Assembly: GCA_949283075.1 (NCBI GenBank)
Contig: CASDRH010000025.1
Location: 1 to 44,537 of the forward strand
Origin: an uncultured Pseudomonadota bacterium
GTDB lineage: Bacteria; Pseudomonadota; Alphaproteobacteria; Rs-D84; CASDRH01
Direction of reading: 5' to 3'
Length of the DNA stretch: 44,537 nucleotides
Shown here: positions 1 through 44,537 of the stretch, piece by piece
Layout of the letters: each line of letters starts with the position of its first letter
How positions within the stretch are numbered: the first letter of the stretch is position 1
Notes under the pieces: model-generated
What the model was told of the DNA's origin: nothing
Seen by the model: only the letters and a program-made list of their open reading frames with translations
Databases searched by the model: none
Translations under genes and position numbers: made by a program

Positions 1-35
1 ATTGCGATTAAAGCTAAAACAAATAATTTTTTCAT
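1..35 (-). CDS. Partial CDS: start of an exported protein
   Basis: Only the first 11 codons lie in the window: MKKLFVLALIA, the lysine-rich then hydrophobic beginning of a Sec signal peptide. A perfect AAGGAG ribosome-binding site (43-48, read on the minus strand) sits 7 nt before the ATG, which makes the start convincing. Nothing can be said about the mature protein. It is transcribed leftward out of the window. Confidence 0.6.
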   Translation of the reverse strand, partial: MKKLFVLALIA

Positions 36-258
36 TTTCTTTCTCCTTGGTTAGAATGTTTATAGTTTTTATTTTAGTGTTTTTAATAAAACGATACGAT
101 TATAGCAAAAAAACATCTTTTTACAAATAAATAATATAAAATCCAAAAAAGGCAATAATTACAATAAGATAGAATATAAAAAATTATATATATTTGATAT
201 AATTATAAAAATTACTTATATAAAAAATTTCACAAAAACAAAAAAGAATCAAATAAAA

Positions 259-801
259 CTAATTACTATTTTTATTTATTCCAGACGCACCTAATCCAAA
301 AACAGAGCCAAATACAGTTCCTGCATTTGTTGCAGGAGATTGAGTATTATTAGGTACAGAATCACCTGCTCTTGCTACTGGCTGTTTAGCACTATTAGCA
401 GCCGCAGCAACTCCCATAACAGCAGCATTTTTATTATTATTTGCAGATAAGCTTTCAGCAACACCACCAGCAAAAGCACCTGCTCTTGCAGTATTATTTG
501 CTTGATTTTGAACGGCTTTATTGTTGTTAGATGGAGCTCCTATAATAGCAGCTACCATCATAGCATTCTTTGTATCATTATCGTTATTTATATTATTGTT
601 AGAATTATTTAAAGCAGGGGCTCCTATAACAGCAGCCGCAATCATAGCTTTTTTAACAGAAGAATCTACTTGTTTATCATCATCTTTCTTGGATTTATTT
701 TTCTTTTTCTTTGCAAAAGCATTTTTAACAAAAATATTGTTATTATCTGATAAAGAAAATACAAATAAAAAACAAAAACAAAGAACAAAAAATTTTTTCA
801 T
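259..801 (-). CDS. Ala/Asn-rich exported protein with internal repeats, function unknown
   Basis: An 180-residue protein with a hydrophobic N-terminal signal (about residues 1-18, possibly to the AFA at about 30) and then a strongly basic Lys-rich patch. The rest is low-complexity Ala, Asn and Gly. A motif of the form K-(K/N)-A-M-(I/M)-x-A-A-x-I-G-A-P followed by an Asn run occurs twice (about residues 50-70 and 78-97). A weaker version, KNAAVMGVAAAAN, follows near residue 123. No known domain is recognisable. No clear Shine-Dalgarno precedes the ATG. The composition suggests a surface-exposed or periplasmic repeat protein, but that is inference; the reading frame is supported by the signal peptide and by conservation between repeats. 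Confidence 0.6.
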   Translation of the reverse strand: MKKFFVLCFCFLFVFSLSDNNNIFVKNAFAKKKKNKSKKDDDKQVDSSVKKAMIAAAVIGAPALNNSNNNINNDNDTKNAMMVAAIIGAPSNNNKAVQNQANNTARAGAFAGGVAESLSANNNKNAAVMGVAAAANSAKQPVARAGDSVPNNTQSPATNAGTVFGSVFGLGASGINKNSN

Positions 802-918
802 AATTATAATTCGAGTTTATAAATTGATTTAAAATTATATCAATTATAACATAAGTAAAAAATAAGGACAAACAAAATATTTGTATTGTCCTTCAATAAT
901 ATTAAATATTTAAGCTAA

Positions 919-1257
919 TTATAAATTATCTCCTTGTTCGGAACAAATACCCATATCAATAGCTTTTCTAAATTCTCCTATATCAACAGGAGTGCAACCA
1001 GAATTTACATCTTCAATTGCTTTTTGAAAAGCTTCTGGGTCATCTTTTGCCATATTAGCACATCTAAACAAACGTTCACATTCTAATGACTGATTACTAT
1101 TATTAGTCTTGATAGGAATTTTATCTAATTTTTCTTGAACAACTTTATCATCAAAGCTTTGTATTTCAGAAGCGGTTGCAACTTCTAACATTTGAGCATT
1201 TGCAAAAGAACCTAAAGCAAAAACAGATATTATATAAACAGATAAAAGTTTAATCAT
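919..1257 (-). CDS. Small exported protein with four cysteines, unknown function
   Basis: About 112 residues with a clear signal peptide ending near SFANA-Q. The mature part contains four cysteines (C-x5-C, then GCTP and GICS), compatible with two disulphides in the periplasm. Two ATGs are adjacent (1260 and 1257). The AGGAGG ribosome-binding site lies only 3 nt from the first and 6 nt from the second, so the second is chosen. No family is recognised. It is flanked by another exported protein on the same strand and is divergent from the gene at 1473. Confidence 0.65.
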   Translation of the reverse strand: MIKLLSVYIISVFALGSFANAQMLEVATASEIQSFDDKVVQEKLDKIPIKTNNSNQSLECERLFRCANMAKDDPEAFQKAIEDVNSGCTPVDIGEFRKAIDMGICSEQGDNL

Positions 1258-1472
1258 CATAAGCCTCCTTTATTAAGTTATTCAGTAGCAATTTAACAAC
1301 CACAGCACAACAATATAAAATGTTATTATAATAGCTGATTAACAGATAATATAATAAGGCTACTAATCCAATCATAACAATTATAAAATAATTTACAAGA
1401 TTATAATTTTGTTGTTTTAAAAAGCTGTATATGCGATAATATAAAGTCAAAAATTAAATCGGAGTATAAAAA

Positions 1473-1973
1473 ATGAATACAAAATCATCAAAAGATAAAA
1501 TAAAAAAAATGTTAAACAAATCAGTAATTTTATATATTTCAATTGGAATAAATTTAGTATTTTTTATATGTGCGATATTAGGAATGGTAAATTTCGATAA
1601 TAAAAAAATGGGATATATTGGAGAATGGTATGGAAGAGCAAGAATAATCCCATCAAGTATGATGAAAGATCATACAAGAAAGATGACACAACACTTTAAA
1701 GATTTAAAACAAGTATTATTACAAGAAGAATTTAATATAAAAGCTTTCACATTAGCAGTATCAAATATAAATGAAGAAAAGATGTTATTTAATAAAGAAA
1801 TTGAATCTATTATGTTAGAAAGATTTCAAAAAATGACACCAAAGCAACGCCAACGTTTTGTTGAAAAAATTGAAAATAGAAAAGTTAGAAAAGCTAATAT
1901 AAAAAAGAAAAAACAAGCAAAAAAAGAAAATAAAAAACAAGAAATAGATAACAAATCAAAAGCAAGTAATTAA
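1473..1973 (+). CDS. Membrane-anchored Spy/CpxP-like (periplasmic heavy-metal resistance-type) protein
   Basis: A 166-residue protein with one transmembrane segment (about residues 17-39). A helical periplasmic region follows, ending in MTPKQRQRFVEKI, which matches the LTxxQR signature of the Spy/CpxP/ZraP and CnrR-type metal-resistance families. The overall plan (TM anchor, short linker, helical hairpin with E/Q/R-rich helices) is that of alphaproteobacterial periplasmic heavy-metal sensors. The C-terminus is a disordered Lys-rich tail. A GGAG ribosome-binding site lies just upstream. These proteins normally buffer metal or envelope stress, often beside a sigma factor, but no such partner is adjacent here. 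Its stop codon overlaps that of the convergent Smr gene. Confidence 0.55.
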   Translation: MNTKSSKDKIKKMLNKSVILYISIGINLVFFICAILGMVNFDNKKMGYIGEWYGRARIIPSSMMKDHTRKMTQHFKDLKQVLLQEEFNIKAFTLAVSNINEEKMLFNKEIESIMLERFQKMTPKQRQRFVEKIENRKVRKANIKKKKQAKKENKKQEIDNKSKASN

Positions 1974-2413
1974 CAATTTGATTTTAATTTAATAATGAAT
2001 GCTCCATCTCCGCCAAGGTGTATAGGAGCATTTTTAATACAAACTACATTATAAAAAATATCTTTATTGTATTCTAACCATCTTGGAACATTTACACGTA
2101 AACTACCAGATTTACCTGTAATAATTAAGATATTTTTCCAATTATTTTTATAAGATTTTTCAATATATGCTTGTAATATTTTAAAAGATTGATTTTCAGT
2201 CCAGCTGTGCAAATCAATTATTAAATCTATTTTAGGAACTTTTTCAGCTCCTTTTTTTATTTTCTTTTTTTTATAACTAAACATATTTAAAGCAACTTTA
2301 TTAATTAACGCCATAATATATTTAAAAAAATTTTTTTCAATAATAGTTTTCATAAAAATTATTAAACTTGATTTATCATATAAAGAAATTAAATCAATAA
2401 ATGGATAACACAT
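1970..2413 (-). CDS. Smr-domain protein (MutS2 C-terminal-like nuclease domain)
   Basis: The last 85 residues form an Smr domain: IDLHSWT (family LDLHGxT), ILIITGKSG (family VITGKG), a VPRWL segment, and HLGGDGAFIIKLK (family HGGxGAxxVxL). Smr domains nick or cleave nucleic acid; stand-alone proteobacterial Smr proteins have no firmly established role. The first ~60 residues are poorly conserved and basic. The start is uncertain: ATG codons at 2413, 2353, 2314 and 2284 are all in frame and none has a good Shine-Dalgarno. The gene is convergent with the upstream membrane protein, with a 4-bp overlap. Confidence 0.7.
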   Translation of the reverse strand: MCYPFIDLISLYDKSSLIIFMKTIIEKNFFKYIMALINKVALNMFSYKKKKIKKGAEKVPKIDLIIDLHSWTENQSFKILQAYIEKSYKNNWKNILIITGKSGSLRVNVPRWLEYNKDIFYNVVCIKNAPIHLGGDGAFIIKLKSNC

Positions 2414-2482
2414 CCAATCAATAATCTATTTTCAAACAGTTTACTAAATATAACTATATCAATTAAAATAAGGGAAATTTAA

Positions 2483-2692
2483 ATGAAATTATTATCAAAA
2501 ATAAAAATAGTCATTATAGCAATAATAGGCTTCATAGCATCATTATTAATTGCTTATTTCAAAGGCAAACAATCAGAAAAAATTAAAAATACAAAGGAGA
2601 CTTTAAATGAAGTTAAAAAAGCAAAGAAAGCTCGTGATACTTTGTCCAATCCTGATACTGTTAAGCGGTTGCACAAAAAATACAATAAATAG
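2483..2692 (+). CDS. Rz-like inner-membrane spanin subunit (candidate)
   Basis: A 69-residue protein with one N-terminal transmembrane helix (about residues 8-26) followed by a charged helical, coiled-coil-like segment ending RLHKKYNK. This is the layout of an i-spanin (Rz), the phage lysis component that spans the periplasm from the inner membrane. The short ARDTLSNP..VKRLHKKY tail resembles small phage proteins encoded before an Rz1-type lipoprotein. Support comes mainly from the next gene, which starts inside this one in another frame, the classic Rz/Rz1 arrangement. An AGGGAA ribosome-binding site precedes the ATG. No holin or endolysin is adjacent, so this is either a prophage remnant or a domesticated pair. 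Confidence 0.5.
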   Translation: MKLLSKIKIVIIAIIGFIASLLIAYFKGKQSEKIKNTKETLNEVKKAKKARDTLSNPDTVKRLHKKYNK

Positions 2693-2801
2693 CTTTTGTT
2701 TAATATACGAACCAATATATCCAAATTATGAAACAGATACATCAGAAACAATTAAACAAATTGATAGAAATAATATAGCATATGAAGAATTATGTAATTA
2801 A
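2607..2801 (+). CDS. Rz1-like outer-membrane spanin lipoprotein (candidate)
   Basis: A 64-residue lipoprotein: signal peptide ending in the lipobox LSGC (Cys near residue 22), then a short periplasmic part with FCLIYEPIYP and RNNIAYEELC. That pattern (Cys, IYxPIY, D/E-T-..-QIDRNN, xEELC) is familiar from small phage Rz1-type or spanin-associated lipoproteins. It begins within the upstream gene in a different frame and overlaps it by 86 bp. Its own AAAGGAGA ribosome-binding site (2593-2600), 6 nt before the ATG, is embedded in the upstream gene. The embedded start site is strong evidence that both frames are real. Confidence 0.6.
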   Translation: MKLKKQRKLVILCPILILLSGCTKNTINSFCLIYEPIYPNYETDTSETIKQIDRNNIAYEELCN

Positions 2802-2865
2802 GAAATAAATATAAATAGTAAATTTTATATTGATTTTTAATAAATACTTTGTGAAAATACATAAC

Positions 2866-2950
2866 GGCGAAACAGACGAAAAACTTATTTATCTGGCCAG
2901 GACAGGAATGTAGCAACCAAAATAATATTTTTCGGGTTGATTCGCCTTTT
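2866..2950 (+). ncRNA. ffs: Signal recognition particle RNA (4.5S, small bacterial type)
   Basis: The core at about 2897-2917 reads CAGG-ACA-GGAA-TGT-AGCA: a GGAA tetraloop on a 3-bp stem flanked by the symmetric loop CAGG/AGCA. This is the Ffh-binding domain IV of SRP RNA. The flanks form one long hairpin: GGCGAA (2866-2871) pairs with TTCGCC (2941-2946), CGAAAAA with TTTTTCG, and TATTTATCTGG with CCAAAATAATA. A T-run after 2946 would serve as terminator. A possible -35 (TTGATT, 2830-2835) and a weak -10 lie at the right distance for a start near 2865. It guides Ffh-FtsY co-translational membrane targeting. Confidence 0.88.
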
Positions 2951-2969
2951 CATTTTAAATGTCTTTAAC

Positions 2970-2998
2970 TTGCACGAAATACAATTTTTAAGTATAAT
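2970..2998 (+). promoter_or_regulatory. Sigma70 promoter for the lipoprotein gene at 3006
   Basis: TTGCAC (2970-2975), a 17-nt spacer, and TATAAT (2993-2998). The ATG is only 7 nt beyond the -10, so transcription should begin at or next to the start codon. No Shine-Dalgarno is present. Confidence 0.65.
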
Positions 2999-3005
2999 TT
3001 TATAT

Positions 3006-3614
3006 ATGAGAAGAATTAGTATAAATATAATAATACTACAAAGCATAATAGTTTTATCATCTTGCCAATATATTCAAAAACAAAATGATATATTACAAGT
3101 AGATAATTCAAATACTGACATATCAAATGAAATATCAGGATATGCTTATGAACCACCAGAAAGAATTGTGTTAGAACCGACTTTACCACTTCCAGAAAAA
3201 CCAGTGATATTAACAGAGCTTGAAGGAAGAAAAGATACTTGCACAAAGGACGTCCATTATAAAATAAAAAAAGCCGGTTTAGAGGAAATAAAATTACCAT
3301 CAAACAAAAAGTATATAATATATCCATATTTATTTAAAAACGTAAAAGGATATAATGTTCAATATCCAAAGTATTTTGGTGAAATAATAATAGATTCAGA
3401 GCATAACGTAAATTTCAATAACACGAAGGATTTTGTTGGATTACACGATTTAAAAGCTTTAGTAGAAAAAAAACAAATTCCATTAACATTTAATTTTAAT
3501 AAAACTATGTATATAGTAAAAGACTGCGATTATTATATATCTGCAATTGCAAAGTACATACAAAGCTGGGGATATGAAATAGCAACAGAAATAAAAGAAG
3601 ATAAAGAATATTAA
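3006..3614 (+). CDS. Lipoprotein of a local three-member envelope family, unknown function
   Basis: A 202-residue protein with a lipoprotein signal (lipobox LSSC, Cys near residue 19). The C-terminal half carries G-E-I-I-I-D-S-x-x-N-V-x-F, then VKDCDYYISAIAKYI and a WGYE segment. The same pattern occurs in the protein encoded at 4260-4808, and a diverged form in the next gene. A longer reading frame begins at a TTG at 2937, but that lies in the SRP RNA. The ATG at 3006, 7 nt after a consensus promoter and followed by a good signal peptide, is preferred. The stop overlaps the next ATG by one base (TAATG), so the two genes are translationally coupled. Confidence 0.65.
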   Translation: MRRISINIIILQSIIVLSSCQYIQKQNDILQVDNSNTDISNEISGYAYEPPERIVLEPTLPLPEKPVILTELEGRKDTCTKDVHYKIKKAGLEEIKLPSNKKYIIYPYLFKNVKGYNVQYPKYFGEIIIDSEHNVNFNNTKDFVGLHDLKALVEKKQIPLTFNFNKTMYIVKDCDYYISAIAKYIQSWGYEIATEIKEDKEY

Positions 3615-4255
3615 TGATAAAAAGATTAAAAAACATAATAAAACAAAACATCATAATATATTTATTATGTTTAACTTTTGCAAATATAGTAAACGCTCAA
3701 TGGTATTGGGAAAAAGATCCAGAACCAGTTTTACCACATTTTGCTACATCATATCCAGAAAACAGAGATTTAAATATAAATGTGTTAACTGATATATTAG
3801 GATTAACCCCAAACACCACAGCATATACATTTTATGAAATATCTGTATATGAAAAATATGATGAAGAAAAGCATAAACAAATAAATCCATATATTGGAAA
3901 AATCACTCTTACAAGAGATAAAGCAGAAGATACATATAAAGTTCAACAAGAATTTACAGAAAGTGTATTAAAAGAGCATCCAAGAATAAAAAAGTTAGAA
4001 AAAGATTTAAGAAGAAAAGAAGCAGTAGATTTCGTTATTACTCCAATTCCAGAAATAAACCCAATGAATATAAAAGAAGAATTAAATGGTTATGTGCAAA
4101 TAATTGATACTCCATACATAATACCAGCAATAGAAAAATACCTTACATTACAAGGGTATGAATATAAAACAAAATATTTTTATATAACTAAAAAAGAATA
4201 TGAAATAAAAAAAGAAACAGGGAATGTTCAAAAACAAAGAAAGATATTTTATTAA
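3614..4255 (+). CDS. Exported protein, diverged member of the same envelope family
   Basis: A 213-residue protein with a signal peptide cleaved near VNA-Q. The mature part starts WYWEKDPEPVLP, then has a segment aligning with the upstream lipoprotein (PYIGKITLTRD against KYFGEIIIDSE). It ends with VQIIDTPYIIPAIEKYL..QGYEY, parallel to IVKDCDYYISAIAKYI..WGYE in the neighbour. The Cys and second Asp of that motif are replaced. No known domain is seen. Coupled to the gene at 3006 and convergent with 4260-4808, only 4 bp away. Confidence 0.6.
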   Translation: MIKRLKNIIKQNIIIYLLCLTFANIVNAQWYWEKDPEPVLPHFATSYPENRDLNINVLTDILGLTPNTTAYTFYEISVYEKYDEEKHKQINPYIGKITLTRDKAEDTYKVQQEFTESVLKEHPRIKKLEKDLRRKEAVDFVITPIPEINPMNIKEELNGYVQIIDTPYIIPAIEKYLTLQGYEYKTKYFYITKKEYEIKKETGNVQKQRKIFY

Positions 4256-4259
4256 TTAA

Positions 4260-4808
4260 TTAATTTCCATCTGTTTCAGAAACGATGCGTCCATTTGTTT
4301 CATAAGCCATATCATTTAAAAATTTTTCAAATGCAGAAATGAAATAATCGCAATCTTTAAAAACCCTGATATTCTTTTTAGTTTTATAATTAAATCTTAT
4401 AATTCCTTTTTCATTTGCAACTTTTTGTTGAATTTTTTTAATATCATTAATTAAAAATTCATCATTTAAAGGTTTAAGAAAAAATTGAACATTATTTTTA
4501 GAATCTATAACAACATATCCCAAATTTTTAATATTAGGAACGGATAAAGATTGCAAATCCATATTATTAGCATTTTCTAAATCCATATTGTTCATATCTT
4601 CTTCTCTTAAAACATTAACCTTTAAGTTTAAATCCATATGATAAGTTTCATTATCCTTTAAATTAATTTTTACCAAACCATATTTAGTATTCAAACTATC
4701 AGAGCAAATAAACATTTTGCTACTAAAAGAGTAAATAGCACTAGCAACAATTGCTAATGCTATTAAGATTAAATAAGAATATTTATTAAGCAACTTTTTG
4801 ATTTTCAC
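4260..4808 (-). CDS. Membrane-anchored member of the D-C-D-Y envelope family
   Basis: A 182-residue protein with one N-terminal transmembrane or uncleaved signal segment (about residues 12-29). The mature part contains a tandem NNMDL repeat, then GYVVIDSKNNVQF and RVFKDCDYFISAFEKFL, clearly homologous to the lipoprotein at 3006-3614. The start is a GTG at 4808 with GGAG 8 nt upstream; that site lies in the end of the preceding gene, which overlaps by 23 bp. The same fold attached to the membrane in different ways (lipid anchor, cleaved signal, transmembrane helix) suggests gene duplication within the envelope. Function unknown. Confidence 0.6.
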   Translation of the reverse strand: MKIKKLLNKYSYLILIALAIVASAIYSFSSKMFICSDSLNTKYGLVKINLKDNETYHMDLNLKVNVLREEDMNNMDLENANNMDLQSLSVPNIKNLGYVVIDSKNNVQFFLKPLNDEFLINDIKKIQQKVANEKGIIRFNYKTKKNIRVFKDCDYFISAFEKFLNDMAYETNGRIVSETDGN

Positions 4809-5175
4809 AAACTAAATCTCCATTTTGATTTTCTTTACACAAACCTAATTTTAACAATTTTGAACGAGCTTCTGTGAAAACCATTTCTTTAATACGAGCA
4901 ACAATTTCACCAACACTTTTACCATCAACTGATTCAGAGAAAGATTCATATCTAATTTGCAAGCAAGTATATGCACCAATTAAATCATCATAACTCAATT
5001 TAGCCATATCACCATAAACACCGATTAATTGTTTTAAATTAACAACCTCTGAATTTTTATTTACCCAAACGATATCTTGTAACACAGAGTCAATAGCATT
5101 CATCAAAACCATCATACCTTTATGATTGTTTGAAGTGTTCATAGTAGAATTTTGGATTTTTTCTTGAGTTTTCAT
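4786..5175 (-). CDS. Small soluble protein of unknown function, first gene of a two-gene unit
   Basis: A 129-residue protein, mostly helical, with no signal peptide or membrane segment. It contains two Cys and an acidic C-terminal segment ending ENQKVA. The frame extends upstream to 5280, but the ATG at 5175 has a GAGG/AAGG ribosome-binding site immediately before it and avoids a 35-residue basic stretch that looks like translated intergenic DNA. It overlaps the next gene by 23 bp, indicating co-transcription. I recognise no family. Confidence 0.6.
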   Translation of the reverse strand: MKTQEKIQNSTMNTSNNHKGMMVLMNAIDSVLQDIVWVNKNSEVVNLKQLIGVYGDMAKLSYDDLIGAYTCLQIRYESFSESVDGKSVGEIVARIKEMVFTEARSKLLKLGLCKENQNGDLVCENQKVA

Positions 5176-5290
5176 ATCCTTACCTCGTGTTTTTATTGTT
5201 TTGTTAATTAAATATTTTCCTTCTCTTTTTGTGTTTTTGAACACATTCAATAAACGCTTTTTATCAATAAACAATCCCAAGTGTCAAGTA

Positions 5291-5330
5291 AAAAAGTCAT
5301 AAAATGTCATTTTTTTCCATAAAATGTCAT
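5291..5330 (+). promoter_or_regulatory. Tandem 10-bp repeats abutting the mraZ promoter (candidate MraZ operator)
   Basis: Four consecutive 10-bp units read AAAAAGTCAT, AAAATGTCAT, TTTTTTCCAT, AAAATGTCAT. The 13-mer CATAAAATGTCAT occurs exactly twice, 20 bp apart (5298-5310 and 5318-5330). The last T is the first base of the -35. MraZ is known to autoregulate by binding short repeats with 10-bp spacing upstream of mraZ. The sequence here differs from the E. coli TGGGN box, so assigning it to MraZ is inference from position and periodicity. Confidence 0.5.
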
Positions 5331-5358
5331 TGACAGTTATAAAAAGGTGGAATATAAC
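5330..5358 (+). promoter_or_regulatory. Strong sigma70 promoter of the dcw cluster
   Basis: TTGACA (5330-5335), a 17-nt spacer, and TATAAC (5353-5358), an almost perfect promoter. Transcription should begin near 5365, leaving a leader of about 43 nt. The leader has a small CGCTA-AAAA-TAGCG hairpin (5380-5393) just before the AAGGA ribosome-binding site of mraZ. Confidence 0.75.
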
Positions 5359-5407
5359 ATAGTTAAATTAATAAAGAATCGCTAAAAATAGCGTAAAAAG
5401 GAATAAA

Positions 5408-5854
5408 ATGGCATTGTTTTTATCTACATTTGAAAATAAGGTTGATACAAATGGTCGTGTATCAGTGCCATCTTCATTCAGAAATGCACTAAAAGATGAA
5501 AGCTTCCAAGGTGTAGTATTATATAAATCATTTACATCAAATTGTATCGAAGGTTGCAGTATATCAAGAATGAATCAACTATCAGACGCAGTTGATAATA
5601 TGGACGTATTTTCAGAAAAAAATGAAGATATAACAACATTATTATTTGCAAGTGCAAAAGAATTATCATTTGATTCCGCAGGAAGAATAATAATTCCATC
5701 AGATATGTTAAAAGAAGTTGGAATTTCAGACACAGCATTATTTGTTGGTCGTGGAAAAACATTTCAAATTTGGAATAAAACAAATTTTGAAAATATTCAA
5801 AAAGAAGCAGTTGAAAAAGCAAAAAAATCTCGCCCATCATTACTATTGAAATAG
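5408..5854 (+). CDS. mraZ: Transcriptional regulator MraZ
   Basis: A 148-residue MraZ, normal length. Two SpoVT/AbrB-type half-domains are visible: DTNGRVSVPSSFR near residue 13 and DSAGRIIIPSDML near residue 88, the two repeats that build the DNA-binding ring. MraZ is the conserved first gene of the division and cell wall cluster and represses its own promoter in studied bacteria. AAGGA precedes the ATG. The stop codon overlaps the ribosome-binding site of rsmH, giving tight coupling. Confidence 0.95.
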   Translation: MALFLSTFENKVDTNGRVSVPSSFRNALKDESFQGVVLYKSFTSNCIEGCSISRMNQLSDAVDNMDVFSEKNEDITTLLFASAKELSFDSAGRIIIPSDMLKEVGISDTALFVGRGKTFQIWNKTNFENIQKEAVEKAKKSRPSLLLK

Positions 5855-5863
5855 GAGGATAAA

Positions 5864-6784
5864 ATGTCAGATACAAATCCTCATATTCCTGTTTTGCTAA
5901 ATGAGGTAATCAAAGTTTTAAATATAAAAGATAACGGAGTTTATATTGATGCAACATTTGGAGCAGGAGGATACACAAAACAAATTTTAAAATCTGCAAA
6001 GAATGTAAAAGTAATTGCTTTTGACAGAGATAAAACAGTTTCAAAATATGCAGAGAAAATAAAATCAGAATACAAAGATAATTTTACATTTATAAATGAC
6101 AAATTTTCTAACATACCAAACCATATAAATTATAAAGTTGATGGTATAGTATTTGATATAGGAGTATCTTCAATGCAAATAGATAATACAGAAAGAGGAT
6201 TTTCTTACAGATTTAATAATAAATTAGATATGAGAATGGATCAAAATTCAAAACTATCTGCATTTGATATAGTAAATAAATTTAATCAAGACGAAATATC
6301 AGATATTATATATAAGTATTCTGATGAAAAAAAATCAAAGCTAATAGCAAAGAAAATTGTTGAAGAAAGATTAACAAACCAAATTGAAACAACATTTGAT
6401 TTAATATCAATAATAGAAAAATGTGTAAACCCAAAACATAGATTAGATACAATTAAAAGAGTGTTTCAATCTTTAAGAATAGCAGTAAATGATGAACTAA
6501 ATGAGCTTAAAATATCATTAAATAATTCAATAAGTTTGCTAAAATCAGAAGGAGTGTTAGCAGTTGTAACATTTCATTCTTTGGAAGATAAGATAGTAAA
6601 AAATTTTTTAAAACCGAAATCAAATGTAAACAGATTCAGTATTGAATCTATAACAAATACAGAAAATAAAGAAAAATCACCCTTTAAAATAATACAAAAA
6701 AAATGTATAATTCCATCAGATGAAGAATTGGAATTAAACCCAAGGTCAGCATCATCAAAATTAAGATATGCAATAAAGATATAA
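5864..6784 (+). CDS. rsmH: 16S rRNA (cytosine1402-N4)-methyltransferase RsmH
   Basis: A 306-residue RsmH (MraW). Key motifs: HIPVLLNEV at the N-terminus, the SAM-binding DATFGAGGYTKQIL, the family signature IGVSSMQIDNTERGFSYR followed by LDMRMD, and ALVTFHSLED-like VVTFHSLEDKIVK near the C-terminus. It methylates the exocyclic amine of C1402 in the ribosomal P site. It is translated from an AGGAGG site 9 nt downstream of mraZ in the expected cluster position. Confidence 0.96.
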   Translation: MSDTNPHIPVLLNEVIKVLNIKDNGVYIDATFGAGGYTKQILKSAKNVKVIAFDRDKTVSKYAEKIKSEYKDNFTFINDKFSNIPNHINYKVDGIVFDIGVSSMQIDNTERGFSYRFNNKLDMRMDQNSKLSAFDIVNKFNQDEISDIIYKYSDEKKSKLIAKKIVEERLTNQIETTFDLISIIEKCVNPKHRLDTIKRVFQSLRIAVNDELNELKISLNNSISLLKSEGVLAVVTFHSLEDKIVKNFLKPKSNVNRFSIESITNTENKEKSPFKIIQKKCIIPSDEELELNPRSASSKLRYAIKI

Positions 6785-6788
6785 ATTT

Positions 6789-6799
6789 TATGGTATAAT
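6789..6799 (+). promoter_or_regulatory. Extended -10 promoter just upstream of ftsL
   Basis: TATGGTATAAT fits the extended -10 consensus TRTGnTATAAT exactly. It ends 3 nt before the ftsL ATG, which has no Shine-Dalgarno. No good -35 is present, as usual for extended -10 promoters. It would give a leaderless ftsL transcript or start just inside it. Confidence 0.5.
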
Positions 6800-6802
6800 G
6801 AT

Positions 6803-7153
6803 ATGAAACTATTAAAATATTTAAAATCAGTATATTTATTTATCAGCCATACAACATCAAATCTTCTTTGGCATTTAAAATATAATAATTTTAAAACAGG
6901 CGTAATCAGCGCTTTAATATTTTTAATATTTTCAATAGTTGGCTCGATAATAGCATATGAAAATGTAGTTTTATCTAAACAACAAAAGAAAATTAATGAT
7001 AAAATAACAGATTTAAACAACGAAATTAAAATAGCAAATGCTGAATATATGCATTTAATTGCTCCAAATAATTTAAAAAAATTAAACGAAAAATTTACTC
7101 CAAATTATAAGGATATATCAGAAGAACAAAAATTATATTTAAAAGATAAGTAA
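6803..7153 (+). CDS. ftsL: Cell division protein FtsL-like
   Basis: A 116-residue bitopic protein: basic cytoplasmic N-terminus, one transmembrane helix (about residues 32-53), then a periplasmic coiled coil (KINDKITDLNNEIKIANAEY) followed by HLIAPNNLKKLNEKF. That last pattern matches the L-x-x-P-x-x-L-x-x-L-A motif of alphaproteobacterial FtsL. FtsL recruits FtsB/FtsQ and activates FtsWI at the septum. Sequence conservation in the family is low, so the call rests on topology plus position between rsmH and ftsI. Confidence 0.8.
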   Translation: MKLLKYLKSVYLFISHTTSNLLWHLKYNNFKTGVISALIFLIFSIVGSIIAYENVVLSKQQKKINDKITDLNNEIKIANAEYMHLIAPNNLKKLNEKFTPNYKDISEEQKLYLKDK

Positions 7154-7165
7154 TAAAATTATTTT

Positions 7166-8896
7166 ATGAGAAAAAACTTTAAAAACATAAACCCAAAAGA
7201 TGAAATACCACAAGATGTATTAAAATACTTCTCAAAAAAGCACACAAAAAATAAAGACAATATCAGATTAAAAATAATCAACATCGGAATATTTGTAATC
7301 GCCTTAATAATATCAATAAGATTAATATCATTAATAGGAGCAAATATAGACTTCCCTTTATTTGAAATATTTTCTTCAAATAAAAGCGATTATAAAAGAG
7401 AAAATAAAAAACTAATACGCCGAGATATTATTGACAGAAATGGAATAAAGATAGCTTCATCAATTCCATCATTTAATTTATATGCAAATGCAAAAGATAT
7501 TTTATTCCCAGATAAAACAGCAAAATCTTTAACAAAATTATTTCCAGATTTAAATTACAATGATTTAATGAAAAAATTTAAAAGCAAAAAATCATTTGTA
7601 TACATAAAAAGACAAATACCTATAAAGTACAAAGATTCTATATTAAGAATGGGAGACCCAGGATTAAAATTTGAAAATACATACGAAAGAATATATCCAT
7701 TAGAAGAATTATTCGTGCATATAGTAGGAGTAGTAGATATAGATAATAATGGATTATCAGGACTTGAAAAGGGATTAAACAAAGAGATTTTAAAAGAAAC
7801 AGCAGAACCAGTTCAACTTACACTAGACAGCCGAATTCAAACAGTATTAAGAAATGTTTTAATGGAGGGTATAGAAAAATATGATGCTAATCAAGCAGCA
7901 GCAGTAATAATGAACATTAAAACAGGCGAGATATTAGGTTTAGTATCACTACCAGATTACAAACCAGAAGATGTTGGTATAGCATTAACAGATTCTAAAT
8001 ATAATAATCATATAACATCTGATGTTTATGAGCAAGGTTCAGTGTTTAAAGTATTCACATCAGCATTAGCGATTGAAAATGGTTTTGCAGATATTGATCC
8101 AATACCAACATATGATATTAGCAAACCATTAAAAATTGGAGACTTTACAATAAGAGAAGAGTTAATACATCAAAAAACGGTAAAATTTTCTGATATTCTT
8201 GTTTTATCATCTAACATAGCATCTGCAATAGTAGCAATGGATCTCGGTGGAAAAAAACAAAGAGAGTTTTTAAAAAAACTAAATATGTTTGATAAAGTAT
8301 CATCACTACCAATACCGGAATTAGGAACTCCAGTAATTCCATCAGAAGGTGATTGGACAAAGGCAACAACAGCAACCGCTGGTTATGGGTACAGTTTATC
8401 TGTCACTCCATTACATACATTACTTGGATTTATTGCGATAGTAAATAATGGTATTTATGTCCAACCTAAAATATTAAAAGATATAAAAAATGAAGAACAC
8501 GATATACTTGATAAAATATTACCTAATACAGAACATGATGAAAACGATAAACATTCAGAAAGAATTGTATCATTATCAACATCAAAATTAATGAGAAAAT
8601 GGTTAAGAGAAACAGTAACAAAAGGAAAAGCTTACAAAGACCCAGGCGGATTAATAACAGGTGGAAAAAGTGGAACATCGACAAAAATAATTAATGGTAA
8701 ATACTCACAAGATTTATTAAGAACATTTTATATATCTACTTGGCCGATTGATAATCCACAATATGCAATGCTTGTAATGATGGACGAAGCAAAAAAAGGT
8801 CCTTGGGGTTCAAATTGCAGATTATCAGGTTGTAATGTATTCCCGATGACAAAAGAGATTTTAAAAAATATTGCAGTTTATACCATTTTGTATTAA
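7166..8896 (+). CDS. ftsI: Septal peptidoglycan transpeptidase FtsI (PBP3)
   Basis: A 576-residue class B penicillin-binding protein. One membrane anchor (about residues 36-57) and an N-terminal pedestal (RRDIIDRNG near residue 77) are followed by the transpeptidase domain. The active-site serine is in S292-V-F-K; the SxN motif is S348-S-N; the third motif is K501-S-G (the usual KTG as KSG). It cross-links septal peptidoglycan as partner of FtsW. It follows ftsL by 12 nt. The usual next genes, murE and murF, are missing and mraY follows. Confidence 0.95.
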   Translation: MRKNFKNINPKDEIPQDVLKYFSKKHTKNKDNIRLKIINIGIFVIALIISIRLISLIGANIDFPLFEIFSSNKSDYKRENKKLIRRDIIDRNGIKIASSIPSFNLYANAKDILFPDKTAKSLTKLFPDLNYNDLMKKFKSKKSFVYIKRQIPIKYKDSILRMGDPGLKFENTYERIYPLEELFVHIVGVVDIDNNGLSGLEKGLNKEILKETAEPVQLTLDSRIQTVLRNVLMEGIEKYDANQAAAVIMNIKTGEILGLVSLPDYKPEDVGIALTDSKYNNHITSDVYEQGSVFKVFTSALAIENGFADIDPIPTYDISKPLKIGDFTIREELIHQKTVKFSDILVLSSNIASAIVAMDLGGKKQREFLKKLNMFDKVSSLPIPELGTPVIPSEGDWTKATTATAGYGYSLSVTPLHTLLGFIAIVNNGIYVQPKILKDIKNEEHDILDKILPNTEHDENDKHSERIVSLSTSKLMRKWLRETVTKGKAYKDPGGLITGGKSGTSTKIINGKYSQDLLRTFYISTWPIDNPQYAMLVMMDEAKKGPWGSNCRLSGCNVFPMTKEILKNIAVYTILY

Positions 8897-8944
8897 AATC
8901 TGAAAGATATTCAATAAATTACTCAAAATAAGAAAAGGCAAAAA

Positions 8945-10039
8945 ATGTTTTATAGTTTTTTCGCAAATAATGCGATTTCAAATATAGGATTTGAAAATCT
9001 ATTTAGGTATGTTTCATTTAGAGCCGGCGGAGCTTTATTAACAGCTTTTTTATTATCAATTATTTTAGGAAATTTTTTTATAAAAAAATTATCATCAATT
9101 TCTAAAAAAGGTCAACCTATAAGAGAAAAAGGATATGGTCCAGAAAGTCATTTGAAAAAAACAGGCACTCCAACGATGGGCGGATTGTTAATAGTATCAA
9201 TGTTTACAATCTCAACATTATTATGGACTAATTTATCAAATGCATTTGTATGGATAATAATGTTATTAGTATTTAGTTTTTGCTTTGTAGGATTTTTTGA
9301 TGACTTTATGAAATTAAAGAAAAATGATGCATATGCTTTAAGTAAAAGAACTAGAATAATTTTGGAATTAATATTTGCAACAATAGGTTCTTTATTAATC
9401 ATAGAATATTTACCATTTTCACAAACTACAATATTTTTTCCGTTCTTTAAAAACTTATCATTAACTGTTCACTGGTCAATATTTTTAGCATTTGCAGTAT
9501 TCGTTATAATAGCAGCAGCAAATGCAGTAAATATAACAGATGGGCTTGACGGATTATCATCATTAACATCAATAAATGTATATGTAGTCTTTTTATTCTT
9601 TGCATATGTAATGGGAAGGTTTGATTATTCAATGTATTTACATTTTCATCATATACCAGGAGCATCAGAATTAGTAATTGTTTCCGCAGCAATGATAGGA
9701 GCATTATTCGGATTCTTATGGTTTAATTGCAAACCAGCCCAAATATTTATGGGAGACACAGGCTCATTAGCATTAGGAGCAGGTATGGCAGGAATAGCAA
9801 TAATATTAAAATCAGAATTAATATTAGCAATTGCAGGATTTATATTTGTTGCAGAAACACTATCATCAGCAATACAAATTATATCTTTGCGAAAATTTAA
9901 CAAAAAGGTATTTTTAATGGCCCCATTACATCATCATTTTGAATTAAAAGGAATGCCAGAAACAAAAATAGTATTCAGATTTTGGATGGTATCAATATTA
10001 TTTGCTTTAATAGCATTATCATCACTAAAAATCAGATAA
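8945..10039 (+). CDS. mraY: Phospho-N-acetylmuramoyl-pentapeptide transferase MraY
   Basis: A 364-residue polytopic enzyme making lipid I from UDP-MurNAc-pentapeptide and undecaprenyl phosphate. Signatures: KKTGTPTMGG near residue 77, the catalytic Asp pair in FFDDFMKLKK, NAVNITDGLDGL, FMGDTGSLALG, and the APLHHHFELKG histidine motif near the C-terminus. About ten transmembrane helices are apparent and the length is normal. AAAAGG lies 8 nt upstream of the ATG. Directly after ftsI, in an unusual junction lacking murE and murF. Confidence 0.96.
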   Translation: MFYSFFANNAISNIGFENLFRYVSFRAGGALLTAFLLSIILGNFFIKKLSSISKKGQPIREKGYGPESHLKKTGTPTMGGLLIVSMFTISTLLWTNLSNAFVWIIMLLVFSFCFVGFFDDFMKLKKNDAYALSKRTRIILELIFATIGSLLIIEYLPFSQTTIFFPFFKNLSLTVHWSIFLAFAVFVIIAAANAVNITDGLDGLSSLTSINVYVVFLFFAYVMGRFDYSMYLHFHHIPGASELVIVSAAMIGALFGFLWFNCKPAQIFMGDTGSLALGAGMAGIAIILKSELILAIAGFIFVAETLSSAIQIISLRKFNKKVFLMAPLHHHFELKGMPETKIVFRFWMVSILFALIALSSLKIR

Positions 10040-10065
10040 TAAAAATTTTTTAAAAGGAAACAAAT

Positions 10066-11508
10066 ATGAACAAAAGATTAATTAATGTAAATAAATTATT
10101 AGGAAAAACAATAGCAATATATGGTTTATCAAAAACAGGTATTTCAGCAGCAAAAGCATTAGGTCAAAGAGGAATCCATATAATTTTATGGGACGAAAAT
10201 AAAGATAAAATTGAAAATGCAGCATCATTAGGATTTGTAGTAAAAAATCTACACGAAGCAGACTTTTCAAAAATAGATTATTTAATTTGGTCCCCTGGAA
10301 TTCCACATACATTACCAACACCAAATCCAATTGCTTTAAAAGCAAAAGAGCACAACGTTCCAATCGTATGTGATATAGAATTTTTCACAAGCATATTTAC
10401 AAATGTAAAATACATAGGTATTACAGGAACAAATGGAAAATCAACTACAACAGGATTAATACACCATATATTCAAAACTGCTGGTAAAGAAACAGCTATT
10501 GGAGGAAATTATGGTATACCTGTATTTGATTTACCAGAGTTATCAAATAAAGGTTTTTATATTTTAGAATTATCAAGTTATCAAATAGAATTGTCTCCAT
10601 CATTAAATATGGATTGTGCTATATTGACTAATATTTCAGAAGATCACATAGATCGCCATAAAGATATGAATGGATATATATCTGTAAAAAAGCGAATATT
10701 TAACAGAGTTGACGATAAAGCTCATTTTAATATAATAACAGTTGATGATAAATACAGCCAAAAAGTATTCGAAGAAATATCCGATATAAAATTAAAAGAC
10801 ACAACTGTTCCAGTATTATCATCAAAAAGAATAAAAGGAGTTTATGTTGATTCAGACGGAGTTTTAAAAGATAACTTCTGGGAAAAAGATAAAAAAATAT
10901 TTGACTTATCAAAGTTAGAAAATTTGCAAGGCAAACACAATTGGCAAAATATAGCAATAAGTTATGCAGTTTCAAAATGTTATGATATTGATACGGAACA
11001 ATTTAAAACAGCATTACAGACATTTACAAACTTACCACACAGAATGGAAAAAATTCCAACAGAGGGAATGTTTGAAAACATACAAATAATAAATGATAGT
11101 AAAGGAACAAATGCAGATGCAACACAATATCCTTTACAAGCATACAGCGAAATATATTGGATTGCAGGCGGAAGACCAAAATCAGATGGAATAGACCCAT
11201 TAATAAAATTTATAAAACCATCAAAAATATTCCGAGCTTATATGATAGGAGAGGCAACTCGGCCATTCCATAAAATAGTAAAAGAAAGAACAAAATCATA
11301 TCGTTGTTGGACATTAAAAAAAGCAGTAAAAAAAGCTTTCAAACATATGTTAAAAGATATGAAAAAAGGATATGCAAAAAATCCAACTTTACTATTGTCA
11401 CCATCAGCAACGTCTTGGGACCAATTCAAAAGCTTTGAAGACAGAGGTGACCAATTTAAGCAGATAGTAAAAGAAGTAATGAATAAATATGATAAAAAGA
11501 GCAAATAG
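10066..11508 (+). CDS. murD: UDP-N-acetylmuramoyl-L-alanine:D-glutamate ligase MurD
   Basis: A 480-residue Mur ligase. Visible motifs: N-terminal nucleotide-sugar-binding YGLSKTGISAAKAL, the ATP P-loop GITGTNGKSTTTGL near residue 120, LSSYQIELSP and NISEDHIDRH typical of MurD, and INDSKGTNADAT in the C-terminal domain. It adds D-Glu to UDP-MurNAc-L-Ala in the cytoplasm. An AAAAGGAAA ribosome-binding site precedes it. Its last 20 bases overlap the start of ftsW in another frame, so the two are translationally coupled. Confidence 0.95.
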   Translation: MNKRLINVNKLLGKTIAIYGLSKTGISAAKALGQRGIHIILWDENKDKIENAASLGFVVKNLHEADFSKIDYLIWSPGIPHTLPTPNPIALKAKEHNVPIVCDIEFFTSIFTNVKYIGITGTNGKSTTTGLIHHIFKTAGKETAIGGNYGIPVFDLPELSNKGFYILELSSYQIELSPSLNMDCAILTNISEDHIDRHKDMNGYISVKKRIFNRVDDKAHFNIITVDDKYSQKVFEEISDIKLKDTTVPVLSSKRIKGVYVDSDGVLKDNFWEKDKKIFDLSKLENLQGKHNWQNIAISYAVSKCYDIDTEQFKTALQTFTNLPHRMEKIPTEGMFENIQIINDSKGTNADATQYPLQAYSEIYWIAGGRPKSDGIDPLIKFIKPSKIFRAYMIGEATRPFHKIVKERTKSYRCWTLKKAVKKAFKHMLKDMKKGYAKNPTLLLSPSATSWDQFKSFEDRGDQFKQIVKEVMNKYDKKSK

Positions 11509-12676
11509 CAATTTTTTAATAAATTGGAAAAAACAAATTGATACCCCTTTATTCATTAGCTTTTGCATAATATTAATATGTGGAATGTTAATGGCTTTTT
11601 CAGCATATCCATATACATCAGCTGGATATAAGTTAATAATAAAATATGCTGCTTATTCAAGTATTTCATTATTAATATTATTTATAATATCTAAAATGAA
11701 AAAAAATAATTTAATAAAACTATCATATGTATTATTTTTTATTTTTTTCATTTTACTGATTTTAGTTCCATTTATAGGCTTCCAAATAAAAGGAGCATCA
11801 AGATGGATACATTTCCCGTTATTTTCATTACAGCCATCAGAGCTTTTAAAACCATTTTTTTGTATTGTTTCAGCGATAATAATAATTCAAATAAAGAAAC
11901 TATATCAGAATTTAAAAGATACAAAATTACAAGCATTAAAAAATATAAACATAAATTTTACAAATAAAATAAAACAAATAAAGATAAAATTATGGACTTA
12001 TATTTCACTATCAATAATTACTCTTGGAATAATTATTTTCAGTATATACAGACAACCTGATATGGGAATGTTAATGAGCTTTGTTGTAGTCCTAGGAATA
12101 CAAATATTTGTAGCAAAATTAAATATGAAAGTAGTTATAACTTTTATGATAATAGCACTAACATTTCCCATAATCGGATATTATTCATTACCACATTTTA
12201 AAACAAGGATAGATAACTTTTTCTTTTCAGAATTAAAAAGCAATGAACAGCAAGGAATAGCTTTACATGTCATAGAAAAGTCCTCTTTAACAGGTGGAGT
12301 AAACAATGGTAAATTATTAAAACAATATGTTCCAGACGTTCATACAGATTTTGTTTTTACAGCTTTCTGTGAAAGTTTTGGAGGAATAGCAGGATTGTTA
12401 TTAATATCAGTATTATTTTATTTTGTAATAAGAATATTCAGGCTTTTAAGAAATTATGATGATGAGTTTATTATAATTGCCTGTTCAGGAATAGCAGGCT
12501 TTATAGCATTTCAAATAATGATAAATTTAATGTCAAATTTAGCATTGTTTCCTCCAAAAGGAATGACACTCCCATTTATATCATACGGGGGATCATCATA
12601 TCTTGCATCTGCAATATCTGTTGGGGTATTATTTGCTTTATTAAGAATAGACTTACCATCAGAAATAAAAATGTAA
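11489..12676 (+). CDS. ftsW: Lipid II polymerase FtsW (SEDS family)
   Basis: A 395-residue polytopic SEDS glycosyltransferase. Recognisable pieces: KGASRWIHFPLFSLQPSEL (SEDS motif with the conserved Arg and Pro), RQPDMGMLMSF, the extracytoplasmic loop with the conserved Asp in VHTDFVFTAFCESFGG, and the C-terminal PFISYGGSSYLA. A basic, lysine-rich loop (about residues 132-165) is longer than usual. It polymerises lipid II at the septum with FtsI. It overlaps murD by 20 bp. Confidence 0.93.
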   Translation: MIKRANSNFLINWKKQIDTPLFISFCIILICGMLMAFSAYPYTSAGYKLIIKYAAYSSISLLILFIISKMKKNNLIKLSYVLFFIFFILLILVPFIGFQIKGASRWIHFPLFSLQPSELLKPFFCIVSAIIIIQIKKLYQNLKDTKLQALKNININFTNKIKQIKIKLWTYISLSIITLGIIIFSIYRQPDMGMLMSFVVVLGIQIFVAKLNMKVVITFMIIALTFPIIGYYSLPHFKTRIDNFFFSELKSNEQQGIALHVIEKSSLTGGVNNGKLLKQYVPDVHTDFVFTAFCESFGGIAGLLLISVLFYFVIRIFRLLRNYDDEFIIIACSGIAGFIAFQIMINLMSNLALFPPKGMTLPFISYGGSSYLASAISVGVLFALLRIDLPSEIKM

Positions 12677-12750
12677 ATTAATAAAAATATATAAAGTCAA
12701 TATAATCATCATTTTATAAATAAAAGAAATCATTTAATGAAATAAATAAA

Positions 12751-12761
12751 TATGATATAAT
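12751..12761 (+). promoter_or_regulatory. Extended -10 promoter for murG
   Basis: TATGATATAAT (12751-12761) is a perfect extended -10 element. The murG ATG is 6 nt further on, with no Shine-Dalgarno, predicting a leaderless transcript. It lies in the only sizeable gap (91 bp) inside the run from murD to murB. The same 11-mer precedes the gene at 21740. Confidence 0.6.
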
Positions 12762-12767
12762 GATGAA

Positions 12768-13907
12768 ATGATTAAAAGAAATAATATAAAAAATAAAACA
12801 ATATTCATAACTGCTGGTGGAACTGGTGGTCATATATTTCCAGCATTACTTATTTGTGAAAAATTAAAAAAGCTTGGATATAAATTATTTTTCATTACAG
12901 ATATTCGTGGTAAAAAGTTTTTATCAAAAACAACTACATCAGATAATAAACAAGCATCAAAATTATTTGAAAAAGTTTTAATTTTAAATGCTTCAGGATT
13001 TGCTGGAAAAACAATTTATGAAAAAATTATAAGCTTAATCAAAATGACATTTTGTTTTATTCCATCAATATATTGGGTATTCAAATATAAACCAAATTTA
13101 ACAATAGGTTTCGGAGGATATGTTACATTAGCTCCCGTTATAATGTCAAAATTATGCTTAAAAAAAACAATAATTCATTCAGCAGATACTGTAATAGGAT
13201 TATCAAATAAAATACTTATAAATTTTTCAAATTTTATATGCACATCATTTAAAAATGTTAAAGGTATTCCAAACAGATTAAAAAATAAAATTGTTTATAC
13301 TGGACTACCAATCAAAGACATATTTTTCAAATACAGAAAAAATCCATATCCAAAAATAACACCAACATCAAAGATACAAATATTAATAACAGGCGGTTCA
13401 TTAGGAGCACAAATTCTAACAGATACAATACCTTATGCATTATCAATGCTACCAAAGAATATAATTAAAAGGTTAAATGTAATACATCAAGTTCAATATG
13501 ATAAAATAAAGCCAATATCAGATTTTTATAAAAAAATCGGCATAAAAGCGGAAGTTAGTGATTTTTTTAAAAATATTCCAGAACTTTTAAATAAATCCAA
13601 CTTGTTTATAGGTCGTTCAGGTGCAAGCACGGTTGTAGAGGTCGGAACAATAGCTTGTCCAGCAATCTTTATACCTTTAATGCATAAAGATAAACATCAG
13701 GTTTATAATGCTAAAACACTTGAAAAAATAGGCGGAGCAAAAATTATCTTGCAAAGTGATTTATCAATTGATAAATTATCTCGCGAAATAGAAACTTTAA
13801 TAAATAAAGATATTCTAACCCAGATGTATAATAATTTAATGAAAATAGAAACTATACAAGCATCTGATAATATAATAAAACTAATAAATAAAGCTATCAC
13901 AAAGTAA
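12768..13907 (+). CDS. murG: UDP-GlcNAc:lipid I GlcNAc transferase MurG
   Basis: A 379-residue GT-B glycosyltransferase. Signatures: ITAGGTGGHIFPAL at the N-terminus, the second-domain GGSLGAQILTDTIP, and the UDP-GlcNAc-binding RSGASTVVEVGTIACPAIFIP followed by KDKHQVYNA. It adds GlcNAc to lipid I on the inner leaflet, making lipid II. A short insertion (about residues 45-65) extends the N-domain. It follows ftsW after 91 bp and appears to have its own promoter. Confidence 0.95.
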   Translation: MIKRNNIKNKTIFITAGGTGGHIFPALLICEKLKKLGYKLFFITDIRGKKFLSKTTTSDNKQASKLFEKVLILNASGFAGKTIYEKIISLIKMTFCFIPSIYWVFKYKPNLTIGFGGYVTLAPVIMSKLCLKKTIIHSADTVIGLSNKILINFSNFICTSFKNVKGIPNRLKNKIVYTGLPIKDIFFKYRKNPYPKITPTSKIQILITGGSLGAQILTDTIPYALSMLPKNIIKRLNVIHQVQYDKIKPISDFYKKIGIKAEVSDFFKNIPELLNKSNLFIGRSGASTVVEVGTIACPAIFIPLMHKDKHQVYNAKTLEKIGGAKIILQSDLSIDKLSREIETLINKDILTQMYNNLMKIETIQASDNIIKLINKAITK

Positions 13908-13914
13908 ATACAAA

Positions 13915-15396
13915 ATGATTACACAAAAATTTAAAGACTTGTTAATCAACAATACACAAGAATTACAACAAATCGCTACAAAAGACAAAGTATACCATTT
14001 TATAGGCATAGGTGGTTGCGGTATGAGTGGTATAGCAAAAGTAATGCTTCAAAGTGGTTATAAAGTACAAGGTTCAGATGCAAAAGAAAGCGATTATACA
14101 AAACAATTAAGAGATATTAGCAAAGATATAAAAATATTTATTGGACAAGCATATGAAAATGTATCTGGAGCAGATATAGTAGTTTATTCAGATTCAATTC
14201 ATGATGATAATCCAGAAATGCAATATGTTTTAGACAATAATATAAAAATCGTTCCACGAGCAGTAATGCTTGATTTTATAATAAATGATAATAATAAAAA
14301 AAGCATTGCTATAACAGGAACTCACGGTAAAACAACAACAACTTCATTTGCTTCAATTTTGCTAAAAGAGTCAGATAAAAATCCAACATTTATAAATGGA
14401 GGTATAATAAACCAATATAACACAAATGCAGAAAATGGAAGTGGAGAATATTCAGCATATGAAGCTTGTGAGGCATATGGAAATGTAAAATACTTTAATC
14501 CATCTATTTCAGTAATAACAAATATAGAACCAGAACATATGGATTTTTATAAAACAAATGAAATACTAATGGATTATTTTTATAATTTTGTAAAAAGGAC
14601 AAAAGATTTATGTATAATTGGTCTTGATACAGAAATGTCATTAGATTTATATAAAATGGTAAATAAATCAGATGATATTAAAGCAACAATAAAAACATTT
14701 TCATTAAATAATACAAACGCAGATATATACGCAGAAAACATTTTACAATCAATTACAGGTGTAGAATTTACAGCAGTAATAAAATCAGAAACAGAAGAAG
14801 AAAGAATTAATATACAAATGCCTATATTGGGTGATCATAATATAAAAAACGCTTTACCAATAATAATAATTGCTAAACATATAGGATTATCAAATGAAAC
14901 AATACAAAAAGCTTGTAAATCATTTACAGGAAATAAACACAGATTTTCTTTGGTAGATAAATTTGATAACATTACAATAATTGATGATTACGGGCATCAT
15001 CCAAGCGAAATTTCATCAGTAATAGAAACAGCAAAACAAATATTAAAAAAAGATGAAAATTTAATAGTTTTATTTGAGCCTCATAAATACAGCCGATTAT
15101 CAGATTGTTGGGACGGATTTAAACAAATATTTTCAAATGTAAAAAATTTCATTATAACAGATGTATATGATGCTGGAGAAACTCCAATTGAAAATATAAA
15201 CTCAACAAAATTTGTTGCAGAATTATCCAGTAAAACAAATGCATTCCACGTAAATAGCTTTTCAGAAATAGCACAATGCATAAACGGAATTTGTCAAAAA
15301 ACAGGTGGAGGAACAATCATATCATTTTCTGCTGGAGCTTTAAAAGATTACATATATTCTCTTCCAGAACAAATAAAGAAATTAAAAAAGGTATAA
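13915..15396 (+). CDS. murC: UDP-N-acetylmuramate:L-alanine ligase MurC
   Basis: A 493-residue Mur ligase. Motifs: GIGGCGMSGIAKVML at the N-terminus, P-loop AITGTHGKTTTTSF near residue 140, NIEPEHMDFY, IDDYGHHPSEI, and FEPHKYSR. The mid-domain acidic motif is EACEAYG rather than the common EADESD, a variant close to the EACEY form I recall in other MurC proteins. It attaches the first L-Ala to UDP-MurNAc. Seven bases separate it from murG and no Shine-Dalgarno is seen, so translation is probably coupled. Confidence 0.95.
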   Translation: MITQKFKDLLINNTQELQQIATKDKVYHFIGIGGCGMSGIAKVMLQSGYKVQGSDAKESDYTKQLRDISKDIKIFIGQAYENVSGADIVVYSDSIHDDNPEMQYVLDNNIKIVPRAVMLDFIINDNNKKSIAITGTHGKTTTTSFASILLKESDKNPTFINGGIINQYNTNAENGSGEYSAYEACEAYGNVKYFNPSISVITNIEPEHMDFYKTNEILMDYFYNFVKRTKDLCIIGLDTEMSLDLYKMVNKSDDIKATIKTFSLNNTNADIYAENILQSITGVEFTAVIKSETEEERINIQMPILGDHNIKNALPIIIIAKHIGLSNETIQKACKSFTGNKHRFSLVDKFDNITIIDDYGHHPSEISSVIETAKQILKKDENLIVLFEPHKYSRLSDCWDGFKQIFSNVKNFIITDVYDAGETPIENINSTKFVAELSSKTNAFHVNSFSEIAQCINGICQKTGGGTIISFSAGALKDYIYSLPEQIKKLKKV

Positions 15397-15402
15397 TAAA
15401 AA

Positions 15403-16326
15403 ATGTCTACTGTCCGACAATTTACAGATGAATTATTTAAGAAACTTCCAAAATGTAAAGGTGATTTAATTCCAAATGCACCACTATCAATCCACACAAG
15501 ATTTAAAACAGGTGGAAATGCAGAAGTTTTATTTATGCCGTATGATGTAGATGATTTAAAAAAATTTATAAAAGAAATTCCAGCAGATGTTCCAATAACA
15601 ATTTTAGGACTTGGTTCAAACGTTTTAATAAGAGATGGTGGGGTAAGAGGAGTAGTAATACTACCATTCAGATTTTGTAATATAGATGTAGATAAAGAAA
15701 ACAAAATAATAAAATGTGGAGCTTTCGCAAATTCTTTATTGGTATCACATATAGCATTAAAAAATGAAATATCAGGATTAGAGTTTTTATGCTGTGTTCC
15801 TGGAACTGTTGCAGGCGGAGCAGTAATGAACGCTGGTAGTTATGGAGATGATTATTCAAAAATCTTAATATCAGTAAAAACAATTAATAGATTTGGAAAA
15901 GAAAAAATATACACAAAAGAGGAGTGTAATTTACAATACAGGTCATCATCTATACCAAAAGATGAAGTTATAGTTGAGGTATCATTACAAGGAAATACAT
16001 CAAAATCATCTGAGCAAATAAAAGAAGATATGGAAAAAATGATTAGTAATAAAAGCTCAACACAACCAATCACAGCAAGATGTGCAGGTTCATCATTTAA
16101 AAATCCTCCTGAACAACCAGCTTGGAAATGTATCCGTGATGCAAATGCAGAAACATTAACACAAGGCGATGCAAAGTTATCAGATATTCATTCAAACTTC
16201 ATAATAAATGATGGAAATGCGTCAGCTACTGATATAGAAGATTTAGGCGAAAAAATCCGCACAAAAGTATATGAAACAAGCGGAATAATGCTTCACTGGG
16301 AAATTAAAATATTGGGTGATAGATAA
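15403..16326 (+). CDS. murB: UDP-N-acetylenolpyruvoylglucosamine reductase MurB
   Basis: A 307-residue FAD enzyme that reduces UDP-GlcNAc-enolpyruvate to UDP-MurNAc. FAD-binding signatures: RFKTGGNAEVLF, LGLGSNVLIRDGGVRGVV and CCVPGTVAGGAVMNAGSYG; the catalytic serine motif is near CAGSSFKNP. The length fits type II MurB. A TATAAT (15392-15397) overlapping the murC stop lies 5 nt from this ATG and could be a further internal promoter, although AAGG also occurs nearby. In most alphaproteobacteria ddl, ftsQ, ftsA and ftsZ follow; here a convergent murJ follows. Confidence 0.95.
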   Translation: MSTVRQFTDELFKKLPKCKGDLIPNAPLSIHTRFKTGGNAEVLFMPYDVDDLKKFIKEIPADVPITILGLGSNVLIRDGGVRGVVILPFRFCNIDVDKENKIIKCGAFANSLLVSHIALKNEISGLEFLCCVPGTVAGGAVMNAGSYGDDYSKILISVKTINRFGKEKIYTKEECNLQYRSSSIPKDEVIVEVSLQGNTSKSSEQIKEDMEKMISNKSSTQPITARCAGSSFKNPPEQPAWKCIRDANAETLTQGDAKLSDIHSNFIINDGNASATDIEDLGEKIRTKVYETSGIMLHWEIKILGDR

Positions 16327-16335
16327 TTACTTAAT

Positions 16336-17913
16336 TTATATTTTAATTAACTTACTTAAAAATCTAATCAAAACCAAAGATAAAGCGTAAGTAATAAATC
16401 CAACGCATATTAAAGCAAAAACTATAAAGCATCTTGCTAATAATTCTGAATTTAACCAAATATCATTTAATGAATAGCTATTTATTATAACTCTCAATAC
16501 AAAAGCCATAATTACACAAGCTAATAATATAAATAGCATAAATACAAAAGTCTTATTATAAATTTTACAAATTTTGTTTTTTATAGCCATAATATAAGAC
16601 AAAGCAAATTGTAAGAATGCGACAACTGACCAAGATATAGCACAACCAATAAATCCAAATAATTTTATAAATAAAAGAGTAAATAAAACATTTAAAATAA
16701 CACAAACCAAAGATATTTTCATTGGAGTTTTAGTATCATTATTTGCATAAAAAGCATTTGATACATATTTATTTAATGCGACAAAAGGAATACCGATAGA
16801 TAAAATCATCAAAGCATTCATAACCATAATTGTATCATTTACTGAAAACTCCCCTCTTTCATATATTAAAGAGATGATGAAATAACTTAAAACAATCATA
16901 CCAACAGAAGCAGGAGCCATTAGCAACCAAGAAATTCTAATTCCAGAATTTAAATGAACAGAAACAGAATCTTTTTTATTCTCACTTGCATCAATAGCCA
17001 TTCTTGGAAGCAATACAGTTGAAATTGCAATACCAATAATACCTAAAGGTAATTGAACAATTCTATCAGCATAATATAACCAGGAAGTAGCAGAAGGAAT
17101 AAAAGAAGTAAAAATAGTACTAATCATAATATTAATATGGTAAATACCGCCACTAGCAATACCAGGCCCAAGATTTTTAAAGAACAATTTTACATTATTA
17201 TTTTTTATAATATTTTTAAGCTGTTTAAAAAAAGTTCTAACAGGATGTAATGTAATACCATACCCATATCGTTTAGCAGTAATAAATAAAACAACTGCTT
17301 GAATAAGTCCACCAACAGAAAAACCAACAGATGTAAAAATAGCAATATCAAAGTTATAATACGCCGCAAATAAAGTAAATAATATACTTATAACATTAAC
17401 AATCACTGGCGATACAGCAACCATAGCAAAATGTCCATTTATTTCAAGGACAGCCCCAAATAATCTAGCAACAGAAATAAAAAGCAAAAAAGGAAATGTT
17501 ATACGAGTAAGTAAAATCAAGATATCAAACTGTTCTTTATTTCCTGAAAAACCATAAGCAAAAGCATAAACTAAAATAGGCATAAAAATTAAAATAATAA
17601 CAGTAAAAATTAACAAGAAATAAAACAATATAGACAAAGAGTTTTTAATAAATAAATTTGCTTCTTTACCAGATTTATCATTTGTTAAAGCTTTACTAAA
17701 TACAGGTATGAAAGAATTAGAAAAAGCCCCATCGGCAAAAATACTACGAAATACATTAGGTATTCTTGTAGCAACTAAAAAAATATCAGCAATTTTATTG
17801 CTACCCATATATTTAGCAATCAAAACATCTCTAATCAAACCGGTGATACGACTAAGCAAAGTCATAACCGCTACAATCATATATCTAAAAATCATTTTTG
17901 TATTTGTTGCCAT
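16336..17913 (-). CDS. murJ: Lipid II flippase MurJ (MviN)
   Basis: A 525-residue polytopic MOP-superfamily transporter, about 14 transmembrane helices. Family markers include SRITGLIRDVLIAKYMG at the N-terminus, the FRSIFADGAFSNSFIPVF segment with the essential Arg/Asp-rich loop, and PLGIIGIAISTVLLPRMA. It flips lipid II to the periplasm, completing the MraY-MurG pathway encoded beside it. It is convergent with murB (9 bp apart) and divergent from bamD. No Shine-Dalgarno is obvious before the ATG. Confidence 0.93.
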   Translation of the reverse strand: MATNTKMIFRYMIVAVMTLLSRITGLIRDVLIAKYMGSNKIADIFLVATRIPNVFRSIFADGAFSNSFIPVFSKALTNDKSGKEANLFIKNSLSILFYFLLIFTVIILIFMPILVYAFAYGFSGNKEQFDILILLTRITFPFLLFISVARLFGAVLEINGHFAMVAVSPVIVNVISILFTLFAAYYNFDIAIFTSVGFSVGGLIQAVVLFITAKRYGYGITLHPVRTFFKQLKNIIKNNNVKLFFKNLGPGIASGGIYHINIMISTIFTSFIPSATSWLYYADRIVQLPLGIIGIAISTVLLPRMAIDASENKKDSVSVHLNSGIRISWLLMAPASVGMIVLSYFIISLIYERGEFSVNDTIMVMNALMILSIGIPFVALNKYVSNAFYANNDTKTPMKISLVCVILNVLFTLLFIKLFGFIGCAISWSVVAFLQFALSYIMAIKNKICKIYNKTFVFMLFILLACVIMAFVLRVIINSYSLNDIWLNSELLARCFIVFALICVGFITYALSLVLIRFLSKLIKI

Positions 17914-17996
17914 TATTTTTTCTGAAATAAGCTATAAGTTCAAGTTTAAATAATTCTTGATTTACATAAACATTTAATATAATATACCGTAATACG

Positions 17997-19088
17997 ATGA
18001 AAAACAAGAAAATCAATGAAGGAATTCTCAATTATTTTAAAGCTATTTTATCAATAGCATTAGTTGCTTTAATATCTTCTTGCTCAACTGATGATGTTGA
18101 TTACGGTCAATATACAGCACAACAAATATATGACATAGCAGAAAAAAGATATGCAGATAAAGATTACGAATATGCAGCAGAAGCATATGCAAGTATAGAT
18201 AAAAACTATCCATATTCTCCACTATCTGCAATAGGGTTATTAAAAGGGGCAATTGCTTATTACGAAGATGGAAAATATGTTGATGCACTTGATTTATTAG
18301 ATAAGTATTTAATATTAAATATGAATTCTCCGGATGCACCACAAGCAATGTATATACAAGCATCTTGTTATATTGCACAAATGAAAATTATACAAAGAGA
18401 CCAGTTTGAAACAAAAGAAGCTTTATCAGTAATAAAGCGAATGGAAAAATTATATCCTGATAACCAATATACAAAAGAGCTATTACAAGTAGTTCCTAGA
18501 TTAAGGAACCAACTTGCTGGTAAAATTATGGAAAACGGAAAAGAAGAATTAAGAATCAATAATTTTTCTGCTGCTATAAATAATTTCCAAGAGGTTTTAG
18601 AAACATATGGCGATACAGTTATGGTTCCAGAAGCTTTATACAGATTAATTGAAACATATACATCTATGGAACTTTATAAGTTCAGAGAAAAAATTATGAA
18701 TAAATTAAAAAAAGAATATGCTAATAATGAATGGACTAAAAGAGCAGAGCGTTTAATTAAAAACAATCCAGAAAAAGCAGAAAATCTTAAAAAGATAGAA
18801 TATATAAACGGAGAAAAGGTATCGGAAATACAAATTTTTGCTCCTACAAAAGATGAAAATGGTAATGAAATACAAAAAGACCCAATCGTAATAAATTATA
18901 AAGATGGTGAAGAGGTGAATTCAGATAATAAAAACAAATCTGCTCAAGATTCAAAAGATGTAAAGAAAGATGAAAAAGCAGAAATTAAAAATCAATCTGT
19001 AAATACAAAAGATAATAAAAAAGAAAATACAGATAATAATGAACAAATAAAAGATACTGAAAAAGAGAAATCAAATAAAGTTCAGTAA
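17997..19088 (+). CDS. bamD: Outer-membrane assembly lipoprotein BamD with disordered C-terminal extension
   Basis: A 363-residue lipoprotein: signal with lipobox ISSC (Cys near residue 29), then TPR repeats starting at QIYDIAEKRYADKDY and YAAEAYASIDKNYPYSP, the BamD signature. BamD is the essential partner of BamA in beta-barrel insertion. Family members are usually near 250-280 residues; here about 90 extra residues form a Lys/Asp/Asn-rich tail. A promoter with TTGATT (17957-17962) and TATAAT (17978-17983, 15-nt spacer) gives at most a few nucleotides of leader. In many alphaproteobacteria bamD also follows the division cluster. Confidence 0.88.
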   Translation: MKNKKINEGILNYFKAILSIALVALISSCSTDDVDYGQYTAQQIYDIAEKRYADKDYEYAAEAYASIDKNYPYSPLSAIGLLKGAIAYYEDGKYVDALDLLDKYLILNMNSPDAPQAMYIQASCYIAQMKIIQRDQFETKEALSVIKRMEKLYPDNQYTKELLQVVPRLRNQLAGKIMENGKEELRINNFSAAINNFQEVLETYGDTVMVPEALYRLIETYTSMELYKFREKIMNKLKKEYANNEWTKRAERLIKNNPEKAENLKKIEYINGEKVSEIQIFAPTKDENGNEIQKDPIVINYKDGEEVNSDNKNKSAQDSKDVKKDEKAEIKNQSVNTKDNKKENTDNNEQIKDTEKEKSNKVQ

Positions 19089-19099
19089 AGGATTGAATT

Positions 19100-20104
19100 A
19101 TGACAAAGGATAAAAAAGTTGCAAAATTAAAAGCAAATTCTACTGTTCAAACGGATAAGTTATTAAAAACAGGAAAAGATATAATAGTTGGAACAAAAGA
19201 CGCTATAGTAGTTTCAAGTAAAGTATTATTTAAAACAGGTAAGAAAATAGCTAAATTTATAAAAAAAGTTAAGGATAACTTAATAAATGCGGAAGATTTA
19301 AATAAAAAACGCGAACCTGTAAATATAGTTTGTTTAAAATATGGTGTTGGATACGGACCAGAATATGTTAACAAATTATTTAATATGGTTTTAAGGAATA
19401 TAACAATTCCATTCAGATTTTATTGCTTTACAGAGGACGCAACAGGTTTAGATAACAGAATAATTATTAAACCTATTCCTCAAATGTATGATAAAGATGG
19501 AAAGCCAGTAAAAGAGTATAATAGATGGACAAAAGAAGCTGGATTCTGCGATAATAATCTAGGAGGCCCTGAATTAAAAGGAAAAAGAGTTCTATTTTTA
19601 GATTTAGATGTAGTAATCACTGGAAATATAGATGGGTTTTTCTCATATCACGAAAAAGATGATGATTTCATTATAACAAATGATTGGAATACAAGAGGAA
19701 ATCGTGTAGGACAAGCATCTTGTTATTCATTTAAAGTTGGAACATTGGGAGAAATAAAAAAATACTATGAACAACATTCTGATGAAATAAAAAGAAAATA
19801 TAAAACAGCATCACAAGAATATTTATCAGACAAAGTAAGAGAATTAACAGGTAAACCATTAAAATTCTGGCCTAAACATTGGGTTAAAAGTTTTAAAAAG
19901 CACTGTATGCCTTGTTTATTACTAAGATTCTTTATAACTCCAAAATTACCGGCAGATGCAAAAATAATATGTTTCCACGGATATCCAAATCCAGGTGATG
20001 CAATGGTTGGAAGATGGACACCAGAATCTGAAAGAGTTCCATTTTTAAAACGCTGGTATAAGCACGTTCGTCCAACAAAATGGATAGAAGAATATTGGAG
20101 ATAA
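19100..20104 (+). CDS. Glycosyltransferase with DxD motif, substrate unknown
   Basis: A 334-residue protein. The first ~65 residues are a Lys-rich amphipathic region, probably a membrane-surface or partner-binding tail. The catalytic part has a sugar-nucleotide-binding start (VNIVCLKYGVGYGPEYVNKL), an acidic metal-binding motif in FLDLDVVITGNIDGFF like the DxD of GT-A enzymes such as GT8, and conserved Trp/His/Lys-rich C-terminal segments (WPKHWVKSFKKHC, FHGYPNPGDA). It is 11 nt downstream of bamD and likely co-transcribed. A role in envelope glycan synthesis is inference from context. Confidence 0.65.
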   Translation: MTKDKKVAKLKANSTVQTDKLLKTGKDIIVGTKDAIVVSSKVLFKTGKKIAKFIKKVKDNLINAEDLNKKREPVNIVCLKYGVGYGPEYVNKLFNMVLRNITIPFRFYCFTEDATGLDNRIIIKPIPQMYDKDGKPVKEYNRWTKEAGFCDNNLGGPELKGKRVLFLDLDVVITGNIDGFFSYHEKDDDFIITNDWNTRGNRVGQASCYSFKVGTLGEIKKYYEQHSDEIKRKYKTASQEYLSDKVRELTGKPLKFWPKHWVKSFKKHCMPCLLLRFFITPKLPADAKIICFHGYPNPGDAMVGRWTPESERVPFLKRWYKHVRPTKWIEEYWR

Positions 20105-20134
20105 AATTAATTTATAATTAAAAATCAAATACTT

Positions 20135-20163
20135 ATCCTGTGATTAAATTACAGGATTTTTTA
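20135..20163 (+). terminator. Intrinsic terminator after the bamD-glycosyltransferase unit
   Basis: ATCCTGT (20135-20141) pairs with ACAGGAT (20151-20157) around a 9-nt loop, followed by a T-run. Confidence 0.8.
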
Positions 20164-20177
20164 ATAAAAAATAAAAC

Positions 20178-20205
20178 TTGACATTATAATTATTTTGTCT
20201 AAAAT
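20178..20205 (+). promoter_or_regulatory. Promoter for the 505-residue protein and traG-like pair
   Basis: TTGACA (20178-20183), a 16-nt spacer, and TAAAAT (20200-20205). The ATG at 20214 is 8 nt beyond, so the mRNA should have almost no leader. Confidence 0.6.
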
Positions 20206-20213
20206 AAGGTGCT

Positions 20214-21731
20214 ATGAAAAATAAAATAGAATTTTTAATAAATATAATTGCTTCTATATCAATTTCATTTTTAATGGTATTGATAATGAGATTGTTTTTT
20301 TTCCGTTTATGGAAGTTTGATATATTATCAAGTTTTCATTGGAATTATTTAATTTCATTATTTCAAGAGGGCTGGAAAATAAACACAGGATATGAAATAA
20401 GCTTTGTTGCATCATTAGCAGGCTCTTTAATGATATTATTATCATCAATATATTTTTTATATAATTATTTTGCATCATTAGTAATGGCAGAAAAAATCAT
20501 AGAAGCTTTTAAAAAATCAGAAGAAGCATCAATAGATGAAGATAAAAATGATAACAATAACAAAAATGATATTAAAACTGTTTTAAAAGAAGAGCAAAAA
20601 ACAGATGTTATAAAAGCTAAAATAGAAGAAGCAGAAAAAACATCAGAAATAAAAAAAGATGAAAAAATAGAAGAAGTAATAGAAATGCCAAAAAGCATAA
20701 AAAATTCTGATGCTTTTTCAGTTGTCCAACATTTACAAAACAATAATAAAAGTCCATTGACAGAAGAAATACCTACAAGAAAAACAGAATCATCAAATAA
20801 ATCACCGATGATATCAGAACCAATATCTGATAAAAAACAAGAAGAATTCAAAAATGATACAGATAAAGCTGATGAAATAAAAAGAGAAGAGTTAAGAAAA
20901 AAAATTTTAGAAAAATTTAACACATCATTAAAAAATAATGATAATAAAGAAGAAGATAACAACTCTTCAAAAGCAAAAAAAAAAGATAAATTAGATAGAA
21001 ATAGCAATCTAGATTCTGATAAAAGAGAAGAAGCAAAAGCAAAATTAAAAGAAATATCGTCAAAATTAAAAAAACAATTAAATGAATTAGTAAAAGAAGA
21101 CAAAGATAACAAAATAAAAGAAAATAATAAACCTGCAAATACTATTAATACTCAAAAAAAAGAAGCAATTATAAAAAATAATAATGAAAAACTAGGATAC
21201 GGAGTAAACACAGTATTTGAAAAGATATTATCAAAATCTGGATACAAAACAATAAGCAATGTTTTATTAGGAAAATATAATATGCCTTTTGTATCATTAT
21301 CAAAAAATTCAGCAAATATTTTATACATAGATGATTTAAAAGGAAATTGGATATCATCAGAAAATGCTACAAATGGGAAAGAACCTATTTGGTATGATGA
21401 AAATGACAGTGGAATGATGAAAGTATCCCCAGTATATAAACTTATAAAGTCAAAAAAAATATTAGAGAAAATATTAAAAGAAAAAGCAAACTTTAAAGGT
21501 AATGTATCATCAACATTATGTATAACTCAACAAACAATAAGTAATTTTGAAGAATTACAAAATGAAGCTAAAAATAATAATATAAATATATTAAAATTAG
21601 GAAATACAAATCTTCCAGATGATATTCCAGAAATTATTAAATATTTCACAGATATTAAAGAAGAAGAAATATCAAACGAAGATTTTAATAAAATAAAAAG
21701 TCTTTTAAAACCAGACGAAGATATGATATAA
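20214..21731 (+). CDS. Membrane protein with long disordered linker, unknown; partner candidate of the TraG-like ATPase
   Basis: A 505-residue protein in three parts. Residues 1-92 hold two or three transmembrane segments with an FFFRLWKFD loop. Residues ~100-325 are a highly charged Lys/Glu/Asp/Asn linker. The last ~175 residues look globular: VFEKILSKSGYKTISNVLLG, ILYIDDLKGNWIS, VSSTLCITQQTISNFEELQ. This globular part has the alternating beta-alpha look of nuclease-like or NERD-like domains, but no catalytic set is evident, so I name no family. Only 8 bp separate it from the VirD4/TraG-type gene; its last codons (Asp-Met-Ile-stop) contain that gene's extended -10 element. Confidence 0.6.
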   Translation: MKNKIEFLINIIASISISFLMVLIMRLFFFRLWKFDILSSFHWNYLISLFQEGWKINTGYEISFVASLAGSLMILLSSIYFLYNYFASLVMAEKIIEAFKKSEEASIDEDKNDNNNKNDIKTVLKEEQKTDVIKAKIEEAEKTSEIKKDEKIEEVIEMPKSIKNSDAFSVVQHLQNNNKSPLTEEIPTRKTESSNKSPMISEPISDKKQEEFKNDTDKADEIKREELRKKILEKFNTSLKNNDNKEEDNNSSKAKKKDKLDRNSNLDSDKREEAKAKLKEISSKLKKQLNELVKEDKDNKIKENNKPANTINTQKKEAIIKNNNEKLGYGVNTVFEKILSKSGYKTISNVLLGKYNMPFVSLSKNSANILYIDDLKGNWISSENATNGKEPIWYDENDSGMMKVSPVYKLIKSKKILEKILKEKANFKGNVSSTLCITQQTISNFEELQNEAKNNNINILKLGNTNLPDDIPEIIKYFTDIKEEEISNEDFNKIKSLLKPDEDMI

Positions 21732-21732
21732 T
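21722..21732 (+). promoter_or_regulatory. Extended -10 promoter embedded in a stop codon, for the TraG-like gene
   Basis: TATGATATAAT (21722-21732) overlaps the final codons and stop of the upstream gene. The next ATG is 7 nt further on with no Shine-Dalgarno, placing the expected transcription start on the A of the ATG. Confidence 0.55.
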
Positions 21733-21739
21733 CATATCC

Positions 21740-23896
21740 ATGAAATTACCATTTATTGATTTTATAAAAGCTGGTCTTTCAAAACCATTTAGTGATGCTG
21801 TATATGGTGACAGAAACAAAGGAATTTTGTATCTGTTTATTGGTTATGCTCTATTAATAACAATGACATTTTTTGTAGCAATATTTTCAATCCCATTAGC
21901 ATATATACACCAGCAACATTTTGCTTTATCTTCATTAACATCAGAGCCGATGTTGAATTATTTTCAACAATTATATTACAGTTTTGGATTATATGTATTC
22001 ATAGCATATTATGACTGGATAATAGCATTATTTACAAAATCTGATATATCTTGGATACCATTTGCTCCATTACTATTTTATAAAATAACATATTTATATT
22101 TTGACAGCTCTCAACCATACGATTTATTTCCAATATTCATGTCTCGTGGAGAGCAAGCAAAAGAACACCATATAAAAAAGATGGGATTATTTGATGGCTT
22201 CATAATAGTTTTAGGAAAATTCAAAACAGAAAGCGGAGAAAAAAAATTATTAAAACTAAAAGAAACTTTATCAGTATTAGCTTGTGCTCCACCTGGTACT
22301 GGTAAAACAGTTGGTATAGTTGTTCCGACAATATTTGAATGCGATAACGTCAGTATGATTGTAAACGATCCAAAACCAGAGCTATGTTATAAAACAAGCG
22401 GTTATAGAGCAACAAAAGGTCCTGTATTCATAATCAACTGGGGAGCATCAGATGAACCAGATAAAGGAATATACTATCCAAGATGGAATCCATTATCACC
22501 TGATTTGATTCCTCCAATGGGACCAGAAAGAGATATGTATATTGATACAATATCAAACGTTCTGATTCAAGACGCAAAAGGTTCATCATCAGACCCACAC
22601 TGGAGCAGTGCTGGACGAAATGCTTTAACAGGAATGTTGCATTTTATGGCATCTAAATGTGAAAAAGCTGCTGCAAACGATTATTTTTACTATAAGTTAA
22701 GAAAAAACACTTTCACAAAAGAAGATGCGGAATTACTTGCAGGATATTATATGGTAATGGACGACCCATACGCAAAAGGAGCATTAAGATTATTGCAAAT
22801 GGGCCAATTAAATATAAATAATTTTGTTCCAGTTGGAACTTGGGAAAATATACCAGATAATTGGAAAGGAAAAGAGGCTTCAATTCCAATGATACTTGAC
22901 TGGTTAACAGAAGCGCAAATAAATGCAGCAGAAGCAGTAAACAAAAGAAAACAACAAGGCGATCAAATGGCTGCGTTTAATACAGATATTGTTCACGATG
23001 TTATGGAAAATTCAGTTAAAGAAGCTCGTAAATATTCATATGCTCACAGATGTATTTTGGAATTAAACCAGCTTGCAAATACTCCTGAAAAAGAAAGAGG
23101 TTCTATTTTATCAAATGTGTTAACAAATACATCAATATTCAAAAACTCTGCTGTTCGAGAAAGAACTTGTGCATCAGATATATCATTCAAAGATTTACGA
23201 GGTATGCTGGACCCAACAGACGGAAAAATGAAACCAGTAACAGTTTATTTATCAGTCAATCAATCAGACGCAAAAGCATTAAGTGTTATAAGTGGAGTAT
23301 TTATTGAGTTAATGAGTAAATACTTAATTGCAAATCCTCCGGAATTTGAGGGACGTTCAGGAAAAAATGGGCCATTCCCAGTATTATTTGTGTTAGACGA
23401 GTTCCCACAAATGCCAAAGTTAGAAGCTGTTATAGACGGACCAGCAGTTGGTAGAGGACAAAAAGTATCATATCTTTTAATCGGGCAGGACTTAGGGCAG
23501 ATAGAAGCAGGATATGGAAAAGATGCGGTAGAAATTTTAATGTCAACAACAGCAGCAAAAATCATATTAACACAAAACAACGATAAAACAGCTGAAAGAT
23601 TTGCTAATATGATATCAAAGAAAACAGCAATGGATTATGCAGTAAAATCAGACAGTCCAGATAAAGTATTCGCGTTTGACGTAAAGAAAAGCATAAAAAG
23701 CGATGATATTTTCAGTAAAAATAGTATTTTGAATCTATCAGCAGAAAAGCAAATAGTTTTAGTTCAGGGCTTTTATAAATTTCCGATTGAAGCGGAATCT
23801 CCAAGATATTTTAAAGATCCAAAAATGTTAAAAAAGTCAGAAATACCGCCATCACCTGCAGTTCCAGAATGGATAAGATTAAAAACAGGTTATTAA
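21740..23896 (+). CDS. VirD4/TraG-family type IV coupling ATPase
   Basis: A 718-residue protein. The N-terminus has two or three transmembrane segments (about residues 24-50, 75-100, 104-120). The ATPase part has Walker A APPGTGKTVG near residue 184, NDPKPELCYKTSGYRA, WNPLSP, and Walker B LFVLDEFPQMPKLE near residue 550, followed by GQDLGQIEAGYG and QNNDKTAERFANMIS. These are the hallmarks of T4SS coupling proteins, which feed DNA or protein substrates to the secretion channel. No VirB channel gene or relaxase is in the window, so it may serve a scattered T4SS or act alone with the membrane protein encoded just upstream. Confidence 0.88.
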   Translation: MKLPFIDFIKAGLSKPFSDAVYGDRNKGILYLFIGYALLITMTFFVAIFSIPLAYIHQQHFALSSLTSEPMLNYFQQLYYSFGLYVFIAYYDWIIALFTKSDISWIPFAPLLFYKITYLYFDSSQPYDLFPIFMSRGEQAKEHHIKKMGLFDGFIIVLGKFKTESGEKKLLKLKETLSVLACAPPGTGKTVGIVVPTIFECDNVSMIVNDPKPELCYKTSGYRATKGPVFIINWGASDEPDKGIYYPRWNPLSPDLIPPMGPERDMYIDTISNVLIQDAKGSSSDPHWSSAGRNALTGMLHFMASKCEKAAANDYFYYKLRKNTFTKEDAELLAGYYMVMDDPYAKGALRLLQMGQLNINNFVPVGTWENIPDNWKGKEASIPMILDWLTEAQINAAEAVNKRKQQGDQMAAFNTDIVHDVMENSVKEARKYSYAHRCILELNQLANTPEKERGSILSNVLTNTSIFKNSAVRERTCASDISFKDLRGMLDPTDGKMKPVTVYLSVNQSDAKALSVISGVFIELMSKYLIANPPEFEGRSGKNGPFPVLFVLDEFPQMPKLEAVIDGPAVGRGQKVSYLLIGQDLGQIEAGYGKDAVEILMSTTAAKIILTQNNDKTAERFANMISKKTAMDYAVKSDSPDKVFAFDVKKSIKSDDIFSKNSILNLSAEKQIVLVQGFYKFPIEAESPRYFKDPKMLKKSEIPPSPAVPEWIRLKTGY

Positions 23897-23972
23897 TATA
23901 AAAGTCTTGCAAATAATATAAATAAATTATATTTATAATATAAAACTTATTTTTATATTAGGAGGAAATATT

Positions 23973-24767
23973 ATGAGTGAAAAAATAAATATAGGTCTTG
24001 TTGGCCAAGGTAAAGTATTCTTAATTGCTGGTGGTGGAAAATGCTATACAGATATAGCAGCAAGATTTACATCATCAGAAAGAAATGCAGAAGAAATAAT
24101 AAGTAGTGATTATAATCCAAATATTGTAAAAGCAATATTAGATTCTGGACATTTGGCTGCAACAGAATTTGATATGTTTATTTTTGGTATTGAAGGATAC
24201 GCTCGGGTTACAGAAGTTCAACTTGTAAGAAAGCGTCTTGCATCATATTTAATAAAATCAGGACGAAATGAAAAAGGCGGAAAAAGAAGCTATGATATAG
24301 TAATGCCACCAAAAGTAATGAATTGCAAAGAACTTGTCATAAAAGATAAAAACGGAAATGATATGACATTAACAGATTATCTTGAGTACGGAAAAGCTTT
24401 TTATGATAAAGGGCTTGAGCTAGGCTTAAAAGAAGAAGAATTAAGATATTTCAAACCACAAGCAACAGAATTCAAAGCAATCATAGCAATGAATGCTCAT
24501 TCATTATTAGATTGGTTTAAAATCAGAACTTGCTTATGTGCTCAAACAGAAATTAGAGATTTAGCAAATAAAATGATGAAATTGTGTAAAAAAGCAAATC
24601 CTGATTTATTCCAATATGCTGGTCCAAGCTGTGTAGCATTAGGTTATTGTCCAGAAAACAGCAGAATGCACGAAGCTTGCAAAAAAGCAGGTAAATACAA
24701 AACAAAAGATGAAGCATTAAAAATTTTAGGTGTTCCAACAAATACAGATTTACCGGAAGCATCATAA
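23973..24767 (+). CDS. thyX: Flavin-dependent thymidylate synthase ThyX
   Basis: A 264-residue protein of the ThyX family, which methylates dUMP using methylene-tetrahydrofolate and reduced FAD. The signature RHRx7S appears as R86-K-R88-x7-S96, with the His replaced by Lys. The C-terminal RTCLCAQTEIRDLANKMM segment and FQYAGPSCVALGYCPEN fit ThyX homologues with a Cys-bearing C-terminus. AGGAGG precedes the ATG. No thyA is in the window. Confidence 0.85.
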   Translation: MSEKINIGLVGQGKVFLIAGGGKCYTDIAARFTSSERNAEEIISSDYNPNIVKAILDSGHLAATEFDMFIFGIEGYARVTEVQLVRKRLASYLIKSGRNEKGGKRSYDIVMPPKVMNCKELVIKDKNGNDMTLTDYLEYGKAFYDKGLELGLKEEELRYFKPQATEFKAIIAMNAHSLLDWFKIRTCLCAQTEIRDLANKMMKLCKKANPDLFQYAGPSCVALGYCPENSRMHEACKKAGKYKTKDEALKILGVPTNTDLPEAS

Positions 24768-24791
24768 TCATAAAATAAAATTTTCAAAAAG

Positions 24792-24821
24792 CTCTATTAT
24801 TTCACGATAATAGAGTTTTTT
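24792..24821 (+). terminator. Intrinsic terminator after thyX
   Basis: CTCTATTAT (24792-24800) pairs with ATAATAGAG (24807-24815) around a 6-nt loop, followed by seven Ts. Confidence 0.85.
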
Positions 24822-24831
24822 AATATTTATA

Positions 24832-24859
24832 TTGACAAAATAAAAATTACGTTTAAAGT
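24832..24859 (+). promoter_or_regulatory. Promoter of the lytic transglycosylase gene
   Basis: TTGACA (24832-24837), a 16-nt spacer, and TAAAGT (24854-24859). The leader is about 26 nt and carries AAGGAG before the ATG. Confidence 0.55.
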
Positions 24860-24891
24860 ATATGTCATAAAATTTATTGTAAGGAGTTATT

Positions 24892-25566
24892 ATGACAAAA
24901 TATATCATAATACTTTTATGTGTTTTTACTTTTAATTTGTCTACAATTACCAGTACAACTGGTAAAATTTTTAAAAATACAAATAATCTAAATATAGAAA
25001 AATATGAAGCTAATTTAAAAGCAGAGGAAGATTTTATAAAAAAAATAATCCCTAAAAAATATTTCAATGCTTTTATATTAATTACAGAAAGTATGGATTT
25101 AAAAGATAAAAGACTATTGATACTTGGTTTGATGTCTCATGAAACCATGGGCTTCCGCAAATTTATTGCTTATAACCATAATTCAATAGACTACGGTATT
25201 ATGATGCTTAATTCTCATAATATCAAAAGAAAGGCTTTTAGGGATAATTTCTTCCCTGATGAACGCTTTTGGGCAGAATTAGGGATAGAAAAAGATGAAG
25301 ACATTCAGTATATGTATGCTGGAATAAAGTTATTAAAGCATCATATAGAGGAATATGGGGACCTAAAAAAGGCATTAATGGTTTATAACGGAGGCCCAAA
25401 AGTATTCAGAAAAGCAGATGCTGATTTAAAAGAAAAAACATCGGCATATGCTGAAAAAGTGCTTTATAATTTAGATCTGTTAAAAACAGATTTGTTAGAT
25501 TATAAAGCAAGAAGTGGATTAATTCCTGTATATAATGGATATACCATTTCTGCAGAAAATAATTAA
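24892..25566 (+). CDS. Small exported lytic transglycosylase-like protein (SLT fold)
   Basis: A 224-residue protein with a signal peptide. The lysozyme-like core shows the catalytic Glu84 in LMSHETMGF, then SIDYGIMMLNSHN (family GxMQLxP/NS region), MYAGIKLLKHHIEEYGDLKKAL, VYNGGP, and the AYAEKVL motif typical of SLT C-termini. These enzymes cleave the MurNAc-GlcNAc bond with 1,6-anhydro product formation. VirB1-like versions open the wall for T4SS; proximity to the coupling ATPase makes that possible, but the gene has its own promoter and terminator, so a link is unproven. Confidence 0.75.
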   Translation: MTKYIIILLCVFTFNLSTITSTTGKIFKNTNNLNIEKYEANLKAEEDFIKKIIPKKYFNAFILITESMDLKDKRLLILGLMSHETMGFRKFIAYNHNSIDYGIMMLNSHNIKRKAFRDNFFPDERFWAELGIEKDEDIQYMYAGIKLLKHHIEEYGDLKKALMVYNGGPKVFRKADADLKEKTSAYAEKVLYNLDLLKTDLLDYKARSGLIPVYNGYTISAENN

Positions 25567-25572
25567 AAAAAT

Positions 25573-25606
25573 ACACCTATACATTTATTTTGTATAGGTG
25601 TTTTTA
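25573..25606. terminator. Bidirectional intrinsic terminator
   Basis: ACACCTATACA (25573-25583) pairs perfectly with TGTATAGGTGT (25591-25601) around a 7-nt loop. An A-run lies upstream and a T-run downstream, so it can serve both the lytic transglycosylase gene and the convergent small gene at 25617-25793. Confidence 0.88.
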
Positions 25607-25616
25607 ATATTAATAA

Positions 25617-25793
25617 CTAAAATCCTCTATAACTTTTATTGTTCCATTGTATACCATCAGGTGCTGTTCTTGTATGAGGAGCAACATAAGTTCCATTACT
25701 TTTTGTATATCCTCTAACATTAACATATTGAGCCATAGTATTAGTCATAAATATAAAATTTAAAAATAAAGATAATATAATCAGTTTTTTCAT
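25617..25793 (-). CDS. 58-residue exported protein with a GTYV..H.RT.PDG motif
   Basis: A 58-codon gene: signal peptide MKKLIILSLFLNFIFM.. cleaved near TMA-Q, then a mature part of about 37 residues with GYTKSNGTYVAPHTRTAPDG and WNNKSYRG. The pattern G-Y-x-x-S-x-G-T-Y-V-x-x-H-x-R-T-x-P-D is one I recall from small exported proteins widespread in Proteobacteria, of unknown function. AAGGAG (25801-25806) lies 7 nt before the ATG. The gene has its own promoter and a 126-nt structured leader, strong for such a small protein. Confidence 0.85.
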   Translation of the reverse strand: MKKLIILSLFLNFIFMTNTMAQYVNVRGYTKSNGTYVAPHTRTAPDGIQWNNKSYRGF

Positions 25794-25919
25794 ATTTATT
25801 CTCCTTATTAGATTAACAGAATCCCGAAAGAATTAACTAACGGGGCTTTCTGCTAATCCAACAAAGTCGTAAAAGAATCGTATGGGAAAGCCCCATAGAC
25901 TACAACTTTGTGAATTAGC
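25794..25919 (-). ncRNA. Highly structured 5' leader RNA with predicted pseudoknot (candidate riboswitch-like element)
   Basis: Read on the minus strand, the RNA begins with a long hairpin. GCTAAT (25919-25914) pairs with ATTAGC (25857-25852). TTGTA-type bases at 25911-25901 pair over 11 bp with 25871-25861 (one G-U). An inner TATGGG-GCTTT-CCCATA hairpin caps it (25897-25881). The capping sequence GGGGCTTTC (25894-25886) is fully complementary to GAAAGCCCC (25850-25842) lying just 3' of the long hairpin, giving a pseudoknot that competes with the inner hairpin. The predicted transcription start falls at the base of the stem. I cannot match it to a known class. Confidence 0.6.
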
Positions 25920-25925
25920 AACTAA

Positions 25926-25954
25926 AATATATTTTTAATTAATAAAGTTGTCAA
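25926..25954 (-). promoter_or_regulatory. Promoter of the structured leader and 58-residue protein gene
   Basis: On the minus strand: TTGACA (25954-25949), a 17-nt spacer, TATATT (25931-25926). The start is expected near 25919. Its -35 overlaps the -35 of the opposing rpmI promoter. Confidence 0.7.
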
Positions 25955-25975
25955 TATGAATATTTTTAATATAAA
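25948..25975 (+). promoter_or_regulatory. Promoter of the rpmI-rplT-pheS-pheT operon
   Basis: TTGTCA (25948-25953), a 16-nt spacer, and TATAAA (25970-25975). Start expected near 25982. The two divergent -35 boxes overlap by five bases, so the promoters should exclude one another. Confidence 0.65.
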
Positions 25976-25981
25976 ATGTTT

Positions 25982-26104
25982 AATTATTAATTTTTGTCTT
26001 GCATTTCATATAGATAACAGATAAAATCACAAACAATCTGACAGATAAGGCTATGGTATGCCTGTATTTGTTGTAAATTAACCTTATAAAAGAAGGAAAC
26101 AAAA
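25982..26104 (+). promoter_or_regulatory. rpmI leader, possible L20 autoregulatory region
   Basis: About 123 nt of untranslated RNA precede rpmI. It contains a small hairpin (AGGC-TATGGTAT-GCCT, about 26048-26063) flanked by partly complementary ACAA/TTGT arms, and ends with AAGAAGGAAAC as ribosome-binding site. In E. coli and Bacillus, L20 represses its operon through a structured leader. Position supports the same here; the fold itself is only tentative. Confidence 0.35.
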
Positions 26105-26305
26105 ATGCCAAAAATGAAAACAAAATCATCAACAAAAGGTCGCTTTTCAGTGACAGCGTGTGGAAAAGTAAAAAGAAAACACGCCAATCGTAATCATCAA
26201 ATGCGTGGACGCTCAAAACGTGCGAATACAGCTGGAAAACACCCAGTAATTGCAGCACCAGAAAACGCAAAAACAATCAAATCATGGATGCCATACGCAT
26301 CATAA
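26105..26305 (+). CDS. rpmI: 50S ribosomal protein L35
   Basis: A 66-residue basic protein beginning MPKMKTKSSTKGRF and containing VKRKHANRNHQMRGRSKR, the L35 signature (family PKxKTxxxxxKRF, then H/R-rich). It binds 23S rRNA in the large subunit. It is preceded by AGAAGGAAAC and followed by rplT after 19 nt, the standard rpmI-rplT pair; infC, often first in this operon, is instead about 8 kb away. Confidence 0.96.
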   Translation: MPKMKTKSSTKGRFSVTACGKVKRKHANRNHQMRGRSKRANTAGKHPVIAAPENAKTIKSWMPYAS

Positions 26306-26324
26306 TTAAGAAGGAGATTACAAA

Positions 26325-26696
26325 ATGGCAAGAATTAAAAGAGGTGTAACAGCACACGCAAGACATAAGAAGTTTATGAAAATGGCGAAAGGTTATTACA
26401 ACCGTAATCGCACAGTATTCCGCGCAGCAATTGAAAGAGTTGAAAAAGGATTACAATACGCATATCGCGATCGCCGTAAAAACAAATCAAATTTCCGTAA
26501 ATTATGGATTTTAAGAATAAATGCAGAAGCAAGAAAACACGGCTTAACATATTCTCAATTTATGGGGGGATTAAAGAAAGCTCAAATTGAAATTGACAGA
26601 AAAATGTTAGCTCATCTTGCTTATCATAACCCAGAATCATTTGCAACAATTGCTAACGAAGCAAAACGATTTATAAAGGACAATAAAGCCTCTTAA
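26325..26696 (+). CDS. rplT: 50S ribosomal protein L20
   Basis: A 123-residue basic protein starting [27 protein letters not shown]-type, with RDRRNKKxxFR-like [19 protein letters not shown]; it is a clear L20 of normal length. L20 is needed early in 50S assembly and represses its own operon in several bacteria. AAGGAG precedes it. Its last three codons (Lys-Ala-Ser-stop) are also the first arm of the attenuator preceding pheS. Confidence 0.97.
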
Positions 26697-26758
26697 TCCG
26701 TTGCAATAAATAATTAAACGGTATAAAATAAGAGGCTGAAAAGCCTCTTAAATTTTTT
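26686..26758 (+). promoter_or_regulatory. Three-arm attenuator between rplT and pheS
   Basis: Arm 1, AAGCCTCTTAA (26686-26696), contains the rplT stop. Arm 2 is TAAGAGGCT (26729-26737). Arm 3, AAGCCTCTTAA (26741-26751), repeats arm 1 exactly. Arms 2 and 3 form a 9-bp terminator hairpin with a GAAA loop and a T-run (26753-26758). Arms 1 and 2 form the mutually exclusive antiterminator, which would enclose a CCGTT/AACGG hairpin (26698-26721). Ribosomes finishing rplT would cover arm 1 and favour termination. Confidence 0.7.
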
Positions 26759-26781
26759 CATTTTAAACAGGAAAATAAACA

Positions 26782-27888
26782 ATGATTGACAAAAATAAAT
26801 ACTTATCAGAAATATCAAATGCAAAAACATTAAATCAAATAAAAGATATTCACACATCTTTGTTCGGTAAAAATGGTATAATAAAAAATGCATTTAAAAG
26901 CTTACCAGATAATGTAAAAAAGCTACACGAAAATTTAAAAGATAAGATACAAGAATTTACAGAAAAATGCGAAGAATCAAAAAAGCAAATTGCAGCAGAA
27001 CTTAATAAAATAAAAACAGAATTAGAAGAGGCAATTTCAAAAAAACACAAACAAATAGAATTATCAGAAATAAACGACAAATTACAAAAAGATAAAATTG
27101 ATGTCACATTACCATTTGCTCCTGAAAAGCAAATAGGATTGATACACCCGTTCAATAGAGTGGTAGAAGAAGTTTGTGAAATATTTTCATCAATGGGATT
27201 TTCATATGCAGAAGGTCCACATATAGAATCAGATTTCTATAATTTTACAGCATTAAATATTCCAGACCATCACCCGGCAAGACAATCAAGAGATTCTTTT
27301 TACTTATTAAATTCAGAAAACTTGTTAAGAACAGAAACATCAGCAGTTCAAATAAGAACAATGGAAAAACAAAAAGCTCCTGTTAAAATATTTGCTCCTG
27401 GTTCTGTTTTCAGAAATGAATCTGACGCAACACACGTTCCTATGTTCCATCAATTAGAAGGTTTATGGGTTGATGAAGATATAACAATGAAAGATTTGTT
27501 ATCAGTTCTAGTATCATTTTTAAAAGAATTCTTCTGCACTGATAATGCCCCAATACGTATACGCCAACACAATTTTCCATTTACAGAACCATCAGTTGAA
27601 ATTGATGTAAAATACGAACGTAAAAACGGACAAATAAAAATAGGACAAGGCGATAAATGGCTTGAAATTTTAGGAGGAGGAATGGTCCATCCAAATGTCT
27701 TAAAAAATGTAAACATTGACCCATCAAAATATCAAGGCTTTGCATTTGGAACAGGAATAGAAAGACTAGCAATGCTAAAATATGGAATGCCAGATGTTAG
27801 AGAATTTTATAACTCTGATATAAATTGGTTAAAACATTATGGCTTCAAACCATATAATAATCCAAATTCACAAAATGGTTTAAATTAA
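26782..27888 (+). CDS. pheS: Phenylalanyl-tRNA synthetase alpha subunit
   Basis: A 368-residue class II synthetase subunit. The N-terminal ~100 residues form the coiled-coil tRNA-binding arm. The catalytic core shows HPFNRVVEEVCEIF, GPHIESDFYNFTALNIPDHHPAR, motif 2 GSVFRNESDATHVPMFHQLEG, and motif 3 GFAFGTGIERLAMLKYGMPDVR. It charges tRNA-Phe as an (alpha-beta)2 tetramer with PheT encoded 22 nt downstream. Expression should depend on the attenuator just upstream. Confidence 0.97.
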   Translation: MIDKNKYLSEISNAKTLNQIKDIHTSLFGKNGIIKNAFKSLPDNVKKLHENLKDKIQEFTEKCEESKKQIAAELNKIKTELEEAISKKHKQIELSEINDKLQKDKIDVTLPFAPEKQIGLIHPFNRVVEEVCEIFSSMGFSYAEGPHIESDFYNFTALNIPDHHPARQSRDSFYLLNSENLLRTETSAVQIRTMEKQKAPVKIFAPGSVFRNESDATHVPMFHQLEGLWVDEDITMKDLLSVLVSFLKEFFCTDNAPIRIRQHNFPFTEPSVEIDVKYERKNGQIKIGQGDKWLEILGGGMVHPNVLKNVNIDPSKYQGFAFGTGIERLAMLKYGMPDVREFYNSDINWLKHYGFKPYNNPNSQNGLN

Positions 27889-27910
27889 GTTGTAAAGGAA
27901 GGTATTAAAA

Positions 27911-30373
27911 ATGAAATTTACATACAACTGGATAAAAAAATACTTAAATACAAAAGCTACACCAGCAGAGATAGCAGATAAATTAACACTAATTGGATTA
28001 GAAATAGAAGAGATGCAAAACCAAGAAGAAGCATTAAAAGACTTCTTAATCGGAGAAATAATTTCAGCAGAAAAGCATCCAAATGCAGATAAATTAAAAG
28101 TATTAAAAGTATCACAAGGCGAAGGGAAACCTGTATTAAACATAGTATGTGGAGCTCCAAACGCAAGAGCAGGGATAAAAGGGGTTCTATCTTTACCAGG
28201 AATGATAATACCTGATACAGGAGAAAAATTAAAAAAAGGTTCTATAAGAGGTATAGAATCTCAAGGAATGATGTGTTCTATGCGAGAATTAAAATTAGGC
28301 ACAGACCACGACGGAATAATCGAATTTCCAGAAGAAATAGCAAATAAAATTTCCGCTGGTGATAAAGCAATAGACGCTTTAAAACAAATATATAATATAG
28401 ACACAATATTCGATGGAGAAATCACTTCAAATAGAGGTGACTATTTAGGAGTAAATGGAATAGCTCGTGATTTATGTGCGGCAGGATTAGGAGAATATAA
28501 AAAACAACAAATCCCAGAAATAAAAGAAGAATTAGAAAATCCAATAAAAGTAAACATAACAAATGAAGAAGCTTGTAAAGCATATACAGGTATTTACATT
28601 CAGGATGTAAAAAATTGTGAAAGCCCAAAATGGCTAAAAGATTTATTAATAAGCATTGGATTAAAACCAATTTCTGCAATAGTAGATATTTCAAATTACA
28701 TATCATTTGATATGGCCAGACCATTGCATATGTTTGATGCTGATAAGATAAAAGATAACACATTAAATGTTGGATATGCGAATAAAAATTCAAAACTATT
28801 AGCACTTGATGATAAAGAATATGATATTACAAACGAAGATATAGTAATATCATCAGGAAACAATCAAGATAAAATAGAAGGACTTGCAGGAATAATAGGA
28901 GGAAAAGATTCAGCAATTACAGAAGAAACCAAAAACATATTTATTGAATCTGCCTTATTTAATGCAATTCCTATCAGAAAGACATCAGCAAGATTAAAAA
29001 TTAACACAGATGCAAAATACAGATTTGAAAGATTTGTAAGCCCTAATTCAACATTACCTGGATTAAAATTTGCTGCACAAATGGTAATGGATATATGTGG
29101 AGGAAAAGCGTCAAAAATAATAACAGTTGGAGAAATACCAACAAATGAAAACAAAATAAAATATCCGATAGCTCATTTTGAAAAAACAATTGGTATAACA
29201 ATGCCAACAGAAAAAATGATAGAAATTTTGCAAAATCTAAATTGCAAAGTTGAAAAAGATTCAGATGGATTGCATTTAAATATAATAACAAATCCAGAGC
29301 GTGGAGATTTAAAAGAAGTACACGATATAACAGAAGAGCTTATCAGAATATATGGTTATGAAAACATCCCAATTTTACCAGTAAAAAAGAAAGAATTGAT
29401 AAGACAAACATTAACCACACAGCAAAAGCAAATATCAACGATACGCAAAGCACTATGTTGTAATGGTTTAATGGATATATGTTCATCAGAATTTGCAAGT
29501 TCTGAAAAAACAAAATTATTTATATCAGAAAATCAAAATCTTGTTTATGTATCAAACCCAATATCATCAGATTTAGATTGTATGAGACCTACTTTAATAC
29601 CAAATTTATTATCAGCTGTTGCATACAACGCATCAAAAAGTATGCCTGATATAGCAATGTTTGAAATAGGTTCAGTATTTTATGGCTCAAATCCAGGAGA
29701 AGAAGATATATCAATAGCAGGTATTCGCAGTGGGTTAAACATAAAAAAGCATTGGTTAAACAGGTCAAGAAAAGTTGATGTATTTGATATAAAATCAGAT
29801 TTATATTGTGCATTTGAAAATGCAGGATTTAATCCAGAAAAATTAACAATAATACAATATGCAGATAAAATACCTTCATTTTTAAACCCTAATAAATCAG
29901 GAGTTGTAATATTTGGACAAAACCAGATAGGTTATTTTGGAGAAATCCATCCATTAATATTGAAACAATATGATATAAAGAATATAAATGTAGTTTGTTT
30001 TGAATTTAATTTATCAAAATTGCCAGAGATAAAGGAAGACAAGACAACAACAAAAGGTTCTTACATAGTATCAAATTTACAACAAGTATCACGAGACTTT
30101 TCATTTGTAGTTGATAAAACAGTCTGCGGAAATGATTTAATAAAATCAATAAAGAAGACAAGCGAATTAATAAAAGAAATCTCAATATTTGATGTATATG
30201 AAAATGCAGAAACATATGGAGAAGACAAAAAATCAATAGCAGTAAACATAGTATTAAAGCCAAGTGATAAGACATTAACAGATGAAGAAATAAATATAAT
30301 AAGCGATAAAATAATTCAAAATATAAAGACAAATTTAAACGGAGTTTTATTGAAAGATTTTATACGCAGTTAA
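27911..30373 (+). CDS. pheT: Phenylalanyl-tRNA synthetase beta subunit
   Basis: An 820-residue PheT of normal bacterial length. Domains in order: N-terminal B1, the EMAP/tRNA-binding OB fold with HPNADKLKVLKVSQG (about residues 57-71), the B3/B4 editing domain (ending near AGIIGG and ESALFNAIPIRKTS), B5, the catalytic-like core, and the C-terminal anticodon-binding FDX-ACB domain (SRDFSFVVDKTV to the end). AAGGAAGG precedes the ATG. The 3' end overlaps the convergent gene on the other strand by 27 bp. Confidence 0.97.
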   Translation: MKFTYNWIKKYLNTKATPAEIADKLTLIGLEIEEMQNQEEALKDFLIGEIISAEKHPNADKLKVLKVSQGEGKPVLNIVCGAPNARAGIKGVLSLPGMIIPDTGEKLKKGSIRGIESQGMMCSMRELKLGTDHDGIIEFPEEIANKISAGDKAIDALKQIYNIDTIFDGEITSNRGDYLGVNGIARDLCAAGLGEYKKQQIPEIKEELENPIKVNITNEEACKAYTGIYIQDVKNCESPKWLKDLLISIGLKPISAIVDISNYISFDMARPLHMFDADKIKDNTLNVGYANKNSKLLALDDKEYDITNEDIVISSGNNQDKIEGLAGIIGGKDSAITEETKNIFIESALFNAIPIRKTSARLKINTDAKYRFERFVSPNSTLPGLKFAAQMVMDICGGKASKIITVGEIPTNENKIKYPIAHFEKTIGITMPTEKMIEILQNLNCKVEKDSDGLHLNIITNPERGDLKEVHDITEELIRIYGYENIPILPVKKKELIRQTLTTQQKQISTIRKALCCNGLMDICSSEFASSEKTKLFISENQNLVYVSNPISSDLDCMRPTLIPNLLSAVAYNASKSMPDIAMFEIGSVFYGSNPGEEDISIAGIRSGLNIKKHWLNRSRKVDVFDIKSDLYCAFENAGFNPEKLTIIQYADKIPSFLNPNKSGVVIFGQNQIGYFGEIHPLILKQYDIKNINVVCFEFNLSKLPEIKEDKTTTKGSYIVSNLQQVSRDFSFVVDKTVCGNDLIKSIKKTSELIKEISIFDVYENAETYGEDKKSIAVNIVLKPSDKTLTDEEINIISDKIIQNIKTNLNGVLLKDFIRS

Positions 30374-31153
30374 TTCATCAAATGTAAAAGAGATATTAGA
30401 TTGAAAAAAATCATAAGAGCTAAATATACTTTTGGATAACATTTTAACGCTATCAACAAAAAGAAATTTGTTATCATCTAGAATTGCAGAGTATATATTT
30501 AATTTAATATCTCTTTTTTCATTATTTAACTTAATAAAATCAAGCATAGTATTAATGTTATAAATGCTAGACAATTTAGTTATATCAGAAAATTGATCAA
30601 TAGGATTTCCTAAAATAAAAGTCCTAAAATTGCAAATACCAAAAGAATACAATTTATTCAAAAAACTAAATATATCATCAGGATTTTTAATGCTATTCAC
30701 AGCGAATGATATTTGCAAATTTGTTATTTTATCATTTACAGCTTTAATTGCTGTATCAATAATTCTATTTATATCATCAAAGTTTTTCTTTAATACTATT
30801 TCATTTGGCAAAGATATATCTATTAACTTTGCCCCATTTTGATAAGATGCTTTAATTGTATTAAATAAAGGTAATAAAGACAAATCATTATTATCAAAAT
30901 AATCATTGTATGGAATGAAAGATGTTAACTGAACGTTGCTTTTTTCAAGCCATTTCCAAACAACATCAATAAATTTAGCTCTAAAACTGACAGACTTAAA
31001 TTTATTATTAATAACAAAATCACAAATCTTTAATAAATCATATTGTTCGTATATATTATTATGGCAAACTATATCACACATATTTGATATATTTTTTAAA
31101 TAAATCAAGTAATTATCATCAATATTTTTTGAAAAATTTTTATAGACATCCAT
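30347..31153 (-). CDS. Degenerate DeoC-like TIM-barrel protein (candidate)
   Basis: A 268-residue soluble protein. The order of segments resembles deoxyribose-phosphate aldolase: LLKICDFVINNKFKSVSFRAKFI (like the LC..A......V.VxPxxV strand), VQLTSFIPYN (like VxxFPxG), TIKASYQNGAKLIDISLPNEIV (like A...GAxEIDMVxN), then LQISFAVNSI. The Schiff-base lysine region seems lost (NFRTFILGNPID). The match is by pattern only. The frame extends to 31201, but the ATG at 31153 lies 6 nt after a TTGAAA-17-TATAAT promoter and is preferred. It overlaps the pheT 3' end by 27 bp, tail to tail. Confidence 0.45.
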   Translation of the reverse strand: MDVYKNFSKNIDDNYLIYLKNISNMCDIVCHNNIYEQYDLLKICDFVINNKFKSVSFRAKFIDVVWKWLEKSNVQLTSFIPYNDYFDNNDLSLLPLFNTIKASYQNGAKLIDISLPNEIVLKKNFDDINRIIDTAIKAVNDKITNLQISFAVNSIKNPDDIFSFLNKLYSFGICNFRTFILGNPIDQFSDITKLSSIYNINTMLDFIKLNNEKRDIKLNIYSAILDDNKFLFVDSVKMLSKSIFSSYDFFQSNISFTFDELTAYKIFQ

Positions 31154-31159
31154 ATTTAT

Positions 31160-31188
31160 ATTATATATTCTATGCGTATGATTTTCAA
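31160..31188 (-). promoter_or_regulatory. Promoter of the DeoC-like gene
   Basis: On the minus strand: TTGAAA (31188-31183), a 17-nt spacer, TATAAT (31165-31160), then 6 nt to the ATG at 31153. No Shine-Dalgarno is present. Confidence 0.6.
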
Positions 31189-31201
31189 TATATTTAATCA
31201 T

Positions 31202-32284
31202 ATGAAATATCAGGAAATATTAAAGCCAATATATAAAATTATAATTGGATTATTTTTTATAATTTTCTTATTTAGTATAAATATTAAATCATCAAAAGCC
31301 AACGATATGGATTTTTCAATGGAAACTCCGGAAACTGAATCCATAAAACCATTAACAGATACAGATAATAAAACACAATCATCAAATGATTTTTCAATGG
31401 AAACAACAGATACTGAAGTTTCATCAAGCAAAGAAAAAAATAATCAAAAGAGCATAGATTACAGACACGACATAACATTATTAAAAATAAATGATATAAA
31501 CGAAACATATAACAGAGCAATTCATAGTTTTAACTCATTTTTCATACTTGATGTTTTAGGTCCAGTTTATTTAGTTTATAAACAAAACTCATTATTAAAA
31601 AGAGCATTCTTAAACTTTGCAACAAATTTAAACGAGCCTCGTTATGCACTTAATCATTTATTGCAAGGAAACTTCCACGATTTTGCAGGTTCAATGTCAA
31701 GATTTATATTAAACACAACATTTGGCTTATTTGGAATATTTGATGTAGCAAAAACAGGTGGAGTAGAGGTAAGAAGAACATCAATGGCAGATACTATGGC
31801 TGTATGGGGAATACCTCCAGGGGATTATGTAGTAATTCCTTTTTTAGGACCTTATACAGTACGTAATGCTGTAGGATATGTTATAGATATATTTGTAGAC
31901 CCTCTTGATTTTGCAATGACACAAATATTTGATGTTAATTGGTTAAGCTGGTTTATCATAAGCTCTGGTATTACAGGAGTAAGAGTAGTATTCATTGATA
32001 TAAGTTATTTAAATGTTATGTTAACAGATATAGAAAAAAACAGCATTGATCCAGCATCAACAATGAAAAACTATTATTTACAAAATCAGTATCATAGAAT
32101 AGTAAATTTAAAAAAACGTATAGATAAATATAGCTTATCAAACAGAGAAAAAAGATTACAAGAAAATCAAGAAGGATATAAAGAATTATCAATAACAGGT
32201 AATTTACAAGATAATGTAAAAGAACAAACAATACAAAATCCGGCAACAATTACGAATGATTTTTCTATGGAAGTAATGGAATAA
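31202..32284 (+). CDS. mlaA: MlaA (VacJ) outer-membrane lipid-asymmetry protein, non-lipoprotein form
   Basis: About 360 residues. The MlaA domain is clear: YNRAIHSFNSFFILDVLGPV, FATNLNEPRYALNHLLQG, RFILNTTFGLFGIFDVAK, TMAVWGIPPGDYVVIPFLGPYTVR, and VDPLDFA. MlaA removes misplaced phospholipids from the outer leaflet with porin and MlaC partners. The N-terminus is a signal peptide ending near SKA-N without lipobox Cys. Short D-F-S-M-E tags occur twice after the signal and once at the very C-terminus. The ATG at 31202 is preferred over 31172; a TATATT lies 7 nt upstream. The mlaFEDC genes are not nearby. Confidence 0.85.
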   Translation: MKYQEILKPIYKIIIGLFFIIFLFSINIKSSKANDMDFSMETPETESIKPLTDTDNKTQSSNDFSMETTDTEVSSSKEKNNQKSIDYRHDITLLKINDINETYNRAIHSFNSFFILDVLGPVYLVYKQNSLLKRAFLNFATNLNEPRYALNHLLQGNFHDFAGSMSRFILNTTFGLFGIFDVAKTGGVEVRRTSMADTMAVWGIPPGDYVVIPFLGPYTVRNAVGYVIDIFVDPLDFAMTQIFDVNWLSWFIISSGITGVRVVFIDISYLNVMLTDIEKNSIDPASTMKNYYLQNQYHRIVNLKKRIDKYSLSNREKRLQENQEGYKELSITGNLQDNVKEQTIQNPATITNDFSMEVME

Positions 32285-32287
32285 TAA

Positions 32288-33475
32288 TCAGAAAGAATAT
32301 ACAAAACCAGTAAGAATAACAAATCCTTTATTTTTCTGTTGAACATCTGGATTTTCAGGATTCATAATAACTCCACCAGCAGAAAAATAAAAATAAGATT
32401 TAAAAAAGACATATCTTTTTAAAGAAAATAATAACATATGAGTCATATCATCTTTAGGATTTGTTAAACTACCTTCTGCAATACTTCCGTGATAAGATAA
32501 AGATGAAGCCCATTTTCCAATTTCAAAAGCAACACCTCCATTATAAGCCCAACCAGCATAACTGTAATCAAAAGCAGGATTACCAATTAAATTATCAAAA
32601 GGAGTTTCATTTATTTTCAATACAGAACCACCGATAATAAAGCCTTTTACACCTAAGTTTATACCAGCAGAAATTTCTTGTCTTCTTTTAGCGATACTAA
32701 AATTATCAACATAAGTTTCACCATATTGAGAAAATCCAGCAGATAAAGCAATTTTTGCATTATTAGAATTAGAACCTAAACCAGAAGCAAAACTTAAACC
32801 AATAGAATATTGGTCATTAACTGAAGTTTGCTTATTATCAAAAGGCAATTGTTTTTTATCAGCAAAGCCATAACTAGCAGCAAATTGTAATTTATAATTA
32901 CCAGAAGTAATAAAATTGATTCTTTCTTTACCTCTTAAAAAGCCTATATCCGTAGAGCCATTAATAAATATTTGTTGAGGATATTCTTTATAAGACGGAA
33001 CATTAATAAAGAAATATATAGCACTATTATTTATACCTAAATATCCGACATCAGGAGCAGAAAATTGCATCTTACCAACAATATCTTTAACATATCCTAA
33101 TTCAATTCTAGCAATTTTATTTTGCAAATAAATAAAAGTTTCTTTTAATAAATTTCTATTATATTCCCAATATTCTTTTCTTGTTCTTACATCTACGTGA
33201 ACACCAGTTACAAAGTCATCAAAAATATTATATTTAGCATCGCCAAACAAATTAAATTCAACTAAATATTTTCCATAACGAATATCTTTTTGTTCAATAT
33301 CTTGCTTCCAATACCCGATACTAGAAGCAAGACTACCATCTAAATTAATTTGACCTTTACCACCTAATAAAGAATTGATTGAGCTTAAAAATTGAGCATT
33401 AGACTGTTTTAACCCGACAAAGCTTGACATAGTCAAAGCAGACAACAAACAAATACTAAATTTCCTTACCCACAT
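32288..33475 (-). CDS. Outer-membrane porin-like beta-barrel
   Basis: A 395-residue protein with signal peptide (cleaved near SNA-Q) and many short amphipathic beta strands, ending in aromatic GFVYSF, the C-terminal Phe signature recognised by the BAM complex. N-terminal INLDGSLASSIGYW and the strand pattern fit the Gram-negative porin superfamily. It is the only gene here ending in TGA. It is convergent with mlaA (3 bp apart); in E. coli MlaA binds a trimeric porin, so the pairing is suggestive. No Shine-Dalgarno precedes the ATG. Confidence 0.75.
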   Translation of the reverse strand: MWVRKFSICLLSALTMSSFVGLKQSNAQFLSSINSLLGGKGQINLDGSLASSIGYWKQDIEQKDIRYGKYLVEFNLFGDAKYNIFDDFVTGVHVDVRTRKEYWEYNRNLLKETFIYLQNKIARIELGYVKDIVGKMQFSAPDVGYLGINNSAIYFFINVPSYKEYPQQIFINGSTDIGFLRGKERINFITSGNYKLQFAASYGFADKKQLPFDNKQTSVNDQYSIGLSFASGLGSNSNNAKIALSAGFSQYGETYVDNFSIAKRRQEISAGINLGVKGFIIGGSVLKINETPFDNLIGNPAFDYSYAGWAYNGGVAFEIGKWASSLSYHGSIAEGSLTNPKDDMTHMLLFSLKRYVFFKSYFYFSAGGVIMNPENPDVQQKNKGFVILTGFVYSF

Positions 33476-33508
33476 TTTAATAAATAATATTTTAATTGCT
33501 TTTTAATA

Positions 33509-33523
33509 ATGGTATATTACCAT
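33509..33523. promoter_or_regulatory. 15-bp perfect palindrome between porin and queH genes
   Basis: ATGGTATATTACCAT is an inverted repeat of ATGGTA around TAT, lying in the 100-bp divergent region between the porin and queH starts. Its position suits a regulator binding site for one or both genes. The regulator is unknown. Confidence 0.35.
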
Positions 33524-33575
33524 AAAACATAACAGAAAAGATAACATAAAAAAGAATGTATTGCAAAGAAATAAA

Positions 33576-34229
33576 ATGGAAAATAAAGAACAAAATATAA
33601 TAAATTCAATCAAAGAATCATACAATGAGATATCACAAAATACAGATAATAAGAATTTATTATTACTTGTATGTTGTGCACCTTGTGCGTGTTTAATTAT
33701 GGAAAGGTTATTAAGTGCACAAATAAAATATACAGTATTATTTTATAATCCTAATATAATGCCATTTAATGAATATGTAATGCGTAAGAATGCATTAAAA
33801 GAATTTTGTAATAATCATAATATAGAATATAAAGATTTAGATATATCACAAAATAATTCAGAAGAAGAAATATATATATCAGAAAATAAAAAGTGGTTAG
33901 AAAACGTTAAAGGATATGAACATCTGCCAGAAAAATCAGAAAGATGCGAAAGATGCTTTTCGTTCAGATTAAACAGAGTATTTCAATATGCAAAAGAAAA
34001 TGGATTTAATATAATATCGTCAACATTAGGAGTATCAATATACAAAGATATAAATCAGGTAAATAAAGACATATCAACATTTGAAACACTATACGAACCA
34101 GTAAAATATTGGCTTTATAACTGGCAAACAACAGATGATTATAAATTAAGAAGGGAAATAATACGTTCAGAAAATATATATAATCAAAAATATTGTGGCT
34201 GCATTTTTTCTATAAGAAAGAAACAATAA
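33576..34229 (+). CDS. queH: Epoxyqueuosine reductase QueH
   Basis: About 217 residues. QueH hallmarks: the Cys-pair segment LLLVCCAPCAC, FYNPNIMPFNEYVMRK, GYEHLPEKSERCERCFSFRL, the STLGVSIYKDINQVN segment, and the C-terminal YCGCIFS. It reduces epoxyqueuosine to queuosine in tRNA using Fe-S chemistry, a non-homologous replacement of QueG. The ATG at 33576 is preferred to a TTG at 33561 that only adds five codons. Confidence 0.93.
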   Translation: MENKEQNIINSIKESYNEISQNTDNKNLLLLVCCAPCACLIMERLLSAQIKYTVLFYNPNIMPFNEYVMRKNALKEFCNNHNIEYKDLDISQNNSEEEIYISENKKWLENVKGYEHLPEKSERCERCFSFRLNRVFQYAKENGFNIISSTLGVSIYKDINQVNKDISTFETLYEPVKYWLYNWQTTDDYKLRREIIRSENIYNQKYCGCIFSIRKKQ

Positions 34230-34231
34230 AA

Positions 34232-34255
34232 AAATCCATATAAAAATATGGATTT
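34232..34255. terminator. Bidirectional terminator between queH and infC
   Basis: AAATCCATAT (34232-34241) pairs with ATATGGATTT (34246-34255) around an AAAA loop. It lies between two convergent genes. The downstream T-run is short on both strands, so efficiency is uncertain. Confidence 0.6.
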
Positions 34256-34278
34256 AATAAATAATAAAAATTATCTAT

Positions 34279-34884
34279 CTATTTATTTTCTTTTAAATCT
34301 TTATTGTCCGGAACAAGTTGCATACTCATTTGTCTACCTTCTAATTTTGGTTGGACTTCAACTTTTGCAACATCAGCAAAATCTTCAATAAGTCTATCAA
34401 ATAAAGCTTTTGCTTGGTCTTTATTAGCAATTTCACGACCACGGAAACGTAAAGAAATTTTAACTTTATTTCCTTCAGAAATAAATTTCTTACCATTTCT
34501 TAATTTAACCTGATAATCATTTTCTTCTATATTAGAAGAATATTTTAATTCTTTAATTTCAATAGTTTTTTGTTTTTTCTTAATAGCAGATTTTTTCTTT
34601 GATTCTTCGTATTTCCATTTCCCATAATCCATAATTTTTGCAACAGGTGGATTAGCATTAGAAACAATTTCTATCAAATCAAGATCAGCATTAAAAGCCA
34701 TTTCAATAGCTTGCTTTGTTGGAACAATACCAACATTATTTTCATTTTCATCAATTAATCTAACTTCTGGGGAAGTTATGAATTTACCGATTCTTGGTCC
34801 ATTATTATTTCGTTGAAAGTTATTAGATTTGTTGTAATTTCCAGAATTATTCCGGTTATTATTAAAATTATTTTGATATACTAT
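34279..34884 (-). CDS. infC: Translation initiation factor IF-3, apparent AUA start
   Basis: The IF-3 body is unmistakable: RNNNGPRIGKFITSPEVRLIDENENNVG, LIEIVSNANPPVAKIMDYGKWKYE, and the C-terminal domain with KISLRFRGREIANKDQA and VQPKLEGRQMSMQL. An in-frame extension reaches 34983, but it is translated tRNA-Cys sequence. No ATG, GTG or TTG lies at a sensible place upstream of the conserved region. An ideal AAGGAG (34897-34892) stands 7 nt before an ATA (34884-34882), giving a 201-residue protein with an Asn-rich start. E. coli infC uses AUU and is autoregulated by IF-3 rejecting rare starts; AUA would serve likewise. Confidence 0.88.
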   Translation of the reverse strand: MVYQNNFNNNRNNSGNYNKSNNFQRNNNGPRIGKFITSPEVRLIDENENNVGIVPTKQAIEMAFNADLDLIEIVSNANPPVAKIMDYGKWKYEESKKKSAIKKKQKTIEIKELKYSSNIEENDYQVKLRNGKKFISEGNKVKISLRFRGREIANKDQAKALFDRLIEDFADVAKVEVQPKLEGRQMSMQLVPDNKDLKENK

Positions 34885-34915
34885 TTTAAAACTCCTTGTT
34901 TTATATAATAAAATT

Positions 34916-34989
34916 TGGAGGTCGGTACCGGAATTGAACCGATGTCCACGGTTTTGCAAACCGCTGCATAACCTCTCTGCCAACCGACC
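34916..34989 (-). tRNA. tRNA-Cys (GCA)
   Basis: A cloverleaf is readable on the minus strand. The acceptor stem is GGTCGGT/ACCGACC. The anticodon stem CGGTT/AACCG encloses loop TTGCAAA (anticodon GCA), the T-arm contains GGTTCAATTCC, and the discriminator is U73. CCA is encoded (34918-34916). The infC ribosome-binding site follows about 19 nt later, so both are probably on one primary transcript. A TATTAT/TATAGT-rich stretch just upstream (34990-35010) could be its promoter. Confidence 0.95.
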
Positions 34990-35033
34990 ACAGCATAATA
35001 CTATATATTTTATGAGAAAAAATCAACGATAAT

Positions 35034-35792
35034 TTATAATAAATCAGCTGATAATAATTTATCAATCAATCTATTCCTAGCAATTAGTGCAACTTTATTA
35101 TGAGTATATTCAAATAAATTTTTATTAAAGAAGTATTTTAAAACATCATCAGCATATTTAAATTCAATTTTATCAATTAAGTCTATATTTTTATCAATAA
35201 TAAAAAACTCTGGCATTTTTAATAACTTATGTTCATAACCGACTGCTCCGGCATTTGAAACAGCCTTCCCAGTATTAGGAGAAATATATTTAAGTTCATA
35301 AACATCACAGCACCCATTGACAGTGCACTTATCCAATTCAAGAGCAAAACCAAGATGCATTAATAGATTTTTTTCAAATAAAAAGTAATGTTTTAACAAA
35401 TACTTAATCGATAAATTGTCATCTGATAACATATTAATCATTAAGAATAAGTCATTATATATATCAGATGTATTTTCATCACCAAAAGTAAACAAAGCTA
35501 CAAAATTACACATAACATCTAAAAGCTCTAATTTATTTATATTATGCATAATCAAAGGTATATATTGTTTAACTAAATCAGCATTAATTACACCGAGCTG
35601 TTCTTCTAATCTAGCCATCCATTCAACATTGAATACAGAACCTATTTGATACAAAGATTTATTTTTCTTTGATTGACCACCTTTAATAAGACCATTTATA
35701 ACCCCGTAATTAGGAGTAAGGAATTGAGCCAATATATCTGAATTACCGAATTTTTTTATGCAAATCAATATACCATTATCAATTTTTTTCAT
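35034..35792 (-). CDS. recO: DNA repair protein RecO
   Basis: About 252 residues. The N-terminal OB fold includes GILICIKKFGNSDILAQFLTPNYGVINGLIKGG, a typical RecO start. The C-terminal part holds a Cys cluster (CTVNGCC) and ELKYISPNTGKAVSNAGA, matching the alphaproteobacterial form. RecO loads RecA on SSB-coated DNA with RecR. The ATG at 35792 is preferred to 35807, because TTGATT (35826-35821), 16 nt, TATTAT (35804-35799) and 6 nt lead exactly to it. Confidence 0.88.
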   Translation of the reverse strand: MKKIDNGILICIKKFGNSDILAQFLTPNYGVINGLIKGGQSKKNKSLYQIGSVFNVEWMARLEEQLGVINADLVKQYIPLIMHNINKLELLDVMCNFVALFTFGDENTSDIYNDLFLMINMLSDDNLSIKYLLKHYFLFEKNLLMHLGFALELDKCTVNGCCDVYELKYISPNTGKAVSNAGAVGYEHKLLKMPEFFIIDKNIDLIDKIEFKYADDVLKYFFNKNLFEYTHNKVALIARNRLIDKLLSADLL

Positions 35793-35798
35793 AATAAA

Positions 35799-35826
35799 AT
35801 AATACATAAAAAAGTTGACAAATCAA
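35799..35826 (-). promoter_or_regulatory. Promoter of recO, overlapping the divergent rpmB promoter
   Basis: On the minus strand: TTGATT (35826-35821), a 16-nt spacer, TATTAT (35804-35799). The recO ATG is 6 nt beyond. It overlaps the -35 of rpmB. Confidence 0.45.
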
Positions 35827-35842
35827 AGTAAAAGATTATAAT
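35815..35842 (+). promoter_or_regulatory. Strong promoter of rpmB
   Basis: TTGACA (35815-35820), a 16-nt spacer, and TATAAT (35837-35842): both hexamers are perfect consensus. Start near 35849; the leader of about 35 nt carries AAGGA. Confidence 0.8.
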
Positions 35843-35883
35843 TTACGGAATTGAAAAGATTTATTAAAAATTAAGGAATAATT

Positions 35884-36165
35884 ATGACAAGAAAATGTGA
35901 TATTACAGGCAAAGTAGCATTATATGGAAACAATGTTCCAAAATCTTTGCACAAAACACGCCGTAGATTTTTACCAAATGTTCAAAAAGTATCTGTTTTG
36001 TCAGAAGCTTTGAATAAAACATTTTCATTCTGCATTACTCGTCACGGAATGAGAACAATTGAACACAACGGGGGATTAGATAAATATTTATTAGAAACAC
36101 AAAATTCAAAGTTATCAGAAGAATTATTGTCAATAAAGAAACAATTATTAAAAGTTGTAAAATAA
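35884..36165 (+). CDS. rpmB: 50S ribosomal protein L28
   Basis: A 93-residue basic protein. The start MTRKCDITGK and the run HKTRRRFLPNVQ identify L28 of the alphaproteobacterial length class. The C-terminal ITRHGMRTIEHNGGLDKYLL is typical. It binds 23S rRNA near the exit-tunnel side. It is monocistronic: consensus promoter upstream and terminator downstream. Confidence 0.96.
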   Translation: MTRKCDITGKVALYGNNVPKSLHKTRRRFLPNVQKVSVLSEALNKTFSFCITRHGMRTIEHNGGLDKYLLETQNSKLSEELLSIKKQLLKVVK

Positions 36166-36200
36166 TTCTTTGATTTATTTAATTGTTATAGATAAAAAAA

Positions 36201-36223
36201 TACCTCCAAAACGGAGGTTTTTT
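36201..36223 (+). terminator. Intrinsic terminator after rpmB
   Basis: ACCTCC (36202-36207) pairs with GGAGGT (36213-36218) around AAAAC, followed by a T-run. An A-run upstream could also serve the convergent gene. Confidence 0.8.
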
Positions 36224-36245
36224 AAAACTTTGAAAAATTAATATA

Positions 36246-37139
36246 TTATTTCCATAGTTTTAGAACTAAATCTATTAAAAGATTAAAATTCTTTAAACCA
36301 GTTTTATTTTCATCATCAAATTTTGGAGCAAATTCAACAAATTCAAATCCAACCATATTGTCAGATATAAGGTTATTTAAAAGATGTTCAGCAACATTTA
36401 AAGATATACCATTTTGTTCAGGAACTTGAACAGATGGCATAAATTTAGTATCCAAACAATCCAAATCAAAAGATAATACAAATTTTTTACCATTAAGCTT
36501 TTGTTTAACTTCTGATATAATATTATCAGCCTTTCCAATAGAGCTTAAATCATCAGAACTTTTCATATATATATAATTATCATCAACAAATTTCTTTTCG
36601 CTAGGTTCATAAGAACGACTAGCAAGATAAAATAAGTTATAACTTTTCAAAGGAGCCTTATTTTTACCAATATTTAAAAATCCAGAATAAGAATCCTTAT
36701 CTCCAAGTAAATGACGAACATTCATACCGTGAGGGGCACAGCTAGCCTCTAATTCGCTAGATTTTGGTGAGTGTATATCAAGATGAGCATCAATATATAT
36801 CAAAGCAACATCATCATCAGGATATTTATCAGCAATAGCTTTAAAATCAGCTAAATTAACAGAATGGTCTCCACCGATTAGAATATATTTATCATTTTTA
36901 TCAATTTTGCTGACATAATCATAAATCAAATTTTGTATTTTAAGATTTTCTTCTAATCTTTGATTTAAAGTAATCGTTTTATCAGGTTCAAAATCCCAAT
37001 AAGGTTTTATATTAAAAAATTCATAATCAGGATATAAAACAGGTATAACCTCAGGACCTTTTTCACAACCATCAATAATAGGGTATTTGGCAGCCCCTCT
37101 ACCATAAGAAACACCAACAAATTTAATTTTATCAGACAT
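36246..37139 (-). CDS. Arginase/agmatinase-family ureohydrolase
   Basis: A 297-residue enzyme with all six Mn ligands of the family: His92 in GGDHS, Asp117, His119 and Asp121 in IDAHLDIH, and Asp225 and Asp227 in SFDLDCLD. The N-terminal VGVSYGRGAAKYPIIDG.KGPE resembles arginase rather than agmatinase, and a catalytic-like His is in APHGMN. It would split a guanidino compound (arginine most likely) into urea and an amine; the substrate is not decided by sequence alone. AAGGAG precedes the ATG. Confidence 0.85.
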   Translation of the reverse strand: MSDKIKFVGVSYGRGAAKYPIIDGCEKGPEVIPVLYPDYEFFNIKPYWDFEPDKTITLNQRLEENLKIQNLIYDYVSKIDKNDKYILIGGDHSVNLADFKAIADKYPDDDVALIYIDAHLDIHSPKSSELEASCAPHGMNVRHLLGDKDSYSGFLNIGKNKAPLKSYNLFYLASRSYEPSEKKFVDDNYIYMKSSDDLSSIGKADNIISEVKQKLNGKKFVLSFDLDCLDTKFMPSVQVPEQNGISLNVAEHLLNNLISDNMVGFEFVEFAPKFDDENKTGLKNFNLLIDLVLKLWK

Positions 37140-37219
37140 AAAAACTCCTTAAATTAAAATAATTTTTCGGGCAATTTAACAAAGAAATTGCAATAAATCC
37201 AGAAAATTATTTTAAAAAA

Positions 37220-37987
37220 CTAATTTAATAAGAAAGTAACAGTTGTAACAACTCTAATATTTTTCAATATATGATTTCTTTCATCTTCCCATTCACGTTG
37301 ACTATTCAAAGGTTCAATAGAAAATACTCCTTGATTAGCGTATTGAATACCACGAATAGAATCCCCAGCATCTTTTGCAAATTGTTTTGCAGAAGCCAAA
37401 GCATTTTTAGTAGCTTGCTCTAACATTTCGTTTTTAACTTGATTAAATCCTTTGAATAAGTAAGCCGGAGAATTAGCACCATCTAATGAAATGCCTTTTT
37501 TAACTAAATCACCTGACTTACGATAAGTAGCATCAACTAAATCAACATTAGAAGAAGATACAACCAAACCAGATTCAACAACATAACGTTCATTTTTTCT
37601 TTCAGCTTGAGCAACTTTTAAATCAGAATAGCTGTATCCAGAAAATTTATCTATAACATTAAGATTAGCATTAGAAATTTCTTCTTCTTTAAATCCATTT
37701 TTAATTAAAAACTCTTTAATTAAAGCCAAATCTTTTTCAATAGCAATCTGATTTTTTGCTAAATCAGCACCTATTTGCTTAACGGTAATAGTCCATATTG
37801 CATAATCAGCTTTAACTTCTTTTTCAACTAAACCTTTAACGGTAATTGTTCTTTGAAAAAATATAGTTTTTAAAGCTCCTGTAAGAATTAAAGTAACAAT
37901 AATTAATCCAACACTTAATATTAAAGCAGCATCTTTTAAAGGATGGCTATTGCTTATTTTCAATTTATCAACAAAATTTTTTAACAT
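37220..37987 (-). CDS. SIMPL-domain (DUF541) membrane-anchored periplasmic protein
   Basis: About 255 residues with one N-terminal membrane segment (about residues 22-40) and a SIMPL domain outside. The family pattern is TVKGLVEKEVKADYAIWTITVKQIGADL, FLIKNGFKEEEISNANLNVIDK, RYVVESGLVVSSSNVDLVD, and NALASAKQFAKDAGDSI. Homologues such as E. coli YggE have been linked to oxidative stress; molecular function is unclear. The ATG at 37987 follows AAAGGA by 7 nt and is preferred to 38002. It lies 28 bp downstream of kdsD, likely one operon. Confidence 0.85.
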   Translation of the reverse strand: MLKNFVDKLKISNSHPLKDAALILSVGLIIVTLILTGALKTIFFQRTITVKGLVEKEVKADYAIWTITVKQIGADLAKNQIAIEKDLALIKEFLIKNGFKEEEISNANLNVIDKFSGYSYSDLKVAQAERKNERYVVESGLVVSSSNVDLVDATYRKSGDLVKKGISLDGANSPAYLFKGFNQVKNEMLEQATKNALASAKQFAKDAGDSIRGIQYANQGVFSIEPLNSQREWEDERNHILKNIRVVTTVTFLLN

Positions 37988-38015
37988 ATTAAATCCTTTC
38001 AATACTATTTATTAG

Positions 38016-39071
38016 TTATTTTGCATTTTTAACTAAATCATTCAAGTATAAAATACCAATAGGTTTTTTGTGTTTAACAATAAAACAAGATGATAAATTA
38101 TTATCATTTAATAATTTAGAAGCTTCAAATAAAGGACAATCCAAATCAACATACATCGCTTCACACATAATATCAGAAGCCTTTAAACTTTTATCTCTAC
38201 TTTTTGTAAAATTTTTAAGTAAATCCAAAGAAGATACAGAACCAACCAATTGATTTTTATTATCAATAACAGCAATCAAAGTATCATTATGCAAGCCATC
38301 TAATTTTTTAAATAAAATGTCATAAGAATCAGAATGCTTAACTATAATAGGATTAACTTTATTATTATAAAAATCTTTAACACTCATCACAGAAGCCCCA
38401 AGCTTACCACCAGGATGAAAGTGTTTGTATCTTTCAGGGTTCATACCAATTCTTTCAGCCATAACAATACATAAAGCATCACCAAGAGCTAATTCTTGAG
38501 TTGTAGATACAGTAGGAGCTTTACCCATAGGACAAGCTTCTGGAACATCAGGTATCAATAAAACAACATCTGATTTTTTAGCTAATTTACCATCTTTATT
38601 TCTTGTCATACCGATCAAAGGAATTTTGAATTTATTACAATAATCAAGAACATCAAAAATTTCACGACTTTCACCAGAGTTAGAAATACAAATAACAACA
38701 TCATTTTTAGTAATCATACCCATATCGCCGTGGCTAGTTTCAGCAGCGTGAACATAAATTGAAGGAGTTCCTAAACTAGACATTGTAGCAGCAATCTTAT
38801 GAGCAATATAAGAAGGCTTACCCATACCTATAAAAACAATCTTACCATTTTTAGCAATAGATTTATCAATCAAATGCAAAGTATCAATAAAAGCTTTCTG
38901 ATTTGTAATGTTATCCAATGAATCAGCCAATTTTAATAAGCCCATAGCTTCTTGCATAATAACTGTTTTAGCAGAGCTAATCCTTGCTTCAGAGCGTTTA
39001 ATAATATTTGATTTGCTTTTATCTGCTTTTGATTTCACTTCATTTAATTTTTTTGTTAAATCTTTTTTCAT
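38016..39071 (-). CDS. kdsD: D-arabinose 5-phosphate isomerase (KdsD/KpsF)
   Basis: A 351-residue protein. A SIS domain (VFIGMGKPSYIAHKIAATMSSLGTPS, VHAAETSHGDMGMI, CISNSGESREI, then CPMGKAPTVSTTQELALGDAL) is followed by two CBS domains (about residues 230-351). It converts ribulose-5-phosphate to arabinose-5-phosphate, the first step to Kdo for LPS. An extra Lys-rich 30 residues precede the usual start. AAAGG lies just before the ATG. It implies that the organism makes Kdo-containing LPS. Confidence 0.93.
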   Translation of the reverse strand: MKKDLTKKLNEVKSKADKSKSNIIKRSEARISSAKTVIMQEAMGLLKLADSLDNITNQKAFIDTLHLIDKSIAKNGKIVFIGMGKPSYIAHKIAATMSSLGTPSIYVHAAETSHGDMGMITKNDVVICISNSGESREIFDVLDYCNKFKIPLIGMTRNKDGKLAKKSDVVLLIPDVPEACPMGKAPTVSTTQELALGDALCIVMAERIGMNPERYKHFHPGGKLGASVMSVKDFYNNKVNPIIVKHSDSYDILFKKLDGLHNDTLIAVIDNKNQLVGSVSSLDLLKNFTKSRDKSLKASDIMCEAMYVDLDCPLFEASKLLNDNNLSSCFIVKHKKPIGILYLNDLVKNAK

Positions 39072-39173
39072 AATAACCTTTCCTGATAATAATTAAAAAA
39101 CTAATCAGATTATATAATTTAATAAAGATTCTTTCAATACCTCATAACAAATAGAAAATCAAAATCAGATATC

Positions 39174-39201
39174 TTTACAAAAATATGAAAAATAGTATAA
39201 T
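39174..39201 (+). promoter_or_regulatory. Promoter of the LOG-family gene
   Basis: TTTACA (39174-39179), a 16-nt spacer, and TATAAT (39196-39201). The leader of about 40 nt contains a six-codon reading frame (39231-39251) whose TGA overlaps the gene's ATG. Confidence 0.65.
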
Positions 39202-39247
39202 CGGATAGGCTTGAAGAAAGTAATAATTAAATGCGAGAAGAGAGAAA

Positions 39248-39838
39248 ATGAAAAAAACAAAAATAAAAGAAGCAGAAATAAAAAAGATAAAAAATATATG
39301 TGTTTTTTGTGGAGCAAAATCTGGAAAAGAACCAAATAAAAAATATTATGAAAAAACAGCAGAAGAGCTGGGTAAATTAATAGCAACAAAAGGATATAAT
39401 CTTATATACGGAGCAGGTAATACAGGCTTAATGGGAAAAGTTTCAAAATCATGTTTAGATAACGGAGGATTTGTTGAAGGTTCTACAACTCCGACGATTG
39501 CAGAATTAGAAAAACCAGTAAGTCATAAAAATCATAAAATAATAGTTCATAAAAATTTACAAGTTAGAAAAGACAGATTCTTAAAAGTTGCAGATGTATT
39601 TTTAGCATTACCAGGAGGATTCGGCACATACGATGAAATATTTGAGGTAATTGTATCAAACCAAATTGGGCAAATAAAAAAGCCAATTTTTTTAATTGAT
39701 ATAAAGGGATATTATAAAGATTTTTATAAATATGTAATACAAAAAACAGTCAAAGAAGGTTTTGCAAAAGAAGAAATAATACATATAGTAAAAAATCCAA
39801 AAGAAGTATTTGAAATATTGGAAAATATGAAAAAATAA
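39248..39838 (+). CDS. LOG-family protein (cytokinin riboside 5'-monophosphate phosphoribohydrolase type)
   Basis: A 196-residue Rossmann-like protein. Signatures: ICVFCGAKSGKEPNKKYYE at the N-terminus, LIYGAGNTGLMGKVSKSCLDNGG, and the catalytic PGGFGTYDEIFEV near residue 122, matching PGGxGTxxE. LOG enzymes release nucleobases from nucleoside 5'-monophosphates. The first 14 residues are extra and Lys-rich. The physiological substrate in bacteria is generally unclear. Confidence 0.88.
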   Translation: MKKTKIKEAEIKKIKNICVFCGAKSGKEPNKKYYEKTAEELGKLIATKGYNLIYGAGNTGLMGKVSKSCLDNGGFVEGSTTPTIAELEKPVSHKNHKIIVHKNLQVRKDRFLKVADVFLALPGGFGTYDEIFEVIVSNQIGQIKKPIFLIDIKGYYKDFYKYVIQKTVKEGFAKEEIIHIVKNPKEVFEILENMKK

Positions 39839-39945
39839 GAATTGATTTTTTTATGAATAAAGTTTAACATATGTAAATTAAATTATTTTAATATGAATTT
39901 TTGACATAAATAAAAATCATAAAAATAAACAAAAGGGAAAATAAA

Positions 39946-40917
39946 ATGAAAAAATCTTTATTAATGATTGCGGCAACAGCTAGCTTACTTACAGCTTGCG
40001 AAACAGCATCAACAACAGTTGGGACAAATCCATTTGTTGCAGAAAAGATATCTGAATTTAACGGTGATATGAATACTGTAAAATCAGTACAAGACAAACG
40101 CCGTGATTCATTTAACCAAATGAAAACAGATTCAGCAAATGCAATGAATGATTACAGAACAGAAGTAAGTTCTATATATACAGAAATATCACGTGGAGCA
40201 AAACCAGCAGATCAAAACTTGGTTGAAAAATGGAAAGTTGCACGTCAAAAATTAGAAAAAGTAAATGACATTTCATTTGATATGAAAATTTTATCAGATA
40301 CAGTTGAAAACGATGCAACAGTTCTTGATTATACACAATCATCAATTAAATCAATGGATCAAATCCGTGGTATGACAAGAGAAGAAGAAATGGAATTGAA
40401 CCGTATTGCATCAGAAGCATCAAGAAAGAAATCAGAAATTTTGGCTTTTTCTCGAGAAATTGACCAAGAAGCAGAAAATAACAAAGGTTATTTAATGGCA
40501 GAAAGACAAAACCTTGATGATTTAGCATTAAGCATAAAGCAAGGAAATATGGTTGGAGGAAATAATACATTTATATCTCGTGGACCACAACAATACGGCC
40601 CAACAAATATAATGCCAAATCAACAAAGAGTTATAGGTGTATCAAATGAATCTATGCCATTGATAAGTATGAATATGGCAGCAAAAGATATAAATTATGA
40701 TGAGCCATTATATCAATCATTATCAAGAGCTTTAGAACGTGATCCAACAACAGCATTCCAAATTGTTTCAATTGCTCCAACAATGGAAATTGCAAGAAAC
40801 AATGTGAAAAAAGTTGTTGATACATTAACAGAAATGGGAATGCCAGCATCAAGAATTATGATAAAATCATCAACATCTAATGCTATGACACCACAAGTTA
40901 ATGTATACGCAAAATAA
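39946..40917 (+). CDS. Periplasmic lipoprotein with coiled-coil and OmpA-like C-terminal segment, unknown
   Basis: A 323-residue lipoprotein (lipobox LTAC, Cys near residue 19). The middle ~150 residues are helical and charged (coiled-coil-like). The C-terminal ~75 residues, LYQSLSRALERDPTTAFQIVSIAPTM.. through VKKVVDTLTEMGMPASRIMIK, recall alphaproteobacterial lipoproteins with an OmpA-like peptidoglycan-binding fold. It sits where many alphaproteobacteria have pal and ybgF (before tilS and ftsH), so a role in outer membrane-peptidoglycan linkage is plausible but inferred. AAGGGAA precedes the ATG; a TTGACA at 39901-39906 may be its -35. Confidence 0.65.
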   Translation: MKKSLLMIAATASLLTACETASTTVGTNPFVAEKISEFNGDMNTVKSVQDKRRDSFNQMKTDSANAMNDYRTEVSSIYTEISRGAKPADQNLVEKWKVARQKLEKVNDISFDMKILSDTVENDATVLDYTQSSIKSMDQIRGMTREEEMELNRIASEASRKKSEILAFSREIDQEAENNKGYLMAERQNLDDLALSIKQGNMVGGNNTFISRGPQQYGPTNIMPNQQRVIGVSNESMPLISMNMAAKDINYDEPLYQSLSRALERDPTTAFQIVSIAPTMEIARNNVKKVVDTLTEMGMPASRIMIKSSTSNAMTPQVNVYAK

Positions 40918-40940
40918 TTTGTAAATATATGAAAAATCTA

Positions 40941-40971
40941 CTCTACAAAGAAATTTGTAGAGTTTTTTTTT
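40941..40971 (+). terminator. Strong intrinsic terminator after the lipoprotein gene
   Basis: CTCTACAAA (40941-40949) pairs with TTTGTAGAG (40954-40962) around GAAA, followed by nine Ts. Confidence 0.9.
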
Positions 40972-40992
40972 ACCATATACTATATATATCAT

Positions 40993-42024
40993 ATGAATAA
41001 CAACTTTGAAGAATTATATAAAAAATTCACATCATCAATGAATGACTTTTTTAAGTCATCAAAACCACAAATAATAGCATCTGCGTTATCAGGTGGAGCA
41101 GATAGCTCAGCCTTAACATTATTATTAAAAAAATGGTGTGATGAAAATAATATTAAATTAAAAGCAATTATAGTAAATCATAACTTACGCTCAGAATCAA
41201 AGACAGAAGCTTTATCAGTAAAAGATGATATGCTAAACTATGGGATAGATGCAGAAATACTTGATTATACAGGAGAAGTTCCATTATCAAATATAGAAGA
41301 AGTTGCAAGAAATTACAGATATAAACTAATAATAGAATATTGCAAACATAACAACATAAAATATGTTGCAACAGGACATAATAAAGATGAACTTGCAGAA
41401 ACATTTATCTTAAATTTAACAAGAGGTTCAGGGCTTTATGGATTATGCGGAATACCAAAAACACAGGACAAAAACACAATAACATTCATACGCCCAATGT
41501 TATCTTTCACAAAAGATGAATTAAAAAATATTTGTAATATAGAAAATTATAAATGGGTAGAGGACCCAAGTAATTATGATACAAAATATAAACGAGTAAA
41601 AATCAGACAATTAAAAGAAATTTTAAATGATTTAGATTTATCAACTGACAGAATTATAAATACGATAGATTATTTAAGACAAGCACGTGATGCTATAGAA
41701 TTTTTCACAGATAAATGTATAAATAATTGTATTACAGATAAATTTGATAAATTAAATTTGATAGAAATATCATTACCAGAACTGTTAAATAATCCAGACG
41801 AAATTATATACAGATCTTTAACAAAAATAATGATGAATTTACAACCAGATAGTGAAAATAATCAAATAGAAAATCATCACATCAGGTCTGAAACAATAAA
41901 AAAATTAACAGATAAATTAAAACAAGCTAATTTAAAAGGAATTTTTTCAGATACTACGATAGGAAATTACAAAATAAAATACATAAAAAATACTGGAAAA
42001 ATTCAAATAATGTATTTAGAATAG
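40993..42024 (+). CDS. tilS: tRNA(Ile)-lysidine synthase TilS
   Basis: A 343-residue N-type ATP pyrophosphatase. The PP-loop is ASALSGGADSSALTLLL near residue 32. Other family marks are VNHNLRSESKTEA, YVATGHNKDELAETFILNLTRGSGLYGL, and RPMLSFTKDELK..C. It puts lysidine at C34 of tRNA-Ile(CAU), required to read AUA, a codon abundant in this AT-rich genome. No Shine-Dalgarno; TATATA (40981-40986) lies 6 nt before the ATG. Confidence 0.93.
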   Translation: MNNNFEELYKKFTSSMNDFFKSSKPQIIASALSGGADSSALTLLLKKWCDENNIKLKAIIVNHNLRSESKTEALSVKDDMLNYGIDAEILDYTGEVPLSNIEEVARNYRYKLIIEYCKHNNIKYVATGHNKDELAETFILNLTRGSGLYGLCGIPKTQDKNTITFIRPMLSFTKDELKNICNIENYKWVEDPSNYDTKYKRVKIRQLKEILNDLDLSTDRIINTIDYLRQARDAIEFFTDKCINNCITDKFDKLNLIEISLPELLNNPDEIIYRSLTKIMMNLQPDSENNQIENHHIRSETIKKLTDKLKQANLKGIFSDTTIGNYKIKYIKNTGKIQIMYLE

Positions 42025-42062
42025 GACAACAAAAAATTATTAAATTTTAAGGAGTATAGTTG

Positions 42063-44237
42063 ATGTCAAAAATACCAAATATGCCAAATAATAATGAAAA
42101 CGAAAATAAACAAAAGGATAAAAACAAATTCCAATTACAACCAAAAATGCCTAAATGGTTATTATTGATTTTAATATTAATGTTTGTTTTTGGTTCATTA
42201 AATTTATATAAGAATTCAGCAACTTTTCAAAAGACACCAGCTGTAAAAATCCCATTTTCTGAATTATTAATTTCCATCAAATCAAACAGAGTTGAAGAAA
42301 TAACAATTTCAGGAGATACAGCAACTGGTTATTTAAAATACGATGAAAAGCTAGCAGCAAAAGCTTCAAAAGATGGAAAGGTTAAAAAATCTGACGATAA
42401 AACAAAATCAAAGGAGGATAAAACAGATAAAAAAGATAAAAGAATTAAATTTGAATCGATAGTTTCATTAAACGATAATTTCTTCAAATTACTTGAACAA
42501 TATGAAGTAAAGACAGAAATTAAAAAGCCATCAAGCTTTGGTTTTGGAACAATACTAAATATTATAACAACATTATTTATAATATTTTTACTTTTATCAT
42601 TTATCAAAGCTATGAAAGGCGATAAAATCGGAGCAATAACAAAACCAAGATTAAAATTAGTTGATGGTAATAAAAAGAAAATAACATTTAAAGATGTTGC
42701 AGGAATAGACGAAGCAAAAGCAGATTTAGAAGAAGTTGTAGATTTCTTAAAATCACCAACAAAGTTTTCAAAAATTGGAGGTCGTATTCCAAAAGGAGTA
42801 TTATTAGTTGGTTCGCCAGGAACAGGAAAAACATTACTAGCAAAAGCAATTGCAGGAGAAGCAAACGTCCCATTTTTCTCAATTTCTGGTTCAGACTTTG
42901 TGGAATTATTTGTTGGAGTCGGAGCATCAAGAGTAAGAGCATTATTTGAACAAGGAAAGAAAGCTGCACCTTGTATAATATTTATTGATGAAATTGATGC
43001 AGTTGGTCGTCATAGAGGTGCAGGATACGGAGGCGGAAGCGATGAACGAGAACAAACATTAAATCAATTGCTTGTAGAAATGGACGGATTTGAATCAAAT
43101 GAAGGAATAGTAATAATTGCCGCAACAAACAGAGCAGATGTTTTAGATGAAGCATTATTAAGACCGGGAAGATTTGACAGACAAATATATGTTCCATTAC
43201 CAGATTTAAAAGGCAGAGAAAAAATCTTGGCAATTCACGCAAGTAAAGTAAAAATGGATGAAACAATCAATTTATCAAATATTGCTCGTGGAACACCAGG
43301 ATTTTCAGGAGCAGAGCTTGCAAACTTAATAAACGAAAGTGCTTTATTAGCTGCACGTCGCAATCATAAAGTCGTTATGCAAGAAGATATAGAAGAAGCA
43401 CGAGATAAAATAATGATGGGAGCAGAAAGAAGGTCAACAACAATGCGCCCAGAAGAGCTTAAATTAACAGCATATCACGAAGCAGGACATGCAATTTGTG
43501 CTTTAAAAACTGAACATACAGACCCAATACACAAAGCAACAATTATACCTCGTGGGTCAGCATTAGGAATGGTTCAACAATTACCACTACACGATAAAGT
43601 GTCATTAACAATAAGTGAAGTAAAATCTCAAATGACAATATATTTTGGTGGAAGAGTTGCAGAAGAAATATTCTTTGGTCCTGATAAAATAACAGCCGGA
43701 GCATCATCAGATATAAAAGGTGCAACATATTACGCAAGAAATTCAATTGTAAAATGGGGATTTTCTAAACTTGGACCGATATATTTTGAAGAAGCAAATA
43801 TGGGATACCATGAATCTGATGCTCGTAAAAATATATCAGATGAAACAGCAAGAAAAATTGACGCAGAAATTGCTTTATGGATAGACGAAGCAATAAATAA
43901 AACTCGTCAAATAATAACAAAGTATAAAAAAGAAACAATTGCTATTGCAGAAGCATTGCTTGAATATGAAACATTAACAGGTGATGAATTAAAAGCAATA
44001 GTAGATGGAACTTTTGATAAAAAATCAAAACCATTGCCAAAAAATTCTATAATGAAAATGGCTCAAGAAAGTGCAAAATTATCTGAAAATACAAAATCAG
44101 ATATAAATACAGATAAATCTGATAAACAATCATCAGATAAAAAGGCTGATAAAAAATCAAAAGTTAAAAGTAAAAAATCGCATAATAAAACTGCAAAGAA
44201 AGAAATAAAAAAACAAGATGAGTTTAAACTAAATTAA
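42063..44237 (+). CDS. ftsH: ATP-dependent zinc metalloprotease FtsH
   Basis: A 724-residue membrane AAA+ protease. Two transmembrane helices (about residues 34-50 and 165-182) flank the periplasmic domain, which contains a Lys/Asp/Ser-rich insertion (about residues 100-125). The AAA module has Walker [15 protein letters not shown] near residue 250, Walker [17 protein letters not shown] and the SRH region. The zinc site is HEAGHA near residue 472. The C-terminus carries a Lys/Ser/Asp-rich tail. AAGGAG lies 8 nt before the ATG. It degrades damaged membrane proteins and, in other bacteria, LpxC. Follows tilS as in many Proteobacteria. Confidence 0.96.
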
Positions 44238-44252
44238 TAAAGGTTGAAAATT

Positions 44253-44537
44253 ATGGATAAAATAAAATTAGCAATTTTAGGTTGTGGAAGAGTATTTGAC
44301 GCTCATAAAACAGCAGTAAATCAAAATAAAGATAAATTTGAATTAATTGCAGTTTGTGATGCATTCTTAACAGAAGAAAAAGAAAATCAAATCAAAGAAG
44401 AGTTTCCAAATATAAAAATATTTAAAGACTTAACAGAAATGTTGGAAACAGAACAAGAAATTGATTGCGTATCTGTTATTACTCCAAATGGATTACACTA
44501 TGAACACGTAAAGGAAATAATCAAGCATAACAAAAAT
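44253..44537 (+). CDS. Partial Gfo/Idh/MocA-family oxidoreductase (N-terminal part)
   Basis: The first 95 codons of a gene running off the window. The Rossmann start KIKLAILGCGRVFDAHKTAV (GxGxxxxxH pattern), then LIAVCDAFLTEE, and CVSVITPNGLHYEHV match the NAD(P)-binding domain of Gfo/Idh/MocA sugar-type dehydrogenases. AAAGG precedes the ATG. The substrate cannot be told from this portion; family members include UDP-sugar oxidases used in surface polysaccharide synthesis. Confidence 0.85.
   Translation, partial: MDKIKLAILGCGRVFDAHKTAVNQNKDKFELIAVCDAFLTEEKENQIKEEFPNIKIFKDLTEMLETEQEIDCVSVITPNGLHYEHVKEIIKHNKN

Follow-up and report, generated by a model that had tools for sequence, protein, structure and literature searches.

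A pseudoknotted leader RNA that recurs upstream of three small envelope-protein genes in one reduced-genome bacterium, a candidate RNA switch

Why would the gene for an exported protein of only 58 amino acids carry a leader of about 127 nt that folds into a long hairpin and a pseudoknot, and does this leader regulate the gene? The locus lies in a stretch of 44,537 nucleotides, which was analysed as a whole and is called the window here. A first-pass annotation had taken the leader for an ordered regulatory RNA outside all known classes. Our data speak for this view, because the leader has no Rfam match, its base pairs covary among three copies, and the distance from promoter to stem is fixed. 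The structured leader RNA is real and new and has a narrow distribution, and it is probably a new RNA switch that co-regulates at least three genes.

The transcription unit and the fold of its leader

As read from the sequence, positions 25954-25573 on the minus strand form a complete small transcription unit, with promoter, leader, Shine-Dalgarno (SD) sequence, open reading frame and terminator. Its features, in the order of transcription, are these:

25926..25954, minus strand: promoter, with -35 TTGACA (25954-25949), 17-nt spacer and -10 TATATT (25931-25926)
25912..25920, minus strand: P1 5' strand TGCTAATTC, pairing with 25859-25851, at the inferred 5' end of the RNA
25901..25911, minus strand: P2 5' strand ACAAAGTTGTA, 11 of 11 pairs, in the other copies paired with different sequence
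25881..25897, minus strand: P3 cap hairpin TATGGG-GCTTT-CCCATA, alternative to the pseudoknot
25886..25894, minus strand: pseudoknot 5' strand GGGGCTTTC, full complement of GAAAGCCCC
25871..25885, minus strand: loop CCATACGATTCTTTT, in which all three copies keep CCATA unchanged and, for the most part, ATTyTTT
25861..25871, minus strand: P2 3' strand TACGACTTTGT, with an invariant ACG at its top
25851..25859, minus strand: P1 3' strand GGATTAGCA, common to P1 and the anti-P1 helix
25842..25850, minus strand: pseudoknot 3' strand GAAAGCCCC, 9 bp with GGGGCTTTC
25811..25821, minus strand: anti-P1 element TTCTGTTAATC, 11 bp with GATTAGCAGAA (25858-25848), equalled in 0 of 2000 shuffles
25801..25806, minus strand: SD sequence AAGGAG, 35 nt past the pseudoknot
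25617..25793, minus strand: gene for the 58-aa exported protein, GYTKSNGTYVxPH family, PHROG 29674
25573..25601, minus strand: intrinsic terminator (called), whose hairpin closes the monocistronic unit

The TTGACA-17-TATATT promoter of the first-pass annotation is present at 25954-25926, and the AAGGAG that it had placed about 40 nt downstream was located at 25806-25801. The leader of this first copy occupies minus-strand positions 25920-25842 and then runs on to the ATG at 25793. Its hairpin had been described as 6 plus 11 bp; the 11-bp P2 and the cap are as described, and the whole is slightly longer, since P1 (TGCTAATTC/GGATTAGCA) has 9 pairs and is separated from P2 by one bulged T. The 9-bp complement of the cap that had been noticed 3' of the hairpin is also there, since every base of GGGGCTTTC (25894-25886) has its complement in GAAAGCCCC (25850-25842).

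Shuffled versions of the copy 1 leader have a mean folding energy of -23.3 kcal/mol, and the leader itself reaches -44.6 (z -6.6); the 80-nt core has a z of -6.7, with no shuffle equally stable. A pseudoknot match of 9 bp has, by length alone, a chance of about 1% (59 of 5000 shuffles, copy 1); the pseudoknot stands above chance because it recurs in two further copies, in one of them with a compensatory change. The loop CCATACGATTCTTTT is a candidate receptor loop and at the same time a poor U-tract downstream of P3. Together with the CGATTCTTTT that follows it, the cap hairpin TATGGGGCTTTCCCATA (window 25897-25881) has a terminator-like score, and it lies inside the leader. When P3 was considered as an attenuator, it was terminator-like in copies 1 and 3, with a U-rich stretch that is interrupted and set off from the stem, and copy 2 gave no call.

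Three copies in one genome

When the leader DNA was searched against the host genome (0.93 Mb in 41 contigs), two further copies came to light, both found independently by sequence. Copy 2 matches at C23:19946-20001 (E 4e-10; element C23:19920-20002) and copy 3 at C38:22006-22068 (E 7e-4; element C38:21978-22065), and a reading of the two regions gave the same architecture as in copy 1. Two weaker matches in the same genome (L019 and L021) were rejected, as they resemble ordinary coding sequence and have no stems. A separate -35/-10 pair, spaced by 17 nt, precedes every copy, and the promoter ends exactly 5 nt before TGCTA in all three; transcription should therefore start at the base of P1, which reads TGCTA(A/G)TTY plus complement across the copies.

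P2, by comparison, is paired at 11/11, 10/10 and 11/11 positions in copies 1, 2 and 3, with few bases in common. All three copies share the GGGCTTTCCCATA loop, the ATTyTTT stretch, the ACG atop the P2 3' strand and the tail GAAAGCCC(C/A), so that conservation covers P1, both pseudoknot strands, CCATA and ACG and leaves out the sequence of P2. In an alignment of three sequences from a single genome, padded by hand with the structure in view (A4), standard pairs fill 97.7% of the pair cells, and eight pairs change on both sides, compared with a shuffled mean of 3.0 (0 of 500 shuffles reach eight); seven of these changes fall in P1/P2 and one, G-C to U-A, in the pseudoknot. Sliding the partner by 1-3 columns as a control lowers pairing to 42-54%. 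The covarying base pairs that the first-pass annotation had proposed to look for are present among the copies of this one genome. Near-invariant pseudoknot strands and a largely invariant loop next to a variable P2 are a pattern that an unselected recent duplication would not give. As in riboswitches, we are dealing with a structured 5' UTR leader that has a conserved and covarying fold, here in three copies.

The spacing on the gene side matters for the idea that the copies are a family of trans-acting small RNAs, with 3' ends that run into small genes and a GGGGCUUUC loop that targets other messages. Strong individual promoters and a stable fold would suit such RNAs, and the terminator-like cap hairpin might let short forms arise. 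However, 48, 52 and 48 nt separate the end of the pseudoknot from an ATG with SD sequence in copies 1, 2 and 3, the interval between pseudoknot and gene has no clear terminator, and in two of the three units a called terminator follows the coding sequence; we regard small RNAs as highly improbable. A cis-regulatory leader is the best reading, because location, spacing and structure are common to the copies, and on balance we lean towards a two-state cis-regulatory RNA with which at least three monocistronic messages begin, each for a small envelope protein.

Downstream of the copies lie three mutually unrelated genes, which encode a 58-aa exported, a 112-aa membrane and a 127-aa exported protein. 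The first matches PHROG 29674, a family without assigned function. Four helices are predicted, with low confidence, for the 112-aa protein of copy 2, and a single-sequence model of the 127-aa protein of copy 3 (L005 2615-2998) shows a beta meander (pLDDT 71), for which the PDB offers nothing beyond weak lipocalin-like matches (E 0.01 or worse, TM at most 0.5). Neither of these two has convincing relatives in the order, and the folds predicted for the orphans are uninformative. Viral contigs of IMG/VR (L097, L098 and L099) carry genes for relatives of the 58-aa protein (GYTKSNGTYVxPHxRSxPD), none of them with the leader; the RNA therefore belongs to the lineage and does not travel with the gene family. 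The first-pass annotation had tied the RNA to genes for GTYV..H.RT.PD proteins, a link that turned out not to be specific, as the leader is absent from relatives of the gene elsewhere, and copies 2 and 3 stand in front of unrelated genes.

Such a set of targets, unrelated small envelope genes of which two are orphans, looks like a regulon, and sequence conservation is concentrated in the pseudoknot and the adjoining loop. Both would be expected if a regulatory protein bound the conserved pseudoknot and co-regulated the three messages at the level of translation or decay. No candidate protein emerged, however, and none of the three target proteins matches an RNA-binding family, so that we consider a protein-bound leader of this kind quite unlikely.

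A competing helix and a two-state model

Cap hairpin and pseudoknot had correctly been recognized as mutually exclusive, but a stronger candidate for the switch, the anti-P1 element, had been missed. Its target GATTAGCAGAA comprises the P1 3' strand and the first bases of the pseudoknot tail. In copy 3, the anti-P1 strand TTCTGTGTTAGT pairs over 12 bp with ACTAGCACAGAA (0 of 2000 shuffles reach the score); its counterpart in copy 2, TGTTAA, is weak (156 of 2000 shuffles). In copy 3, CA is inserted between P1 and tail, and the anti-P1 strand has a UG to match; one position is changed jointly in three strands, A to G in P1, U to C in its partner and A to G in anti-P1. Recurrence, structure, covariation, fixed spacing to promoter and gene, and anti-P1 in copies 1 and 3 are all computed results.

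We suggest a model with two states. In state A, P1 and P2 would stack into a long stem that begins at the first nucleotide, and the apical loop would pair over 9 bp with the tail, leaving the conserved CCAUA..AUUYUUU loop as the likely receptor site. Geometry speaks against such a fold, since 0-2 nt separate P1 from the pseudoknot tail and a stem of some 20 bp would have to double back on itself. In state B, anti-P1 would capture the P1 3' strand and the start of the tail; P1 and pseudoknot would be lost, the P3 cap hairpin would form, and the first 10 nt or so would become single-stranded. A putative ligand (small molecule, ion or protein) would select state A. Interconversion of the states, its trigger, the output and the sign of the output are what we infer.

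State energies, computed without pseudoknot penalties, are close in copy 1 (-44.2 for A, before pseudoknot penalty, versus -44.6 for B) and favour the anti-P1 state B in copy 3. Copy 2 clearly disfavours state B (-18.3, against -23.7 for its best fold) and tends to the pseudoknot state. As a candidate expression platform, the mutually exclusive helix is strong in copies 1 and 3 and weak in copy 2, and masking of the SD sequence is inconsistent. SD accessibility in copy 1 is 0.30 in state A and 0.82 in state B when the leader alone is folded, and adding 30 coding nt to the fold abolishes the effect; the change between states is inconsistent in copies 2 and 3 as well. SD masking was rejected as a general mechanism on account of this inconsistency across copies, and the temperature switch that the first-pass annotation had offered as one option is unsupported for the same reason. 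An RNA thermometer of the ROSE or fourU type was likewise rejected, since SD accessibility, from folding at 37 C only, varies among the copies and there is no common anti-SD element. We also rejected a leader peptide: AUG GGG CUU UCC CAU occurs in copies 1 and 3, copy 2 has AUU and a shifted frame, and no SD sequence precedes it.

What does differ between the states in all three copies is the 5' end, which is paired from nucleotide 1 or 2 in state A and single-stranded for about 10 nt in state B. The likeliest output would be control of how long the mRNA lives, depending on whether its 5' end is buried or free, and translation might be affected in some copies. We propose control of mRNA lifetime because pairing of the 5' end is an established protection of bacterial mRNAs (PMC3997798), and because the SAM-II pseudoknot riboswitch of the alphaproteobacterium Sinorhizobium stabilises its mRNA in the bound form (PMC9373788).

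Could the leader be a constitutive 5' stabiliser, in which stem and pseudoknot protect short mRNAs from 5'-end-dependent decay without any sensing, and anti-P1 is a processing hairpin or incidental? All three copies begin their stem with the inferred first nucleotide, and anti-P1 of copy 2 is not significant, as one would expect. However, the conserved CCATA loop, the invariant ACG and the 9-bp pseudoknot would then be needless, and the CA insertion with its UG counterpart and the joint change in three strands speak for the maintenance of an alternative helix. We therefore judge mere stabilisation unlikely. A switching leader, in contrast, would be a candidate orphan class that works like a riboswitch or a protein-sensing leader. 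A more specific version is possible, if doubtful: an orphan riboswitch class of one reduced-genome lineage, in which a pseudoknot aptamer for a lineage-specific signal switches a fast-evolving regulon of small envelope proteins by exposing or hiding mRNA 5' ends.

Distribution and closest known systems

Rfam 15, which includes SAM-II, preQ1 and pistol, gave no match at gathering score or at a lax threshold, in agreement with the earlier statement that no known class fits; sub-threshold matches were chance only, mostly to eukaryotic families. A covariance model (R1) retrieved only the three known copies among 201 genomes of the order, with none in the 200 others, and found no match in a class sample of 385 genomes, a phylum sample of 399 genomes or, with laxer filters, 28 relatives. 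A weak match in the order (G073, E 0.008) was rejected, with several P1/P2 pairs broken and no GGGCTTTC/GAAAGCCC pseudoknot strands. A pattern search of genome contigs from about 85,000 species returned five matches, roughly the chance number, none of which fits the model. Pattern searches of viral contigs yielded nothing convincing, phage and plasmid records no match, and text searches of the literature did not find the loop sequence. The genus consists of the source genome alone, and the family adds one genome (G001), which has no match. Judging by the few sampled sister species, the leader RNA appears to be narrowly distributed.

In the window, thyX and a gene for an SLT lytic transglycosylase (23973-25566) lie, together with the leader unit, between virD4 and rpmI, which are adjacent in G001, the nearest relative (L101), about 200 nt apart; the block was therefore gained in the window genome or lost in G001, and looks lineage-specific from this comparison. 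The virD4 gene (window 21740-23896) encodes a VirD4/TraG-type coupling protein of type IV secretion, in a genome of 0.93 Mb. Three copies scattered over one genome, one of them in such a block, and their absence from relatives might also suggest an element that acts as DNA and not as RNA, either a dispersed mobile repeat or inverted-repeat repressor operators. However, each copy builds its P2 from another sequence, the orientation and the distances to promoter and ATG are fixed, and the copies share no flanks, leaving this explanation with a near-negligible probability.

Known riboswitch classes were mostly found through broad conservation. With three copies in one species and no match found elsewhere, an RNA of this kind would be evidence that switches can originate and expand within a narrow lineage, and it would mark a hidden regulon of secreted or membrane proteins in a reduced-genome bacterium. 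Its three naturally diverged copies make the fold directly testable.

Among known systems, the closest is SAM-II (RF00521), an H-type pseudoknot of Alphaproteobacteria that controls translation and mRNA stability at a distance (PMC9373788). In both, the loop of a 5'-leader hairpin pairs with a 3' tail; the leader differs in that it has no Rfam match, a stem about 20 bp long, targets without relation to methionine and the extra anti-P1 element. The preQ1-type and other H-type pseudoknot riboswitches (orphan-riboswitch review, PMC7266159) share with it a short hairpin plus tail pseudoknot, conserved loops and a position upstream of genes, whereas the leader matches no family and was found only in one species. 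The ompA-type 5'-terminal stabilising stem-loop, as cited in PMC3997798, likewise places its stem at the first transcribed nucleotides; to the stem-loop cited there, the leader adds a pseudoknot, a conserved loop and a competing anti-P1 strand.
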